A stretch of DNA of 64,000 nt from Desulfobaculum xiamenense (lineage in GTDB: Bacteria > Desulfobacterota > Desulfovibrionia > Desulfovibrionales > Desulfovibrionaceae): NCBI RefSeq assembly GCF_011927665.1, contig NZ_JAATJA010000001.1:1655019-1719018 (forward strand), read 5' to 3'. This document shows, one piece after another, positions 1 to 64,000 of this stretch (positions are counted from its first letter, which is position 1; each line of letters starts with the position of its first letter). The position numbers were made by a program, and so were the translations under genes. The notes under the pieces are model-generated. The model saw only the letters and a program-made list of their open reading frames with translations, was not told the DNA's origin and did not search any database.

Positions 1-897
1 CCGGGGACCCACTTCGGCGAGGCCGTGCGCTTCTTTTTCTACGACACGCCGAAGGTGCTCATGCTGCTCACGCTGGTCGTCTTCGCGGTAGGCATCGTGC
101 GCAGCTTCTTCACTCCGGCGCTCACGCGCAGGCTTCTCTCCGGGCGCGGTGAATTCATCGGCAACATCCTCGCGGCCTGTCTCGGCATCGTCACGCCGTT
201 CTGCTCGTGCTCGGCCGTTCCGCTGTTCATCGGCTTCGTCACGGCAGGCATTCCGCTCGGCGTCACGCTGTCGTTCCTCATCTCCGCGCCCATGGTCAAC
301 GAGATCGCCGTGGTCATGCTCTATGGCCTATTCGGCTGGCGCGTGGCCGCGCTCTATCTCGTAACGGGACTTGCCGTGGCCATTGTGGCGGGCTGGGTGA
401 TCGGCAGGCTCGGCATGGAGAACCACATCGAGGACTGGGTGCGGCTGGCGACGACCGAGAATGGCGCACAGAAGGCTCTGGGCAGGCAGGACCGCATGGA
501 CAAGGGGCTGGAGGCCGTGCGCGACATCGTCTCCCGCGTGTGGCCCTACGTTCTCGCGGGCATCGCCGTCGGCGCGGGCATCCATGGCTACGTGCCGGAA
601 GGATTCATGGCTTCGTTCATGGGCAAGAGCGCGTGGTGGTCCGTCCCCGCCGCCGTGGCCCTCGGCATCCCCCTCTACACCAACGCCGCGGGCATCATCC
701 CCATCGCCTCGGCGCTGTTCGCCAAGGGCGCGGCACTCGGCACGGTGCTCGCGTTCATGATGAGCGTCATCGCCCTGTCCCTGCCGGAAATCGTCATCCT
801 GCGCAGGGTGCTCAAGCCCCGCCTCATCGGCGTCTTCGTGGGCGTCGTGGGCTGCGGCATTCTGCTGGTGGGCTATCTCTTCAACATGGTGCTCTAG
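1..897 (+). CDS. DUF318/ArsP-like membrane permease, 5'-truncated by the window edge
   Basis: The reading frame is open to base 1, so the true start lies outside the window; a GTG at 25 would cut into conserved sequence. The protein is very hydrophobic with about eight membrane segments. The Cys motif TPFCSCSAVPLF follows the second segment, and the second half repeats the pattern with LGIPLYTNAAGIIPIASAL. This two-half arrangement is typical of the DUF318 permease family, which includes YraQ and the organoarsenical exporter ArsP. The substrate cannot be told from sequence, and no arsR or ars neighbour is visible. A strong hairpin follows the stop. Family assignment is firm; transport of arsenicals is only one possibility. 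Confidence 0.85.
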   Translation, partial: PGTHFGEAVRFFFYDTPKVLMLLTLVVFAVGIVRSFFTPALTRRLLSGRGEFIGNILAACLGIVTPFCSCSAVPLFIGFVTAGIPLGVTLSFLISAPMVNEIAVVMLYGLFGWRVAALYLVTGLAVAIVAGWVIGRLGMENHIEDWVRLATTENGAQKALGRQDRMDKGLEAVRDIVSRVWPYVLAGIAVGAGIHGYVPEGFMASFMGKSAWWSVPAAVALGIPLYTNAAGIIPIASALFAKGAALGTVLAFMMSVIALSLPEIVILRRVLKPRLIGVFVGVVGCGILLVGYLFNMVL

Positions 898-922
898 CTC
901 CATCGCTCCCTCACGACAACGA

Positions 923-962
923 AACGGCCCGCCGCTCTCCAAAGGGAGAACGGCGGGCCGTT
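923..962. terminator. Bidirectional rho-independent terminator
   Basis: A 12-bp stem (AACGGCCCGCCG pairing with CGGCGGGCCGTT) is extended inward by TCTCC/GGAGA. It lies between the stop codons of two convergent genes, so it can serve both. Confidence 0.8.
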
Positions 963-994
963 CGCGTCATGAAAGTCCGACGAAACGCGACGGG

Positions 995-2107
995 TCACAC
1001 GTCCTTGATGGTCTGCGACACCTCCGACGCCGGACGCCGCACGGCGACGCCGCGCCACGGCGTGCCGAGCAGTTCCTGATGAAACTTGAGCGCCTCCGGA
1101 AAATCGCTGTTGCACTGCAACGCATCGATAAGCTCCGTCGTGGCCTTCTCCCGGTCGCCCATGTAGTGGAAGGCTTTGGCGAGGTTGTAGTGGACGTTCT
1201 CGTCGTCCGGCGTCAATTCGAGCGCCCGCTTGTAGGCATGCACCGCACCGGGATAGTCACCGTTGCGCCGCAGCCGCACGCCCAGTGTGTTGTACGGATT
1301 GGGGGCGCGCACGTCGTGCTTGAGAATCTCGATGAAGAGGGTCTTGGCCTCCTCCATCCTGTCGAACTGCGCATGGACCTCAGCGGCCTTCTGCATGTAG
1401 TTCTTGTACTTCTCGGAATCGCCCTTGCCCATGTAGGCCTGCGCGAGACCATGATAGGCCTCGGCGAAGAGGTCATTGATCTTGAGGGCCTTGTTGAAGG
1501 AGACGATGGCCTTGCCGAACTTCTGCCGAAAAAGATAGTCGCAGCCCATGTCGTAGTACTTCTGGGCCTCGTCCTGCAGGGTAAGTATTTCCTCGAATTC
1601 CTCGATGGCGTCGTCGAAGTCGCCCTGCGCCACCATATCCTGCGCGGCCTTGAGCTGCTCCACCTCGATCTCGCTGAAGCGTTGAAGCTGCTGGGCCATG
1701 ACGATGTGTCGCTGGAACGTCTCGAAGGAATAGGGCCGCAGCACATAGCCCGTACAGCCCGAGGAAATGGCGTCGAGCACGGCGTTCTTGGCGTTCTCCG
1801 TGGTGACCATCATCACCGGGGTGGTCCGGAAGCGTGGGATCTGGCGCAGGATGCGAATGAAGTGCGTGCCGTCCATGTCCGCCAGGCGGGTGTCGCAGAT
1901 AACGATGTCCACGTCCTCGCCGCCGAGCACGGCAAGCGCCTCCTCACCGGACGAAAAGGTAAGCACGCGCCCAGGGCGGAACTTCTGCATGGTCAGCTTG
2001 TCCCGGCGCAGATGGTCCTCCATCCCCGAGACTATGGCCACCTGTTTGAAGCTTATGCCCACATTCGTGCCCCACAGACGTCTGCTTGAAAATGGTTGAT
2101 ATGTCAT
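995..2107 (-). CDS. Response regulator: receiver domain fused to TPR repeats
   Basis: This 370-residue protein has a receiver domain at about residues 22-140, with the phosphoacceptor Asp in VICDTRLADMDG and a Thr in MVTTEN. The conserved lysine near the end is replaced by Arg (VLRPYS). The rest (about 175-350) is TPR-like helical repeats, for example YYDMGCDYLFRQKFGKAIVS and NPYNTLGVRLRRNGDYPGA. There is no DNA-binding or enzymatic output domain, so it probably acts through protein contacts. The start at 2107 leaves about 20 residues before the receiver fold; a downstream GTG is possible. A related receiver-TPR protein with an added PilZ domain is encoded at 41979-43334. The partner kinase is not in the window. 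Confidence 0.85.
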   Translation of the reverse strand: MTYQPFSSRRLWGTNVGISFKQVAIVSGMEDHLRRDKLTMQKFRPGRVLTFSSGEEALAVLGGEDVDIVICDTRLADMDGTHFIRILRQIPRFRTTPVMMVTTENAKNAVLDAISSGCTGYVLRPYSFETFQRHIVMAQQLQRFSEIEVEQLKAAQDMVAQGDFDDAIEEFEEILTLQDEAQKYYDMGCDYLFRQKFGKAIVSFNKALKINDLFAEAYHGLAQAYMGKGDSEKYKNYMQKAAEVHAQFDRMEEAKTLFIEILKHDVRAPNPYNTLGVRLRRNGDYPGAVHAYKRALELTPDDENVHYNLAKAFHYMGDREKATTELIDALQCNSDFPEALKFHQELLGTPWRGVAVRRPASEVSQTIKDV

Positions 2108-2520
2108 TTGTAGGTTTCCGCATGCGATTTTGCAAGGGATTAACCCAAGATGTGCCGGTTGATCCAGACTTTTCCCCGCCCCCGGGGGGCAACCGCCCAG
2201 CGCGGGTTCACGTCAAATTTCCAACGTCATCCATGGGATGCGACACGCACGAATCACCCCCATCCGCCCGCACAGCGGGGCACGGCGGTCCATCCCGATA
2301 ATTTCGCAGCGAGTGGTTCGCGTCTTGCATCGCTTGGCGCACCACGCACAGGGGCACAAGCCGACGCGCCGCGACAAGCCGCGCGAACCAACGGACAATC
2401 CCTTGCGCTACCGCCGCTTATCAGGCATTGCGCATGGCGGCGGCGTACCGTAGTGTATGGGCACGACATTTTCCGAGGCGGCGTTTTCTGCCGCCCGTTG
2501 AACAGGCAAGAGGCGGAAAA
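2108..2520. other. Intergenic region between the response regulator and fliM (413 bp)
   Basis: I see no convincing gene here. It is the shared upstream region of two divergent genes and should hold both promoters. It contains a sigma-54-like element (2314-2329) and a small GGCGGC/GCCGCC hairpin (2477-2495) just before the fliM ribosome-binding site. The remainder is unremarkable. Confidence 0.6.
2314..2329 (+). promoter_or_regulatory. Candidate sigma-54 promoter upstream of fliM
   Basis: TGGTTCG-N4-TTGCA keeps the invariant GG and GC ten bases apart and matches the -12 box TTGCW; the -24 box differs from TGGCACG at two positions. It lies about 190 bp before the fliM start, which is long. Sigma-54 control of flagellar genes is well known in other bacteria, but this site is only a motif match. 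Confidence 0.35.
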
Positions 2521-3501
2521 ATGAGCAAGATTCTCGATCAGGACGAAGTCGACGCGCTACTTCGAGGCCTTTCCGGAGGCGAAATCGAAGCGGAGGCGGA
2601 AATACCGGAGGACGACTCCGGTGTCGTATCGTTCGACCTCGCGAACCAGGACCGCATCATCCGCGGCCGCATGCCGGTTCTCGAAATCGTCAACGACCGC
2701 TTCGCGCGGCTGTGCACCAATGCGCTGGCCAACGCCATGCGCAAGCGCGTGGACCTGAACCCCATCTCCATCGACATGTCGAAGTTCGGCGACTTCATGC
2801 GCTCGCTGCCGGTGCCCACGTCCATCAACATCTTCAAGATGGACCCCCTGCGCGGCAACGCCCTGCTGGTCGTGGACTCGCGGCTGGTCTTCGCGCTGGT
2901 GGAAAATTTCTTCGGCGGCGCGGGCAGCCAGCCCAAGGTCGAGGGCCGCGACTTCACGCCCATCGAACAGGCCATCGTGGACCGCGTGGTCAAGATCGCC
3001 CTCTCGAACATGGAGGACGCGTGGCGTCCCGTGCACGAGGTGCACATCGAGCTGACGCGCTCGGAGATCAACCCGCAGTTCGCGGCCATCGTTCCGCCGT
3101 CCGACGTGGTCATCGTGGTCACCTTCGAGGTGGAACTGGAAAACGCCATCGGTTCGATGATCGCCTGCCTGCCCTACGCCACCCTCGAACCCATCCGCTC
3201 CAAGCTGCACGCGTCCTTCCAGTCGGAACGCCTTGAGGTGGACCACGCGTGGATCGCGCGTTTCAAAGAGCGCCTGCTCGAAACGCCGGTGGAACTGGTC
3301 ATCGAACTGGGCCGCAGCAAAATCACCGGCCGCCAGCTCCTCAACCTCGACATCGGCGACATTCTGCTCCTCGACACGGACACAGAGGAACTGCTCACCG
3401 CCGAGGTGCAGGGCGTGAAAAAATTCTTCGGCCTGCCCGGAACGGTCAAGGGCAGCAAGGCCTTTCAGGTCGTGCGCGAGGAAGAGCCGCGCTACGCCTA
3501 A
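2521..3501 (+). CDS. fliM: Flagellar motor switch protein FliM
   Basis: The product is 326 residues, normal for FliM. It is a C-ring component that binds CheY-P and passes the signal to FliG to reverse rotation. The N-terminal CheY-binding peptide is recognisable (LDQDEVDALL). The CheC-like middle domain covers about residues 45-230 and the SpoA/FliN-like C-terminal domain about 245-320 (ITGRQLLNLDIGDILLLDTD). The ATG at 2521 is chosen because GAGGCGG lies just upstream; a longer frame upstream adds only non-homologous residues. The gene appears monocistronic, with a terminator following and no fliN or chemotaxis gene adjacent. motA and motB are encoded 2 kb away on the other strand. Confidence 0.97.
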   Translation: MSKILDQDEVDALLRGLSGGEIEAEAEIPEDDSGVVSFDLANQDRIIRGRMPVLEIVNDRFARLCTNALANAMRKRVDLNPISIDMSKFGDFMRSLPVPTSINIFKMDPLRGNALLVVDSRLVFALVENFFGGAGSQPKVEGRDFTPIEQAIVDRVVKIALSNMEDAWRPVHEVHIELTRSEINPQFAAIVPPSDVVIVVTFEVELENAIGSMIACLPYATLEPIRSKLHASFQSERLEVDHAWIARFKERLLETPVELVIELGRSKITGRQLLNLDIGDILLLDTDTEELLTAEVQGVKKFFGLPGTVKGSKAFQVVREEEPRYA

Positions 3502-3528
3502 CCAGACCGTCAGCCCCCATCCACGACA

Positions 3529-3558
3529 AAAAATCCCGCCCCCGGCGGGATTTTCTTT
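3529..3558 (+). terminator. Rho-independent terminator after fliM
   Basis: The stem AATCCCGCC/GGCGGGATT with a CCC loop is followed by a T-rich run (TTTTCTTTTG). It starts about 30 bp after the fliM stop. Confidence 0.85.
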
Positions 3559-3793
3559 TGCGGCACACCATACACCAGAAGACGCGCCATCAGGCCGTCC
3601 CCATCCCCTCCATCCGCATATTTCGAGGCCTGCCCGACACGAACAGCGATTTCGCACGCACACGCCACGCAATCTCACGCAAGCTCTTGGCTCCAAAGAC
3701 ATTTTCAACTAGGGTCATGCGTGACTCATTTCCGGCCCGGCGCTGCTCCGCACACGGCGCGCACGGCTCAACACCAGTGAAGAGGAATCCGGC

Positions 3794-5521
3794 ATGCGCA
3801 CGCCCCGCATTGTGACGTTGGCCCTGCTCATCGCGACCATCCTCCCGGCGGTTCCGGCCGCAGGGGGCGATTCGGACCACGTGGATTGGAAGGCCGTCGC
3901 GCGAGAACGCAAGGCCTCCCCGGATATCGACTGGGACAAACTCCTCTCGCGCGAGCGGACCGCGACCGACCGGGTGGACTGGAAGAGCCTCATGAAATCG
4001 CCCGGCCCCGGCGCAAACACGCCAACCGCGAAAACGACGGGGCAGATTCCCATCGCCGCGACACCCAAGGCACCGGCCATCGCGCCGCCTGCCGCCGTCG
4101 CCCCGGTCCCCGGCCCAACGGCTCCGAAGGCACCGACCCCGCCAGCCGACATGGACAAGCGCTACCGCATCCGCAGCGACGGCGGCAAACACACGACGCC
4201 ACAGGCCACACCCCCCGTCGCCGCAACGCCTGCTCCCGAAATGTCACAGCAGCACCGGTCCGTCACGACGCCCGCCACGGATGCTGGCATGCTGACCGAT
4301 ACGCCAAGCGCGCCACAGCCCAACACGCTCCAGCCCGTCGCGCCACAGACCGTCGCGCCCTCCACAGTCAAACCCCAAGCCGTCGCACCCAGCGCGGGAC
4401 AACCATGCACGCCTGCGGCGCAGACACACGCGCCCACGCCCAAAGCCGCCCCCGCGCCGTCCCTCAGTACGGCTCCGACGCCTACCGCAACTCCGGAACC
4501 CGCTCCCCCTGCGGGCGAGCAAGTTCCCCGCAGTGTCACGCCAACGCCAACGCCTAGTTCCGCCCATCCCGCCGCAATCGCGGACGCGCAGGCCGAGGCA
4601 CCGGCCCCAGCTCCAATGGCGACAGTGACAGCGACAGCGACACCGGCACCGACAGCGGCAGATTCCGACACCACCGCAGCAGCCGAGGAACACGCGTCCG
4701 TCGAGCCGCCCCTCGAAGTCGTAACCCTCGCTCCGTCAAAGTCCCCGGTACAGCCGCCGGCGCAGGCAGCCGCTCCGGAAACCGATTTCCATCCATATTC
4801 CCCGGCCTGCTCCCCCAGCGACACGCGCATCGCGCCTCCGGCTCCGCCCGTGGCCCTCGTGGCGGCGGTCAGCCCGACGCGCACGCCGAAAACCGCCCGC
4901 CCCGCCCCACAGCCCATACGACTCTTCGACGACGCGGCCATAGACCGCCTCGTCCTCCTCGCCCTGCACGACAAGGACGACCAGATGGCGCAGGACGGCA
5001 CACCGGCGCGCAGCATGATCCTCACCAAGTGGACCGGCGACGCGCGGGTGCGCATCCTCGGAGCGCGCGACGACCGGGAGCGCGCCATGGTGGCCGACGC
5101 CGTAGAGCGCATCAACGCCGTGCTCAAGGAGACGGTGAGCATCTCCCTGCGTGTCACGGAGTTCGAGCCAAACATCTCGGTCTTCCTGCTCGACGGCGGC
5201 GACGGACTCGACGGCTACACCCGCAACACCTATGCACCGGACCAGAGCATCGAATCGGCCAACGTGGTGCTCTACCGCGACGCCGCCACCCCGCGCACCA
5301 TCCTGCGGGAGACGCTTCGCGCCCTCGGCGTCACGGGCTGCGTGCCCGGCGCTGGAGACAGCGTCTTCTCCACGGCCTGCACCTCCGTGCAGAAGCGGTC
5401 CTGCGAACTTCCTGATGCCGACGCCAACGCTCTGCGCCTCATGTACCATCCGTCGCTCAAGCCAGGCATGGACGCCGCGCAACTGCGGGCCGCAGCCGCA
5501 CGGCTCGTCGCCGAGCGCTGA
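3794..5521 (+). CDS. Secreted or periplasmic Pro/Ala-rich protein with a conserved C-terminal domain
   Basis: The 575-residue product begins with a signal peptide (hydrophobic residues about 7-22, cleavage near PAAGG). Three imperfect units follow at about 30-75 (VDWKAVARER, IDWDKLLSRE, VDWKSLMKS). A long low-complexity Pro/Ala/Thr linker runs to about residue 370. The last 200 residues form a compact domain containing KWTGDARVRILG and SISLRVTEFEPNISVFLLDG, ending with three closely spaced cysteines. The region resembles DUF2927-type domains, which I hold only tentatively. The linker suggests a protein that spans the periplasm or sits in the envelope. GAGGAA precedes the ATG at 3794. It is flanked by terminators, so probably a single-gene unit. 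Function unknown. Confidence 0.75.
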   Translation: MRTPRIVTLALLIATILPAVPAAGGDSDHVDWKAVARERKASPDIDWDKLLSRERTATDRVDWKSLMKSPGPGANTPTAKTTGQIPIAATPKAPAIAPPAAVAPVPGPTAPKAPTPPADMDKRYRIRSDGGKHTTPQATPPVAATPAPEMSQQHRSVTTPATDAGMLTDTPSAPQPNTLQPVAPQTVAPSTVKPQAVAPSAGQPCTPAAQTHAPTPKAAPAPSLSTAPTPTATPEPAPPAGEQVPRSVTPTPTPSSAHPAAIADAQAEAPAPAPMATVTATATPAPTAADSDTTAAAEEHASVEPPLEVVTLAPSKSPVQPPAQAAAPETDFHPYSPACSPSDTRIAPPAPPVALVAAVSPTRTPKTARPAPQPIRLFDDAAIDRLVLLALHDKDDQMAQDGTPARSMILTKWTGDARVRILGARDDRERAMVADAVERINAVLKETVSISLRVTEFEPNISVFLLDGGDGLDGYTRNTYAPDQSIESANVVLYRDAATPRTILRETLRALGVTGCVPGAGDSVFSTACTSVQKRSCELPDADANALRLMYHPSLKPGMDAAQLRAAAARLVAER

Positions 5522-5548
5522 CCGCCCCGCCACGCCGCATTTTGCACA

Positions 5549-5580
5549 CAAAAAAGGCCGGACAATGTCCGGCCTTTTTC
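5549..5580. terminator. Bidirectional terminator between convergent genes
   Basis: A near-perfect stem AAAAAGGCCGGACA/TGTCCGGCCTTTTT provides a U-tract on both strands. It serves the secreted protein gene and the motB operon. Confidence 0.9.
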
Positions 5581-5617
5581 ATGCGGTTCGCATCGCTTTA
5601 GAAAACGCGCCTGCGGA

Positions 5618-6313
5618 TCAGGGCTCCACAAGCAGCACGATGCGCCTGTTACGCGCCTGATTTTCGGGAATGGGATTGCCGAAGGCGTCGCGGTTGGCGA
5701 ACTTGGGCCGCGTGTCAGCCAGTCCCTTCACCTGTATCTGCTCCGGCGGAAAGCCCTTGTCGATGAGGTGGCGCGCCACGGCCGATGCACGCGCGGCGGA
5801 AAGCTCCCAGTTGGAAGGAAAAATTTCGGACTGGATGGGAATGTCGTCCGTGTGGCCCTCCACGGTCAGCCGATAGGGCACACCCTGCAGGGCGGGAAGA
5901 ATGTGATCGAGGGTGGCCAGCGCACGCGGGGTCAACTCCGCGCTGCCGAGGTCGAAAAACACCGCGCCATGCAGATTCACGGCCACGGCGTCGGGACGCT
6001 TCTCGATATCCACAGCGTCGCGCTCATGCCCGATGCGCTGGGCAAGGTCCTTCTCGATCTGGGCGAGGGTGCGGATGCGGATGCGCACGGACTCCGGCAC
6101 GTCCTCGGCCTTGGTGGCGTTGGCGGGCTTGCGGACGTTCATGGCGTCGCCAAGGGATTCGGCAACCTGCGAATACTGGCGCGAGTCCACCTCGCTCACC
6201 GCCACGACGAGGATGAAGAAGCACAGGATGAGGGTCATCATGTCCGCGAAGGACAATTCCCAGCTCCCGGCATCGCGCTCGTTGGCGGCGCGGCGCTCGG
6301 AGAAGCGAATCAT
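5618..6313 (-). CDS. motB: Flagellar motor stator protein MotB
   Basis: The product has 231 residues. After a short cytoplasmic N-terminus comes a single membrane helix (about 20-42) carrying the proton-channel Asp24 in ELSFADMMTLILC. An OmpA-like peptidoglycan-binding domain covers about 105-230 (VEGHTDDIPI, NRRIVLLVEP). With MotA it forms the stator that drives the flagellum. The ATG overlaps the motA stop by four bases (ATGA), indicating translational coupling. It is the last gene of the apparent four-gene operon that starts at 10834. Slightly shorter than E. coli MotB, as is common in this lineage. Confidence 0.95.
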   Translation of the reverse strand: MIRFSERRAANERDAGSWELSFADMMTLILCFFILVVAVSEVDSRQYSQVAESLGDAMNVRKPANATKAEDVPESVRIRIRTLAQIEKDLAQRIGHERDAVDIEKRPDAVAVNLHGAVFFDLGSAELTPRALATLDHILPALQGVPYRLTVEGHTDDIPIQSEIFPSNWELSAARASAVARHLIDKGFPPEQIQVKGLADTRPKFANRDAFGNPIPENQARNRRIVLLVEP

Positions 6314-7125
6314 GCCCGACCGCCCGATGCCGGACGCGCGGGCGCAGCCTTGCGCGAAACGCTGATGGACCCCCAGCGCCGGGGCGGCAGGTAGGCCTTG
6401 AGCTTGTCGAGCACGATGAGCGCGGGCGTGCGGTCCTTGATGAACAGCATGCCGTCGCGGATGACGGACATGAGAATGGCCCGCTCCTCGATGCGCTTCT
6501 CCACCTTCACGGCGATGGGCAGAAAGACCATGTTCGCGAGCAGAATGCCATAGAGGGTGGTGGTCAGCGCGGTGGCCATGGCCGGGCCAATCTCGCGCAG
6601 GTTCGAGCCCATGGCCTGCATCATGCCGATGAGGCCGATGAGCGTGCCGATGATACCGAAGGCCGGGGCCAGCCGGGCCATGGTGCGATAGATGCCCGCG
6701 GCGGACATTTCCTGCTCGTAGGTCTGATGGATGCGGGTATCGAGAATCTCGCGCAGTTCCTCGCGCGGGTAGCCATCCACAAGCATCTGCACGGCGTCCT
6801 TCATGAACTCGTTTTCGATGCCGGGGAGCTTCTTCTCAAGGCGCATGGTCCCCCCGCGCGAGGCGGCATCGGCGAGGTTGTGCAGCGCGCCGATGTACTC
6901 GCCGATGGGCAATTCCTCGCGCCCGAGGGCGATGAGAAAGATCTGGAACACGCGAGCAACCTCGCGCATGGGATAGCAGATGAAGGTCGCAGCCGCAGTG
7001 CCGCCAAGGACGATGGCGAGGCCGGGACCATTCAGGAAGACCCACGCGCTGGCGGTGGAGAACCATGTGGCGAAGCCGAGAACGGCCATGCCGAAGATGA
7101 TGCCGATCAGCGTTGCGACGTTCAC
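6310..7125 (-). CDS. motA: Flagellar motor stator protein MotA
   Basis: The 271-residue protein has four membrane segments (about 4-20, 32-50, 150-170, 183-205) with a large cytoplasmic loop between the second and third. The family signature region is clear: LAPAFGIIGTLIGLIGMMQ followed by GPAMATALTTTLYGILLANM. MotA forms the pentamer around the MotB dimer and contacts FliG through the cytoplasmic loop. It overlaps both neighbours by four bases: its stop with the motB start, and its start with the end of the cNMP/FliG-like gene. The last 30 residues are basic and look disordered. Confidence 0.96.
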   Translation of the reverse strand: MNVATLIGIIFGMAVLGFATWFSTASAWVFLNGPGLAIVLGGTAAATFICYPMREVARVFQIFLIALGREELPIGEYIGALHNLADAASRGGTMRLEKKLPGIENEFMKDAVQMLVDGYPREELREILDTRIHQTYEQEMSAAGIYRTMARLAPAFGIIGTLIGLIGMMQAMGSNLREIGPAMATALTTTLYGILLANMVFLPIAVKVEKRIEERAILMSVIRDGMLFIKDRTPALIVLDKLKAYLPPRRWGSISVSRKAAPARPASGGRA

Positions 7126-8321
7126 TTGGTGCTCCCCTTGATGTCCCTGATGATCTCCATGAGTTCGTCTTCGGCGTCAGCGGCTTCCATTTCCTCCACC
7201 CCTTCCATGGAGCCGGACTCGTCACGAACGATGGCCGCTATCTTCTTCGACAGGTTGCCAAAAATCTTTCCGCGCGCCTCCTCACCAGCCATCGCGGCCA
7301 AAAGCGCCATCTTGTGATAGCCGATGCGCGAGAAGGCCTCCTGCAGGGTGGTATTGTCCACGTGGACGATGTCGTCCACGGTCTCCAGTTCGTCCACGTT
7401 CACCCGCTTGCGCTTGACGCGCTTGAAGAATTCCTCGCCCATCTCCTTGGCCCACTCGTCCACGGTGGGCTTGTGGAAAAAGAAATAGGTCTCGGGAATC
7501 TCCTTGTAGCCCATCTTGCGGTAGATGATCTCCGGGTCGGCCCCAACGCTCTTCGCAAAATCGTAGACATCCACGAATTCGAGACATTCGGTGAATGGCG
7601 GACGCGCGCCGCCCATTTCCTGACTGAGATTGCGGACCACGGTCATGAACTTGTCCGGCTCGGGAATGGCTACGTAGCGATCCTTGAGAAAATCGGACTG
7701 GCGGCGCATGCGGCCCAGCGCGTCGCGCTTCATGACCGGTTCGCGCACGTCGGTGATTTCCACGATCTTGAGCTTACCCAGCCGTGCCAATATCTCGTCG
7801 ATCTCAAGCTGGGAGACGAGCAGAATGTCCTTGCACTGGCGGGAAAGCTCCGCATAGCTCACGCCATGCCTGCTTCCGTTGGTCCGCTCCGTGGCGCACA
7901 GCGCACGATGCATGAGTTCCAGCACGCCACACACGCTGGTCAGCACGTTGCTGGTCACGCTCTCGGCCAGCCTGCCCTGCATGCCGTGCACCTGCTCCAC
8001 CAGCGAACGCATCAGCCGCTGAATCGGACCGGGGCACTTGAGGAGCATGGTCCGGAACACGTCCTGATCGATGACGATGAGTTCGCACGGTTCCTCGGCC
8101 ACGGCCGAGGCGTTACGCGGGCCAGCAGTAAAGAGGCCCTCCTCGCCGAAGACCTGTCCGGGCAGAATGCGGGCCAGCACGAGACGCTTGTTGTTCTGGG
8201 TACGGAAGACCGTCGCCGTCCCCTTCTTGAGCATGTAGGCGACGGAGCCTTTCTGGCCTTCCTTGAAGATGATCTGCCCCTTGTGGAGCGTCTTGTATTT
8301 CGTGGAGGAATTGAGGTCCAT
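7122..8321 (-). CDS. Cyclic-nucleotide-binding domain protein with a FliG C-terminal-like domain
   Basis: The 399-residue protein starts with a cNMP-binding domain (about 10-130; PGQVFGEEGLF and PRNASAVAEEP correspond to the phosphate-binding cassette region). A helical segment of about 60 residues follows. A middle part (about 195-300) has no family I recognise. Residues about 305-395 resemble the FliG C-terminal domain: ELETVDDIVHVDNTTLQEAF, then EEARGKIFGNLSKKIAAIV and an acidic helix. FliG is the rotor protein that MotA touches, and this gene overlaps motA by four bases. A role in tuning stator or rotor activity in response to a nucleotide is therefore a fair inference. No DNA-binding helix is evident, so it is probably not a Crp-type regulator. 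Confidence 0.8.
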   Translation of the reverse strand: MDLNSSTKYKTLHKGQIIFKEGQKGSVAYMLKKGTATVFRTQNNKRLVLARILPGQVFGEEGLFTAGPRNASAVAEEPCELIVIDQDVFRTMLLKCPGPIQRLMRSLVEQVHGMQGRLAESVTSNVLTSVCGVLELMHRALCATERTNGSRHGVSYAELSRQCKDILLVSQLEIDEILARLGKLKIVEITDVREPVMKRDALGRMRRQSDFLKDRYVAIPEPDKFMTVVRNLSQEMGGARPPFTECLEFVDVYDFAKSVGADPEIIYRKMGYKEIPETYFFFHKPTVDEWAKEMGEEFFKRVKRKRVNVDELETVDDIVHVDNTTLQEAFSRIGYHKMALLAAMAGEEARGKIFGNLSKKIAAIVRDESGSMEGVEEMEAADAEDELMEIIRDIKGSTK

Positions 8322-8368
8322 TCGGCGTCTTTTCCGTGCGCGGGATGCTTGTGGACCGCCACCCGCGC

Positions 8369-10834
8369 CTATCGGTTCATGTATCGATCGACCATCGCCA
8401 GGAGGTCCTGCTTGGCAATGGGCTTCGCCAGAAAATCATTGTATCCCACACGTAGGCTCTCCGGCCCGGCATCCGCAACATAGTGCGGAGTCAGCGCGAT
8501 GAACGGCGTCGCACACAGCCTGGCCTCGCGTTCCATGCTCCGCATGGCGTCGATGGCCGCATGTCCGGGCATGTCCGCAAGCTGGGAGCCCATGAGCACC
8601 AGGGCGTAGGCCGTCTGCCCGAAGGCCGCCACACCCCGCCGCCCGCTCTCGGCGAACTCCACCTCATAGGGTGTGCCCTTGAGATAGTACTGCACGAGCA
8701 TCCGCGAGTTGGCTGAATCATCCACGACGAGAATGCGGCGCGACGCACCGTCATCCTCGTCGAGGCGGCACATCTTGGCGTGAACGGCCACGGCGGCCCG
8801 CTTCGCCCGCTCCTCCATGCACTGGACCAGTTTGCGAAGCTCCTCCACCTCTACAGGAGCGACCAAGTACCCTGCAAGCCCCAATCCCACCGCAAGGCTG
8901 GCATTTCCCGGAACATGCCCGGACGCGACCACCGCCAGCGACCACGCGGGAAAGCCCGGAACCTTGACCAACGCCTCGGCCACGGCGAATCCGCCGCCTT
9001 CGGGCAGGTCCGCATCCAGAATCGCTAGCTTGAACGGCTCGCCCTTCTCGAAGGCCTCGCGCAGCAGCCCTTCGGCCTGCGCGGCGTCCGCCACACGCTC
9101 GATCTGCGCCCCCCAGCCAGTCAGGATATCCTCCACGCCCTCCTCGGGTGCGGTCGAGGCAATGAGCACCCGACGCTCGGTCAGGCAGGGGTTGACGACC
9201 ACCTCGTCGAATTGGTCGGGATTGAGTTCATGCTCGGCGTATTCGCGAAAGAGGCCGGAAGAGAGAAACAGGTCATGCACGTTCGGATCGACGTGTTTGT
9301 CCTTCTTCATGAACCCAAGAATCTTCACCGCCTGCGACAGCGGCATGGGCTTCTTGTAGGGACGGTCCTTGGCGGTGAGCGCCTCGAAGATGTCGGCCAC
9401 AGCCATGATGCGCGACTGCAGGGCCAATTCGTCACCCGATAGCCCGAGCGGATAGCCCGTGCCGTCCATCTTCTCATGGTGAGCGCTGGCGTACTCCGGC
9501 ACGCGGGACAGCTTCTTGGGAAAGGGCAGTTCGCCGAGCATCTTTCCCGTCATGCGGGCATGGTTCTCGATGATGCCCCGCTCCTCGCCGGTGAGGGTGC
9601 CCTTGCGGATGCAGAGGTTCTTCAGTTCGTCATCGGTGAGGTAGGTCTGCGTCTCACCATCCACGGTGAAAGTTCTGGCCGCAATGCCCTTGAGCCGCTC
9701 GATGCGCTCGTCGCTCATGAACTCGCCCGGCTCGTTGCAGGACAGCACGAAGGCGCTATCGTCCGCCAGCTTGGCCAGCGCCTCGTCGCGCTCCGTGTGC
9801 AGGGCGTCCAGTGCGGCTAAATCGGGGGAGCCGGACTCGTAGAGGTCGAGCATGCGGCGCATGAAATCGGCTTCCATGACCTTGGCGATGAGGTCGAGCC
9901 GCGCCTTGACCATGTGCACGCGGTCGAAAATGGTTTCGAGCTTGGAGGACTTGTCCACCACGTATTCCGGGGTGATGATCTTGCCGACGTCGTGAAGCCA
10001 CGCCGCCAGCTTAAGCTCCTCCATCTCGTCCTCGGTGAAGAAGACGTCCTTGAACGGTCCCTCGTCGAGACGGTTGATCTCCTCGGCGATCATCATGGTG
10101 ATATCCACCACGCGGTTGATGTGACCGCCCGTGTAGGGGGACTTTTCTTCAATCGCGTTGGCGATGCTCTTGATGAATGCGTAGAAGAGGTCCTTGAGAT
10201 CCTGGATGAGTTGGGTCTTGGTCAGCGCCGCCGCGGCCTGCGAGGCCAGCGAGGCCACCAGCATGACGCGGTCGTCCGTGAAGCCGCCGATGCCGTCCGG
10301 ACTTGTCGGATCGGTGGCGTTGAGGAGCTGGAGCACGCCCATGATCTCGTTTTCGTGATTGCGCATGGGGATGACCAGCATGGACTTGGAGCGGTAGCCC
10401 GTGGCGGCGTCGTACTTGCGAGGGCCGGTGAAGTCGAATTCCTCGGACTCGTAGACGTCGTCGATATTGACGATATCGCCGGTGACGGCGACATGGGAGG
10501 AGACGTTGGCGTGGTTCGGCTCGCCGTCCACGTACAGCGGCACCGGCGGCAGGTTGATGCTCACGCCCGTGGTGCCGCCCATGCGGGTGTTCATGGTCTC
10601 GTTCTGGAGGATGACGAAATCGAGCCGCGACCCGTCGTCGCCGACCATGTACAGCGTCCCGGCGTCCGCCCCGGTGATCTTTCGGGCCTCGTAGACGATC
10701 ATCTCCAACAGGCGGTTGACGTCCGACTCGCCGGAAAGCGCCATGCCGATCTCGGCGTAGGTACTCAGGTGATCGTGCAATGCCTCTCCGCTCATGGGAG
10801 AGGTTGCGCCGCTTCCGCGTTCACGTGATTCCAT
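8369..10834 (-). CDS. GAF / HD-GYP phosphodiesterase with two C-terminal receiver-like domains
   Basis: The protein is 821 residues using the ATG at 10834, which has AAAGGCGG five bases upstream; a longer frame to 10939 has no support. Order: GAF domain (about 20-200), HD-GYP domain (about 215-560) with HDVGK and HHEKMDGTGYP, then two receiver-like domains (about 580-690 and 705-821). HD-GYP proteins hydrolyse cyclic di-GMP. There is an insertion between the HD motif and the GYP motif. The first receiver keeps an Asp (AILDADLP) but has lost the lysine. In the last receiver the acceptor Asp is replaced (VLMGSQLADMPG), although the acidic pair (VVDDS) and the lysine (AKPIA) remain. It heads the operon leading into motAB, linking second-messenger turnover to motility. 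Confidence 0.88.
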   Translation of the reverse strand: MESRERGSGATSPMSGEALHDHLSTYAEIGMALSGESDVNRLLEMIVYEARKITGADAGTLYMVGDDGSRLDFVILQNETMNTRMGGTTGVSINLPPVPLYVDGEPNHANVSSHVAVTGDIVNIDDVYESEEFDFTGPRKYDAATGYRSKSMLVIPMRNHENEIMGVLQLLNATDPTSPDGIGGFTDDRVMLVASLASQAAAALTKTQLIQDLKDLFYAFIKSIANAIEEKSPYTGGHINRVVDITMMIAEEINRLDEGPFKDVFFTEDEMEELKLAAWLHDVGKIITPEYVVDKSSKLETIFDRVHMVKARLDLIAKVMEADFMRRMLDLYESGSPDLAALDALHTERDEALAKLADDSAFVLSCNEPGEFMSDERIERLKGIAARTFTVDGETQTYLTDDELKNLCIRKGTLTGEERGIIENHARMTGKMLGELPFPKKLSRVPEYASAHHEKMDGTGYPLGLSGDELALQSRIMAVADIFEALTAKDRPYKKPMPLSQAVKILGFMKKDKHVDPNVHDLFLSSGLFREYAEHELNPDQFDEVVVNPCLTERRVLIASTAPEEGVEDILTGWGAQIERVADAAQAEGLLREAFEKGEPFKLAILDADLPEGGGFAVAEALVKVPGFPAWSLAVVASGHVPGNASLAVGLGLAGYLVAPVEVEELRKLVQCMEERAKRAAVAVHAKMCRLDEDDGASRRILVVDDSANSRMLVQYYLKGTPYEVEFAESGRRGVAAFGQTAYALVLMGSQLADMPGHAAIDAMRSMEREARLCATPFIALTPHYVADAGPESLRVGYNDFLAKPIAKQDLLAMVDRYMNR

Positions 10835-11019
10835 AACAACCGCCTTTTGCAGAACATTCCCGTTGCCAGCCAGCGGAAAAATGCGCCGCCATCCATGTTC
10901 CATCATGCCGATTTCATATGCAAAACATACGCGATACAACGTTCATGCACAAGCCAATTCGCGGAAACCCCCTCGTGCGGGAGCACTACGCAACGCCCAT
11001 GACATCGCCCGAAAAGGAC

Positions 11020-11056
11020 GAAGGCCCCGCAGGCGTTTCATCCTGCGGGGCCTCGA
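11020..11056. terminator. Rho-independent terminator of the pilus cluster
   Basis: A 12-bp stem AGGCCCCGCAGG/CCTGCGGGGCCT with an 8-base loop lies just downstream of the last gene of the minus-strand pilus cluster. Its U-tract is weak. Confidence 0.7.
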
Positions 11057-11078
11057 TGATCCATGATGCAAAAATTCA

Positions 11079-11891
11079 TCAGCGCTCACCGAGAATGCGC
11101 CCGAGTTGCAGCACCTTCTCGTTCATGGGGTAACGCTCCACAAGCGCACGGTATATGCCAATGGCCTCGTCACGCTTGTCCTGCCCCAGAAGCGCATAGG
11201 CAAGGTTCAGATTGCTCACGAAGTCGCCGGGACGAATGCCCACCGCGCGCCGGTAGTAGTTCTCGGCGTCGGCATAGCGCTTTTCCTTGAGGGCCAGATA
11301 GCCTTCCCACTTGTACTTGGTGGCGCTCTCCTTGCGGCCTATCTCCGTGGTCATCTTATCCAGCAGATCCTTGGACGTGCTCAGGTCGCCCGTCTCGGAG
11401 GACTGGATGAGCTTGCGCTGGAGCGAGAGCACCTCCTCATTGGAACGCGCGCGCTTGGCGAAATGGGTCTCCAGAGCCTTGGTGGGCTTGGTGAGGTCCA
11501 CGGCCTCCTTCGCGGTTTCCTCCTGCGGGGGGCGATAGAGCCGCTGCTTGATGATCGGCTCCTGAATGCCGGAATCCATCTGCCGCGTCGGCCGCGCCAG
11601 TTCGGCGCTGATGTCGCCCTCCAGAATCTTCTCCACCGCCGCGCCGCGCTCCTGAAGTTTCGCCGTCGGCGCGGTGGGCAGGTCCGGCGGCGGCGGAATC
11701 TCGATCTGCTGCACCTCCTGCTTGATGAAGAACAGGCCGGAGCCGACCAGCAGCACGAGCACGGCCGTGTAGGCCAGCGCCCGAAGCACGAGCTTGCTCA
11801 TGCGCGGAGCCACGGCTTGCGGCGTCTGACGCGTCTCCCGCGCCGCCTCTTCCTTCTTCAATTGCTGAAGACTGCGGTAGATGACGCTCAT
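11079..11891 (-). CDS. Inner-membrane-anchored TPR protein, MshN-like
   Basis: The product has 270 residues with a cytoplasmic N-terminus, one membrane helix (about 35-55, ALAYTAVLVLLVGSGLFFI) and a periplasmic part ending in TPR repeats (about 185-265, e.g. AENYYRRAVGIRPGDFVSNL). In MSHA pilus clusters MshN has this architecture and sits next to the secretin and the MshM ATPase, as here. It probably helps assemble or stabilise the secretin or the platform. Its ATG overlaps the secretin stop by four bases. Last gene of the cluster before the terminator. Confidence 0.75.
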   Translation of the reverse strand: MSVIYRSLQQLKKEEAARETRQTPQAVAPRMSKLVLRALAYTAVLVLLVGSGLFFIKQEVQQIEIPPPPDLPTAPTAKLQERGAAVEKILEGDISAELARPTRQMDSGIQEPIIKQRLYRPPQEETAKEAVDLTKPTKALETHFAKRARSNEEVLSLQRKLIQSSETGDLSTSKDLLDKMTTEIGRKESATKYKWEGYLALKEKRYADAENYYRRAVGIRPGDFVSNLNLAYALLGQDKRDEAIGIYRALVERYPMNEKVLQLGRILGER

Positions 11892-13510
11892 TGCACTATC
11901 CTGATGTTCATGATGATCACGAGTTCGCGCACCCGCTCGGACTGGGCGCGGCTCTTGAACAGCCAGCCGAGTCCCGGCACCTGCGCCAGCCCGGGAACGC
12001 CCGTATCCGTCTTGCCCGTGACCTTGTCGATGAGGCCGCCGAGGATGATGGTGTCGCCGTCGCTCACGCGGACGTTGGTGCTCACATTCTTCACCTCGAC
12101 CTTGGGCAGGGATATCTGATCGTCATCCGCCGTGACCGTAACGCGCGTCAGGCTCGACGGGTCCACCTCACTCTTGATGGGGTAGACCTGCATGTCGATC
12201 TTGTTATCGTCGTTGACGAAGCAGATGACGCCGAGCATCACGCCGTTGAACACCGTGGAGGTTTCCACGCTGTAGGTCGTCTTGTTGTTATCGTCGATTT
12301 CGCGATTGATGGCGCTGACGTACTTCGCCGATTCGCCGGAGGTAAACAGCGCGGGCTGCCCGTGGCGCACGCGCACATGCGGGTTGGCCACGGTCTTCAC
12401 GCCGCCGAAGGTCTGCATGGCCTCGATGGCCGCATTGATGGCGATATCGCCCTTGGTGAAGCCGGTCATGCGCAGGATGGTCTTGTCATCCGCCCAGTTG
12501 CGCTGGTCGAAGGCCTTGTTCGAGCGGCTCAGGAACTCGAAGGTGGAGCCGGAATCGCCCGCGCTCAGGCGCTGGTCCACATAGCTCCAGTCGATGCCGA
12601 GATTCCACTCGTCGTCGAGCACCACTTGCAGGATGCGCGCGTCGATGACCACCTGCCGCGACAGCTTGGCCTTCAGGTTGTTGAGCATCTTGGCCACGGC
12701 ACGCAGCTTGCCCGGCGTGGTGCGCACGTAGAGCTGACCGGCCAGTGGATCGAGGGCGAAGAAACCGTTCTCGTCGGATGACACGCCACCGCCGCCTCCG
12801 CCTCCGCCGCCGCCCTGCATGTTGCCGCTGGCCTCATTGATGATGGCGTCCACGGTTTCGAGGATCAGGCCGTAGAGCGAGTCGTCCTCCAGCGTGCCGC
12901 CGATGGTGGTGGCCAGCGTGAACTCGCCCTTGAGCTCGCCGCTTGCGCCCTCGGAACCGAGGTTGCCAAAGATGTCGCCGCCGCTGGCGGTGGTGACCTC
13001 CGAAGTGACGTTGACGAAATCAAGCTCGAAGGTCCGCTCGTTCCAGCGCTGGACGTAGAGGATGTTGTCCTTCACCTCCCACGCCAGATCGTAGGCCTCC
13101 AGAAGCTTCTCCACCACGAGGGCCGACGAGGCGTCCTCGAAGCTGATGGTGATGCGGTTCTCAAGGCTGATGCCTGGTTCGATGACCAGATTCAGCCCGG
13201 AGTTTCGCGCGATAAGGAAGAGGACATTGTGGATGGTCTCTTCCTGCACGCTGATGGAAATCCGCGTCTCCTCCAGCGGGTTGAACTCCGGGAGCACCGG
13301 CTCGATGGCTTCCGCCAGAAGGCCCTTCTCCGCCTGCAGCTGATCCTCCTGCGCGCGAGCCTTCAGGAACTCCTCGTTCTCCGAGCGGATGCTCTTGTAG
13401 AGCGCGTCGTACTCGAGGTTCGTCTCAAGCTGTTTCGTGGACGGATTACCGCACGAAAGCACCCCCAGCGACATCGCCATCAGACCGAAAACGATCATGT
13501 ACCTGCGCAT
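11888..13510 (-). CDS. Outer-membrane secretin, MshL/PilQ/GspD family lipoprotein
   Basis: The start at 13510 gives 540 residues and a lipoprotein signal peptide (MRRYMIVFGLM, lipobox LSCG with Cys20). A longer frame to 13606 would hide that signal. An N-terminal secretin/TonB short domain is at about 90-170 (ISISVQEETIHNVLFLIARN), followed by an N1-like domain and a Gly-run linker of ten glycines (about 235-245). The secretin core covers about 330-540, with VANPHVRVRHGQPALFTSGE and the final VSDGDTIILGGLIDK. This forms the ring through which the pilus or substrate exits the outer membrane. The whole-cluster gene content points to MshL rather than GspD. Confidence 0.92.
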   Translation of the reverse strand: MRRYMIVFGLMAMSLGVLSCGNPSTKQLETNLEYDALYKSIRSENEEFLKARAQEDQLQAEKGLLAEAIEPVLPEFNPLEETRISISVQEETIHNVLFLIARNSGLNLVIEPGISLENRITISFEDASSALVVEKLLEAYDLAWEVKDNILYVQRWNERTFELDFVNVTSEVTTASGGDIFGNLGSEGASGELKGEFTLATTIGGTLEDDSLYGLILETVDAIINEASGNMQGGGGGGGGGGVSSDENGFFALDPLAGQLYVRTTPGKLRAVAKMLNNLKAKLSRQVVIDARILQVVLDDEWNLGIDWSYVDQRLSAGDSGSTFEFLSRSNKAFDQRNWADDKTILRMTGFTKGDIAINAAIEAMQTFGGVKTVANPHVRVRHGQPALFTSGESAKYVSAINREIDDNNKTTYSVETSTVFNGVMLGVICFVNDDNKIDMQVYPIKSEVDPSSLTRVTVTADDDQISLPKVEVKNVSTNVRVSDGDTIILGGLIDKVTGKTDTGVPGLAQVPGLGWLFKSRAQSERVRELVIIMNIRIVQ

Positions 13511-13615
13511 GGTCGGCACCTTGCCCCCCCTCCCGGACGAAAGAGGCCCGGATATGGTCCTGCCCTTTGAGCCGCTCACTGTCGTATTGCGTATAGTCTC
13601 GAGCATGCCGCGCCC

Positions 13616-14278
13616 CTACTTCTGTTTCCCGAGCTGCTGCAGAATCTGCAATGCCTGATCCGGAGTCAGGTCCGGAGGCAACTGCCCGACATCTACCGTT
13701 CCGGTGCCGGCGTGCCCTTCGACGGACTCGGCTCCGGGTTGCGTCTGCGTGGGGTCGAAGACCTTTTCGGTCTTGTCCCTTTCGGGACGCCGCAGCTCCA
13801 CCCTGAAGGGCGGCTGCCAGTTCTGGCGTTCCTCGGTGTCGCCAACGCCGAAGACAACTGCATCCGGCTCGATACGCTTGATCAGCCTGCCGTCGGGCAG
13901 CGTGTCCCCCTCTTGGTACACCGCGCCGGAAAGCACCACGTGGCGGCTCTTCGGTCCGATGGAGATGGACGAAAGCTGAAGGCTCTGGCGCCCCTGCTCC
14001 TTGAGGACCTCCTCTTCGAGCACGATGAGTGCCGGGTCCACGACATCGACCTTGGCATAGGTGGCCTTGGCCCCCTTGAGCACATCGATGGCGGCCCGGA
14101 TGGCCTTCGTGGCCTCGTCGGTGGGTATGGCGACCTGCTTGGGAGCAAGCCGTTCGAGCACCGTGGACTTGAACGTCGGGATCTGGTGATCCTTGGTGGC
14201 GAGCCACCCCACCGTCCCCAGCACCACGATGCCGTACCCGACCCAGCGTATGAGTATGTTCCGCCTGCCTGGGTGCAT
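13616..14278 (-). CDS. Pilus assembly protein, PilP/GspC/MshK-like
   Basis: The product has 220 residues with one N-terminal membrane helix (about 8-27) and a periplasmic domain. Residues about 95-165 (SISIGPKSRHVVLSGAVYQE, PDGRLIKRIEPDAVVFGVGD) resemble the small beta domain (HR region) of GspC/PilP proteins, which links the inner-membrane platform to the secretin. It is Gln/Pro-rich at the C-terminus. Its ATG directly follows the stop of the platform protein gene, and the secretin gene is next downstream. The family name is inferred from fold and context, not from strong motif identity. Confidence 0.65.
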   Translation of the reverse strand: MHPGRRNILIRWVGYGIVVLGTVGWLATKDHQIPTFKSTVLERLAPKQVAIPTDEATKAIRAAIDVLKGAKATYAKVDVVDPALIVLEEEVLKEQGRQSLQLSSISIGPKSRHVVLSGAVYQEGDTLPDGRLIKRIEPDAVVFGVGDTEERQNWQPPFRVELRRPERDKTEKVFDPTQTQPGAESVEGHAGTGTVDVGQLPPDLTPDQALQILQQLGKQK

Positions 14279-16186
14279 CTAGTCCCCCTTCTCGGTCAGA
14301 GGCCAACGGACGTTGAGCGTGTAGTAGTTTCCTTCGAGGTCCAGATCGAGCTGCTGTCCCGTCACCGTGAAGCCCGCGCGCTCCATGTCCTCGATGTAGG
14401 CCGTGAAGACCTGCTGCGCCCCGGCAAGCTCCATCTCCACCTGCCCCTCAAGCCGCACATCCACGAAATCCTGCGAGTAGCGCAGTTCCAGACCGTCCAC
14501 CCGTATGGAACCGGGCCGAAGCGACGAGAGGAAGTTCCACATCTCGCCAAAAGGCGGTGACAACGCGGCCTGACGGAACCCGTTGGCCAGATTCAGCGCC
14601 GGGTCCACGTCCTCGAAGGCCACATTCACCGCCCGCGAGCGCAGACGATTCTCCAGCTCGTTCATCTGCATCTTGATGCTCTGCACCTGCGACTTCACCT
14701 GCCCACGCACGCCCTGAATGGCGTACACGCCCGCGCCCGCGACAAGGGCCATGGCCAGCAGAACGGCCCACAGCCACTTTTCGGCCTGTTCCAGAGGCCG
14801 CAGGTAGGCCTCTTCCTTCGGGCCGAGGTTGCCGCTCGTCGGCACGGCGGACACGACCTGCGGCAGCGCAGACCACACCCGTTCGCCATTGAGCGTGAAC
14901 TCGTGCACGGCCGTGGGAATGATCGGAATATCAACGTCGGGCTGCGGCAGCTCCAGCGTGGGTGTCAGGGCCTCGGTCCAGTCCACGTGGCTAATCTTCT
15001 GGCCCATGTTCTTTTCGAGGGCCACAAGGTCCTGTTCGAGGGCGAAGATGCCTTCCACCAGCGCCTGCTCGTCGTCGCCGACGAGGGTGTAGCGCCGGGC
15101 CAGATGCACGTCGCCGTTCTTGCCCGCGACGAGCACGATGGTTCCGGGCAGGTGCAGCGCCAGCGCATGCACACCGCGCCCCTTCCTGCGCAGCAGCCCG
15201 TACATCATGGACACGCTGTCGAGAATGACGAAACCGTCGACCGAACTGTTGTACAGCTCCATGAGTCCGACATGACGGTTGCGGGGCAGCACCTCGTAGA
15301 ACACGCTGACCTGCCCGCCCTCCAGCTTGCGCCGCGAGAAGATGTGCAGGCTGCCTTCGGGCGTCAGCTCGCCGGACTCCTCAAGGTTCTTGCGCGCCAG
15401 CACCCCGGCGTACTTGAACTCCGTAGACAGGGTCAGAAGCCCCATGCCCGGCGCGTCCACATTGTCCACAAGGTATTTGAAGTAGCCGCCAAGGGCGGAA
15501 ATATCCTCGATGATGTCGATGCCGCGCGAGCTGAACATGTGCTTCACGCCGCCAAGCTCAAACACGAAGGGCGAGAATCCAGACCGGCTGGTCTTCCAGC
15601 CCCAGTCGCGGCTATAGGTCGCCTCCGCGCTCTCCTCGTCCTCCTCGTATTCCATGCGCGGTGGTGCGGCAGGCGCGACGCTCTGCGGCTCCGGCTCGGG
15701 TTCAGGCTCGGGTTCAGGCTCGGGGGCAGATTCGGATTCGAGTTCGTATCCGACCTCCTGCGGAGCCTCCTCCTCGTAGGCTGGCTCCGGCTCCTGCTCC
15801 AGTTCGGCGGATTCGGCTTCGGTCCCGTATTCGCCGGAAACCTCCTGCGCGTCGGTCTCGTACTCCTCGGGGGCGGCATCCTGCTCCGCGTACTCCTCAT
15901 CAACGAGGGCGTAGCCTTCGTCGGAAGTTGCCGCTTCTTCCCCGGCCGTAGCCTCCATGTCGGCGCGTGCCTCGTCGGCGACCTCGGACGCGAAGGGATC
16001 GAGGGCCGCAGGCGCAGGTTCGGGCGCCTCGGGTTCCGGCGGCGTTTTGCCCGCAGCGGACGAATCCTCGAGTTCCCAGGAGATGTCCTCAAGTTCGAGT
16101 TCCGGCACTCCCGGCTGTGTCGTCCCGGTGCCTTCCTCGATCTCTTCCGGCTGCCGCCCGGTATTCTTCTTGGGATCAGTCATCAT
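14279..16186 (-). CDS. Pilus assembly platform protein, PilM/PilN or GspL/MshI-like, with acidic N-terminal extension
   Basis: The protein has 635 residues in three parts. Residues 1-190 are extremely acidic and low complexity, with runs of EPEPEP. Residues about 195-460 form a globular cytoplasmic domain that could be an actin-like PilM/GspL fold. A single membrane helix (about 468-490) is followed by a periplasmic PilN-like part with a coiled-coil start and a ferredoxin-like end (VRLEGQVEMELAGAQQVFTA). In type II and MSHA systems this protein ties the ATPase to the periplasmic platform. Acidic extensions of this length are not standard for GspL or PilM. The position between the PilO-like and PilP-like genes supports the assignment. 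Confidence 0.7.
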   Translation of the reverse strand: MMTDPKKNTGRQPEEIEEGTGTTQPGVPELELEDISWELEDSSAAGKTPPEPEAPEPAPAALDPFASEVADEARADMEATAGEEAATSDEGYALVDEEYAEQDAAPEEYETDAQEVSGEYGTEAESAELEQEPEPAYEEEAPQEVGYELESESAPEPEPEPEPEPEPQSVAPAAPPRMEYEEDEESAEATYSRDWGWKTSRSGFSPFVFELGGVKHMFSSRGIDIIEDISALGGYFKYLVDNVDAPGMGLLTLSTEFKYAGVLARKNLEESGELTPEGSLHIFSRRKLEGGQVSVFYEVLPRNRHVGLMELYNSSVDGFVILDSVSMMYGLLRRKGRGVHALALHLPGTIVLVAGKNGDVHLARRYTLVGDDEQALVEGIFALEQDLVALEKNMGQKISHVDWTEALTPTLELPQPDVDIPIIPTAVHEFTLNGERVWSALPQVVSAVPTSGNLGPKEEAYLRPLEQAEKWLWAVLLAMALVAGAGVYAIQGVRGQVKSQVQSIKMQMNELENRLRSRAVNVAFEDVDPALNLANGFRQAALSPPFGEMWNFLSSLRPGSIRVDGLELRYSQDFVDVRLEGQVEMELAGAQQVFTAYIEDMERAGFTVTGQQLDLDLEGNYYTLNVRWPLTEKGD

Positions 16187-16222
16187 CGGTCCCCGCTTCG
16201 CTAAATGCCTGTGGGATTCGCG

Positions 16223-16729
16223 CTACCTGTTCTTCGGGATCATGAACTCGCCCTGCATGACCGTTTCGTACATCTGCTTCGGCAGTGGACCTCCCGCCGC
16301 AGGCTTCTCGCCGGCGGGAGGCTGCGCGGGCGCCGTGCCTTCAGCGGATTCCGGAGCGACGACGACACGCGTCACGCGAAGCGCCGTGGGGCGGAACCAG
16401 TACCCGCCCTTGTCCGGATCGTTGGACGCGAGGTACAGAAGCTTTTCGAGATCGCGCCATTCCATGGTCCGCCCGATGGACAGCGGATAGAGCAACCAGT
16501 TGTCCGGGGCCAGCCCCACCTGCTGAATCTGCTCCCACAGCCCATTGACCACCACGACCTTCTCCTCCTGCTCGGCAAAGAGCTTCTCCACGCGGCGGTA
16601 GTTCTGCATCTCGGTGTTGAGGAACTCGATCTCCGCCTGCGAAACGCGGAAGTCCATCCACACCTGATAGAACAGCACGATGCCCGCCGCGAACGCCACG
16701 CTCAGAATCACACTGACGATCCAACGCAT
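16223..16729 (-). CDS. Pilus assembly platform protein, PilO/GspM/MshJ-like
   Basis: The 168-residue product has one N-terminal membrane helix (about 3-22), a coiled-coil stretch (about 28-60, with many Glu, Gln and Asn residues) and a small periplasmic domain. This is the usual plan of PilO and GspM, which pair with PilN or GspL to form the inner-membrane frame. Primary sequence is poorly conserved in this family, so the call rests on topology, size and location between the GspF-like and PilMN-like genes. Confidence 0.6.
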   Translation of the reverse strand: MRWIVSVILSVAFAAGIVLFYQVWMDFRVSQAEIEFLNTEMQNYRRVEKLFAEQEEKVVVVNGLWEQIQQVGLAPDNWLLYPLSIGRTMEWRDLEKLLYLASNDPDKGGYWFRPTALRVTRVVVAPESAEGTAPAQPPAGEKPAAGGPLPKQMYETVMQGEFMIPKNR

Positions 16730-16748
16730 ACCGTCTCCTTGCGGCCGG

Positions 16749-17975
16749 CTAGCCGACCTTGCCGATCATGTCGTAGATGGGCAGCAGCAGGCCCGCGAAA
16801 ATGGCTCCGAACAGGAGTCCCATGAACACGAGCATGGCCGGTTCCAGCGTCTTGCCCAGAACCTCCACCAACGCCGCGAGCTTGTCCCGGTAGAGCTTGG
16901 CCACGTAGGCCGTCTGTTCTTCTATGCGGCCCGTCTGCTCGCCGACGGACACCATGCGCACGGCGAACGGATGCAGTGCCTCGGACTGCTTCATGGAGTC
17001 CGAAAGCGGGTTGCCGTTGCGAACGCCATCCTGCACGAGGATGAGCCGTCCCTTGTAGACCATGTTGGTCATGGACTCGGTGATGATTTCGAGGGTGCGC
17101 AGCACGCCCACGCCCGCCCCGAGCAAAATGCCCAGATACTCCGTGACGCGCGCGATGATGGACGTCTCAATGATGGTCGAGAAGATGGGGATGCGCAGCG
17201 CGATGTAGTCCATCACGTAATGCACGCGCACGCTCTTTTTCCGCGCGTAGTTCAGCAGAATCACGCTGCCCACGACGCCGATGACCGTCCATCCGAAATA
17301 GAGCTGGAACCAGTTGGAAATGGCGATGAGTATGCGCGTGGGGGTTGGCGTGGCCACGCCCATGTCCGAAAAGAGTTTCACGATGCGCGGCACCACGAAA
17401 TAGAACCAGAAAAAGCACGACAGGATGACCACGCCGAGGATGAAGCCGGGGTAGACCAAGGCGCGCTTGGTGCCGCTGACGATCTCCTCGATGTGTTCGA
17501 GGTGCTCGCCAGACTTCTTGCACATCTGGTCCAGCATACCGGTTTCCTCGCCGATGCGGCACATGTACTGCACGAGAGGGTTGAAGACCTTGGGATGACG
17601 CGCCAGCGCCTCGCCGAAGGTCTGCCCGCTCTCGATGTCGGTGCGCATGAACTTGAGCGTCATGAGCAGCATCGGGTTCTTGATCTCCTGCATGATCTCG
17701 TCCATGGACGACAGCACGGGAACGCCAGCCCCAAGCAGCATAGACATATTGTTGAAAAACTCGGCGAGGTCGGAACGGCTGACGCGCGCAAAGCCCTGCG
17801 TGGCCAACTTCGTGACCCACGACATCACGGTGCCCAGCCGCTGAATGGCGATGACCACCCCGCCCTGCCGCTCCAGATAGCGGATGGCCGGGGCGTCGTC
17901 GTCGAAGGGAAGCTCCACCACTCCCCTATCGACCTTGCCCTGTGCGGTCAGGAGCTTGAACCGGAATATTGGCAT
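16749..17975 (-). CDS. Inner-membrane platform protein, GspF/PilC/MshG family
   Basis: The product has 408 residues, typical for the family, with two repeated T2SSF domains (about 65-190 and 270-395). Each ends in membrane helices (about 165-190, 215-238, 373-398). Family sequence is clear in LAEFFNNMSMLLGAGVPVLS and in VSVGEQTGRIEEQTAYVAKL. It binds the GspE-type ATPase and is thought to rotate or extract pilin subunits during assembly. It lies directly downstream of the ATPase gene with a 39-bp gap. Confidence 0.92.
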   Translation of the reverse strand: MPIFRFKLLTAQGKVDRGVVELPFDDDAPAIRYLERQGGVVIAIQRLGTVMSWVTKLATQGFARVSRSDLAEFFNNMSMLLGAGVPVLSSMDEIMQEIKNPMLLMTLKFMRTDIESGQTFGEALARHPKVFNPLVQYMCRIGEETGMLDQMCKKSGEHLEHIEEIVSGTKRALVYPGFILGVVILSCFFWFYFVVPRIVKLFSDMGVATPTPTRILIAISNWFQLYFGWTVIGVVGSVILLNYARKKSVRVHYVMDYIALRIPIFSTIIETSIIARVTEYLGILLGAGVGVLRTLEIITESMTNMVYKGRLILVQDGVRNGNPLSDSMKQSEALHPFAVRMVSVGEQTGRIEEQTAYVAKLYRDKLAALVEVLGKTLEPAMLVFMGLLFGAIFAGLLLPIYDMIGKVG

Positions 17976-18014
17976 GCTCTATCCTGCTGGTTTCCGGTTG
18001 TGGCCCGGGCGACG

Positions 18015-19661
18015 CTAGTAGCGCGTCTTTCCGAGCACGCGTTGCAGTTCTTCCACCGTGGTCGCGCCACTTCGCGCCTTCACGATGCCTATGTCGAACA
18101 TGGTCTTGAATCCCTTGCGCCGAAGCATGTCCTCCAGCTGGGTCAGTTCGATGTCCTTTTCCATGGCCTCGCGCACATCGCGGTCCACGACCAGAATCTC
18201 GTAGACCAGCGTCCGGCCGATGTAGCCGGAGTGGTTGCAGGCCTCGCAGCCCTGCCCCCGGTAGAGTTTCTCCACGGTCTCGCCGAGGTAGTCGATCTCC
18301 TCCTGCGACGGCGCGTATTCCACCTTGCAGTGCGGGCAAATGGTGCGCACCAGACGCTGGCTGACCACGCCGATGAGGCTTTCGGCCAGCATCTGCGTAT
18401 CCATGCCGAGGCCCTGAAGGCGCGGAATGGAGCCGATGGCCGTGTTCGTATGCAGGGTGGACAGCACGAGGTGACCGGTGGTGGCCGCGGTGAGAGCCGT
18501 GGACGCCGTCTCCTCGTCGCGCATTTCGCCGATGAGGATGACGTCCGGGTCGTGACGCAGGAAGTGGCGCATGGCGTTGGAGAAGCCATACCCAGCGCCC
18601 TCGTTGACCTGCGTCTGCCGCGCCAGCGGCACCACATATTCGATGGGGTTCTCGACGGTGATCACGTTCTTGCCGAGCAGATCCAGCGTGGTCAGACCGG
18701 TGACCAGCGTGGTGGTCTTGCCCGATCCGGTCGGGCCGGTGAGCAGCAAAATGCCGAACGGCTCGTCGAACAGCCTGCCGATGGTGCGCACGTCATCTTC
18801 AAGGAAGCCGAGGGCGGGCAGCGACAGGCTGGCCCGCTCCTGCGAGAGCAGACGCATGACGATGTTCTCGCCGAAGGGCGTCACAACCGACGACACGCGG
18901 ATGTCGTAGCGCCGTTCGAGGAGGTTCGCCGTCCAGCGGCCGTCCTGCGGCAGGCGCTGCTCGGCGATGTCCATGCCCGCCTGCAGCTTGATGGATGTGG
19001 TCACGCGAGAGAGCTGCGGCGGCAGGAAGGCCATGTTGCGCAGCACGCCGTCCACGCGGAAGGCCACGGCGATGCCGCGGGCCATGGGCCGCAGATGCAC
19101 GTCCGTGGCGCGCTGCTTAACCGCCAGAAGCAGGATGTAGTTGATGAGCGTGTCGGGGCTGACCGTCCGGCTGGTGTCGGCGGCGATGATGCCCACCTCG
19201 CGCTGCATGAGCTTTTCGACCGGGTTGTCCAAAAAATAGAAGAAATTGTAGATGGCGGAGATGACGCGACTTTCCTCGGCCATGGTGAACAGCGGCTTCA
19301 TGCCCGTTGCGCGGACGATGAACTGCTCCGCCTTGGACTCGGGAATGTCCGAAATGGCCGCGACGACCTGATTGTCGCGCACACCGTAGGGGAAGATGCG
19401 CATGGCGAGGCAGGTGTTGCGGTTGAAGCGCTTGAGGAGCTGGAAATCCGGCGAAATGCTGTCGAGATTCACGTGGTCCAGTTCGAGCTGCTGGGCCACG
19501 GTATGCACGAGGTCGTACTCGGAGACGAGACCCGTACGCGTCAGCACCTGGCCGAGCTTCTCCTTCGTCACGCGCTGCACCTGCAACGCGTAGCGGATAT
19601 GCTCGTCGCCAATGAATCCCCTGTCGCGGAGCAGGTCGCCTATTCGAATGGGTCCGGCCAT
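18015..19661 (-). CDS. Pilus/type II secretion assembly ATPase, GspE/PilB/MshE family
   Basis: The start at 19661 (AAGGTGG four bases upstream) gives 548 residues. There is an N-terminal MshEN/GspE-N domain (about 1-140, IGDLLRDRGFIGDEHIRYAL). The C-terminal ATPase has Walker A GPTGSGKTTTL, an Asp box, Walker B VILIGEMRDEETA and a zinc-binding four-Cys element (CPHC and CEAC about 37 residues apart). This hexameric motor powers assembly of the pilin fibre. No PilT-like retraction ATPase is encoded in the window, which fits an MSHA or pseudopilus-type system rather than a twitching pilus. Confidence 0.94.
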   Translation of the reverse strand: MAGPIRIGDLLRDRGFIGDEHIRYALQVQRVTKEKLGQVLTRTGLVSEYDLVHTVAQQLELDHVNLDSISPDFQLLKRFNRNTCLAMRIFPYGVRDNQVVAAISDIPESKAEQFIVRATGMKPLFTMAEESRVISAIYNFFYFLDNPVEKLMQREVGIIAADTSRTVSPDTLINYILLLAVKQRATDVHLRPMARGIAVAFRVDGVLRNMAFLPPQLSRVTTSIKLQAGMDIAEQRLPQDGRWTANLLERRYDIRVSSVVTPFGENIVMRLLSQERASLSLPALGFLEDDVRTIGRLFDEPFGILLLTGPTGSGKTTTLVTGLTTLDLLGKNVITVENPIEYVVPLARQTQVNEGAGYGFSNAMRHFLRHDPDVILIGEMRDEETASTALTAATTGHLVLSTLHTNTAIGSIPRLQGLGMDTQMLAESLIGVVSQRLVRTICPHCKVEYAPSQEEIDYLGETVEKLYRGQGCEACNHSGYIGRTLVYEILVVDRDVREAMEKDIELTQLEDMLRRKGFKTMFDIGIVKARSGATTVEELQRVLGKTRY

Positions 19662-19731
19662 ATATCCACCTTTATGGTGATGGTTTCCCGGCGTCCGAGT
19701 GCCGGGGCCGCCCGCCAACGGGGCGGCGGCT

Positions 19732-21444
19732 TCAGCCCTGCTTCGACATGACAATGAGCCAGAACACCGTTTCGGGGTCGGGCCACATGGTGCGCTTGAG
19801 CTTCATGTCCTTCTGGAAGCCGTTGATGGCGCGCCATGTGACGGGGCCGACCATTCCGTCGTCCGGTCCCCAGTAGTACCCGAGGACCTTGAGCATCTTC
19901 TGGAGCTTCAGGATGTCCTCATTGCGATAGCCGTAGTAGAAGTCCTGCACCACGAAGGGCGGTTCCCACAGCACCAGCCACGCAGGGTCGTCCCGAACGA
20001 TCTTCTTCCAGGGGAACGAGGCGAAGGTCATGCCCGTCTGGGCAGGCAGCCTGTCGAGTTCGAGAACCTGCCACGGCTCGGGCAGCACCTCTTCGAGAAT
20101 GTCGATCTTCCCCTCTCTGACAGCCCGGTCCAGATCGGCCAGATGCTTCTCAAGCCCCGCCGCGCCGAGGAATTTACCGTACTCCTCGGGATACGCATCG
20201 CTCCGGACGGACTCTACCCCAGTATCTAATGATGTCGCAGTTTTAGTATCGGCTGTCAAGTTTCTATTTTCTTCTACAGCCGCAACCTGAATGGCCATTG
20301 ACGATGCATTTTCTGAATTTGCGACACGCATCTTCACATTTTCAATATCAACGCCATGTTGCTCATCAGCAGACACAGTCCCTTCGCTGCGCCCATCAAC
20401 GTTCACGAATGCGCTATCCGCATCCAACTTGCCAGCATCATTTTCCTTTTCGTCCAAGAGCTGCATTGAAAGCACCGATGTCATGGCCATGCGGGCAACG
20501 CTCGTCTGCCCCGATCCGCTGGGCATGAGCGGAGCGAACGCCAACGCGACGGCCACCGCGGCCGCCACGCCGGTCAACGCAAGGTTCACGCGTCGCCGCG
20601 CCGCGCCCATCCGCTCGGCCACCTCCACCTGACAGGTGCCGATCTCGGCAACAGCCGCCCGCAGTGCACGCGCGGACAGCTCCTTTTCCCCGAAGGCCAC
20701 AGACGCGTAGAGCGCCCGTTCCATGACCAGATTGATCATGCGGGTGTTGCCACAGGTGGCCATGTGCAGAATCTTGAGCGGCGCACCCGACAGCCGAAAC
20801 GGCGACGAGGCGCTCGACAGCTTGAAGTTGACGAAGCGCCCCGTTTCCTCGCGGTTAAACGGCAGAAGCTCCTTGTAGATGGTGATGCGGCTGCGCAACT
20901 GCCGGAGCTTCGGCTCATCGAGCCGGGCTTTGAGTTCCGGCTGCCCCACCAGCAGAATCTGGACGAGTTTTCGCCCCTCCAACTCCAGGTTGGAGAGCAT
21001 GCGTAGCGCCTCCATGGCGGGCAGGCTCAGATTGTGCGCCTCGTCCACGATGATGGCGCAGTTGCGTCCCTCAGAATTGCGCTCGACGAGAAAGGTCTGG
21101 AGCAGGTCCACCAGCCCGGCCACGTTGGCCGTGCGCGGCGCGTCGATGCCGAAATCGCGCGCGATGGCCAGCAGCAGTTCCTCCTTGTTGAGCATGGTGT
21201 TGAATATCCACGCCGTGGCCAACTCCTCGCCGTCGAGACGGCGCAGCAGCTGGTAGAGGAGCGAGGTCTTGCCCACCCCCACCTCGCCGGTAAGCAACAG
21301 GAAGCCCTTGCGCGACAGGATGCCGAAGGCGAGTTCATCGAGAATCTGCTTGGTCGCCTCGGTGTGGAAGTATCCATCCGTGTCGGCGGCCATGGAGAAC
21401 GGATTGCGGTCCAGCCCGAGTGCTTGGAAGATGTCGTTGGTCAT
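19732..21444 (-). CDS. ExeA/MshM-like AAA ATPase with membrane helix and peptidoglycan-binding domain
   Basis: The start at 21444 gives 570 residues beginning MTNDIFQALGL, the usual ExeA-type opening. The AAA domain (about 1-270) has Walker A TGEVGVGKTSL and Walker B CAIIVDEAHNLS. A membrane helix is at about 290-308. The periplasmic part ends in a PG_binding_1-like domain (about 500-560, LKLQKMLKVLGYYWGPDDGM). ExeA-type proteins bind peptidoglycan and help place the secretin; MshM is the MSHA counterpart. The linker after the membrane helix (DNA about 20215-20480) is clearly more AT-rich than the rest of the gene and is Asp/Asn/Ser-rich. The gene lies just upstream of the assembly ATPase. 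Confidence 0.88.
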   Translation of the reverse strand: MTNDIFQALGLDRNPFSMAADTDGYFHTEATKQILDELAFGILSRKGFLLLTGEVGVGKTSLLYQLLRRLDGEELATAWIFNTMLNKEELLLAIARDFGIDAPRTANVAGLVDLLQTFLVERNSEGRNCAIIVDEAHNLSLPAMEALRMLSNLELEGRKLVQILLVGQPELKARLDEPKLRQLRSRITIYKELLPFNREETGRFVNFKLSSASSPFRLSGAPLKILHMATCGNTRMINLVMERALYASVAFGEKELSARALRAAVAEIGTCQVEVAERMGAARRRVNLALTGVAAAVAVALAFAPLMPSGSGQTSVARMAMTSVLSMQLLDEKENDAGKLDADSAFVNVDGRSEGTVSADEQHGVDIENVKMRVANSENASSMAIQVAAVEENRNLTADTKTATSLDTGVESVRSDAYPEEYGKFLGAAGLEKHLADLDRAVREGKIDILEEVLPEPWQVLELDRLPAQTGMTFASFPWKKIVRDDPAWLVLWEPPFVVQDFYYGYRNEDILKLQKMLKVLGYYWGPDDGMVGPVTWRAINGFQKDMKLKRTMWPDPETVFWLIVMSKQG

Positions 21445-21644
21445 GTCCGGCCCTTGCGTATCGCATGAAGGTGAACGCGAACTGTCCGTTTCCGGCACGG
21501 CCCCACCGCGCCGTCGCACCGCGTGGAAGATGATTCGAAACCCGTCTGCGGGCGTGGCTCAGCGCCCCCGCATCGAAAGGGCGGCAGACCCCACATGCGG
21601 AGCCTGCCGTCCCATTCATCGCTTCATCACGAAGGCGGCCCCGC

Positions 21645-22373
21645 CTAGTAGTCGAGTACGAGTCCCACAACGACATACTTGTTCGCGGAGTTTGCCGACG
21701 GATAGCTCGTAAGCAGCGTCAGCGCGCCTCCTGTGCCAAGCGCGGCGTTAGCCGCGTTGATGACCTCGGTCGTCGCGCTGGCAATGCCCACGCACGCGCC
21801 GTTGGCCGAGTCGGCCTGTCCGTCGATGAGCGTATCGAGGCCCTGCGCCACATCGGAAGGCACATTCTGGAGCACGACGATATTGCGGAACGGACCGTTT
21901 GCGCCGATCTGCTCGGCATAGAACCCGACGACCACGCGCGACTTACCGCTGGTCTCACCCTCGACGTTCCGCATGAACACGTTGTAGCCGTTGGGGCAGT
22001 TGTTGTTCGTGTCGTTGGCGAGGTCGGTCTTGATCATGGTGCAGGGTTCAATGCCCACGTCCCGCGTGGCATTGAGCACCTCGTCGTACTGCGTGAGGTT
22101 GTTGGTGCCCATGAACAGGTTGTCCATGTAGCCGTTGGCATTGGCGGCGGTACCGCCGTTGGCGGTGCCATCCGCCAGCGCCTGCCCGGTCTTGTCCATG
22201 TACGTGGTCGCGATGGTCATCCACTTCTGGGCAAAGCCCTGCGAGAACTGCTTGACCTGCGAGCCGCGCACGATATCCCTGCCTTTCATCACGCCGGCAA
22301 GGATGATGCCGATGATGACCAGCACGATGGCCATTTCAACAAGCGTGAAGCCTTTCACTACGCGCTTTTCCAT
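21645..22373 (-). CDS. Type IV prepilin-like protein (third of a tandem trio)
   Basis: The product has 242 residues. A short basic leader ends in Gly before the mature N-terminus FTLVEMAIVLVIIGIILAG, with Glu at position +5: a class III signal cut by a prepilin peptidase (none in this window). It shares VMKGRDIVRGSQ and the following Gln/Phe-rich stretch with the next two upstream genes, so the three are paralogs. Conserved features later include GIEPCTMIKTDL, with a Cys pairing with one before GYNVF, and DTLIDGQADS near the C-terminus. GGGGGAACG precedes the ATG. Likely a fibre or pseudopilus subunit. Confidence 0.9.
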   Translation of the reverse strand: MEKRVVKGFTLVEMAIVLVIIGIILAGVMKGRDIVRGSQVKQFSQGFAQKWMTIATTYMDKTGQALADGTANGGTAANANGYMDNLFMGTNNLTQYDEVLNATRDVGIEPCTMIKTDLANDTNNNCPNGYNVFMRNVEGETSGKSRVVVGFYAEQIGANGPFRNIVVLQNVPSDVAQGLDTLIDGQADSANGACVGIASATTEVINAANAALGTGGALTLLTSYPSANSANKYVVVGLVLDY

Positions 22374-22427
22374 GACGTTCCCCCATGTTCTCGATGACGG
22401 CTTTTCTCGAAAGCCCGTGAAACGTTC

Positions 22428-23195
22428 CTAGTAGTCCAGCACCAGTCCGATGACGGCAAGCATCGTGCTGTCCGTTCCCCAGGCGAGCGGAGTCACCGTC
22501 GAACCCGTGGCTGCGGGAGTGAAGGCGTTCGTCGAGTAGTCCGCATTGGCGGCGCTCAGGTTGACGACGATGCAGCTTCCGCCCTGACCATCGGCCTGTC
22601 CGTCGATGACCGTATCCAGACCGATACCCACATCCACGGGGACGTTCTGAATAAGCACGACATTGCGGTTGGGACCGCCGGTGCTGATCACGTAGTTGTA
22701 GAAGCCCACGCCCACGCGCTGCTTACCAGTGAATTCGCCGTCCACCATGCGCTCGAAGACGTTGTAACCACCAGCTCCACAATCCGCGCTGGCATCCTCC
22801 AGATCGCTCTTGATCATGGTGCACGGCTCGATGCCCACGAGGCGCAGATAGGTCAGCACGTTGTCGCGGTCATCCGCGAACTGTCCGGCCTCGCCGCCAG
22901 CGGGCTGGGCCAGCATGCGGCCGTCCATGCGCCCGTCGGGCGGGGTGGTCGTGGCATTGCTGCCGTTGGTGGGGCCGTCGAACAGGGGCTGGCCCTTCTT
23001 GTCGTAATACGTCGAGGCGATGGTCAGCCACTTCTGGGCAAAGCCCTGCGAAAACTGCTTGATCTGGGAGCCGCGAACGATGTCGCGCCCCTTCATCACG
23101 CCGGCGAGGATAATGCCGATGATCACGAGGACAATGGCCATTTCCACCAGCGTGAAGCCTCTTTTGCCTTCACGGTATTCCTTGATGGACCTCAT
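22428..23195 (-). CDS. Type IV prepilin-like protein (second of a tandem trio)
   Basis: The product has 255 residues with a 13-residue leader ending RG before FTLVEMAIVLVIIGIILAG. The first 60 residues are almost identical to those of both neighbours. Shared later motifs are GIEPCTMIKSDLED, GGYNVFERMVDGEFTGK and DTVIDGQADGQGGSC. The middle and last 40 residues differ from its paralogs. A ribosome-binding site GGAGGCAG lies upstream. It is separated from the next gene by only 54 bp and likely co-transcribed with it. Confidence 0.9.
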   Translation of the reverse strand: MRSIKEYREGKRGFTLVEMAIVLVIIGIILAGVMKGRDIVRGSQIKQFSQGFAQKWLTIASTYYDKKGQPLFDGPTNGSNATTTPPDGRMDGRMLAQPAGGEAGQFADDRDNVLTYLRLVGIEPCTMIKSDLEDASADCGAGGYNVFERMVDGEFTGKQRVGVGFYNYVISTGGPNRNVVLIQNVPVDVGIGLDTVIDGQADGQGGSCIVVNLSAANADYSTNAFTPAATGSTVTPLAWGTDSTMLAVIGLVLDY

Positions 23196-23260
23196 TATTG
23201 CTGCCTCCAGTCGGCTTGTTGGTCATGTTGCGGCGCTTGGCGCCGTATCCCGGAAACGGC

Positions 23261-24022
23261 CTAGAAATCCAGCACCAGCACCACGTTGGCCAGCTTGGCT
23301 GCTTCGTCCTGATCAGGCCACCTGTACAGGCTCAGGCTCGTGGTCCCGCCGGGGTCGGTGATGTCCTGCCAGTCACCGGGGTTGAACGCGGTGGCGTAGT
23401 TCGACATGTTGAGGCACAGCCCGTTCTCGCCGTCGGCCTGACCGTCGATCAGCGTGTCGAGACCGATGGCCACGTCCACGGGCACTCCGCCGATGACCAC
23501 GCAGTTGCGGCGCGCGTTGTTGACGAGGAAGTTGAAGAAGGCCACGCCCACGGTGGACTTACCACTCCACTCGCCCTCGACCGTGCGCTCCCAGATGTTG
23601 TAGCCATTGTCGCAACTGGTGGTGGCCGCGTCGTTGTTCAGGTCACTCTTGATCATGGTGCAGGGAGTGATGCCCACGTTGCGCAGGGCCTGCAATCCCG
23701 TGGCCCGGCTCGCCGCAGAGTAGTTGGCGTCTGCCGAGGCGAGAATCACGTCATCCATCTCGCCATTTGGCGAACTGACGACGCTATTGCCGTTGTCCTG
23801 CCCGTCCATGAAGTGCTGCCCCACCTTGTCGTAGTAGGTGGAGGCGATGGTAACCCACTTCTGGGCGTACCCCTGTGAAAATTGTTTGACCTGAGAGCCG
23901 CGAACGATGTCGCGTCCCTTCATCACGCCCGCAAGGATGATGCCGATGATGACCAGCACGATGGCCATCTCCACGAGCGTGAAGCCGGAGACCTTCCTTT
24001 TTTCAGCCTGAAGCAAACGCAT
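23261..24022 (-). CDS. Type IV prepilin-like protein (first of a tandem trio)
   Basis: The ATG at 24022 is preceded by GGGAGGAACAGG, giving 253 residues and a leader MRLLQAEKRKVSG before FTLVEMAIVLVIIG; a longer frame upstream would bury this signal. As in its paralogs, GITPCTMIKSDLNN, GYNIWERTVEGEWSGK and DTLIDGQADGENG are present. As the first gene after a 296-bp gap it probably carries the promoter for the cluster. It could be the major pilin, but gene order alone does not prove this. Confidence 0.9.
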   Translation of the reverse strand: MRLLQAEKRKVSGFTLVEMAIVLVIIGIILAGVMKGRDIVRGSQVKQFSQGYAQKWVTIASTYYDKVGQHFMDGQDNGNSVVSSPNGEMDDVILASADANYSAASRATGLQALRNVGITPCTMIKSDLNNDAATTSCDNGYNIWERTVEGEWSGKSTVGVAFFNFLVNNARRNCVVIGGVPVDVAIGLDTLIDGQADGENGLCLNMSNYATAFNPGDWQDITDPGGTTSLSLYRWPDQDEAAKLANVVLVLDF

Positions 24023-24318
24023 TCCTGTTCCTCCCGCGCTTTTGCTGATGCATTGAAGCCGGGGCAGCCAACCGTGCCTCGCAGGCAGCGGCTTCCGGCT
24101 CGGTTCCATGCGGCCGTAAGGGCTATTCCCCCTATTTACAGTATGTGCCAGAGGCACACTCCAACGTCAACAACCGACGCCTTCTGTTCCGTATTGCATT
24201 CATCAGCCCTTTTCGCTGACCTGTTGCAACACTCTGGAAACGCTGATCTTTTTAACAATGTCAATTATTGCGCTCGCATAGCAAATGCGAGCAATTTCCC
24301 TCCTTTCCCACCATCCCG
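24023..24318. other. Intergenic region upstream of the prepilin trio (296 bp)
   Basis: This is AT-richer than the flanks. It contains an inverted repeat GCTCGCAT/ATGCGAGC (24272-24292, 5-base loop), which may end transcription of the upstream gene, and a TTGACA-like box nearer the prepilin. No gene is apparent. A promoter for the pilus cluster is expected here but I could not define a clear -10. Confidence 0.45.
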
Positions 24319-25245
24319 CTACAGCCAACTAAAGAGGTTGGCTACACGGATGTCATATTTCACCGTACCATCCAACGCGATGCTCGTCACACGAAAATCC
24401 TCGACTAGTGCAAAGTTTCCTTCACCCGCCGTCGGACGCCGCAGCACATCGACCCGCATCACCCCCCTGCCATCGAACACACTGCGCAGCCAGAGCGTTC
24501 CGCCGCCGGGACTCATCCGGAAGCCATCGCCCATGCCCGGTCCTGTACCGAAAAGCAGGTCCACGGCTCCATCGTACTCACGCAGAAAGGCGGCTTCGGC
24601 CTTCTCGCCCCATGGGCTCATGCCGACGAGGATGTCCACGCTGGGCCGCAGCTCCCGCGCGGCGCGAACCGCCTGCTCCTTCCGCGCGGCATCCGGCCCG
24701 GCAACGATATCCGCAGGCGCGGGAAACATGACGACTCCAACGCGCACCCCCGCGCGCTCAATGACCGCAGTCCTCGGCGCGTCGCCAAGCGTCGTCCAGT
24801 CCTCGCGCATATCCACGCCCGCATCGGCCAACCACCTCGCCTCGGCGGGCGCGATGGTCAATGCGTCGTAGTCCAGCATGCCGTAGGCGGTGACCAGCGC
24901 GTTCGCGAGGTCCTGTCCGCCCTTGGCGTCCTTGCGAAAATGCATGAACTCGTAGGCCCCACCCAGAAAGAGCACCGCCTCGCCCTGCTGTGCACGGACA
25001 TCCGCGAAGACCGTCGCCCTGCGCCCCAGCCCGCCGATGCCGCCGCGCCCGCCGCAGGTGGGGCAGGCCTCGTACCAGCCAAGCGTGTTCCCCGTGAACA
25101 CGATGGACAACGGCACAGGCTCCGCCGCGAAACACACCCCTGCCCATGCGAGTACGCTAATGCACAGCCCGACAACGAAACCGACCACACGATTCGATCC
25201 GCCATCTTCATGTCCACAGGAGAAGAAACGCTGCCTCATGCTCAC
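24319..25245 (-). CDS. Exported UshA-like protein with degenerate metal-binding motifs
   Basis: The product has 308 residues and a signal peptide (hydrophobic about 21-40, cleavage near CFA|AEP). The body follows the 5'-nucleotidase/metallophosphatase layout: IVFTGNTLGWYEACPTC, GGIGGLGRRATVF, VLFLGGAYEF, YDALTIAPAEARW. Active enzymes have DxH, GD and GNHE at these places, so the metal ligands are lost. The CPTCGG element recalls the group called UshA-like (seleno)proteins; here both positions are Cys. The GTG start overlaps the stop of the upstream prepilin gene by four bases, tying it to the pilus locus. A binding or redox role is more likely than phosphatase activity. Confidence 0.65.
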   Translation of the reverse strand: MSMRQRFFSCGHEDGGSNRVVGFVVGLCISVLAWAGVCFAAEPVPLSIVFTGNTLGWYEACPTCGGRGGIGGLGRRATVFADVRAQQGEAVLFLGGAYEFMHFRKDAKGGQDLANALVTAYGMLDYDALTIAPAEARWLADAGVDMREDWTTLGDAPRTAVIERAGVRVGVVMFPAPADIVAGPDAARKEQAVRAARELRPSVDILVGMSPWGEKAEAAFLREYDGAVDLLFGTGPGMGDGFRMSPGGGTLWLRSVFDGRGVMRVDVLRRPTAGEGNFALVEDFRVTSIALDGTVKYDIRVANLFSWL

Positions 25246-25895
25246 CCATCCAGCTTGATTTTCAGGAACAGATCCACATGTTCGTCATCCACAGGAGAAT
25301 AGAGAATGTTCCCCGCGTCGGCGCGCTTGTCGTCGAATTTCCAATCCATGGCCCGTGCCTCGTCGGCGTTGAATCCGCGCAACACGAAGTAGTTCGCGCC
25401 GCCAAGCTCCCTGCCGTCGGCCACGAGGGATACCCAGTACAGATCAAGCGCACACCCGCGCACGCGCGGGTTCGCCGTCGGCACGACGCCGGAGGCGTGA
25501 AGCTCGGCAACGGCAAGCGCGTCCTCGCCGAGGGCGCGCTCTATGCGCCAGTCCCCGCGGCCCGTGCCGTTGACGGCTCCTTCGTCGCCCGGCAAATGCC
25601 CGTACATGTCAATGTAATTCATGACCGCGACGCGGTAGCTTTCAAGAAGATTATAGGCGTAGACGGCATTTGCCGTCCGATAGGGCGTAACGTCGAGCCC
25701 GCGTCCCTGCGTGCCCTCGTCCGTGGTCCAGATGTAGAGCAACCCCAGCAGCACCGCGAAAAGCAGCAACACGCCGACGAGCAGCTCGGAAATCGCAAAG
25801 CCGCGCCGCCCGGCGCGACAGACCCGCCAGTTCCGACCATGCGCGACTTCGCGAACCCGCCGAATGTGGCGATCCATGTAATGGAGTTCTCTCAT
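25242..25895 (-). CDS. Atypical type IV prepilin-like protein
   Basis: The product has 217 residues. A 32-residue, strongly basic leader precedes RRG|FAISELLVGVLLLFAVLLG: a class III-type processing site with Glu at +5, followed by a membrane helix. The mature part contains YNLLESYRVAVMNYIDMYGH and LPGDEGAVNGTGRGDW, a pattern common in minor pilins and pseudopilins. It is divergently oriented to the lectin-type prepilins at 26-31 kb. Probably a minor subunit or tip initiator. Confidence 0.75.
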   Translation of the reverse strand: MRELHYMDRHIRRVREVAHGRNWRVCRAGRRGFAISELLVGVLLLFAVLLGLLYIWTTDEGTQGRGLDVTPYRTANAVYAYNLLESYRVAVMNYIDMYGHLPGDEGAVNGTGRGDWRIERALGEDALAVAELHASGVVPTANPRVRGCALDLYWVSLVADGRELGGANYFVLRGFNADEARAMDWKFDDKRADAGNILYSPVDDEHVDLFLKIKLDG

Positions 25896-26018
25896 TCAAC
25901 GAACATTACGTGAGAATGCGAACCGTTTCAAGACGACACGCAAAAGACTCATCAAAAGTCTGATCGAATCCATCACAAGCAACCAACAGCAATTAACGCC
26001 GGACTATTGCGCTGGATA

Positions 26019-26043
26019 TGCATGAACGGCCATTTTTCATGCA
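26019..26043. promoter_or_regulatory. Inverted repeat, candidate operator in the divergent prepilin promoter region
   Basis: TGCATGAA and TTCATGCA form a perfect 8-bp inverted repeat with a 9-base gap. It is centred in the 225-bp space between the divergent prepilin genes, where a shared regulator would bind. A weak minus-strand sigma-54-like match overlaps it (26040-26055, reading TGGCAAT-N4-GTGCA). Both are pattern matches only. Confidence 0.35.
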
Positions 26044-26120
26044 CCCGTATTGCCATCACGCATAAAACGTGTCATGGTGTTACCAAATCAAAAATCATCT
26101 ATTCCGGGACATTAAAGAAT

Positions 26121-26879
26121 ATGCAGAACATCCGGAACGGAAATCGCCCGGGGGGCGTCACCGCCCCTGCGCGTACGCGCGGCTTCACGATCATCGAAAT
26201 GGCCATCGTGGTGGTCATCGTGGGCATCCTCATCTCCGCGTCGAGCTTCGCATGGGTCACCGTGTGGGAAGGGCGCAGACTGGGCAAGACCAACGCCGTG
26301 CTCATCGAGGTCCGCAACTGTCTGGTGAAGCGGATGTACTACTCCAACGCCTACCCGTCCTATTCCGGCGACGCCACGGCGGGCCGCACCGACAACACGG
26401 ACTGCGACCCCGCGAACGTCAACGCCACGGGCAAAGACGTGGACGCCTGCATGTGCGGATTCCTCGACGCATGGGGCAATCGGCTGTTCCTCATCGAAGG
26501 CGTGCGCGACCCCAGCGACACCCCCCTCGGCGAAAGCGCCCCGGCCTACATCACCGACAATCCCGCCAAGGGGCACAACGCCACGGCCCCGTCCTCCACG
26601 CGCTCCATCATCGTGGACAAGGACGGCAACACCGTGCGCTACATCGTCTTCGTGCTCGTCAGTCCCGGCAAGGACGGTCAGCTCGACGACGACAGCTACC
26701 GCAAGCTCTTCGAGGAAGGCGCAGGAACGCAGCACATCGCCGTCCTCGACCCAGACGACCCGCCGAACTTCGATTTCGGCGCGCTGCCGGACTACGCGGG
26801 AGCGGACCCGGACAGAGGCGACGACGATCTCTATCTCTACGTCACCGCCCCGGAATTGAGGAGCATCCTTTCCGACTAG
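26121..26879 (+). CDS. Type IV prepilin-like protein, GspG/GspH-like minor subunit
   Basis: The ATG at 26121 gives 252 residues with a leader ending TRG before FTIIEMAIVVVIVGILIS. The mature domain has four or more cysteines (CDPAN, DACMCGF), the latter close to AWGNRLFLIEG, a segment typical of GspG-like pilins. The C-terminus is Asp-rich (DPDDPPNFDFGALPD), which may bind calcium, as in major pseudopilins. It is first in a plus-strand series of four prepilins. The upstream ribosome-binding site is weak (AAAGAA). Confidence 0.85.
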   Translation: MQNIRNGNRPGGVTAPARTRGFTIIEMAIVVVIVGILISASSFAWVTVWEGRRLGKTNAVLIEVRNCLVKRMYYSNAYPSYSGDATAGRTDNTDCDPANVNATGKDVDACMCGFLDAWGNRLFLIEGVRDPSDTPLGESAPAYITDNPAKGHNATAPSSTRSIIVDKDGNTVRYIVFVLVSPGKDGQLDDDSYRKLFEEGAGTQHIAVLDPDDPPNFDFGALPDYAGADPDRGDDDLYLYVTAPELRSILSD

Positions 26880-26929
26880 CTGCCGGACACGGCAAACGGC
26901 GCAGCGTCGACGCGCCAAAGGAGTGCGAC

Positions 26930-28462
26930 GTGCACACGAGACCCCGCCGCAAGACGGCCTTTACGCTGGTGGAACTCGCCATCGTCCTCGTGATCATGGG
27001 CCTCATCATCGGGCTCACACTGCCCATCGTCACAGACTTCATCAAGCACGAGAAAAGCGTGGCGGCCAAGGACTTCATGACCAAGATCAAGAATGAGATC
27101 ATCGGCTACGCCCTCATCAACAAGGTGCTGCCGACCAGCCTCTCGGACCTCGGCGTGGAGAAGGACCCCTACGGCAACACCATCATCTACGTCGCCGACT
27201 CCGGCATGACGGGCACGGACCTGTGCTCCTCCTCGCTGGCCGACGGCATGCAGGTGGACAAGGTCAATCCCGGCGGCACGGACTCCTTCACGGACATCGC
27301 CTTCGTGCTCATCAGTCCGGGCCGCAACAACAACCTCGAAACCACCAACGCCACCAACACGGACTTCACCGTCACCGACCCGCGCACCTACGGCACGGAC
27401 GGACAGGGCTTCAACTACGACGACGTGGTGGAGTTTGTGTCCTACAACTACCTGCGCAACAAGGTCTGCACCAACACGGCCACCGAGTCCTTCGTGCCGC
27501 GCGGTTCCGACGTGAGCTTCGGCAAGAACATCGCGGACTTCAGCGGGCAAGCCACCGGCATCTCTCCGCCCGGTAGTTCCTCCGGCGCGGTGAGCGTGGA
27601 CCTTGAAGCGGGAACGGTAACCCTCGGCGACGGCACCGGCAGCGGCGACGCGGGCTGCGTGTGGTACCAGGGCAGCGAGGCCAGCGGCAACTGCACCAAC
27701 GGCACCTGCGACTTCGACGACGGCTTCCGGGCCTTCTTCACCTTCAAGCACGTCACCCCGGACACCAGCGGCGACAGTAAGACCGCTGGCGACGGCTTCA
27801 CCTTCGCCGTGGTACAGGCCACGGACAACACCCCGGCGGACTGCGGCATATCCGGCGCGCGGCTCGCCTATTCCGGCACCGGCGGAGCTGGCGATGGCAG
27901 CCTCGCCCCGCCCAAGCTCGGCGTGGAGATCGACGCCTTCCCCAACGACGGCGACGCGTGGGACACTCAGCTTCTGCCTACAGACGCCCGCAACCACCTC
28001 GCCGTGGTCTACTGGGGCGCAACCCGCGACAACGACAACCAGCACAACGCCACCGTGAGCACCCCAAACGCCTACACGAATGCCGGGCTGACCACGCAGG
28101 CGCGCAACCCGGCCAACGCGGCCCTCGAAAACGGCGTGTACATCCCGGCCTCGGTCACCGAATGGGAGGACGGCTTCGAATACTCGGTCCGCGTGGAGGC
28201 CAACCGCACCATCGAGGACGCGGTCCAGCACATCTACCGCTACGACATCAAGACATGGATACGCGACTGCGCCACCGCGGACTGCACCACATTCAGTGAC
28301 CTCACCGCCGACTACACCGACACCACCGCCCCCTACGCCAACTCCACCATATACTACGACAACGACCTCGGCTCCTTCGACCGCATCCTCTTCGGCTGGA
28401 CGGTCTCCAGCTTCAACAGTCAGGAGATCACCATCGCCGACTTCGGCTTCCGTTTCCGTTAG
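26930..28462 (+). CDS. Large prepilin with C-terminal lectin-like domain (copy 1)
   Basis: The GTG at 26930 with AAAGGAG six bases upstream gives 510 residues. The leader ends KTA before FTLVELAIVLVIMGLIIG, so the residue before the cut is Ala rather than Gly. Residues about 30-175 resemble a pilin body. From about residue 230 a second domain has CVWYQGSEASGNC, DGFRAFFTFKHV, DGFTFAVVQA, ARLAYSGTGGAGDG, KLGVEIDAFPND and NHLAVVYWG. This order matches the beta-sandwich of L-type (legume-like) lectins, where the Asp and Asn residues bind calcium and sugar. It ends in FGFRFR. Probably a pilus-tip or surface adhesin; the lectin call is from pattern, not a search. Confidence 0.75.
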   Translation: MHTRPRRKTAFTLVELAIVLVIMGLIIGLTLPIVTDFIKHEKSVAAKDFMTKIKNEIIGYALINKVLPTSLSDLGVEKDPYGNTIIYVADSGMTGTDLCSSSLADGMQVDKVNPGGTDSFTDIAFVLISPGRNNNLETTNATNTDFTVTDPRTYGTDGQGFNYDDVVEFVSYNYLRNKVCTNTATESFVPRGSDVSFGKNIADFSGQATGISPPGSSSGAVSVDLEAGTVTLGDGTGSGDAGCVWYQGSEASGNCTNGTCDFDDGFRAFFTFKHVTPDTSGDSKTAGDGFTFAVVQATDNTPADCGISGARLAYSGTGGAGDGSLAPPKLGVEIDAFPNDGDAWDTQLLPTDARNHLAVVYWGATRDNDNQHNATVSTPNAYTNAGLTTQARNPANAALENGVYIPASVTEWEDGFEYSVRVEANRTIEDAVQHIYRYDIKTWIRDCATADCTTFSDLTADYTDTTAPYANSTIYYDNDLGSFDRILFGWTVSSFNSQEITIADFGFRFR

Positions 28463-28508
28463 GCCTACTCCACAAAACAAACAGGGACGCCCGTCCAAGG
28501 AGAAGCGC

Positions 28509-30065
28509 ATGCGCGCACCACGGCGGAATGCCTTCAGCCTCATCGAAATGGCCATCATCGTGGTCATCATCGGACTCATTGTCTCGACCACGCTGCCGCG
28601 CATCCTTTCGCAGATAGGCACGGACAAGGTGGCGGACAGCCGCAACCTCGTCCGGCAGGCCCGCGACGAGATCATCGGAGAAATGCTCGCCTCGTCCAAC
28701 TTCGCCCTGCCCACGCCGGGCACGGGCAATGTCGTGCCAGCGGTCATCGCCACCCAGAAGGACGCGTGGGGCCAGCCCCTGTACTATTTCGTTGCTGACG
28801 TGAGCGGCGGGTCCAAGCTCACCAGTTCCGGCATCTGCGACAACAACGCCACGCTACTCACCGTCACCGAACCCTCTGGAGCATCGGTTGCGGACGTGGC
28901 CTTCGTGGTGGCCAGCTTTGGCCCCAACACCCAACGAGATTTCAACGCACTGCCCGGTAGCGGCACGGCCACCCTGCCCGTCCAGCCCCTCGGCGACACC
29001 AGCGCCGAGGACGCCACCCGGCAGTTCGACGACCTCATCGAATTCGTGAAGCTCACCTATCTGCATGGCAAGGTGAACTGTGACGACGCGGAGCACACCG
29101 GTCCCGGCGGATCGGACGTGTCTTTCAGCGACAACATGGATGACTTTCCCCTCGCCGGGGGGAGCGGCTATGTGCGACCAACGACCGGTTCCCGCTTTCC
29201 CTTTACCATCAATCTCACCGGCGATGGCTTCGTCGTGGACAATACGGGAACCAACGACTTCGCCTGCCTGTGGTATATGGGTGACGCTTCCGAGGCCAAC
29301 TGCACCAATGGCGAATGCCTCTTCGGATCGGGCTTCCGTGCCTATTTCCTGTGGAACATGGGCACGTCGAGAGGCGGACACACCTTCGCCTTCTGCGGCG
29401 TCAATTCCACCACGGGGCTCAATAGCGACCCGACAAGGCTCTGCGGTGGCTCGGCCCGCGACGACCTCGGCTATGCCTCACAACGCGGCGGAACGGATGG
29501 CATAGACCCGCCCAAGGCCGCCATCGAGTTCGACGCCTATGCAACAAGCACCTTCAGTTCCTACCGCGACCCGCAAGTCTTCGGCATCGCCGACGATAGC
29601 GCGAACCATGTGGGCATCCTCTACTGGCGCAACAACAACACCCGCAATGACGACACCTACCACTGGGAGCACAACCAACCCGGCACCGGCAACCCGGCCG
29701 ACAACTCCCCAACGGTGGGTGCAGATGGCGTATACGACGAACGCACCGCCCTGTGGTTGGAGAACACCGCCCCATCGCAACAAATTCCGTTCCGCATCGA
29801 AGTGGAATGGAACGCGACCTCGCAGGTCATGAACATCGACGCATGGTACAACTGCACCAACGCCGACTGCGGCGACCTCTCCGGCGATCTGGACACGTTC
29901 GGATCGTACAACCCCGCGACGGATGCCCCCCAACTCACCAACTCGACCACTCTCGACATAGGCCCGGGCGAATTGGTCCGTTTCCGCTTCGGGTGGACCT
30001 ACAGCCTACAGAACGGGAGCTACAACGCCACGATCTCGGACTTCCGCATCCGCTTCAAGCCCTGA
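28509..30065 (+). CDS. Large prepilin with C-terminal lectin-like domain (copy 2)
   Basis: The ATG at 28509 (AAGGAGAAGC upstream) gives 518 residues. The leader ends RNA before FSLIEMAIIVVIIGLIVS, again with Ala at -1. The first 175 residues are nearly identical to the next gene at DNA and protein level. The lectin-like part (about 245-518) has CLWYMGDASEANC, GFRAYFLWNMG, GGHTFAFCGVNS, DDLGYASQRGGTDG, KAAIEFDAYA and NHVGILYWR. Two extra cysteines not seen in copy 1 (FCG and LCG) may form a disulfide. Ends FRIRFKP. Gene order, spacing and ribosome-binding sites suggest one operon with copies 1 and 3. Confidence 0.78.
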   Translation: MRAPRRNAFSLIEMAIIVVIIGLIVSTTLPRILSQIGTDKVADSRNLVRQARDEIIGEMLASSNFALPTPGTGNVVPAVIATQKDAWGQPLYYFVADVSGGSKLTSSGICDNNATLLTVTEPSGASVADVAFVVASFGPNTQRDFNALPGSGTATLPVQPLGDTSAEDATRQFDDLIEFVKLTYLHGKVNCDDAEHTGPGGSDVSFSDNMDDFPLAGGSGYVRPTTGSRFPFTINLTGDGFVVDNTGTNDFACLWYMGDASEANCTNGECLFGSGFRAYFLWNMGTSRGGHTFAFCGVNSTTGLNSDPTRLCGGSARDDLGYASQRGGTDGIDPPKAAIEFDAYATSTFSSYRDPQVFGIADDSANHVGILYWRNNNTRNDDTYHWEHNQPGTGNPADNSPTVGADGVYDERTALWLENTAPSQQIPFRIEVEWNATSQVMNIDAWYNCTNADCGDLSGDLDTFGSYNPATDAPQLTNSTTLDIGPGELVRFRFGWTYSLQNGSYNATISDFRIRFKP

Positions 30066-30126
30066 CCGGGGAAACGGATGCGCATCGGGCATTGCAGCCC
30101 CATCGAAGACGAAAGAGGAGGAGCGC

Positions 30127-31680
30127 ATGGATCATCCACCCTGGCGAAATGCCTTCAGCCTCATCGAAATGGCGATCATCGTGGTCATCATCGGGCTCAT
30201 CGTCTCGACCACGCTGCCGCGCATCCTTTCGCAGATAGGCACGGACAAGGTTGCCGACAGCCGCGACCTCGTCCGGCAGGCCCGCGACGAGATCATCGGC
30301 GAAATGCTCGCCTCGCCCAGCTTCGCACTGCCCACGCCGGGCACGGGCAATGTCGTGCCAGCGGTCATCGCCACCCAGAAGGACGCGTGGGGCCAGCCCC
30401 TGTACTATTTCGTTGCTGACGTGAGCGGCGGCTCCAAGCTCACCAACTCCGGCATCTGCGCGAACAACGCCACACTGCTCACCGTCACCGAACCCTCCGG
30501 GGCATCGGTTGCGGACGTGGCCTTCGCGGTGGCCAGCTTCGGCCCCAACACCCAGCGCGACTTCAACGCCCTGCCCGGTAGTGGCACGGCCACCCTGCCC
30601 GTCCAGCCCCTCGGCGACACCAGCACCGAGGACGCTACCCGGCAGTTCGACGACCTCTTCGAATACGTGAAGCTCACCTATCTGCATGGCAAGGTGAACT
30701 GCGACGACGCGGAGCACACCGGCCCCGGCGGATCAGACGTCTCCTTCGAGCAGGACATGGGCGCGTTTCCATTGAGCGCACCGGGCGACGGCTACGTCAC
30801 CCGCAGCGCCGGGAGAACCCCCTTCGACCTCAATGTAGACGGCGACGGATTCACCATCACCCGCACAGGCTCCGACGACATCGCATGCCTGTGGTACATG
30901 GGCAACGCCACCGAAGCCAACTGCACCGACGGCGAATGCCTGTTCGGCTCGGGCTTCCGCGCCTACTTCCTGTGGAACATGGGCGAGGCAGGCGGCGGAC
31001 ATACCTTCGCCTTCTGCGGAGTGAATTCCACGAACAACCTGAATGACGACCCCGCCCGCCTGTGCGGCGGTAGCGCGGGCGACGACCTCGGCTACGCCTC
31101 GCAGCGCGGCGGTACTGACGGCATCGACCAGCCCAAAGTCGGCGTGGAGTTCGACGCCAACTATCACAGTGGGACAAGTGATCCGGCATACTCGGGAGCT
31201 AATCAGGCCGGCAACCATGTCGCCATCCTCTACTGGCGCAACAACGCCAACCGCAACGATGACGCCACCCACACCGCCCGGACCGGAGCTGGCACGGGAA
31301 ACCCGGACGACACCGTTGGCCCGCGCAATGGAACGGATGGCGTGTACGACGAGGGCGTCCCCTACTGGCTAGAACTGACCGCTCCCGCTTTTCAGGAAAT
31401 CCCCTTCCGCATGGAGGTGGACTGGAACGCCACCACGCAGGACATCGACATCCGCGTCTGGCACAACTGCACCAACGCAGACTGCGCCGACCTCACGGAC
31501 GATCTGGAAAACTTCGGTTCCTACGTCCCGGCCACAGACGCCCCACAGATCACCAATTCCACGAACCTCGGCATAGGCGCGAACCAGCTGTACCGCTTCC
31601 GCTTCGGCTGGACCTACAGCTCGCAATACTCCACCTACAACGCCTCCATCTCGGACTTCCGCATCCGCTTCAAGCCCTAG
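30127..31680 (+). CDS. Large prepilin with C-terminal lectin-like domain (copy 3)
   Basis: The ATG at 30127 follows GAGGAGGAGCG; the product is 517 residues. It is a tandem duplicate of copy 2: the leader, the pilin helix and the body to about residue 195 differ at only a few positions. The lectin-like half is then clearly diverged (EQDMGAFPLSAPGDG replaces DNMDDFPLAGGSG) but keeps CLWYMG, the calcium/sugar-site-like IDQPKVGVEFDANYHSG and NHVAILYWR, and the FRIRFKP end. Fast change confined to the distal domain suggests selection on ligand specificity. A terminator follows at 31708. Confidence 0.78.
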   Translation: MDHPPWRNAFSLIEMAIIVVIIGLIVSTTLPRILSQIGTDKVADSRDLVRQARDEIIGEMLASPSFALPTPGTGNVVPAVIATQKDAWGQPLYYFVADVSGGSKLTNSGICANNATLLTVTEPSGASVADVAFAVASFGPNTQRDFNALPGSGTATLPVQPLGDTSTEDATRQFDDLFEYVKLTYLHGKVNCDDAEHTGPGGSDVSFEQDMGAFPLSAPGDGYVTRSAGRTPFDLNVDGDGFTITRTGSDDIACLWYMGNATEANCTDGECLFGSGFRAYFLWNMGEAGGGHTFAFCGVNSTNNLNDDPARLCGGSAGDDLGYASQRGGTDGIDQPKVGVEFDANYHSGTSDPAYSGANQAGNHVAILYWRNNANRNDDATHTARTGAGTGNPDDTVGPRNGTDGVYDEGVPYWLELTAPAFQEIPFRMEVDWNATTQDIDIRVWHNCTNADCADLTDDLENFGSYVPATDAPQITNSTNLGIGANQLYRFRFGWTYSSQYSTYNASISDFRIRFKP

Positions 31681-31705
31681 GTTGCACAAGAAATCCCAAG
31701 CGCGA

Positions 31706-31742
31706 AAAAGGCCCGTCTCCACAGGGGAGACGGGCCTTCGAT
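31706..31742. terminator. Terminator between the prepilin operon and hflC
   Basis: The stem AAGGCCCGTCTCC/GGGAGACGGGCCTT is preceded by AAAAA, so it can act on both convergent units. Confidence 0.85.
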
Positions 31743-31766
31743 TGTCCTAAACGCTGGCCGCTTGGG

Positions 31767-32618
31767 CTAGCGCATGAATTCGAGGAATTCGCTCTTGGGC
31801 GTCAGGAGCACGCGCGTGTTGTCCTTGAAGCTCTTCTCGTAGGCATCGAGGCTACGCTTGAAGGCGAAGAACTCCGGCGAGCGCTTGAGGGATTCGGCGA
31901 AGATGCGGGTGGCCTCGGCCTCGCCCTCGCCGCGTAGCACCTGCGCCTCGCGCTCGGCATCGGCGAGGATGACCGCACGTTCCCTGTCGGCGGCGGACTT
32001 GACCTTGGCCGACTCCTCAGTGCCCTCGGAGCGGTACTGCTTGGCCTGCCGCTCACGCTCGGCGCGCATGCGGCCGAAAATGGCGCGTTCGTTCTCGGGC
32101 GGCAGATCGGTGCGCTTGATGCGCACGTCCACCACCTCAATGCCGTACTCGCCGATCAGCTCGGACGACCTCGCGGTCACCTCGCGCATGATCTGGGCGC
32201 GCTTGTCGGCCACCACGTCCACCAGCGTGTAGCGGCCAAGGGCCACGCGCAGCTGGGAGTAGATGATGTCGTCAAGGCGCGACTGGGCGTTGATCACCGT
32301 GCGAAGCGTCCGGTAGAACTGGAGCGGATCCACGATGCGCCACTTGGTGTAGTTGTCGACCAGCATGGCCTTCTTGTCGCTGGTCAGGATTTCCTCGGGC
32401 CGCGCGTCGTATTCGAGCACGCGCGCGTCGAAGAAGATGACGTTCTGGATGAAGGGCACCTTGAGATGCAGGCCGGGGCCCTTCACGCCACCCACAGGCT
32501 TGCCGAGCTGGAGCACGATGCCCATCTCGGTCTGATCGACGGTATACATGCTCTGCGATCCGGCCAGAAACAGAACGGCCAGAAGCACCAGCAGAGGAAT
32601 GGACTTGTTGGGAGCCAT
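31767..32618 (-). CDS. hflC: HflC, membrane regulator of FtsH protease
   Basis: The 283-residue product has an N-terminal membrane anchor (about 7-24) and a periplasmic SPFH/band 7 domain (about 25-200, MGIVLQLGKPVGG, YDARPEEILTSDKK). A helical tail follows (ERAVILADAEREAQVLRGEG). With HflK it forms the large cage that restrains FtsH. The start overlaps the hflK stop by one base (TAATG). Confidence 0.95.
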   Translation of the reverse strand: MAPNKSIPLLVLLAVLFLAGSQSMYTVDQTEMGIVLQLGKPVGGVKGPGLHLKVPFIQNVIFFDARVLEYDARPEEILTSDKKAMLVDNYTKWRIVDPLQFYRTLRTVINAQSRLDDIIYSQLRVALGRYTLVDVVADKRAQIMREVTARSSELIGEYGIEVVDVRIKRTDLPPENERAIFGRMRAERERQAKQYRSEGTEESAKVKSAADRERAVILADAEREAQVLRGEGEAEATRIFAESLKRSPEFFAFKRSLDAYEKSFKDNTRVLLTPKSEFLEFMR

Positions 32619-33691
32619 TAGTTGGTTCCTCCTTTGCCCGCAGCGGCGGAACGTCCGCCAAGGGGCGACAGGGGCAGGTAGGGCACGGCTCCGCGAAGCG
32701 CCTCGTCGGACATGATGATCTTCTCCATCTCGGGGTTGGAGAGAATCTTTTCCATCGTTTCGAGGTACATGCGCTTGCGGGTCACGTCCTTGGCCTTCTC
32801 GTATTCCTTGAGCACGGAGACGAAGCGCGCGGCCTCGCCCTCGGCCCTCTTGATCTGGGTCTGCTTGTAGGCCTCGGCCTGGTTGAGCAGCGCGGCCGCC
32901 TGACCGCGCGCCTTGGGCAGCAGGTCGTTTCTGTAGGCGTCGGCCTCGTTGATGAAGCGGCTCTTGTCCTCGCGGGCGGATGCCACGTCCTTGAAGGCGT
33001 CGATGACTTCCTTAGGCGGATGCACGTTCTGCAACTGCACGGCCACCACGCGCACGCCGGAGCCGTAGCGATCAAGCACTTCCTGCATCTGGTCCCGGGC
33101 CTCGTTCTGCACGGCCAGCTTGTCGGAGGTCAGCACCGCGTCGATGCGATTGCGGCCGATGACTTCGCGCATGGCGGCCTCGGCGACGCTCTTCACGGTC
33201 TCGTGCTGGTCCTTGACGTTGAACAGGAAGGCCCGCGCATCGCTGATGAGATACTGGACGATGAACTGCACGTCGACGATGTTCTCGTCACCCGTGAGCA
33301 TGAGCGATTCCTGCGGCACATCCTGGAACTGGCTCGGCGAGGAGGCGGCACGACGGCCGACAGTGCGCAGGCCCACCTCAACGCGGCGGATCTGCGTGAC
33401 CTTGGGCGTCTGCACGCTCTCGACGGGGAATGGCCACCTGTAGTGGGGGCCGGGTTCCGTCTGCCGGTCGAATGCGCCGAAGCGCTGGACCACGCCGACC
33501 TCGTCCGGTCCGACGATGTAGATGCCCGAGGCCAGCCACAGAAGGGCCGCGACCCCGAAAACAATCTTCCAGGCGGGGAACCTGAAGTTCCTGAAGCGGT
33601 CCCAGTCGACGTTGACTTCGCCGATGTTCGGCATACCGCTGCCCGGCTGTCTCTTCCGTTTTTCCTGGAGTTTTTCCCAATCCCAATTCAT
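32618..33691 (-). CDS. hflK: HflK, membrane regulator of FtsH protease
   Basis: The 357-residue product has a cytoplasmic N-terminus (MNWDWEKLQEKRKR), one membrane helix (about 41-60), and an SPFH domain (about 62-260) with YIVGPDEVGVVQRFG and QLQNVHPPKEVIDAFKDV. A coiled-coil tail follows. This is the partner of HflC, forming a membrane-microdomain scaffold with FtsH. It is the first gene of the two-gene unit and is divergent from the phosphomannomutase gene. Confidence 0.95.
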   Translation of the reverse strand: MNWDWEKLQEKRKRQPGSGMPNIGEVNVDWDRFRNFRFPAWKIVFGVAALLWLASGIYIVGPDEVGVVQRFGAFDRQTEPGPHYRWPFPVESVQTPKVTQIRRVEVGLRTVGRRAASSPSQFQDVPQESLMLTGDENIVDVQFIVQYLISDARAFLFNVKDQHETVKSVAEAAMREVIGRNRIDAVLTSDKLAVQNEARDQMQEVLDRYGSGVRVVAVQLQNVHPPKEVIDAFKDVASAREDKSRFINEADAYRNDLLPKARGQAAALLNQAEAYKQTQIKRAEGEAARFVSVLKEYEKAKDVTRKRMYLETMEKILSNPEMEKIIMSDEALRGAVPYLPLSPLGGRSAAAGKGGTN

Positions 33692-33746
33692 AATGGCACC
33701 AATTAAGTCTTATGATTACACAGGTCAAGCCGACTGTGACACCAGC

Positions 33747-33786
33747 ACCCCCGCCCTCGTCCGCACGGAGCGGCAACGGCGGGGGT
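33747..33786. other. Inverted repeat in the hflK-algC divergent spacer
   Basis: ACCCCCGCC and GGCGGGGGT form a 9-bp stem around a 22-base loop, between two divergent promoters. There is no U-tract on either side, so it could be an operator or an RNA leader structure rather than a terminator. Confidence 0.35.
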
Positions 33787-33903
33787 TTCCAATTGAGGGG
33801 TCCCGCGCTTGAAAAAACGCACACGCACGTTTAAGTGTAGTATGTTAAAGCCCGGTTCCGCAATCACTATGCGTGCGGAAATGCCAACAAATACGGAGGA
33901 GAG

Positions 33904-35271
33904 ATGAAAGCGGTCAATCAGGAGATATTCAGGGCCTACGACATCCGCGGCGTCGTGGATGTCGATTTCGACGCACAATGGGTCGAAACACTCGGCAAGG
34001 CCTGCGGAACATATTTCAAGCGCCACGGATACACGCGGGCCGTCGTCGCTCACGATTGCAGGCACTCCTCGCCCCAATATCAGAAGAGCATCATCAGCGG
34101 TCTGACCTCCACGGGCGTGGACGTCCTCTTCCTCAACATGGTCGCCACCCCGCTGTTCTACTTCGGCTGCAAGACGCTCGGCTACAAGGCGGGCGTCATG
34201 ATCACCGCCAGCCATAATCCGCCAGAATTCAACGGCTTCAAGGTTTGGGCCGGAGAGACCACCATCCACTCCGAGGAGATTCAGGAAATCTACCGCATCA
34301 TGGCCGCCGGTCAGTTCGAGACCGGAAACGGCGTGGCCGCCGAGCACGACATCGTGCCCTCCTACCTCGACGAACTGGCCGCCCAGATCAAGCTGAAACG
34401 CCCGGTGCGCGTGGTGCTCGACGGCGGCAACGGCGCGGCGGGCGAGGTCTGCCGCGAACTGCTCCAGCGTGTGGGCGCCGAGGTCATCGACCAGTACTGC
34501 GAGCCGGACGGCGACTTCCCGAACCATCACCCGGACCCCATCGTTCCCAAGTACATGACCGACCTCATCGCACGGGTGAAGAAGGAAGGCGCGGAACTCG
34601 GCATCGGCCTCGACGGCGACGGCGACCGCATCGGCGTCATCGACGAGAAGGGCGACATGATCTACGGCGACAAGCTGCTGACCATCTTCGCCCGTTCCGT
34701 GCTGGAACGCATCCCCGGCGCGACGGTCATCGGCGAGGTCAAATGCACACACCTCATGTACGCGGACATCGCTGCCCACGGCGGCGTTCCGATCATGGGC
34801 CAGACCGGGCACTCCCTCATCAAGGCCCGCATGCAGCAGACCGGGGCGCAGCTCGCCGGCGAGATGAGCGGCCACATGTTCTTCGCCGATCGCTACTACG
34901 GCTTTGACGACGGCTGCTACGCCGCGCTTCGCATCGTGGAGATCGTGAGCGGCAAGCCCGGCGTGGCGCTCAGCACCTACCTCGCGGACTGGCCCGTCAC
35001 CTACAACACCCCGGAAATCCGCACCGACTGCCCAGACGCCATCAAGTTCGACGTGGTGCGCCGCGCGCAGGACCACTTCCGCAAGCTCTACGACATCATC
35101 GACGTGGACGGCGTGCGTATCACCTTCCCCGACGGCTGGGGCCTTCTGCGCGCCTCCAACACCCAGCCGGTGCTGGTGCTGCGCTTCGAGGCCGAATCCC
35201 CCGAGCGTCTGGAGGAAATCCGCAAGGTCATCGAGGTACCGCTGGCCCAGTGGATACGCGAGATGTCCTAA
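33904..35271 (+). CDS. algC: Phosphomannomutase/phosphoglucomutase (AlgC/ManB type)
   Basis: The 455-residue product interconverts hexose 1- and 6-phosphates, feeding GDP-mannose or UDP-glucose and so LPS and exopolysaccharide synthesis. All four family loops are visible: phospho-Ser TASHNPPEFNGFK (about 99-111), metal-binding GLDGDGDRIGV (about 236-246), sugar-binding GEMSGHMFF (about 319-327) and phosphate-binding RASNTQPVLVLRFEAE near the end. GGAGGAGAG precedes the ATG. A 26-nt palindrome follows the stop. Standing alone, it is not part of a visible polysaccharide cluster. Confidence 0.93.
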   Translation: MKAVNQEIFRAYDIRGVVDVDFDAQWVETLGKACGTYFKRHGYTRAVVAHDCRHSSPQYQKSIISGLTSTGVDVLFLNMVATPLFYFGCKTLGYKAGVMITASHNPPEFNGFKVWAGETTIHSEEIQEIYRIMAAGQFETGNGVAAEHDIVPSYLDELAAQIKLKRPVRVVLDGGNGAAGEVCRELLQRVGAEVIDQYCEPDGDFPNHHPDPIVPKYMTDLIARVKKEGAELGIGLDGDGDRIGVIDEKGDMIYGDKLLTIFARSVLERIPGATVIGEVKCTHLMYADIAAHGGVPIMGQTGHSLIKARMQQTGAQLAGEMSGHMFFADRYYGFDDGCYAALRIVEIVSGKPGVALSTYLADWPVTYNTPEIRTDCPDAIKFDVVRRAQDHFRKLYDIIDVDGVRITFPDGWGLLRASNTQPVLVLRFEAESPERLEEIRKVIEVPLAQWIREMS

Positions 35272-35284
35272 CCTGAAACAGACC

Positions 35285-35310
35285 GTCGTGCCGGGCACGC
35301 CCGGCACGAC
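35285..35310. terminator. Palindromic hairpin after the phosphomannomutase gene
   Basis: This is a perfect 26-nt palindrome (GTCGTGCCGGGC with its complement, 2-base centre) directly between algC and the ferredoxin gene. It lacks a U-tract, so termination is uncertain; it may protect or insulate the transcripts. Confidence 0.5.
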
Positions 35311-35324
35311 GCCGAGGCCGAATC

Positions 35325-35777
35325 ATGAAGATACTTCGAGCAAGCCACATGGAGCGGTGTATCGGCTGCCATTCGTGCTCGCTCGCCTGCTCGCGCCTTG
35401 TGCATGACTGCCTGTCCTGGTCACGGGCTGGCATCCGCATCGGTTCCGCAGGCGGCCTGACCACCGGCTTCGAAGCGCGCTACTGTCTGGCCTGCGATCC
35501 CGCGCCCTGCGCGGTGGCCTGCCCCACCGGGGCCTTTGCCCAGCGCAAGGGCGGCGGCGTGCGCGTGCGTCGTGAACTGTGCATCCGCTGCGGCGAATGC
35601 GCCAAGGCCTGCCCCGTGGACGCCATCCACATGAGCCTTGAGGACGGGCTTCCCTACGTCTGCATACACTGCGGCCGCTGCGTCCCCTTCTGCCCACACG
35701 AGTGCCTCGAACTCGTCGAGGTCGGGACGACCGGACCGCAGCCCGCACAGGCGGGCGAGGAGGGACACGATGAGTGA
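35325..35777 (+). CDS. Polyferredoxin of the aldehyde oxidoreductase unit
   Basis: The 150-residue protein has four cysteine groups: CIGCHSCSLAC, CLACDPAPCAVACP, CIRCGECAKACP and CIHCGRCVPFCPHEC. That is enough for four [4Fe-4S] clusters. It resembles HycB/AOR-associated electron carriers. The gene overlaps the AOR gene by eight bases, so the two are made together. It probably accepts electrons from the tungstopterin enzyme and passes them to another ferredoxin or a quinone-side complex. It starts with a short gap after a palindromic hairpin. Confidence 0.9.
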   Translation: MKILRASHMERCIGCHSCSLACSRLVHDCLSWSRAGIRIGSAGGLTTGFEARYCLACDPAPCAVACPTGAFAQRKGGGVRVRRELCIRCGECAKACPVDAIHMSLEDGLPYVCIHCGRCVPFCPHECLELVEVGTTGPQPAQAGEEGHDE

Positions 35778-37521
35778 TCGCCCATTCCACATCCTGCATG
35801 TCGATCTTGAGACAGGACAGGGCAAGCGCTCCGACTTCGCGCCCGTCAGTCAGGTCCTCGGCGGCTCCGGCCTCGCCGCCGCGCTCTTCGAGCATTACGG
35901 CGACCCGAAGCTCCCGGCCCATCATCCGTCCCAGCCGCTTATCTTCGCCATCGGCCCGCTCACGGGCATCTTCCCGCTCATGAGCAAGGTCGTGTGCGCC
36001 TTCAAGTCGCCCTACAACGAAGAGTACGCGGAATCCCACGCCGGGGGCAGGCTCGCGCTGTCCATGCGCTTCGCTGGGTATGACGCCATCGTCGTCACCG
36101 GACAGGCGAAGGAACTGTCCTTCCTGTCCATCGGCGGGCGCAAGCTGCACGTGGAAGGCGTGGAATACCTGCGCGGGCGCGACGTGTTCAGCGCGGGCAA
36201 GTACCTGCGCAAGCGCACCCCCACCCACGGCCACGGCAGCATCATCCGCATCGGCCCGGCGGGCGAGAATCAAGTGGCCTACGCCTGCATCAACGTCGAT
36301 TCCTTCCGCCACTTCGGCAGGCTCGGCTCCGGCGCGGTGATGGGGGCCAAGAACCTGAAGGGCATCGCCGTCATCGGCGACCGCGAACTCCCCCTGCCGG
36401 ACGGCAAGGAGTACAAGAAGCAGTTCAAGGAAATCTACGCGCAGGTCACCAGCACCGGCATGATGAGCAAGTACCATAACCTCGGCACCGCCGAGAACCT
36501 GCTCGCCCTCAACGAACTGCGCGCTCTGCCGTGGGACAACCTGCGCCACACCACCCGCCCCGAGATCGACGGCATCTCCGGAGAACGCTTCGCGGAACAG
36601 TTGCTGCTGCGTCAGACGGCCTGCGCGGGCTGCCCCGTGGGCTGCATCCACATCGGCCTGTTGCGCGAGAAATTCGCCGACGAAAACGAATACCTCTACC
36701 GCCAGGTCTCCTACGACTACGAGCCGATTTTCGCCTGCGGCTCCATGCTCGGGCTGACAGCGGCCTCCGACGTGCTGACCATCCTCGACGAATGCGAGCG
36801 GCAGGGGCTGGACGTCATGAGCGCGGGCGTCGCGCTGGCGTGGGCGGCCGAGGCGTTGGACAAGGGCATCATCACCGAGAAGGAAACCCTCGTTCCACTG
36901 GTGAACGGCGAAAAGGCGGGCTTCGCGGACGCCGTCGCGCTGCTTGGCGGACGCGTCAACGAATTCTACCGCCTGCTCGGTGAGGGCACGCTGAAGGCGG
37001 CCGCACACTACGGCGGCGAGGACTTCGCCTGCGTGCTCGGACAGGAAATGGCGGGCTACGCCACGGGCGAAGTCTATTTCGTGTCACAGGCCCTCGGCTT
37101 CAGGCACTCGCACCTCGACAGCGGCGCATACTCCTACGATCAGAAGAAAAAACCCGGTGAGAAGGACGCGGACGACGCCGTGGCCTACATGATCGAGGAC
37201 GAACGCATGCGCGTGATGCTCACGAGCATGGTTTCGTGTCTGTTCGCCCGCAAGGTCTACGACGCGGACAGACTGCGCGAGGCGCTCCGGTCCGTTGGGC
37301 TTTCCGACGCGGCGGACAGACTGGACGAGCTGGCCCGCGAGATGCAAATCCTGCGCTGGCGAATGAAAATCGCCTGCGGATTCGACCCGCGCGCGGTGAA
37401 GATTCCCCGCCGCTTCCTCGAAGTGGAAACATGGAAGGGTACCATGGACGAAGCCTTCCTCAACGAGCTCAAGGAGAAGTACGCCGCGGCCATACTGGAC
37501 CTCGCGGGCGGCGAAGAGTAG
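35770..37521 (+). CDS. aor: Aldehyde:ferredoxin oxidoreductase, tungsten type
   Basis: The product has 583 residues, normal to slightly short for the AOR family. These enzymes oxidise aldehydes to acids using a tungsten bis-pterin and a [4Fe-4S] cluster. The N-terminal pterin domain begins HILHVDLETGQGKR and GGSGLAAALFEHYGD; AGGRLALSMRFAGYDAIVVTG and IGPAGENQVAYACINVD are typical. The cluster ligands are in CAGCPVGCIHIG, with a later Cys in the C-terminal half. The ATG at 35770 lies inside the end of the ferredoxin gene. The substrate is not predictable from sequence. Confidence 0.93.
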   Translation: MSDRPFHILHVDLETGQGKRSDFAPVSQVLGGSGLAAALFEHYGDPKLPAHHPSQPLIFAIGPLTGIFPLMSKVVCAFKSPYNEEYAESHAGGRLALSMRFAGYDAIVVTGQAKELSFLSIGGRKLHVEGVEYLRGRDVFSAGKYLRKRTPTHGHGSIIRIGPAGENQVAYACINVDSFRHFGRLGSGAVMGAKNLKGIAVIGDRELPLPDGKEYKKQFKEIYAQVTSTGMMSKYHNLGTAENLLALNELRALPWDNLRHTTRPEIDGISGERFAEQLLLRQTACAGCPVGCIHIGLLREKFADENEYLYRQVSYDYEPIFACGSMLGLTAASDVLTILDECERQGLDVMSAGVALAWAAEALDKGIITEKETLVPLVNGEKAGFADAVALLGGRVNEFYRLLGEGTLKAAAHYGGEDFACVLGQEMAGYATGEVYFVSQALGFRHSHLDSGAYSYDQKKKPGEKDADDAVAYMIEDERMRVMLTSMVSCLFARKVYDADRLREALRSVGLSDAADRLDELAREMQILRWRMKIACGFDPRAVKIPRRFLEVETWKGTMDEAFLNELKEKYAAAILDLAGGEE

Positions 37522-37572
37522 CCTCGACGCACGTCTCCCGTTCACAAGACTCCGACTCGACAGGAACATCAC

Positions 37573-38808
37573 GTGCGAAGAAGACTCATCCTCATCGTTC
37601 TGGCACTGGCTCTGGCAGCGGGCATCGTCTTCGTCTGGCTCTCTGGGCGCGACTCCGGCGCTCCGGAAGTTCTCTCCACGGCGACCATCCAGCGCGGCGA
37701 GGTGCGAAAGCAGCTCGACGCGACGGGCATCGTCAAGGCGCAGGTGGGCGCCATCGTCAAGATCGGCGCGCAGGCCACCGGCCGCATCACGCAGATGCGG
37801 GTCAAGGTCGGCGACGAGGTGCGCGAGAACGACCTCATCGCCGTCATCGACGACCGCGAACTGCGCGCCCAGCAGGCCGAGGCGGAGGCACGCCTCGGTC
37901 GCGCCCGCACGGAGCTTTCCCGCGTGCGCACGGTCTACCCCCTGCAGATCGCGGAAGCCGAGGCCGAACTGGAGGCCGCCCGTGCCGAGGACGCCTACGC
38001 CCGCGACTTCCTCGCCCGCCAGCAGCGCCTCTTCGAGCAGGACCTCGTCCCGCGCGACACCCTCGACGACGCGACCCAGAAGGCCGAGGTCAAGGCCAGC
38101 CAGCTTCGCGCCCGCGAGGCCGCGCTGGCCCGCATCCGGGGCGAATTCGGCAAGGAACGCACAAAGGCCGAGCGCGGCGTGGCCGAGGCCGAGGCCAGCC
38201 TCGACTCCATCCGCACCCGCCTGTCCTACACCACGATCCACAGCCCCATCGCGGGGGTGGTCAGTCAGGTGACGGCGCAGGAGGGCGAGACCGTGGTCTC
38301 CGGCCTGCAAGTCACCAACCTCATCACCGTGCTCGACCCCACGCGCCTCGAAATGTGGATCTACGTCGACGAGACGGACATCGGGCAGGTCCGCCACGGC
38401 ATGCCCGTGGAATTCCAGGTGGACGCCTTCCCGGACAAGGTCTTCCACGGTGCCATCGACCAGATCTACCCCCAGCCCGAAGTGCGCGACAACATCGTCT
38501 ACTATCAGGCGCTGGTGACCATCGACGGAGAAACCGCCCTCCAGTTGCGCCCGGAGATGACCACCCAGTGCCGCATCGTGGTCGAGACGCGAAAGGACGT
38601 GCCCGCCCTGCCCAACGCCGCCCTCAAGTGGGTGAATGGCGAACAGGTCGTGTTCGTGATGAAAAACGGCAAGGCCGTCCGCGTAACGCCGACCCTCGGC
38701 CTCTCCGGCGCGAACTCCACGGAAGTGCTCGACGGTCTCGCCGAGGGCGACACCGTGGCCACCCGACTCGTGCTACCCGGCGACGCAAAGAAGGGGAAGA
38801 AGCGCTAG
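37573..38808 (+). CDS. macA: MacA/HlyD-like periplasmic adaptor protein
   Basis: The GTG at 37573 gives 411 residues. One membrane anchor (about 5-22) is followed by the adaptor plan: a lipoyl half (VGAIVKIGAQATGRITQMRV), a long coiled-coil hairpin (about 95-220, many Ala/Glu/Arg), the second lipoyl half (YTTIHSPIAGVVSQV) and a beta-barrel domain. It links an inner-membrane ABC exporter to an outer-membrane channel. The next two genes encode that exporter; no TolC gene is in the window. Symbol given by family and operon. Confidence 0.85.
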   Translation: MRRRLILIVLALALAAGIVFVWLSGRDSGAPEVLSTATIQRGEVRKQLDATGIVKAQVGAIVKIGAQATGRITQMRVKVGDEVRENDLIAVIDDRELRAQQAEAEARLGRARTELSRVRTVYPLQIAEAEAELEAARAEDAYARDFLARQQRLFEQDLVPRDTLDDATQKAEVKASQLRAREAALARIRGEFGKERTKAERGVAEAEASLDSIRTRLSYTTIHSPIAGVVSQVTAQEGETVVSGLQVTNLITVLDPTRLEMWIYVDETDIGQVRHGMPVEFQVDAFPDKVFHGAIDQIYPQPEVRDNIVYYQALVTIDGETALQLRPEMTTQCRIVVETRKDVPALPNAALKWVNGEQVVFVMKNGKAVRVTPTLGLSGANSTEVLDGLAEGDTVATRLVLPGDAKKGKKR

Positions 38809-39483
<675 letters not shown>

Positions 39484-40821
39484 CGTCGCGGTTGTCTGGC
39501 GGCACGTGGTGCGGGCCGCGGGCTTCGCCACGGAAGCCGTGTGGGCCTACAAGCTACGCAGCGCCTTCGTGGTGACGGCCATCGGGCTCGGCATCGCGGC
39601 GCTAACGGTCATCGTCACCGCCATCGACGGCGCGGAACGCCGCACCATGGAAATCATGGACATGTTCGGGCCAGACGCGGCCTTCATCCTCGGCGGAGAC
39701 ATCCAGAGCAACGCGCTGGGCAAACGCACCAACACCCTCTCGTGGTCCGACGTACACGCCCTGCGCCAGTCCCTGCCCGGAGCGTATCTGGTGGTGCCCA
39801 TGCGCGGGCAGGGCAACGTGACGGCCCGCGCCGGAAACCGCAACATGGTCATCCCCGTGGTGGTCGGCGCGACAGAAGGCTATTCCGACGTCTGGAACTG
39901 GCCGCTTTCCGAAGGGCGCGACTTCACGGAAGAGGACGTCGCGCGCGGCGCGAAGATCGCCCTCGTCGGCGACGCCGTGGCCGAGGAACTTTTCGGCGAC
40001 CGCTCGCCGGTGGGACAGGTGATCTACCTAAAGGACATCCCCGTCCTCGTGGTGGGCAAGCTGGCCTACCGCGGCTTCACCGGCGGCGGTGGCAACATCG
40101 ACGAACGCGTGGTGCTACCGCTAACCACCCTCACCCAGCGCTTCAACCTCGACAGGCAATACTTCCGCGCCCTGCGCGTGAAATTCCACGAACCGGAATA
40201 CATGCCCACCCACGTGGAGAACCTGCGCTCCCTGCTGCGCCATCTGCACCGGCTCGGGCCGGACGACGCGGACGACTTCTCCATCCTCACCGCCGACGAG
40301 ATCATCGGCTTCATCAGCATGCTCAAGGGCGGGCTGGTGGCCTTCCTCGGCGTGACCGCCGCCGTGGCGATGGTCGTCGGCGGGTTCGTGCTCGCCAACC
40401 TCTTCTACATCGGCGTCACGGAGCGGACCACGGAGATCGGCCTGCGCAAGGCCCTCGGCGCCACCGGTTGGATGCTCACCATGCAGTTCCTCATGGAGGC
40501 GATCATCCTGACCACCGCCGGGGCGCTTCTGGGCATGGGGCTCGGCATGGGCCTCGGGCAGGCCCTCACCCGCCTCGGCATTCTGGACATCCAATTCTCG
40601 GGCAAGGTGTTCTGCATCGCGCTTGGCTCCTCGGCCCTCATCGGCGTGATCTTCGGCATCCGCCCGGCACGCATGGCCGCGCGCATGGACCCCGTCTCCG
40701 CCCTGCGGCGAGACGCCGGGCCAGCCGCGTCTTGACCCGCACAGGCGCAACGCATACCTTTCCCCGGACCGATGCGGCGGACCCATCCGCCCCGCAGAAC
40801 GACACCCGCCAAGGAGTTCCC

Positions 40822-41331
40822 ATGCGATTCAACATGCTGCCGCCCAAGGACGAATCCGGCGGCATGCGCTTTTTGCGCATCATGCTGCTCATCTGCGTGT
40901 TCGTCGGTGTCGGCTGGCTCTACACCCGCCACTTCGACCGCGCCATCGAGGTCATCCAGGCCCGCTCCGCCCTGCACGACGCCACGGGCACGCTCAGCAA
41001 GGAGCAAAAAAAGAATCTCCTCGAACTCTCCCGCATGTTCGAGAAGGAATTCGGCCTCGAACTGCGGATCAAAATCGCCGACGGCCCGGTGGAGGTTCCG
41101 GTCCTCGACTCCAAGACCATATTCTTCGGGCTGGACGTGCGCGACAAGACGACCACCATCGTCATGCCGCCGCTGGTCGAACGCGCGCTGGGCCACGAAT
41201 TCATCGCGGAGTTGCGCGACAGGCACATGCCCTACCATTTCGAAAACGACAGTTGGCCGACGGGGCTGGTCAAGGCGCTGGCCATGACGTGGGAACGCCT
41301 CATCGGACTCGACGCCAAGGACGACAAATGA
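40822..41331 (+). CDS. Membrane-anchored TPM-domain-like protein
   Basis: The 169-residue product (AAGGAG upstream of the ATG) has one membrane helix at about 17-34. A compact domain (about 55-160) contains LSKEQKKNLLELSRMFEKEF, ELRIKIADGPVEVP and TTTIVMPPLVERALGHEFIA. This looks like a shortened TPM (DUF477) fold, but I am not certain. Its stop overlaps the rnhA start by four bases. Function unknown. Confidence 0.6.
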   Translation: MRFNMLPPKDESGGMRFLRIMLLICVFVGVGWLYTRHFDRAIEVIQARSALHDATGTLSKEQKKNLLELSRMFEKEFGLELRIKIADGPVEVPVLDSKTIFFGLDVRDKTTTIVMPPLVERALGHEFIAELRDRHMPYHFENDSWPTGLVKALAMTWERLIGLDAKDDK

Positions 41332-41810
41332 CCGAATCGAACGACAGGACGACCGTCATCATCCACACCGACGGCTCCGCCCTCGGCAATCCCGGCCCCG
41401 GCGGCTGGGGCGCGGTGCTGCGCTTCGGCGACACGGCCCGCGAGCTTTCCGGCGGCTTCCGCCAGACGACGAACAACCGCATGGAACTCACGGCCGTCAT
41501 CGAGGCGCTCACGGCGCTGACGCGCCCATGCAGCGTCGTCCTCTACTCGGACTCCAAGTACTTCCTCGACGCCATCCGACAGGGCTGGCTGGCCAACTGG
41601 CAGAAGAAGGGCTGGATGACCGCGGGCAAGAAACCCGTCAAGAACAAGGACCTGTGGCTGAAGATCATCCCCCTGCTCAAGGCCCACACCATCCGCTACG
41701 AGTGGGTCAAGGGCCACAGCGGCAATCCGGACAACGAACGCTGCGACGTGCTCGCCAAGACTGCGGCGGCCACGCCCGGTCAGCCCGTGGACACCGGCTA
41801 CACCGCCTGA
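41328..41810 (+). CDS. rnhA: Ribonuclease HI
   Basis: The 160-residue enzyme removes RNA from RNA-DNA hybrids. All four catalytic acids are visible: Asp in HTDGSALGNPGPGGWG, Glu in NNRMELTAVIEAL, Asp in LYSDSKYFLDAI and Asp in NERCDVLAKTAA. The substrate-handle and basic protrusion region (QKKGWMTAGKKPVKNKDLW) is present. It is translationally coupled to the gene upstream (ATGA). A terminator hairpin follows. Confidence 0.97.
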   Translation: MTESNDRTTVIIHTDGSALGNPGPGGWGAVLRFGDTARELSGGFRQTTNNRMELTAVIEALTALTRPCSVVLYSDSKYFLDAIRQGWLANWQKKGWMTAGKKPVKNKDLWLKIIPLLKAHTIRYEWVKGHSGNPDNERCDVLAKTAAATPGQPVDTGYTA

Positions 41811-41836
41811 TTTCCCTACCTTCCGAAATACCATGT

Positions 41837-41864
41837 GCCCCGGACGGTTCCGCACCGTCCGGGG
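41837..41864 (+). terminator. Terminator hairpin after rnhA
   Basis: GCCCCGGACGGT and ACCGTCCGGGGC form a 12-bp stem with a TCCG-type loop. The downstream bases are only moderately T-rich. Confidence 0.65.
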
Positions 41865-41978
41865 CGCTTCGTTTCGCGCTGGCGACGCCGTATCCGCGCA
41901 TTTGCGTTGCACGGTGACGAACGCGCAAGCATCGTGTATCCTTGCGCTGTCATTCACGCCCTGACGCGCGGGGGAACA

Positions 41979-43334
41979 ATGCCGGGACTGGAAACCCTGT
42001 GCCTCGTTGTGGCCGAACCAAACGCCACGGCGCGGGACCTGCTGCACAAGGTGCTCACGGATGCGGGCATGGCCGAACCCCGCATGGCCGCCGACGTCCG
42101 CGAGGCGTGGGAGCGCATCCGCACCCCCGGCGCGCACGCCGCCGTGCTGGACTGGGGCATCGTCGCCGCTGCGGACTTCGTCCTGCTGCGCAAGCTGCGC
42201 ACCTCGGGTCAGCACATCCCCATCGTCATAATGATCCGCGACCAATCGCCCGACGAACTCACCCGCGCCGCCAAGGCCGGTGCCTCGGGCTTTATCCGTA
42301 AGCCCTTCGGCCCGCGCGACCTCGTAACCGAGGTGCTCAAGGCGCTCAAGCGCACCGGCGTAACGCCATCAGCACCGGACCAGGCCTCCGCCCAGACCGA
42401 GGCAAAACCGCAACCGCCGCAACTCTCCAAACCCGAGGCCGAGGCGCGAAAGCTCTTTGCCGCCGCGTGGGAGGACCTGCGCATGCGGCGCTTCGACGTG
42501 GCCATGAAGAAGCTAGCCGCCGCCCTGCGCCGCACCCCGGACTTCCCCGAAGCCTACAAGGGCCTTGCCGAGGCGCACCGGGGCAAGGGCGACATCGACG
42601 GAGCCATGCGCCATCTGCTCAAGGCCTCCGAAATCTATGCCTACACGGGCAACGCCCCACAGGCCGAAAGCCTCTACACCGAGGTGCGCAAGGCCATCCC
42701 CGACGCGCCGAACCCCTTCAAGGCCGCTGGCGACCGCCTGCGTCAGGAAACGCGCGGCGAGGAGGCCGTGGCCGCCTACGAGCACGCCCACGCGCTGGCC
42801 CCATCGGACCCGGACATCGCCGTCAGCCTGTCGGAAGCCTACATGGAAACGGGCCAGAACGAACGCGCCGAGGAAACCCTGCGCGCCATTCTCGATTCCC
42901 TCGGCGAAATCCCCGCCGCCAAGGACCTGTTCCTGAAGCTGACCGGCGAGGAATGGTACTACGGCAAGCGCAGCGAAGCCGAAGAGCTGGAGGTCCAGAT
43001 TCTCGACGAGGCCGTGGCGGAAAAAGACGGTTCCGAACAACGCAGGCACAAGCGCTTACAGTTCGCGGACCGTGCGGTGCGCCTGCCCCGCACGCAGGAA
43101 AGCCTGCCCGTTGTGGACGTGAGCCTCGGCGGCATCGGGTTCAAGCCCATGAACGCAAAATTTCAGGAAGGCGAGGTCATTGAGTTCGACCTCGTGGTTA
43201 TGGGCACCGTGAAGCTCAAGAAGCTCTCGGCCATTGTGCGTCGCGTCTCGCCGAAGATCATCGGCTGCAAGTTCAAGGACCTCTCGAAGCGCAACGAGAA
43301 GCTCATCCGCGAGATGATCGGCGAGGACGAGTGA
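41979..43334 (+). CDS. Response regulator: receiver, TPR repeats and PilZ domain
   Basis: The ATG at 41979 gives 451 residues. The receiver (about 5-125) has the acceptor Asp in AVLDWGIVAA and the Lys in RKPFG. TPR-like repeats fill about 150-330 (FPEAYKGLAEAHRGKGDIDG). The C-terminal PilZ domain (about 355-445) has RRHKRL and DVSLGGIGF, matching the RxxxR and D/NxSxxG cyclic di-GMP contacts. It therefore joins phosphorylation input to cyclic di-GMP sensing. The receiver-TPR part is related to the gene at 995-2107, which lacks PilZ. A cyclic di-GMP phosphodiesterase (HD-GYP) is also encoded in the window. Confidence 0.9.
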   Translation: MPGLETLCLVVAEPNATARDLLHKVLTDAGMAEPRMAADVREAWERIRTPGAHAAVLDWGIVAAADFVLLRKLRTSGQHIPIVIMIRDQSPDELTRAAKAGASGFIRKPFGPRDLVTEVLKALKRTGVTPSAPDQASAQTEAKPQPPQLSKPEAEARKLFAAAWEDLRMRRFDVAMKKLAAALRRTPDFPEAYKGLAEAHRGKGDIDGAMRHLLKASEIYAYTGNAPQAESLYTEVRKAIPDAPNPFKAAGDRLRQETRGEEAVAAYEHAHALAPSDPDIAVSLSEAYMETGQNERAEETLRAILDSLGEIPAAKDLFLKLTGEEWYYGKRSEAEELEVQILDEAVAEKDGSEQRRHKRLQFADRAVRLPRTQESLPVVDVSLGGIGFKPMNAKFQEGEVIEFDLVVMGTVKLKKLSAIVRRVSPKIIGCKFKDLSKRNEKLIREMIGEDE

Positions 43335-43431
43335 GCCGCCGACGCATCGCGCCACTTGCGCATCATCCCGCCATGTCGCACAATCCGCCCGCCGCCGTTG
43401 CGGCACCATACGGATTCAAGGAGTGAGCATC

Positions 43432-43659
43432 ATGAGTGAACGACGCATATCGTGCGACCTGCGCACGGATCACGACTGCGAAGTGTCCGGCCTGCCCGCC
43501 GAGGCATGGGCCGAAGCCGTCTTCGCCCTGCCCGACGAGGAAATCGTCGTGGAAATCAACGCGGATCAGGCTCCGGTGATCAGCCTGTCCATCGGCCAGC
43601 ATGTGGCGTGGAAGGGAACGCTTGAGGATCTGAAGACAATCCTGCTCGGAGAGGAATAG
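43432..43659 (+). CDS. Small conserved-looking protein of unknown function
   Basis: The product has 75 residues, starting at the ATG at 43432 with AAGGAG eight bases upstream (a GTG at 43423 is less well placed). It is acidic, with no membrane segment. The central part (EIVVEINADQAPVISLSIGQ) predicts beta strands, then a helix (TLEDLKTILL). It lies 97 bp after the PilZ gene. I do not recognise the family. Confidence 0.6.
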   Translation: MSERRISCDLRTDHDCEVSGLPAEAWAEAVFALPDEEIVVEINADQAPVISLSIGQHVAWKGTLEDLKTILLGEE

Positions 43660-43670
43660 ACCGGACGCAG

Positions 43671-44249
43671 CTACACGCGAAAACAGCGCTCCACGAGGCG
43701 CAGCGCCAGCGGGTGCACACCGTCGGCGATACGCCGCGCTCCGTCGGCGTTGGGATGCAGACCGTCGGGCTGATTCAGGGCAGGAATGCCCGCCACCCCG
43801 TCGAGTAGATCGGGAAGGAGCAGCGCGTCGTATCGCGCCGCCAGACGAGGGAAAATGGCCGCGAAATTCTCGGCATAGTCCGGTTCGAACACGCCGATGC
43901 CGCGCACTCCGGCCAGCAGCACGGGCACCTCGCTTCGCGTGAAGAGCGCGAGCATGGCGTCGAGGTTCGCCTCCACCCGTTCCACGGGCCGCTCTGCGAG
44001 GAAATCGTTGATGCCGAGGGCGAGGATGGCGCAATCCGGACCGCGCACGAGTTCGCCGGGCAGGCGCGACAGGCCATGGGCCGTGGTGTCGCCCGGCACA
44101 CCCGCATTGCGCACGAGGATGGCGATGCCGTCCGCCTCGCGCAGGCGCTCTTCCAGAAGCGACGGAAAGGACAGCCCGAAGGGCAGCCCCCAGCCGGAGG
44201 TGATGCTGTCGCCAAAGGCGAGAAGCGTGAGCTGTCGATCCTGCTTCAT
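43671..44249 (-). CDS. SGNH/GDSL hydrolase, TesA-like, cytoplasmic
   Basis: The 192-residue protein carries all SGNH blocks: FGDSITSGWGL (Ser nucleophile), NAGVPGDTT (Gly), LGINDFL (Asn) and DGLHPNADG (Asp and His). Such enzymes are arylesterases, thioesterases or lysophospholipases. Unlike the related gene at 48201 there is no signal peptide, so it should act in the cytoplasm. It is likely a paralog of that gene. Confidence 0.9.
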   Translation of the reverse strand: MKQDRQLTLLAFGDSITSGWGLPFGLSFPSLLEERLREADGIAILVRNAGVPGDTTAHGLSRLPGELVRGPDCAILALGINDFLAERPVERVEANLDAMLALFTRSEVPVLLAGVRGIGVFEPDYAENFAAIFPRLAARYDALLLPDLLDGVAGIPALNQPDGLHPNADGARRIADGVHPLALRLVERCFRV

Positions 44250-44253
44250 GCCA

Positions 44254-44284
44254 TGAAAAAAGGGGGGCCAAGGCCCCCCTTTCG
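44254..44284 (-). terminator. Rho-independent terminator of the FKBP gene
   Basis: AAAGGGGGGCC and GGCCCCCCTTTTTT (minus strand) form a G/C stem followed by a run of six T, just after the prolyl isomerase stop. Confidence 0.85.
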
Positions 44285-44288
44285 CGTA

Positions 44289-44717
44289 CTAGACGATCTC
44301 GACGAGGGAGATCTCGAAGGTGAGATCCTTGCCCGCCAGAGGATGGTTGCCGTCGAGGGTGATGGCCTCGTCGGTCACGGCGGTGACGGTCACCACCACC
44401 GGAGTTCCGCCTTCCTGCGGAATCTGCAGCGCCATGCCGAGTTCGGGCACGATGTGATCGGGGAAGTGCTCGCGGGGGATCATGGCCACGGCTTCCTGCA
44501 CGTATTCGCCATAGGCCTCGGCACAGGGGATGTGCACGGACTTGCTCTGGCCGGGCTCCATGCCGTCCACGGCGTTATCAAAACCGGCGATGACGGCTCC
44601 AGCGCCGACGACGAATTCGAGGGGGTCGCGATCGCGCGAGGAATCGAATTCGGTTCCGTCGTCGAGCGTGCCGGTGTAGTGAACGCGGACGGTATCGCCG
44701 CTCTTGGCCTGGGGCAT
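44289..44717 (-). CDS. FKBP-type peptidyl-prolyl isomerase, SlyD-like
   Basis: The 142-residue enzyme catalyses cis-trans isomerisation of prolyl bonds. The FKBP core starts GDTVRVHYTGTLDDGTEFDS and contains PLEFVVGAGAVIAGFDNAV. The inserted flap domain (about 70-120) is SlyD-like, and the fold is closed by DGNHPLAGKDLTFEISLVEI. The His-rich metal-binding tail of E. coli SlyD is absent. AAGGAGAGG precedes the ATG. Confidence 0.93.
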   Translation of the reverse strand: MPQAKSGDTVRVHYTGTLDDGTEFDSSRDRDPLEFVVGAGAVIAGFDNAVDGMEPGQSKSVHIPCAEAYGEYVQEAVAMIPREHFPDHIVPELGMALQIPQEGGTPVVVTVTAVTDEAITLDGNHPLAGKDLTFEISLVEIV

Positions 44718-44954
44718 TGTGCCTCTCCTTGTGCATGTGCCGCTTGGCGGCGTTATTTCTTCATGTCTCGCGAAGGGCATCGTCCGCTTCGACGACGCCC
44801 CGGAGTCGATGCCGTCGGCGCGCGCCCACGGCCCGACCACCCTACCCGCTCGCGGCGCGCGGCGCAACCGCAACACCGCGCCCACCCTTGCCTGCGCGCC
44901 CACATTGCCGCATTATCGAACCAAACGCCTTCAACCTCCCAACGGGGAATCCGC

Positions 44955-45647
44955 ATGACAGCGAACGCCTCCGATGCCCTCATTGACATGCGCGACGTCC
45001 GGCTCTCGCTCGGCGCGGCTGGCGGAACCGTGGACATCCTGCGCGGCGTGACGTTTCGCGTGAGCGCCGGTGAAACCGTCAGCGTGGTCGGCCCCTCCGG
45101 CTCCGGCAAGACGACCATGCTCATGGTGCTAGCCGGGCTGGAACACCCAAGCTCCGGCGAGATCACCGTGGCCGGGCATCGGCTCGCCACCCTCGGCGAA
45201 GACGCGCTGGCCCGCTTCCGCAGTGCCCACGTGGGGGTGGTCTTTCAGGCCTTCCATCTGGTGCCGACCATGACCGCCCTCGAAAACGTCGCCCTGCCCC
45301 TCGAATTCTCCCGCCGCCCGGACGCAGCCGCCCGCGCGGCCCAGTGCCTCGACGAGGTGGGCCTTTCCGCACGCGCGCGGCACTATCCTTCGCAGCTCTC
45401 CGGCGGCGAGCAGCAGCGTGTGGCCATCGCCCGCGCCTTCGCTCCCGAGCCGCCGCTTCTGTTGGCCGACGAGCCGACCGGCAACCTCGATGCCGCAACG
45501 GGCCAGCGCATCATGGACCTGCTCTTCTCCCTACGCGAACGCTTCGGCACCACCCTCGTCCTCGTCACGCACGACGAGCGGCTCGCAGCACGCTGTTCGC
45601 GTACCGTGCGCATGGCCGACGGCAAGTTGAACGGCGGCGTGCCATGA
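44955..45647 (+). CDS. ybbA: YbbA/LolD-type ABC transporter ATPase
   Basis: The 230-residue product has Walker A GPSGSGKTT, Q-loop VFQAFHLVPTM, signature LSGGEQQRVAIARAF, Walker B LLLADEPTGNLD and the switch His in LVTHDER. Together with the large permease that overlaps it by four bases, and the tesA gene beyond, this reproduces the tesA-ybbA-ybbP neighbourhood known in E. coli. The system is thought to export or rearrange lipid-type substrates. Confidence 0.9.
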   Translation: MTANASDALIDMRDVRLSLGAAGGTVDILRGVTFRVSAGETVSVVGPSGSGKTTMLMVLAGLEHPSSGEITVAGHRLATLGEDALARFRSAHVGVVFQAFHLVPTMTALENVALPLEFSRRPDAAARAAQCLDEVGLSARARHYPSQLSGGEQQRVAIARAFAPEPPLLLADEPTGNLDAATGQRIMDLLFSLRERFGTTLVLVTHDERLAARCSRTVRMADGKLNGGVP

Positions 45648-48181
45648 GCATCGCGACGGATATCGGCCTCGCCCTGCGCCTTGCCCGGCGCGAACTGCGC
45701 GGCGGCGCGCGGGGATTCGCCGTCTTTCTCGCCTGTCTCGCCCTCGGCGCGGCAACCATCGCCGCTGTCGGCTCCTTCTCGGCCTCCGTGGACGCAGGGC
45801 TGCGCACCGACGCGCGCCGCCTGCTGGGGGGCGACCTCCAGATCATCCGCTCCCAGCTTGCTCCGCCGCCCGACGTCGCCGAACTCCTGGCCGCGCGGGG
45901 GCGCGTCAGCCACATCGTGCGCATGCGCACCATGGCCCGCTCCGACTCGGGCGCGGCCACCCTCGCCGAACTCAAGGCCGTGGACGCAAGCTACCCCCTC
46001 TACGGCTCCGTCGAACTGGCCTCGGGCAAACCGCTCGCCACGGCCCTCGCCCTGAAGGGCGGCATCCACGGCGCGGTGGTGGAACAGGAACTCCTCGCCC
46101 GGCTCGGCATCAACCTCGGCGACGTCATCAACGTCGGCGAGGGGCACTTGCGCGTCACGGACGTCATCCTGCGCGAGCCGGACCGCGTGTCGCAATTCTT
46201 CGGCCTCGGCCCACGAATCATGATCTCCACCTCGGGGCTGGCCGCCTCAGGACTCCTCCGGCCGGACACCCTCGCCCGTCACGTCCTGAACCTACGCCTG
46301 CCCGGCGTCGCCACGCTGGAGCAGGTCTCCGCGCTGGAAAGCGAACTGGAAGCCGCCCATCCCGGCGCGGACTGGCGTATCCACCGCTTCAACCAATCCG
46401 CGCGCGGCCTCCGGCGCTTCACGGACACCATGGACATGTACCTGACCCTCGTGGGGCTTTCGGCACTGCTTGTCGGCGGCGTGGGCGTCGCGGGCGCGGT
46501 GCGGGGATTTCTCGCCGGACGCCTGCGGACCATCGCCGTGATGAAAGCCCTTGGCGCGTCGCGGCGCATGACCACCAGCGTGTACCTCACGCAGGTTCTG
46601 GCGCTGGCCCTCGCGGGCTGCGTAACGGGTGCCGTCGGCGGGGCCGCTGCAGCGGCGGCCGTTGCCGAGCCGCTGGCCGAGCGCCTCGGCGTGCCCATCG
46701 GCAACGGTCTGCATCTCGAACCCATGGTCGAAGCCGTGGCCTACGGGCTACTCACTGCGCTGGCCTTTTCGCTGTGGCCGCTATCCTCGGCGGGGCGCAT
46801 CGGTCCGGCGCGGCTGTTCCGGGGCTATGCGGACGCCGCCCCGCAGCGCCCAACGCCAGCCGCCATCGGCGCGACGGCCCTCGCAACGCTGGCCTTCTTC
46901 GCGCTGTTATGGCTCACCGCCGACGCGCGCGCGGTAACCTTCGGTTTCGCCGCTGCGGCCGTCATCTGTGCGGGTGTCCTCTTCGTCTACGCACGCATCG
47001 TGCGCCGCACGGCCAGCCGCATCCCCTCGCCCGCGCAACCCCACCTGCGTCAGGCGCTGGCCAACATCCACCGCCCCGGCGCGTCCACGGGCAGCGTCAT
47101 CTTCTCCCTCGGCCTCGGGCTGACGGTCCTAACCAGCGTGGCGCTCGTGGACGGCAACATTCAGGACATCGCTGGCAGACGCACTCCGGGACAGGCACCG
47201 TCCTACTTCCTCGTGGACATCCCACGGGCGGACATGGCGGAACTTGCGCAGGCGGCGCTGGACATCCCCGGCGTCTCGCGCCTCGAACGCGAGCCGTCCG
47301 TGCGCGGGCGCATCACCCACATCAACGGCCGCCCCGCCCGACCCGAGGACGTGGACCCATCCGTGGCGTGGGCGCTCAATTCCGACCGCTCACTGACCTT
47401 CGCCCACGCGCAGCCGGACAAGATCACCCTCGCCTCCGGAACATGGTGGGACGGCGATTACGCGGGGCCGCCCGTCATCTGCCTCGATCACGACATCGCC
47501 AAGGGCTTCGGGATGCGCCTTGGCGACACGCTGACCGTCAACATCCTCGGCCGTCCGATCACGGCGAGCGTCGTCTGCACGCGGCATATCGACTGGACGA
47601 CCGCCGCCGTGAACCACGCCATCATTTTCGGCCCCGGAGTGCTGGAGAACGCGCCCTACACCTTCATCGCCACGGCCTACGCCGAACCGGGCGCGGAGGC
47701 GTCGCTCTTCGCCATGCTCACGAAGCGTTTTCCGCACGTCGTCGTCATTTCCATGCGTCGCGTTCTGGCGGACGTGCAGGGCATCATCGATAACATCGGG
47801 CTTGCCGTGCGCGCCACGGCGGCTGTCACGCTACTGGCCGGGCTGCTCGTGCTGTCCGAGGCGCTGCGGGCGAATCTGCGCTCCCGCCACCGCGACGCCG
47901 TGATCTTCAAGGTCCTCGGAGCCACGCCGCGCGACATCATGCTCGCCCTCACCCTCGAATTCGCGTTGCTCGGCGCGGCCGCGGCGCTCCTCGCAACGGC
48001 GCTTGGCGTGGCCGGGGCGTGGACCTTCGTGCATTTCGTCCTCGAAACGCAATGGATTCTGCCCGTCGGACCAATGCTCGCCATTCCGGCGGGCGGCGTG
48101 GCGGCGACCGTCATGCTGGGGCTTCTTGGCGTGCGGCGGACACTGGCGCAAAGCGCGTGGACCGTGCTGCGCAACGAATAG
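45644..48181 (+). CDS. ybbP: YbbP-type ABC transporter permease (FtsX family)
   Basis: The 845-residue membrane protein has an N-terminal helix (about 24-45), a large periplasmic domain and a first FtsX helix group (about 265-395, RTIAVMKALGASRRMTTSVY). A middle helix pair and a second periplasmic domain follow, then a final FtsX group (about 720-835, AVIFKVLGATPRDIMLAL). This duplicated design is typical of YbbP. Coupling to the ATPase gene is by ATGA overlap. Substrate unproven. Confidence 0.92.
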   Translation: MSIATDIGLALRLARRELRGGARGFAVFLACLALGAATIAAVGSFSASVDAGLRTDARRLLGGDLQIIRSQLAPPPDVAELLAARGRVSHIVRMRTMARSDSGAATLAELKAVDASYPLYGSVELASGKPLATALALKGGIHGAVVEQELLARLGINLGDVINVGEGHLRVTDVILREPDRVSQFFGLGPRIMISTSGLAASGLLRPDTLARHVLNLRLPGVATLEQVSALESELEAAHPGADWRIHRFNQSARGLRRFTDTMDMYLTLVGLSALLVGGVGVAGAVRGFLAGRLRTIAVMKALGASRRMTTSVYLTQVLALALAGCVTGAVGGAAAAAAVAEPLAERLGVPIGNGLHLEPMVEAVAYGLLTALAFSLWPLSSAGRIGPARLFRGYADAAPQRPTPAAIGATALATLAFFALLWLTADARAVTFGFAAAAVICAGVLFVYARIVRRTASRIPSPAQPHLRQALANIHRPGASTGSVIFSLGLGLTVLTSVALVDGNIQDIAGRRTPGQAPSYFLVDIPRADMAELAQAALDIPGVSRLEREPSVRGRITHINGRPARPEDVDPSVAWALNSDRSLTFAHAQPDKITLASGTWWDGDYAGPPVICLDHDIAKGFGMRLGDTLTVNILGRPITASVVCTRHIDWTTAAVNHAIIFGPGVLENAPYTFIATAYAEPGAEASLFAMLTKRFPHVVVISMRRVLADVQGIIDNIGLAVRATAAVTLLAGLLVLSEALRANLRSRHRDAVIFKVLGATPRDIMLALTLEFALLGAAAALLATALGVAGAWTFVHFVLETQWILPVGPMLAIPAGGVAATVMLGLLGVRRTLAQSAWTVLRNE

Positions 48182-48200
48182 GTACGTGGGGAGGAAGAAA

Positions 48201-48878
48201 TCAGGGCGCGGGCGACGAGGCGGAATGCGGCTGCGACGCGGCGACATCGAGAAGGTCGAGAACAAAGGGGAACAGATTCAGCGCGATGCGCTGCGCGCCG
48301 TCGGCATTGGGATGGATGCCGTCGCTCTGGTTCAGGGCGGAGTCGAGAGCCACGCCGTCCAGCAGAAACGGATACAGGACCACCCCATGTTCGTGAGCAA
48401 GTGCGGGATACAGGGCGTCGAAACGGCGCTGAAAGTCGTCGCCATTGTTTCCCGATGCGCGCATTCCCGCGAGCAGCACGGGCACCCCGGCCTCGGCGAA
48501 GAGTTCCAGCATGCGGGAGAGATTGTCGCGGGTCAGGGTGGGGTCGAGTCCGCGCAGTGCGTCGTTGGCACCGAGGGCGAGAATGGCGGCATCGGGACGC
48601 AATTCAAGAATCCACGGCAGACGGGCAAGTCCGCCGGACGTCGTGTCGCCGGACACACCGGCATTGATCACCCGCACGTCCACCCCCTGCGCACGAAGCA
48701 GGGCTTCCAGCCGCGCCGGGTAGGACTGGTCCGCGCCGAGACCGTACCCGGCGGTGATGCTGTCCCCAAAGGCCAGAAGCGACAGCGTCCGCGCCGAAGC
48801 GAACGGAGACACCGCGAAGATGGCGACCAGCACAACCAGCGCACAGGATACGGCTTTCAGCAACTGACTCACGCGCAT
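48201..48878 (-). CDS. tesA: TesA-type periplasmic arylesterase/lysophospholipase (SGNH hydrolase)
   Basis: The ATG at 48878 gives 225 residues and a signal peptide (hydrophobic about 8-25, cleavage after ASA). The catalytic blocks are FGDSITAGYGL, NAGVSGDTTSGGLARLP, LGANDALRG and SDGIHPNADG. TesA hydrolyses acyl-CoA, arylesters and lysophospholipids in the periplasm. It is convergent with ybbP and is the classic neighbour of ybbAP. A longer frame to 49055 would place the signal peptide internally and is rejected. Confidence 0.93.
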   Translation of the reverse strand: MRVSQLLKAVSCALVVLVAIFAVSPFASARTLSLLAFGDSITAGYGLGADQSYPARLEALLRAQGVDVRVINAGVSGDTTSGGLARLPWILELRPDAAILALGANDALRGLDPTLTRDNLSRMLELFAEAGVPVLLAGMRASGNNGDDFQRRFDALYPALAHEHGVVLYPFLLDGVALDSALNQSDGIHPNADGAQRIALNLFPFVLDLLDVAASQPHSASSPAP

Positions 48879-49231
48879 TTCCCCCGGCTTTCGCAAGGCC
48901 CCCGACATGGCAAACGACGGGCCAACCGCGATGGAAGATTTCACCGCATGTGACGAAAGAGCGCCACGGCGGACCGGCATCCACATGGAATGCAAGCGGG
49001 TGACCGACGGACAAACAGGCGCGACGAAATCACTACGCCCACACCCATCGCCCACACGGCGAAAAGCGTCCGAAGCCTACGCCCAGCGCGAATCCAGCCC
49101 CGCCAGCACGCCGCGCACCAACGAGACGAAACCACACGCACAACGCCCAAAACTCCCGCCTTCGGCCCGAGACCGCCCGAAATGGTTTACTTTGCCCCAT
49201 TTCCCGAATATATTCCACCCCTGCGCCTACC
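48879..49231. other. Intergenic region between tesA and tRNA-Ser (353 bp)
   Basis: No protein gene is credible here. It holds the minus-strand tesA leader and, at its right end, the tRNA promoter (49186-49214). The middle is GC-rich and featureless to my reading. Confidence 0.6.
49186..49214 (+). promoter_or_regulatory. Sigma-70 promoter of tRNA-Ser
   Basis: TTTACT (-35) and TATATT (-10) are separated by 17 bases. The predicted start is about 10 bases before the mature tRNA 5' end. Confidence 0.65.
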
Positions 49232-49323
49232 GGAGGGGTGGCAGAGTTCGGTTTATTGCGACGGTCTTGAAAACCGTTGTGGGCTCACGCTCACCGGGGG
49301 TTCGAATCCCTCCCCCTCCGCCA
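49232..49323 (+). tRNA. tRNA-Ser (anticodon UGA)
   Basis: The acceptor stem is GGAGGGG/CCCCTCC with discriminator G and an encoded CCA. The anticodon stem ACGGT/ACCGT frames the loop CTTGAAA, so the anticodon is TGA (49268-49270), reading UCA-type serine codons. A long variable arm typical of serine tRNAs and the TTCGAAT T-loop follow. The 3' end is the integration site of the neighbouring island. Confidence 0.97.
49306..49319 (+). repeat. attL-like direct repeat inside the tRNA-Ser 3' end
   Basis: The 14-base string ATCCCTCCCCCTCC recurs exactly at 52457-52470. The two copies bound the AT-rich island, as expected for integration into a tRNA gene. Confidence 0.6.
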
Positions 49324-49333
49324 TTAAGAGATT

Positions 49334-49362
49334 AACCCGTTGATTTATCAAGGGGTTTTCTT
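49334..49362 (+). terminator. Terminator-like hairpin after the tRNA (island-derived)
   Basis: AACCC-TTGAT and ATCAA-GGGTT form a stem interrupted by one mismatch, followed by TTTCTTG. It belongs to the inserted DNA, not to the original tRNA locus. Confidence 0.6.
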
Positions 49363-49458
49363 GTATCTAATGTCTGCCTGACGCTTCCAGTAGCACTTAA
49401 TGGGGCACTAATGGGGTATTTTCACCCATTCGTGACTCAGTAGCTGGGGCACATATCT

Positions 49459-49688
49459 ATGCCGAAAAACATTGAACGCCACGGTAGCGGCTGGCGTTTT
49501 TGTCTTCGTATCCCATCTGAGTATCAAGCTTTCGAGAATAATCGGAAGGTAATCAAGAAGAGCTTAAGAACCGCTGACAAGCGGGAGGCTGTTCGTGTCG
49601 CTAAAGGTCTGCGTGAATCTATTGAAAGGCGATGGCATGAGTTAGCTACGAAGCAAAGCACAGCTCTTGATTATGAAGATCTTAGAGG
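49459..49688 (+). pseudogene. N-terminal remnant of a tyrosine recombinase/phage integrase
   Basis: About 77 codons remain (MPKNIERHGSGWRF start, then the segment VIKKSLRTADKREAVRVAKG). This resembles the N-terminal SAM-like part of integrases that begin with a short DUF6538-type stretch. The reading frame runs into the insertion sequence at about 49689, and I find no continuation beyond it. Its position right after the tRNA 3' end fits an integrase that inserted the island. Confidence 0.7.
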
Positions 49689-49745
49689 TGGTCCCCATCC
49701 TTCGGACAGGTTGGCGGCCTCAATAAGGTGAAGCCAGTTGCCCAG

Positions 49746-50606
49746 TTATGCCGCCTGAGAGGCAGGCAGAGGCAGGAATGGCCCCACCCCTAGCTCTGGT
49801 CTTCCGAAGTATACTTCGTCAGGCGTCCTGCCGCCTAGGCTGGAATGCGGACGGTCGCCATTGTAATAGCTGATCCAGTTGCCAATGCCCATTCTTGCCT
49901 CGCTTCACGTTTCAAAAGCCTGCAGATAGACACATTCGTATTTCAAGGATCGCCAGAGGCGTTCGGTCATGACGTTATCCATCCAGCGACCTCGGCCATC
50001 CATCGATATCCGTATGTCAGCGTCTTTAAGCGCCTGGGTGAACTCCAAACTCGTGAACTGGCTGCCCCGATCGGTATTGAAAATGTCAGGCTTCCCGTAC
50101 AGTCGAAGCGCATTCTCTAGCGCCGCCACACTGAAGTCGGTCTCCATGGTGTTCGACAACCGCCAAGACAAAGCTTTCCGGCTGTGCCAGTCCATTATGG
50201 CCACCAGATACAGAAACCCACGACGCATCGGGATGTAGCTGATGTCGGCGCACCAGACTTGATTGATCTTTTCGGCTGCGATCCCACGTAGCAAGTACGG
50301 ATATACCTTGTGCGCCGGATGTGGTTGGCTCGTTCGCGGCTTCTGGTAAATCGCCATCACCCCCATCTTGCGCATCAGTCGGCGAATTCGCTTGCCCCCA
50401 ACCTCATAGCCGAGCTGTCGAAGACGGCGAGTCATCTATCTGCGTCCACACCAGAGCGTTTCAAGAAACTACTCGTCTATCAAACGCGGGAGCGTCATAT
50501 CCAACCCGCTCTCGCCAGCTTCCTCATAGTAGAAACCGGAGCGGCTAAAGCCAAGAAGACGGCATTGCCTAGCGATGCTGAGCCGGGAATGACTAGGTTC
50601 GACCAT
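49746..50606 (-). pseudogene. IS3-family transposase OrfB with three in-frame stop codons
   Basis: One continuous frame of 287 codons carries the whole OrfB: MVEPSHSRLSIARQC, the HTH_21 segment (QLGYEVGGKRIRRLM), the rve core with QVWCADISYIP, NTDRGSQFTS and a Glu region (WRSLKYECVYL), and the end HSSLGGRTPDE. Two codons that are normally Gln are TAG (after LIDE and after WCGRR), and a TGA follows AFET where Gly is usual. The protein cannot be made whole. The largest intact piece is 50435-49905. Confidence 0.85.
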
Positions 50607-50626
50607 CCCTCTCCTTCGGGCGAGGC

Positions 50627-50914
50627 TCAACGACCGAAGGCTTTGGCTAAAAAATCACGCTCCACGATCAACTGGCCGATCTTGGCGTGGAGTTCTTTGA
50701 TCTGCAAGTCGTTATTTGCGGATTGCCTTTCGACCTTGCCGGAGAAAATGCCTACCAGACCTTCCTGAGCCTGCTTCTTCCATTGAGCGACAAAATTCGG
50801 ATGAGCGTCAAACCTGACGGCCAGTTGAGCCCGTGCCTCTTCCCCTTTCAAGTCCTCTTCGGCTACCTTGCCCTTGAATTCCGCCGAGTAACGATTTCTC
50901 TTGCTCTTGGACAT
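50627..50914 (-). CDS. IS3-family transposase OrfA
   Basis: The 95-residue product begins MSKSKRNRYSAEFKGKVAEE and has the HTH_Tnp_1 helix-turn-helix (LAVRFDAHPNFVAQWKKQA) with a leucine-zipper-like end (LQIKELHAKIGQLIVERDFL). In a working element a -1 frameshift near the end joins it to OrfB. OrfA itself looks intact. Confidence 0.88.
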   Translation of the reverse strand: MSKSKRNRYSAEFKGKVAEEDLKGEEARAQLAVRFDAHPNFVAQWKKQAQEGLVGIFSGKVERQSANNDLQIKELHAKIGQLIVERDFLAKAFGR

Positions 50915-51028
50915 GATCCCTCCGCTTGTCTCGGCTCCAACTTATACACCCGTCCGAGTTTTGGGGACCACTTCACCTCTAGTGATCCATCTCACAATAC
51001 TTATTTAACAAAACTGAAATGAAGGGTA

Positions 51029-51862
51029 TTGGCAAAGCTGTTTAATTGGTTTACAGAATTATTTCTATATGTTGATCAAATTTTGGCGAGGTGTGGTGTG
51101 ATAGAAGTAGCGGAGTTGAAAATGATTTCTCGCATGAAGAGTGTTGATCCTAGCATTCTTGCAGTCATTTCTGTTGGAGTGGCTTTTGCGATTATGGGAA
51201 TTGAAAAGAGTCTTCCCCCATATTTATTTCAGGGGCTTATTTCGCTTGTTATTGTGTGTTTTTCTCTTTGCTTAGCAATGACCTTATTGCGGCTTGGCAA
51301 GAGAGTTTTACATACAAAGCCTTCTGAGACGAAGATTAGTGAAGCAAGTTTGTTAATTTCCGATGAAGAGTGGATGAGACGGGTTCTTGATGGGTTAAAG
51401 AATGCAAATGGTGTATCTGCTTACCTTCGAGGCTTTGACCATCCTGAGCACTTTAAAGAGCCCCACAGAGATACCCTTCTAGGAATTATGCGAGAATTTT
51501 CTCGATTGATATGGTATTCTTCAGAAAATACGAGAATTATTGCATATAAGACCCCCAATGCTGGTGGTGATAAATGCCCTAAAGAATGGTTAATCGATGA
51601 TATTATGGAGCGTTTTGGTAATAAGGAAAATGTGCAGCGAGGTGAAGTTGCAAAGAAAGTTGAAAAATCGCTGACAGTGACTGATTGCCAAATTCGAGAT
51701 AATGCCTATACTTTTTATCTTCCTAGTGGTGGGCGTAATTTTTTGTATAACCTCCACAAAGATGGAACTATTAAATTTTATTCGATGGAATTTGAGCCTT
51801 CGATCATCCCATACCTTATTGAACGAGGCTTAAAGGTTACTTGCGAAAATAGGACACGCTAA
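51029..51862 (+). CDS. Two-TM membrane protein with soluble C-terminal domain, unknown function, AT-rich island gene
   Basis: The 277-residue product starts at TTG 51029 with GAAGGG just upstream. Two membrane helices (about 42-58 and 66-87) are followed by about 190 cytoplasmic residues. Recognisable landmarks are EEWMRRVLDGLKN, FSRLIWYSSENTRIIAYKTP, PKEWLIDDIMERFG and NAYTFYLPSGGRNFLYNLHK. I do not recognise a family. Two short helices plus a soluble sensor domain is the plan of several nucleotide-activated membrane effectors in phage defence, but this is analogy only. The GC content is far below the flanks, and the stop is two bases from the next start, so the two genes form a unit. Confidence 0.7.
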   Translation: MAKLFNWFTELFLYVDQILARCGVIEVAELKMISRMKSVDPSILAVISVGVAFAIMGIEKSLPPYLFQGLISLVIVCFSLCLAMTLLRLGKRVLHTKPSETKISEASLLISDEEWMRRVLDGLKNANGVSAYLRGFDHPEHFKEPHRDTLLGIMREFSRLIWYSSENTRIIAYKTPNAGGDKCPKEWLIDDIMERFGNKENVQRGEVAKKVEKSLTVTDCQIRDNAYTFYLPSGGRNFLYNLHKDGTIKFYSMEFEPSIIPYLIERGLKVTCENRTR

Positions 51863-51864
51863 TA

Positions 51865-52257
51865 ATGAAATCTGCTCTAATTAACATATCAGGACATCCG
51901 CTTAATATTGAGGCTAAAACGAAGCTTGAAGAAGATTACGACTATCTTCAAGAAATATTTTTTAAATTGATTGATTTCTCAGAAGATTTAGATGGGCAGT
52001 TTAAAGAAATTACAAAACAAATAGATATTCCTCTTGATGGTACTGTCTCAATTACCTTAATCCTTCCTAGCCATTCAACTTTTGCTTCGTTACTAATGGT
52101 CTACTTGTCAGGGTTGCTTGGAAGGATGCCGAACCTATGCTTACTACAGCCTGATGAGGGAGGTGCTTATTTCCCTTCTCAAACATTTACTATTAACTGT
52201 GATAAGCTGAAATTTGCGGGGCGAGTATTTAGGCAGTCAGTGATCAAAGCTTGTTAG
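51865..52257 (+). CDS. Small island protein, possibly Csx15-like
   Basis: The 130-residue soluble protein starts MKSALINISGHPLN and has LILPSHSTFASLLMVYLSGL followed by LGRMPNLCLLQPD. The order NxSHPL, then a P-centred loop before an alanine/leucine helix, then GR(M/L)xxxP and L(R/Q)P recalls the Csx15 family of CRISPR-associated proteins (CARF-like, proposed ring nucleases). I base this on memory of the family pattern and cannot confirm it. No type III effector or polymerase is nearby; the CRISPR locus 10 kb away is type I-E. Together with the membrane protein upstream it makes a two-gene cargo. Confidence 0.6.
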   Translation: MKSALINISGHPLNIEAKTKLEEDYDYLQEIFFKLIDFSEDLDGQFKEITKQIDIPLDGTVSITLILPSHSTFASLLMVYLSGLLGRMPNLCLLQPDEGGAYFPSQTFTINCDKLKFAGRVFRQSVIKAC

Positions 52258-52399
52258 GAGCAAAGCAAGCTATTAAAAAACTGATACTATTGTAATATTC
52301 GATTCTAATTTGCAGCGACTTGCCTTTGGGGAAAGTCTGGGGCAAATTAGCAAAAATCGCTTGCAACGAAGTGTCAGATTTTTTCGAGTGATTCCTATC

Positions 52400-52477
52400 G
52401 TAAAAACGGTGGGTTAACGCTTCTTGATTTCGGGGTGGTTGGGTGCGAATTTGTGTATCCCTCCCCCTCCCCCTCCG
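52400..52477 (+). repeat. attR: degenerate tRNA-Ser 3' fragment
   Basis: The stretch keeps AAAA-CGG-TGGG-ACGCT, a GTGCGAATTT resembling the T-loop, and then ATCCCTCCCCCTCC (52457-52470), in the same order as the tRNA-Ser 3' half. It is the displaced end of the original gene, left over after the island restored a new 3' end. Confidence 0.55.
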
Positions 52478-52505
52478 ATACCGTTCGAAGGCCCAAGCAA
52501 ATTCC

Positions 52506-52543
52506 AAGCTCCCCGCGATGTTACCGTCCGGGGAGCTTTTTTA
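52506..52543 (+). terminator. Strong terminator, probably the original tRNA-Ser terminator
   Basis: A 10-bp stem AAGCTCCCCG/CGGGGAGCTT is followed by six T. It sits about 30 bp after the displaced tRNA fragment, where the tRNA terminator would have been before island insertion. Confidence 0.85.
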
Positions 52544-52667
52544 TGTCCACTGCCCCCCGCCGCATTGCGCATTCGCCACGAGCGATGAGCGCTCCCGCGA
52601 CCGTGCCGCCCCAGCACGTTACCGGGGCAGGCACCTGGGGCGACGCGCCGATCGCGCCCTAGCGCAA

Positions 52668-52677
52668 GTGATATCAC
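52668..52677. promoter_or_regulatory. Short palindrome, possible operator
   Basis: GTGATATCAC is a perfect 10-bp palindrome about 235 bp before the activator gene. It is too short to assign to a regulator. Confidence 0.2.
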
Positions 52678-52852
52678 CTGTAAAAGCGCCCCCCCCGTAA
52701 CGCTCCCAGCAGCGTTCTTCGTCCCCACCGTATCCCCGCGCAGGGATTCCATTCGCGTCGGCATCTCCGCGAAAAGCCGCGCCCCACGAAACGGCGCTGC
52801 CCGCAGCCATTGACGGAACATGGCATTTGGCATAGCGATACGTTTTCAGCAT

Positions 52853-52867
52853 GAAAATGATTCTCAA
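52853..52867. promoter_or_regulatory. Fur-like box upstream of the sigma-54 activator gene
   Basis: TGAAAATGATTCTCA differs from the 7-1-7 Fur consensus TGATAATNATTATCA at two positions. It lies 45 bp before the start codon, which fits iron repression of the activator. Confidence 0.6.
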
Positions 52868-52911
52868 CTTCACCACAACGTTCAACGACATCCGTCGTTC
52901 CATCCCACAGC

Positions 52912-55032
52912 ATGCAGAACTACGCCCCCCACTTGCCAATCGCCGACGCAGACGCCTTGCCGCTTCCCGGGCTGTGCATCATCCGCCTGGATAGCGACGG
53001 CAGAATCGTTCTCCTCCTTGGAGAGAACACCCTGCCTCGCAGCCTTTGGGGCCGCATCGCCCCGGGCGTGATCTTCGAGTTGGCACTGGACGAGTGCATC
53101 GAACTCGAACGTCTTGTCGCGCTGGTCAGAACCCTTCCCTTTCACCACACGAAGCTACGCATCGACGGACAATGCTGGAGGGTGCAGAGCATCCGGCTGG
53201 GTGCCTCGCACATCCGCAATGACGGATTCCTCTTCTTCATCGAACCATGCGACATCTCGCGCATGATCGATGCGTCCCACGTCGAGGCACTCGCCCGCCC
53301 GCTGGCGCTCACTGGCGAGGAGGGCTTTCTTCACGGCGACAGCGGGGAGCTCATCGCCGCCTTCCATCCGGAGGAGCGCCTTGACACGGCACCAGGCACT
53401 GGACGTACGGCCCATCGCCTCCCCCTGCACTGCTCCATACGCATTCCCCCAACGGGCGAGGCTCGGGCCGAACTCGAAGCGCGCGGCTGGTGCAGCGCCA
53501 CACTGCCCTGCTCTCCGGATCGAAAAACCGCAGGCCTACTGGTCCGCAGCTACGCCATCACATACGGGCCCCACCCGCTTATCGTGAGCCTCGTGCGCGG
53601 CATCGAACTGGCAGAACAGCCGCAGTCCACAATACGGGAACGTCCGTTCCCCGCGATGGCCTACCGCAGGACACCTGCCCCGGATTTCCGGCTCCTTCAC
53701 GCCGACGAGGGAAGCCGCCGGATTCTGCGCATGCACTCGTGCATGCTGTTCTCGCCCTCGCCCATAGCTTTCAACGAATTGATCCACCCCTCGGACGAAG
53801 CCCGCTTCCGCAGCGCAGCGGCCGAGGCTGAAACGGGCAACAGCCACTTTCGGCTAAGCTACATCGTCCGGGCGGACGAGGGACGGGACGTGCGGGTGCT
53901 CGACAAGGGCACCCCCGTCCGCGACGAGCACGGCCGCCTGCTGTACGTCGAGGGCACCCTCTACGACATCGGCGCGCTGGATGCCCTGCACAACGAGGCC
54001 GCCGAATGCCGAGGCGAAGCCCCAAGTCTCGACGATTTCAAGCAACTCGGCATCATCGGCCGCTCACAGGGGCTAAAACGCATGCTCACCGTCATCGGTC
54101 GGGCCGCGACATCGCGGGAATGCGTGCTCATTCTCGGGGAATCCGGCTCGGGAAAAGAGCTCGCGGCCCGCGCCGTACACGAGGCGAGCAAGCGCGCCAG
54201 CGGTCCCTTCGTTTCCGTCAACTGCGGCGCAATTCCCGAATGCCTGATGGAAAGCGAATTCTTCGGCCACCGCAAGGGAGCCTTCTCCGGTGCGGATCGC
54301 AACCATGCAGGACTTTTCGAGCAAGCCCACGGCGGCACGCTGTTTCTCGATGAAATCGGGGAAATCCCGCTGAACATGCAGATCAAACTGCTGCGCGCCA
54401 TCGAGGGGAGCGGGATCACCCCTGTTGGCGGAACGGGCACCTTCACGCCCGACGTCCGCATCGTCGCAGCGACCAACCGCGACCTTGCGGAACGGGTCCG
54501 CCTAGGGGCCATGCGCGAAGACTTCTACTACCGCATCAACATCCTCCCCATCCGCATCCCGCCCCTGCGGGAACGCCGCGAGGACATCCCCTTGCTCTTC
54601 GGCCACTTTCTGGGCAACTGCCCAAATGTCGCACCCCTCCCCGGCGGCCTGCTCGCCCGGCTCATGCACTACGACTGGCCCGGAAACGTTCGCGAACTGC
54701 GCAATGCGGCCATGCGCTACGCCACCCTCGGCGAACTGCCCGCTGAAATACTTGGGCCGGAAATACTTGGGACGAAAATGCTTGGTGCGGAAATATTCGA
54801 CACGGAAATACCAGGTGCGGCAGCACTCGGCACGGACGCCACGGCCTTCGAAGCCGCTCAGCCCACTGCGGAAGGCGACCTGCGCTCCCGGCTTTCCGAA
54901 CTCGAACGCGAGATTCTGCTCAGGGAATTGGAGTCGAACCAATGGAACCGAAGCCGGGTCGCCACCCGCCTCGGCATCGACAGGCGCACCCTGTACGACA
55001 AAATCCGCCGCTACGATCTGCGGCCATCCTAA
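52912..55032 (+). CDS. Sigma-54-dependent transcriptional activator with PAS-like sensor region
   Basis: The 706-residue protein has an N-terminal sensor region (about 1-365) that includes a PAS-like part near [20 protein letters not shown]. The AAA+ domain (about 378-600) carries Walker [16 protein letters not shown] (the sigma-54 contact loop, Ser in place of the usual Thr) and Walker [12 protein letters not shown]. Six 5-residue units ([30 protein letters not shown]; residues 611-640) then separate it from a Fis-type helix-turn-helix ([20 protein letters not shown]). No clear ribosome-binding site precedes the ATG. A Fur-like box lies upstream, and an ideal sigma-54 promoter lies just downstream, before the uptake genes it probably controls. 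Confidence 0.93.
54742..54831 (+). repeat. Six tandem 15-bp units inside the activator gene
   Basis: Units of the type GCGGAAATACTTGGG repeat in frame and are more AT-rich than the surrounding gene. They encode the linker before the DNA-binding domain. Unit number could change by slippage without breaking the frame. Confidence 0.8.
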
Positions 55033-55034
55033 AA

Positions 55035-55075
55035 GTGGGAGGATTTCCTCCCACCGGCAGGGGAAATCTTCCCAC
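55035..55075. promoter_or_regulatory. Tandem palindromes, candidate activator binding sites
   Basis: Site 1, GTGGGAGGATTTCCTCCCAC (55035-55054), is a perfect 20-bp palindrome. Site 2 (55056-55075), read on the minus strand, is GTGGGAAGATTTCCCCTGCC and matches site 1 at 15 of 20 bases. Their centres are 21 bp apart, two DNA turns, and lie about 180-200 bp before the predicted start of the sigma-54 promoter. This is a typical enhancer position. Site 1 begins two bases after the activator stop, so it could instead end that transcript, but no U-tract follows. Confidence 0.6.
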
Positions 55076-55216
55076 CCGCCCGGCATCCCGCGCACACTGC
55101 GCCACGCCGGGCATTTCGCAGGATCAAGCGAGAATTTTCCCTCCCATCTCCTGCGGCCAAAGCCACCGTCGGCACCGCAAAATGCCCGCAGAAAGTCACT
55201 TTTTCATACTCCATCG

Positions 55217-55232
55217 TGGCACGCCATTTGCT
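55217..55232 (+). promoter_or_regulatory. Sigma-54 promoter of the uptake operon
   Basis: TGGCACG-CCAT-TTGCT is an exact match to the consensus TGGCACG-N4-TTGCW, with GG and GC ten bases apart. Predicted start about 55243, some 40 bp before the BtuF-like gene. Confidence 0.85.
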
Positions 55233-55238
55233 GAAGAT

Positions 55239-55257
55239 GAAATTCAAATTCATTTTC
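55239..55257. promoter_or_regulatory. Fur-like box over the predicted transcription start
   Basis: GAAATTCAAATTCATTTTC matches the 19-bp Fur pattern of hexamers (GATAAT, GATAAT, C, ATTATC) at about 13 positions. It overlaps the start site predicted from the sigma-54 promoter, an ideal place for repression. Confidence 0.55.
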
Positions 55258-55281
55258 ACGTGACTGCCATCAGGAGGAACA

Positions 55282-56136
55282 ATGCTTTCAGGACCGACAC
55301 TTCTCAATTCCATATTCGTCGGCGACCGCGTCGCGGATGTCGCCCGCGCGCTCGGCTGCTACCCCAAGGCCATGATCGGCGGACAGGTTCCCATGGTCGA
55401 ACGTGCCTACCCCTTCGCCGAACAGCTAGAGTGCATCCTCTGCGTCATGGGCCCCAAGCGCAAGCTGCTCTACAAGGCGTACGAGAAGATGGGCATCGAA
55501 TACGTCGTGCTGGAGAATTCCGGCGATGAGCCGAACCCGGCATCCATCGCTCCCGAACTTGAGGCCAAGGGACTGCGCGCAAGGACCATCGACTTCACGC
55601 ACGGCATCCCCCACGCCATTGAGGAAGCGGGCCGCGTCTTCGGACGCGAAAAGGCCGCCGCAAAGCTCCTGCGCACGTACGAGAAGGACATCGCCACCAT
55701 CGACGCTCCCCAGCCCGCCCTCGGCAAGCGCGTTCTCGTACTGCTCGGCATCGCCAATCCCGAGTTCTCCCGGCGCTTCCTACTCATCGAGGCCCCGGGC
55801 TGCCACCTCGACGACGTCGTCCTGCGGCCGCTTGGCTGCGAAAACGTGGGGCAGCCGCTCATCGATCCCGATCGGGAAATCGTCATGGAAGGCGTGCAGA
55901 CCATCGAGGGCCCGCTCCTCCTCGAAAAAATCGCCCCCGACGTCATCGCCCTCACCGGCGACGCGCTCACCGGCCAACTGGCCATCCGCGAAGCGCTCGC
56001 CCGCTGCCCCTCGCTGGCACACAGCGTGCCCGCCCTAAAGAATCAGGCCGTCTACGCCCTGCCCCACTGTTGCAGTGCGGAGCCTCTCAGCCATCCGGCG
56101 AACTTCGGCATCTGGAAAGAGGCTCTTTCCCGCTAG
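55282..56136 (+). CDS. BtuF/TroA-like binding protein without a signal peptide
   Basis: The product has 284 residues, starting at an ATG behind CAGGAGGAAC. The fold looks like a class III metal/siderophore/cobamide binding protein: an N-terminal lobe with LGCYPKAMIGG, a long connecting helix (HGIPHAIEEAGRVFGREKAA), and a C-terminal lobe (PDVIALTGDALTGQ). There is no signal peptide or lipobox; the sequence opens MLSGPTLLNSIFVGDRVAD, so it appears cytoplasmic. Cys, His and Met residues near the end (LPHCCSAEPLSHP) could bind metal. It is the first gene after the sigma-54/Fur promoter and 44 bp before the receptor gene. Perhaps a cytoplasmic carrier or sensor of the imported compound. Confidence 0.75.
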   Translation: MLSGPTLLNSIFVGDRVADVARALGCYPKAMIGGQVPMVERAYPFAEQLECILCVMGPKRKLLYKAYEKMGIEYVVLENSGDEPNPASIAPELEAKGLRARTIDFTHGIPHAIEEAGRVFGREKAAAKLLRTYEKDIATIDAPQPALGKRVLVLLGIANPEFSRRFLLIEAPGCHLDDVVLRPLGCENVGQPLIDPDREIVMEGVQTIEGPLLLEKIAPDVIALTGDALTGQLAIREALARCPSLAHSVPALKNQAVYALPHCCSAEPLSHPANFGIWKEALSR

Positions 56137-56180
56137 TCGCGCGGGATTCTCCCCAAACCACACAGATAAGGAGTAGGGCA

Positions 56181-58253
56181 ATGGGCAATCGCATGGTCGC
56201 CATGTTGGCGGCATTTCTCATAACCGGCCTCATACTGGGCCAACCGGTCATGGCGGACGAGGGGGCTTCGCCAGCGGCCAAACCCGCAACGCAAGCCAAA
56301 GAAGCAAAAGGAGACCAGCTCCCCGAAACGACACTCGACCGGGTCGTGGTCAGCGCCACGCGCACGGAGCAGACGGCCTTCGAGGCCCCGGCCTCGGTCA
56401 TCGGCATAGGCAAGGAAGCCATCGAACGCACGCAGGCCCGGACGGTCAAGGATATCCTTGAGGACGTTCCCAACGTCGAATTCTCCGACCCCACGAATCC
56501 GTTCATCCAGAAGCCGTCCCTGCGCGGCCTCAACACAAACCAGACGACCTTCAAGATCGACGGCGCGCGGCAGAACTACTCGTCGCAGTCGGGCATTGGG
56601 CATTCGCCCCTCGTCGCGGACCCGGAGATGCTCAAAGAAGTCGAGGTGCTGCGTGGCCCCTCCTCCGCTCTGCACGGCAGCGGCGGCATTGGCGGCGTGA
56701 TCTCGCTGCGCACCAAGGACGCGGCGGACTTCCTCGAACCCGATGAGACGTTCGGGGCGCGCCTGAAGACCGGCTACCAGTCCGGCACCTCCCAGACCCT
56801 CAGTTCCGCCGCGCTCTACGGGCGTCAGGGCATTTTCGACATTCTCGGACAAGGTGCCTACCGCGACTTCGGAGACACCCACACGACGAACCCCTCGCCC
56901 ACGAAGGACACGAGCTACCGCACCGGATACTCGAAATCCGGCATGCTGAAGCTCTCGGCCTGCCCCACCGAAGATCAGGCACTCTCCCTCAGCTACAACT
57001 ACTACGACGGATTCTTCGGCTCGACACGCGCGGTGAGCACCTTCACCGAGGAGCAGCACCGCCTCGTAGGCAACTACGAGTATGCGCCAAGCGACAACCG
57101 CTGGATGGACCTGAAGCTCACCGCGCAGGGCGAATGGCGCGAAAACGAATACCTGAACGACGTGCCCCGGCAACTGAAGGACACGTTCGATTCGCTGGGC
57201 GGCAGCGTGCAGAACACCTCGCGCTTCGCCTTCGGCCCGGTCGCCGAAAATGCCCTCACTTACGGCGTGGACTTCTACCGCGATCATCAGGAAGGCACGG
57301 ACATGGGCGAACCGGACCCCTCGCGCCCCGACGCCTCCGCCGAGGATCTCGGCCTGTTCATCCAGGACGAGATAACCATCCTCGATCGCGTGAAGCTCAT
57401 CCCGGCGCTGCGCTTCACCTCCTACAGCCGCACCTCGGATTCGGACACAGCCACCGATCAGGACGACAGCAAGGTGACGCCGAAGTTCACCGCGCAGGTC
57501 GAGGTGTGCCCGTGGCTGAGCGTCTTCGGCACCTACGCCCAGTCCTACCGCCCGCCGTCGCTCGACGAAATCTACTTCGCCATCGACCACGACATGCCGT
57601 GGGGCAAGATAAGGGTCCTGCCCAACCCGAACCTCAAGCCGGAAACGGCCGAGACGTGGGAAATGGGCTTCAACGTCGGTCTCGACCGGCTCTTTACGGA
57701 CAACGATCCCTTCCGGCTCAAGGCGACCTATTTCCGCGAGGACGTGGACGACCTCATCGAGGCGCAGCAGACCAAAGGCTTCGCCACCCCGCCCGCGGGC
57801 GAGATCCACTACCAGAGCATCAACGTGGGAAGCGTGCACCGCTTCGGCTACGAGCTGGAAGGGGAATACATCATCGACAATCTGAGCCTCTCCGCCTCCT
57901 ACGGCAAAACCCTCGGCTGGGACGAGGAAACCGGCAACCGCACCGGCGGCAGCCCCGAAAAGCTCTCCCTGCGGGCGGGCTACGCCTTCCCGAGCCGCAA
58001 CCTCACCGTATACTGGAAGTCGCGCTTCGTTGGCGCGTACCGCACCTTCAACATGTTCGATGACGCGACCGTCACCTACAATCCCTACACCGTCCACGGC
58101 ATAGGGCTGACGTGGACCCCCAGCTTCCGCAACTTCGACGGCTTCCGTCTCGATCTTGGCGTGGATAACCTCTTCGACACCCGCTACCAGACCTCCAACG
58201 GCGGATACGACATCGGCCAGAACATCAAGATGTCCGTCTCCTACGAGTTCTAG
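56181..58253 (+). CDS. TonB-dependent outer-membrane receptor
   Basis: The 690-residue protein begins with a signal peptide (about 1-25). A TonB-box-like segment (LDRVVVSATR) is followed by the plug domain (about 55-165, with SLRGLNTNQTTFKIDGARQN and EVLRGPSSALHGSGGIGGVI). The 22-strand barrel ends in SVSYEF with the terminal Phe. The extended DGARQN/RGPSSALHGS pattern resembles haem and haemoglobin-type receptors. AAGGAG precedes the ATG. Located between a binding-protein-like gene and yejABE under a Fur-type promoter, it likely imports an iron complex or a peptide siderophore. Confidence 0.92.
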   Translation: MGNRMVAMLAAFLITGLILGQPVMADEGASPAAKPATQAKEAKGDQLPETTLDRVVVSATRTEQTAFEAPASVIGIGKEAIERTQARTVKDILEDVPNVEFSDPTNPFIQKPSLRGLNTNQTTFKIDGARQNYSSQSGIGHSPLVADPEMLKEVEVLRGPSSALHGSGGIGGVISLRTKDAADFLEPDETFGARLKTGYQSGTSQTLSSAALYGRQGIFDILGQGAYRDFGDTHTTNPSPTKDTSYRTGYSKSGMLKLSACPTEDQALSLSYNYYDGFFGSTRAVSTFTEEQHRLVGNYEYAPSDNRWMDLKLTAQGEWRENEYLNDVPRQLKDTFDSLGGSVQNTSRFAFGPVAENALTYGVDFYRDHQEGTDMGEPDPSRPDASAEDLGLFIQDEITILDRVKLIPALRFTSYSRTSDSDTATDQDDSKVTPKFTAQVEVCPWLSVFGTYAQSYRPPSLDEIYFAIDHDMPWGKIRVLPNPNLKPETAETWEMGFNVGLDRLFTDNDPFRLKATYFREDVDDLIEAQQTKGFATPPAGEIHYQSINVGSVHRFGYELEGEYIIDNLSLSASYGKTLGWDEETGNRTGGSPEKLSLRAGYAFPSRNLTVYWKSRFVGAYRTFNMFDDATVTYNPYTVHGIGLTWTPSFRNFDGFRLDLGVDNLFDTRYQTSNGGYDIGQNIKMSVSYEF

Positions 58254-58303
58254 ACAAGGCAGCGCCCGGCTTCGCTCCGCGAGGCCGGGCGCATGGAGCA
58301 ACG

Positions 58304-60127
58304 ATGACACGACTGTCCCTCTTGCTGCTCGCCCTCGTGGCGGGCATCACCTGTTTCCCCAGCCCGCTTCTTGCCGAGCGGGTCATCGTCACCCACGCGC
58401 TGACGCTCTCCGGACCGCCGGAACTACCCGCAGATTTTCCCCATTTCCCCTACGCCAACCCCAACGCCCCAAAGGGCGGCACGCTGCGCCAGTGCGCCAT
58501 CGGAACCTTCGACAACATGAATCCCTTCACACCGAAGGGCCAGCTTCCTTCCGGATACGGCCTGCTGCACGACAGCCTCACCACCACATCCGATGACGAG
58601 CCCTTCACGCAATACTGTCTGGTGGCGCAAAAAATCGTCATGGCGGAAGACCGTTCGTGGGTCGAATTCCACATCGACCCTCGCGCCCGCTTCCAGGACG
58701 GCACGCCCATCACCGCCGAGGATGTCGTCTTTTCCTACGAGGCCACCATGCGAAACATCGGCAGCGTGATGCAGCGCTTCTTCGCGGACATCACGTCCGT
58801 GAAGGCCGTGGACACACTGCGCGTGCGCTACGAATTCACCCCCGGCACCAGTCGGGAGATTCCCCTGCAAGTCAGCAGGCTCCCCATCTACCCCCGCCAC
58901 TTCTGGGAGAGCCGCGATCTCTCGCGTACCATGCTCGAACCCATCGTCGGCAGCGGCCCCTACCGCATGGTCTCGTGCAAACCCGGCCAGGAGGCCGTCT
59001 ACGAACGCTGCGCGGACTACTGGGCACGCGATCTGCCGGTGCGCAAGGGATTCCACAACTTCGACACCATCCGCTACGAGTACTACCGCGACGCCACCGT
59101 CGCCCTCGAAGCCTTTCGCGCCGAACACTACGACATCCGCGAGGAGCATTCCGCCAAGCGCTGGCGAACCCTCTACACCGGCCCCGCCTTCGACGCGGGA
59201 GACATCGTCATGGAGCGCGTCCGGCATCGGGAACCTCTCGGCATTCAGGGCTTCTTCTTCAACACGCGCCGCCCCATGTTTCAGGACAGACGCGTCCGCA
59301 GGGCAATCGTCCTCGCCTTCGACTACGAATGGACCAACCGCCAACTTTTCTGGAACGAGCTTCCGCGCACCACGAGCTACTTCACCAACTCGGACCTTGC
59401 CTGCTCCGGCCTGCCCTCCCCCGAGGAACTCGCCCTGCTCGAACCATTCCGAGACAGCCTGCCGCCGGAGACGTTCACCGCCGAGCACGCCTTTCCGACC
59501 TCCGACAACAGCGGATTCAACCGGAGCAACATCCTTGCCGCCGCAGACCTGCTGCGTGAGGCTGGCTTCGTTCTCAAGGACGGCACACTCACGGATTCGC
59601 GCACGGGCAGAGCGCTGCGCTTCCAGCTGCTCACGGATTCCGCGTCCATGCGCCGCGTCGCGCTGCCCTTTGCCCGCAATCTGCGCAAACTCGGCATCGA
59701 CATGAGCATCCTCGTGGCGGACACGGCGCTCTTTGCCCGCAAGGGGCAAGACTTCGACTTCGACATGATCTCCAGCGCATTCGGGCACACCCTGTGCCCC
59801 GGCAGGGAATTGCGCTTCTACTGGCACTCGGACTCGAAGAACCTCCACGGCGGACGCAACGTCATCGGCCTCGACGATCCCGCCGTGGACGCCCTCGTGG
59901 ATGCCATCGTCACCGCTCCAGACAGAAAGGCCACCGTAACCGCCTGCCGCGCGCTGGACCGCGTGCTGCTGTGGGGGGAATACGTGGTTCCGCTCGGCGC
60001 GTCCGACGTCTACCGCATCGCCTACCGCAGGAGCCTTGCGAAACCGCAGCGCACACCGAGGCACACCGTCCAGATCAATACCTGGTGGGCCGCGCCCGCC
60101 GACGCATCCACCGGAGACGCACGATGA
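58304..60127 (+). CDS. yejA: YejA-like periplasmic substrate-binding protein
   Basis: The 607-residue protein (signal peptide about 1-24) belongs to the family 5 extracellular solute-binding proteins. Typical features are FPHFPYANPNAPKGGTLRQC, YGLLHDSLTT and RFQDGTPITAEDVVFSYEA, with VRRAIVLAFDYEWTNRQLFW in the second lobe. In E. coli YejABEF imports peptides, including microcin C. It overlaps yejB by four bases and follows the TonB-receptor gene with a short gap. Confidence 0.9.
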   Translation: MTRLSLLLLALVAGITCFPSPLLAERVIVTHALTLSGPPELPADFPHFPYANPNAPKGGTLRQCAIGTFDNMNPFTPKGQLPSGYGLLHDSLTTTSDDEPFTQYCLVAQKIVMAEDRSWVEFHIDPRARFQDGTPITAEDVVFSYEATMRNIGSVMQRFFADITSVKAVDTLRVRYEFTPGTSREIPLQVSRLPIYPRHFWESRDLSRTMLEPIVGSGPYRMVSCKPGQEAVYERCADYWARDLPVRKGFHNFDTIRYEYYRDATVALEAFRAEHYDIREEHSAKRWRTLYTGPAFDAGDIVMERVRHREPLGIQGFFFNTRRPMFQDRRVRRAIVLAFDYEWTNRQLFWNELPRTTSYFTNSDLACSGLPSPEELALLEPFRDSLPPETFTAEHAFPTSDNSGFNRSNILAAADLLREAGFVLKDGTLTDSRTGRALRFQLLTDSASMRRVALPFARNLRKLGIDMSILVADTALFARKGQDFDFDMISSAFGHTLCPGRELRFYWHSDSKNLHGGRNVIGLDDPAVDALVDAIVTAPDRKATVTACRALDRVLLWGEYVVPLGASDVYRIAYRRSLAKPQRTPRHTVQINTWWAAPADASTGDAR

Positions 60128-61221
60128 TCCACTACATCCTCAAACGGCTCTTGCTCGTGATACCAACGCTGCTGGTCATCCTGACGATCAACTTCTTCGT
60201 CATCCAGCTCTGCCCCGGTGGCCCGGTGGAGCAGATGCTCGCGCGGATACAGGGCACCGAACGCTCCGTGCTGGAGCGCACCGGCGGCTCCACGCAGGAC
60301 GAAATCCGGGTGGTGCAAAGCTCGCTGGACAACATGGGCTCCTATCGCGGTGCAGACGGGCTGGACCCGGAACTCGTGGACCGCATCCGGAAATTCTACG
60401 GCTTCGACAGGCCCATCCTCGAACGCTACTGGAACATGCTGGCAGACTTCGCCCGCTTCCGCTTCGGCGACAGCCTGTTCAGGGACAAGTCCATTCTTGA
60501 GTTGGTCCGCGAGAAGCTCCCGGTGTCGCTGTCCCTCGGCCTGTGGACCACGCTCATCTCGTACGTGATTTCCATTCCGCTCGGCATACGCAAGTCCATA
60601 CGCGCCGGAACGCCCTTCGATGCGTGGACCAGCTTCGCCGTGGTTGCGGCAAGTGCCGTTCCGACCTTCCTCTTCGCCATCGCGCTGGTCATCCTCTTTG
60701 CCGGCGGCAGCTACTGGAACGTCTTTCCGCTACGCGGCCTCGTCTCCCCAGACTTCGAATCCCTGGACACGATGGGGAAAATCGCCGACTACGCATGGCA
60801 CATGGCTCTTCCCGTCCTGTCCATGGTCATCGGCAGCTTCGCCGGAACCACCCTGCTCACGCGCAACTGCTTCCTCGACGAAATCGGCAGGCAGTACGTC
60901 GTGGCCGCGAGGGCCAGAGGGCTCACCGAATCCCGCGTGCTTTACGGACACGTCTTCCGTAATGCCATGCTCATCTTCATCGCAGGCTTCCCCGGGGCCT
61001 TCATCGGCATGTTCTTCACCGGGTCGCTGCTCATCGAAGTCATCTTCTCGCTGGACGGGCTGGGCCAGATGGGCTTCGAGGCGACCATGCAGCGGGACTA
61101 TCCGCTGATGTTCGCCACCCTCTACATCTCCACGCTGCTCGGGCTGGTCGTAAAAGTTGTGAGCGACCTGACGTATTCCCTTGTGGACCCGCGCATCGAC
61201 TTCCAATCCGTCAACCAGTGA
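60124..61221 (+). CDS. yejB: YejB-like ABC transporter permease
   Basis: The 365-residue product has six membrane helices and the binding-protein-dependent transport loop near EIGRQYVVAARARGLTESRV. The N-terminal segment has the YejB-type opening (MIHYILKRLLLVIPTL, LCPGGPVEQML). Start by ATGA overlap with yejA. Confidence 0.92.
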   Translation: MIHYILKRLLLVIPTLLVILTINFFVIQLCPGGPVEQMLARIQGTERSVLERTGGSTQDEIRVVQSSLDNMGSYRGADGLDPELVDRIRKFYGFDRPILERYWNMLADFARFRFGDSLFRDKSILELVREKLPVSLSLGLWTTLISYVISIPLGIRKSIRAGTPFDAWTSFAVVAASAVPTFLFAIALVILFAGGSYWNVFPLRGLVSPDFESLDTMGKIADYAWHMALPVLSMVIGSFAGTTLLTRNCFLDEIGRQYVVAARARGLTESRVLYGHVFRNAMLIFIAGFPGAFIGMFFTGSLLIEVIFSLDGLGQMGFEATMQRDYPLMFATLYISTLLGLVVKVVSDLTYSLVDPRIDFQSVNQ

Positions 61222-62267
61222 GACCACACATGCAGCGCCCCCGCCTCGGCGAAATCGGCAGAATCCGCTGGGCCACCTTCCGCGACAACGCACGCGGCTA
61301 CTGGGCCCTCATCATCTTTCTCGCACTCTTCGGCCTCAGCCTGTGCGCGGAGCTCATCGCCAACGACAGGCCGCTTCTGCTCATGCACCGTGGCAGCCTC
61401 TACGCGCCCATCCTGTGCGACTATCCTGAAACGACGTTCGGCGGGGCCTTCGAGACACCTGCGGACTACCGCGATCCCGCCGTCCGCGAACGCATCGAAA
61501 CCGAGGGCTGGATGCTGTGGCCCCCCATCCGCTACGGCTACGCCACGGTCAATCGGGAAATCGCCACCCCATTCCCCACGCCGCCCACCCGCGACAACAT
61601 CCTCGGCACGGACGACAGCGGACGAGACGTCTTCGCGCGTCTGCTTTACGGCTTCAGGCTCTCCGTGCTCTTCGGCCTTGCACTGGCGGCTTTCGGGTCC
61701 ATCATCGGCGTCTGCGTCGGCGCGACATTCGGCTACTATGGCGGCTGGCTCGACATCGCGGGCCAACGCTTCATGGAGGTCTGGGGCGGCCTGCCGCTGA
61801 CCTATCTGCTCATCATCCTCGCCAGCTTCGTGGAGCCGACATTCTGGATGCTCCTCGGCATCATGCTGCTGTTTAGCTGGATGGGACTGGTTGACATCGT
61901 GCGGGCGGAATTTCTGCGTGGGCGCAACCTCTGCTACGTTCAGGCCGCACGTGCCCTCGGCGTCACGGACAGGGTGATCATGTTCCGGCACATCCTGCCC
62001 AACGCCATGGTCGCCACCATCACCTTCCTGCCATTCATCCTCAACGGCTCAATCACCACGCTCACCTCACTGGACTTCCTCGGCTTCGGCCTGCCGCCGG
62101 ACTCCCCGGCCCTCGGCGAACTCCTCGCGCAGGGCAAGGCCAACATCCAGGCCCCATGGATCGGACTCTCAGCCTTCGCCGTCCTTGGCGGGCTGCTCAT
62201 GCTCCTCGTCTTCATCGGCGAAGCCGTGCGCGACGCCTTCGACCCCAACCGCGCGCAGGCCCGCTGA
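61218..62267 (+). CDS. yejE: YejE-like ABC transporter permease
   Basis: The 349-residue permease starts by GTGA overlap with yejB (an ATG at 61230 is an alternative). It has a long periplasmic loop (about 50-120), the DppC-type element GTDDSGRDVFARLLYG, and the EAA-like loop YVQAARALGVTDRVIMFRHI. The expected ATPase yejF is not next to it: a hairpin and a CRISPR array follow instead. Confidence 0.92.
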   Translation: MRPHMQRPRLGEIGRIRWATFRDNARGYWALIIFLALFGLSLCAELIANDRPLLLMHRGSLYAPILCDYPETTFGGAFETPADYRDPAVRERIETEGWMLWPPIRYGYATVNREIATPFPTPPTRDNILGTDDSGRDVFARLLYGFRLSVLFGLALAAFGSIIGVCVGATFGYYGGWLDIAGQRFMEVWGGLPLTYLLIILASFVEPTFWMLLGIMLLFSWMGLVDIVRAEFLRGRNLCYVQAARALGVTDRVIMFRHILPNAMVATITFLPFILNGSITTLTSLDFLGFGLPPDSPALGELLAQGKANIQAPWIGLSAFAVLGGLLMLLVFIGEAVRDAFDPNRAQAR

Positions 62268-62274
62268 AACGACC

Positions 62275-62305
62275 GGGCGCGGCTGAGCGACACTCAACCG
62301 CGCCC
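62275..62305 (+). terminator. Hairpin after yejE
   Basis: GGGCGCGG...CTGAG pairs with CTCA..CCGCGCCC. No T-run follows, so it may be only a weak terminator. It separates the operon from the CRISPR array. Confidence 0.5.
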
Positions 62306-62364
62306 ACAGCGCACCCCACGCCTCGCGCCCGTTCGATGGGCGACGCGTCCCCCTCGGGACATTC

Positions 62365-63247
62365 TCATGCGGCCCCGCGCGTGCGGGGAACACGGCAACA
62401 TCGCCGCCGACACGTTTTCCGAATCCGGTTCATCCCCGCGCGTGCGGGGAACACAATGCAGAGCAGACGTTGCATTGCTGGTGTCTAGGTTCATCCCCGC
62501 GCGTGCGGGGAACACCACCTTTGGGAAATTCAGACTTTCATATTCAACGGTTCATCCCCGCGCGTGCGGGGAACACCCCTGCCGCCCAAAAGAAGCCACT
62601 TCACACCCCGGTTCATCCCCGCGCGTGCGGGGAACACTTACAGAATTCTCCGCCCGGTCCCGAAAACGTCGGTTCATCCCCGCGCGTGCGGGGAACACAG
62701 GTCTGATGCAGTGCCCAGTTGCGCGACCGTCGGTTCATCCCCGCGCGTGCGGGGAACACGTACGGCCGCATCCAACTGCGGATACAGCCCACGGTTCATC
62801 CCCGCGCGTGCGGGGAACACTACCACCGATGCACAGGAAAATTCGACGGGACCGGTTCATCCCCGCGCGTGCGGGGAACACACCCTGGGGCTGATTCTTG
62901 GTCAGGGGGTGTTCGGTTCATCCCCGCGCGTGCGGGGAACACTGGGGCAATGCCCTTCTCTCTGCCTCTATGGCCGGTTCATCCCCGCGCGTGCGGGGAA
63001 CACTCTTTCGCCTTCAAGATAAACTGACCGGGATCCGGTTCATCCCCGCGCGTGCGGGGAACACTCTGGGTCTGGCTCCGGAGTCGGCCCAAATCTCGGT
63101 TCATCCCCGCGCGTGCGGGGAACACGGACTTCCGGAATGTCGCGGGCGATGATCATCCGGTTCATCCCCGCGCGTGCGGGGAACACTTCCCACTGCTCAT
63201 ATAGCCGTTCAGGAATGTCGGTTCATCCCCGCGCGTGCGGGGAACAC
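62365..63247 (-). CRISPR. Type I-E CRISPR array, 15 repeats and 14 spacers
   Basis: The 29-bp repeats (plus-strand form begins CGGTTCATCCCCGCGC and ends GTGCGGGGAACAC) recur every 61 bp, with 32-bp spacers throughout. The repeats start at 62365, 62426, 62487 and so on to 63219. The first (62365-62393) is altered in its leading eight bases, marking the old, leader-distal end. The repeat at 62487 has A in place of the first C. In the transcribed sense each repeat begins GTGTTCCCCGCG, the usual I-E orientation, so transcription is from right to left. The CCCCGC/GCGGGG arms form the Cas6e hairpin. Confidence 0.98.
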
Positions 63248-63296
63248 TCTTCCTGCAACTTTCGGATTTCATTGAACAAAAATGCTCGACAAAAAT
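63248..63296 (-). promoter_or_regulatory. CRISPR leader
   Basis: This AT-rich stretch lies between the intact terminal repeat and the cas2e stop codon, containing TTTTTGTCGAGCATTTTTGT on the transcribed strand. It lies at the end where new spacers are added. It is short, so part of it may extend into the cas2 end. Confidence 0.7.

Positions 63297-64000
<704 letters not shown>

Follow-up and report, generated by a model that had tools for sequence, protein, structure and literature searches.

How is an operon for a TonB-dependent receptor and a Yej-type importer switched on and off in Desulfobaculum xiamenense, and which role do sigma-54 and Fur play in this process? The question arises from a stretch of 64,000 nucleotides of the genome (in the following, the window), in which the following genes are arranged in one operon:

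55282-56136, plus strand: first operon gene, encoding a 284-aa Peripla_BP_2-like protein with HutB and IsdE as distant relatives and no evident signal peptide
56184-58253, plus strand: TonB-dependent receptor of the heme/hemoglobin family (above the cut-off of NCBIfam TIGR01785, with ShuA-type relatives in the PDB)
58304-60127, plus strand: YejA-like family-5 solute-binding protein, by family assignment
60142-61221, plus strand: YejB-like permease, by family assignment
61218-62267, plus strand: YejE-like permease; the yejF ATPase gene, which comes next in the relatives, is absent here

The operon is probably turned on by a neighbouring sigma-54 activator and turned off by Fur, and we regard this dual control as probably real because the same arrangement was found in two related genomes. 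It would be exerted through these elements:

52851-52867, plus strand: Fur box of the activator promoter, 45-61 bp before the activator ATG (ATGAAAATGATTCTCAA; 1 mismatch to the dFUR consensus)
52912-55032, plus strand: one-component sigma-54 activator (bEBP) with PAS_3, AAA+ and Fis-type HTH domains
55035-55054, no strand assigned: site A (GTGGGAGGATTTCCTCCCAC), predicted to be bound by the activator; it follows the activator stop codon by 2 bp and precedes the -24 element by 182 bp
55056-55075, no strand assigned: degenerate second copy in which one half-site is good (CTTCCCAC); its start is offset by 21 bp from that of site A
55128-55147, no strand assigned: third copy, likewise degenerate (GCGAGAATTTTCCCTCCCAT), which precedes the -24 element by 89 bp
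55217-55232, plus strand: sigma-54 promoter with -24 TGGCACG and -12 TTGCT and a predicted start at about 55243
55231-55259, no strand assigned: Fur array of three dFUR 17-mers with a 6-bp shift (CTGAAGATGAAATTCAAATTCATTTTCAC)

Scanning both strands of the 64-kb window for sigma-54 promoters revealed TGGCACGCCATTTGCT at 55217-55232 as the sole exact -24/-12 match, which agrees fully with the consensus tGGcacg...tTGCt of Desulfovibrio (PMC4641369). Genome-wide, five exact matches were found in 3.64 Mb, compared with 0 for a reversed control pattern, and two of the other four are located upstream of a flagellar rod gene. None of 1000 shuffles of the intergenic region reached an exact site of the TGGCACGCCATTTGCT type. 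The exact promoter of the original prediction is thereby confirmed. The GG-N10-GC core is present in the window and preserved in the relatives, sigma-54 itself is encoded in the host genome, and a search for a sigma-70-like promoter in the intergenic regions of the window and of the related genome G087 returned none. Judging from the position of the motif, transcription would start near 55243.

Sigma-54 promoters have essentially zero basal activity and are silent without an activator, so that one would be required here. The immediate upstream neighbour had been proposed for this role, and its domain architecture agrees: Pfam assigns PAS_3, Sigma54_activat (PF00158, 214 bits) and a Fis-type HTH (HTH_8) to the protein, which was aligned with its orthologs in G087 and in a second relative, G337. 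It carries a GAFSGA instead of a GAFTGA loop, as does a second activator in the host genome, and this variant is listed among the tolerated ones that keep activity (PMC4641369). An AAA+ domain with a tolerated loop and an HTH are the features of a bEBP. The HTH recognition helices are nearly identical in the three activators (GIDRRTL), and the PAS domain is likely the signal input. The N-terminal part of about 240 aa (52912-53640) is without a Pfam match and is missing from both orthologs. A search with the N-terminal portion of the activator, which included the PAS domain, revealed nothing closely similar outside that domain.

Possible binding sites of the activator are palindromes of the form GTGGGR-N8-YCCCAM. 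Two related 20-bp palindromes spaced 21 bp apart had been predicted: the first (site A) is symmetric at 18 of 20 positions, with no second palindromic match anywhere in the genome, and the 21-bp offset is correct, but the second is a weak half-site (3 mismatches, 8 of 20 positions symmetric) at a position that is unconserved in the relatives. We therefore rejected the 21-bp pair as a conserved enhancer, as the sites of the relatives are about 90 bp apart, about 175 and 85 bp upstream of the promoter. The degenerate third copy at 55128-55147, absent from the original prediction, may correspond to the strong sites that G087 and G337 have at 83 and 85 bp, respectively. The pattern has only a handful of matches per genome, with the fully symmetric cases at this locus: the symmetric matches in the host genome (G000) and in G337 as well as two of the four matches in G087 all fall within this one intergenic region. 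Conserved palindromes between activator gene and target are what is expected for an enhancer-binding protein, and we infer that the activator binds at these sites.

The second layer of control concerns Fur. The delta-proteobacterial Fur box is WTGAAAATNATTTTCAW, and Desulfovibrio boxes typically overlap with a distinctive 6-bp shift (PMC545781). At the operon, overlapping 17-mers start at 55231, 55237 and 55243 with 4, 3 and 3 mismatches to this consensus, respectively, and the quality of the array was equalled in 8 of 1000 shuffles of the intergenic region. A Fur-like box had been placed over the start site at 55239-55257; it turned out to be the middle of this longer array, and the location over the start applies to the window only, not to the relatives, where the array lies at +24 to +53 (window: -11 to +15). 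A 27-bp form with 6-bp periodicity, TGARRATGA-N9-TCAWNTTCA, is common to the loci of the window, G087 and G337. It is exact at the operon array, with 0.02 matches expected in the window at ≤2 mismatches for a pattern drawn from these same three loci, and its sole other match in the window (2 mismatches) is the activator promoter. The box predicted for the activator gene itself (52853-52867) was recovered there as 52851-52867: ATGAAAATGATTCTCAA is one of three genome sites with ≤2 mismatches to TTGAAAATNATTTTCAA, and the other two precede feoAB. Overall, the Fur motif is enriched in the host genome (18 sites versus 1 in the control), with further sites before a second feoB operon and before a YejA-like gene that is oriented divergently to a gene for an M16 peptidase. 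The E. coli-type consensus GATAATGATAATCATTATC had zero matches at ≤3 mismatches, which is expected because delta-proteobacteria use a different Fur box (PMC545781). The 6-bp-shifted boxes of the WTGAAAATNATTTTCAW type and the same motif at feoAB correspond to delta-proteobacterial Fur, and the motifs predict Fur binding and iron-dependent repression at both boxes.

To find relatives of the locus, we used the 284-aa protein as a query over the order, the family and the phylum. Three close orthologs were obtained, all in the same operon: in G087 (L091), G337 (L129) and G194 (L092). The phylum-wide search gave distant relatives only, and a search of genome contigs returned only the G194 record. 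G087 and G337, which belong to the same family, encode the activator, the 284-aa protein, the TonB receptor, YejA, YejB, YejE and YejF. Their sigma-54 sites (TGGCATGTTTTTCGCT in G087, TGGCGTGATTCTGGCT in G337) preserve the GG of the -24 and the GC of the -12 element, and their palindromes (GTGGGGTGCTGGCCTCCCAA and GTGGGGTGGAAACACCCCAA in G087, GTGGGGCTGTTTAGCCCCAC in G337) are similarly placed: the first lies 171 and 175 bp from the -24 element, respectively (window: 182 bp), the second site 83 and 85 bp (window: 89 bp, degenerate). The distance from the end of the Fur array to the start codon is 23 bp in the window, 18 bp in G087 and 19 bp in G337. A Fur site is also found at the activator gene in all three: in G337 it lies at a distance similar to that in the window (about 45 bp; L129 11595-11611, ATG at 11554). 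In G087 the activator box is about 640 bp from the ATG (L091 5900-6570), and an insertion is a possible origin of this gap.

Taken alone, the sigma-54 sites and the Fur boxes of the relatives are weak: the former, with 2 and 3 mismatches, were equalled in 48 and 222 of 1000 shuffles, the latter in 84 and 89. The joint pattern of -24/-12 element and Fur array, searched in 348 genomes of the order with a gap range that does not include the window locus itself, retrieved this operon in G087 and G337; the control gave 0, and the only other matches came from three genomes of a different genus, which share a nearly identical sequence. Core, palindromes and Fur array are kept together with the gene pair, the conservation that the original prediction had asked for, and neither palindromes nor Fur box were lost in the two further loci that possess the activator. 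In G194 the operon is present but the activator is not, and palindromes and a good sigma-54 site are missing as well; a strong Fur box is found there beside a TTGACA-type promoter. The full arrangement is present in three genomes only.

We estimate a probability of roughly three in four that the region controls an operon for a TonB receptor and a Yej-type importer of iron, heme or a metal chelate, and that here a sigma-54 activator and Fur, acting at two levels, form a coherent feed-forward AND gate. Transcription would start at the sigma-54 promoter and would need the adjacent PAS-AAA+-HTH activator, bound at the upstream GTGGGR-N8-YCCCAM sites. Iron-loaded Fur would repress the activator promoter as well as the operon, the latter at the extended array over or just after the start site. 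At low iron, Fur would leave both, so that starvation would make the activator and at the same time free its target. The PAS domain could gate the output by a second signal, for example the imported substrate or the redox state. The conservation of the motifs with the gene pair supports the feed-forward logic that had been predicted, and it is from these motifs that we infer binding, start site and the direction of iron regulation.

Four other explanations compete with this dual control. The one with the best prospects, though still unlikely, keeps sigma-54 and the activator as drivers of the operon and confines Fur to the activator gene, making 55231-55259 a decayed or chance AT-rich stretch. 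The 3-4 mismatches per 17-mer, a quality that 8 of 1000 shuffles reach, and the variable position relative to the start would fit such an origin, but it would leave unexplained the 27-bp form shared by all three loci and exact in the window, even if this pattern was derived from these loci, and also the conserved distance of the array to the ATG. Still less likely, the operon might be under Fur control from a sigma-70 promoter with a vestigial -24/-12 element and an activator that regulates something else. This is the situation suggested by G194 with its TTGACA-type promoter, Fur box and missing activator; however, no sigma-70-like site was found in the intergenic region of the window, and all three genomes with the activator also have the GG/GC core and the palindromes, the latter being almost restricted to this region.

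That the palindromes are terminators of the activator gene rather than activator sites appears improbable. Their location directly after the stop codon and the G337 copy, whose 16-pair stem and T-rich tail resemble an intrinsic terminator, speak for it, yet site A of the window and both G087 copies are without a T tail, and the conserved part is the GTGGGR/YCCCAM sequence, nearly confined to this region, and not a loop or tail. Least probable of all is that another protein of the FUR family, of the PerR or Zur type, binds the boxes and makes the operon responsive to peroxide or zinc: two FUR-family proteins are indeed encoded in the genome, but the best genomic sites of the motif precede feoAB, others the second feoB operon and the YejA/M16-peptidase pair, and the motif is the one published for Fur of delta-proteobacteria (PMC545781).

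Each half of the proposed dual control by activator and Fur is known, namely Fur-controlled AraC-type activators and sigma-54-driven receptor operons, and what appears to be new is their combination with Fur at both levels, an uncommon one. The AraC-type activators of the FoxR/PchR circuits work with sigma-70. Like the FoxR-pqqL cluster of Desulfovibrio (PMC545781) and the circuits of the PchR/AlcR/YbtA type, the locus pairs a Fur-controlled activator with a Fur-controlled operon for metal-chelate import. It works like this kind but is no member of it, because its activator is not of the AraC family but a sigma-54 enhancer-binding protein (PAS-AAA+-Fis HTH). The VnfA1/VnfA3 Class B promoters of Azotobacter vinelandii are similar in that sigma-54 activators drive operons for a TonB-dependent siderophore receptor and iron ABC transport, but VnfA1/VnfA3 are GAF-domain nitrogenase regulators that answer to Mo/V, and we found no mention of a Fur site in that report (PMC9542535). 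XibR of Xanthomonas is likewise an NtrC-family regulator of iron-uptake genes; in contrast to the activator described here, it is a response regulator with a receiver domain, its induction occurs in iron-replete cells, its loss raises siderophore output, and it is not a local operon activator (PMC5130282). The one-component sigma-54 regulons of D. vulgaris Hildenborough share the local EBP, the adjacent target operon, the upstream EBP sites and the identical -24/-12 consensus, whereas no TonB, siderophore or Fur-linked regulon was found in the text of that study (PMC4641369).

Within the open-access literature, we found no iron-uptake operon for which a sigma-54/Fur promoter is described, and no such combination with Fur acting at both levels. 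The predicted rarity of the arrangement would apply to the combination but not to sigma-54-driven iron uptake itself; the notion that iron uptake is never driven by sigma-54 is rejected by VnfA in Azotobacter (PMC9542535). On balance, we lean towards the wider view that in a Desulfovibrio-type lineage a heme or metallophore importer is under a sigma-54 activator of its own, of the PAS type, and not under a sigma-70, ECF or AraC-type system. Its promoter, silent unless driven from the enhancer, would be subject to an additional Fur block at the start or past it, and the result would be an AND gate with iron starvation as one input and a substrate or redox signal as the other. With essentially no basal activity of the promoter and Fur in addition, such an iron-uptake operon would hardly leak and would need two signals. 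If confirmed, the pathway-specific activators under Fur control would come to include sigma-54 activators, in a group of anaerobes that is frequent in guts and sediments. The loci would also offer a natural test of how Fur blocks a promoter driven from an enhancer: in one genome the block would be at the start, in two others about 25-50 bp downstream.

Heme or a metal chelate is the putative substrate, as suggested by the family of the receptor together with the Peripla_BP_2-like and YejA-type binding proteins. Heme is only a candidate, because the histidine between two conserved receptor boxes is present in the window but missing in G087 and G337. The reading frame of the receptor is open from 56070, and its start codon is uncertain, likely at about 56181. 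For the 284-aa protein, the orthologs in G087 and G194 gave a Peripla_BP_2 Pfam match slightly under the curated cut-off, the nearest solved relatives are HutB and IsdE with weak scores, and the AlphaFold model is of low confidence (pLDDT 60). No evident signal peptide was observed in the proteins of the window, G087 and G194, while the distant relatives (L093-L110) have one; this solute-binding-type protein may have been relocated to the cytoplasm.

A second YejA-like gene with a Fur box is located elsewhere in the genome (L170 1-3926; G000:C1:336800-340800), divergent from a pqqL-like M16 peptidase gene and without an exact sigma-54 site, and this pair resembles the published Fur-controlled pqqL cluster (PMC545781). 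The importer operon of the window is without an ATPase gene of its own, and a CRISPR array (62367-63250, repeat CGGTTCATCCCCGCGCGTGCGGGGAACAC) begins about 100 bp past yejE, at the position that yejF occupies in the relatives.
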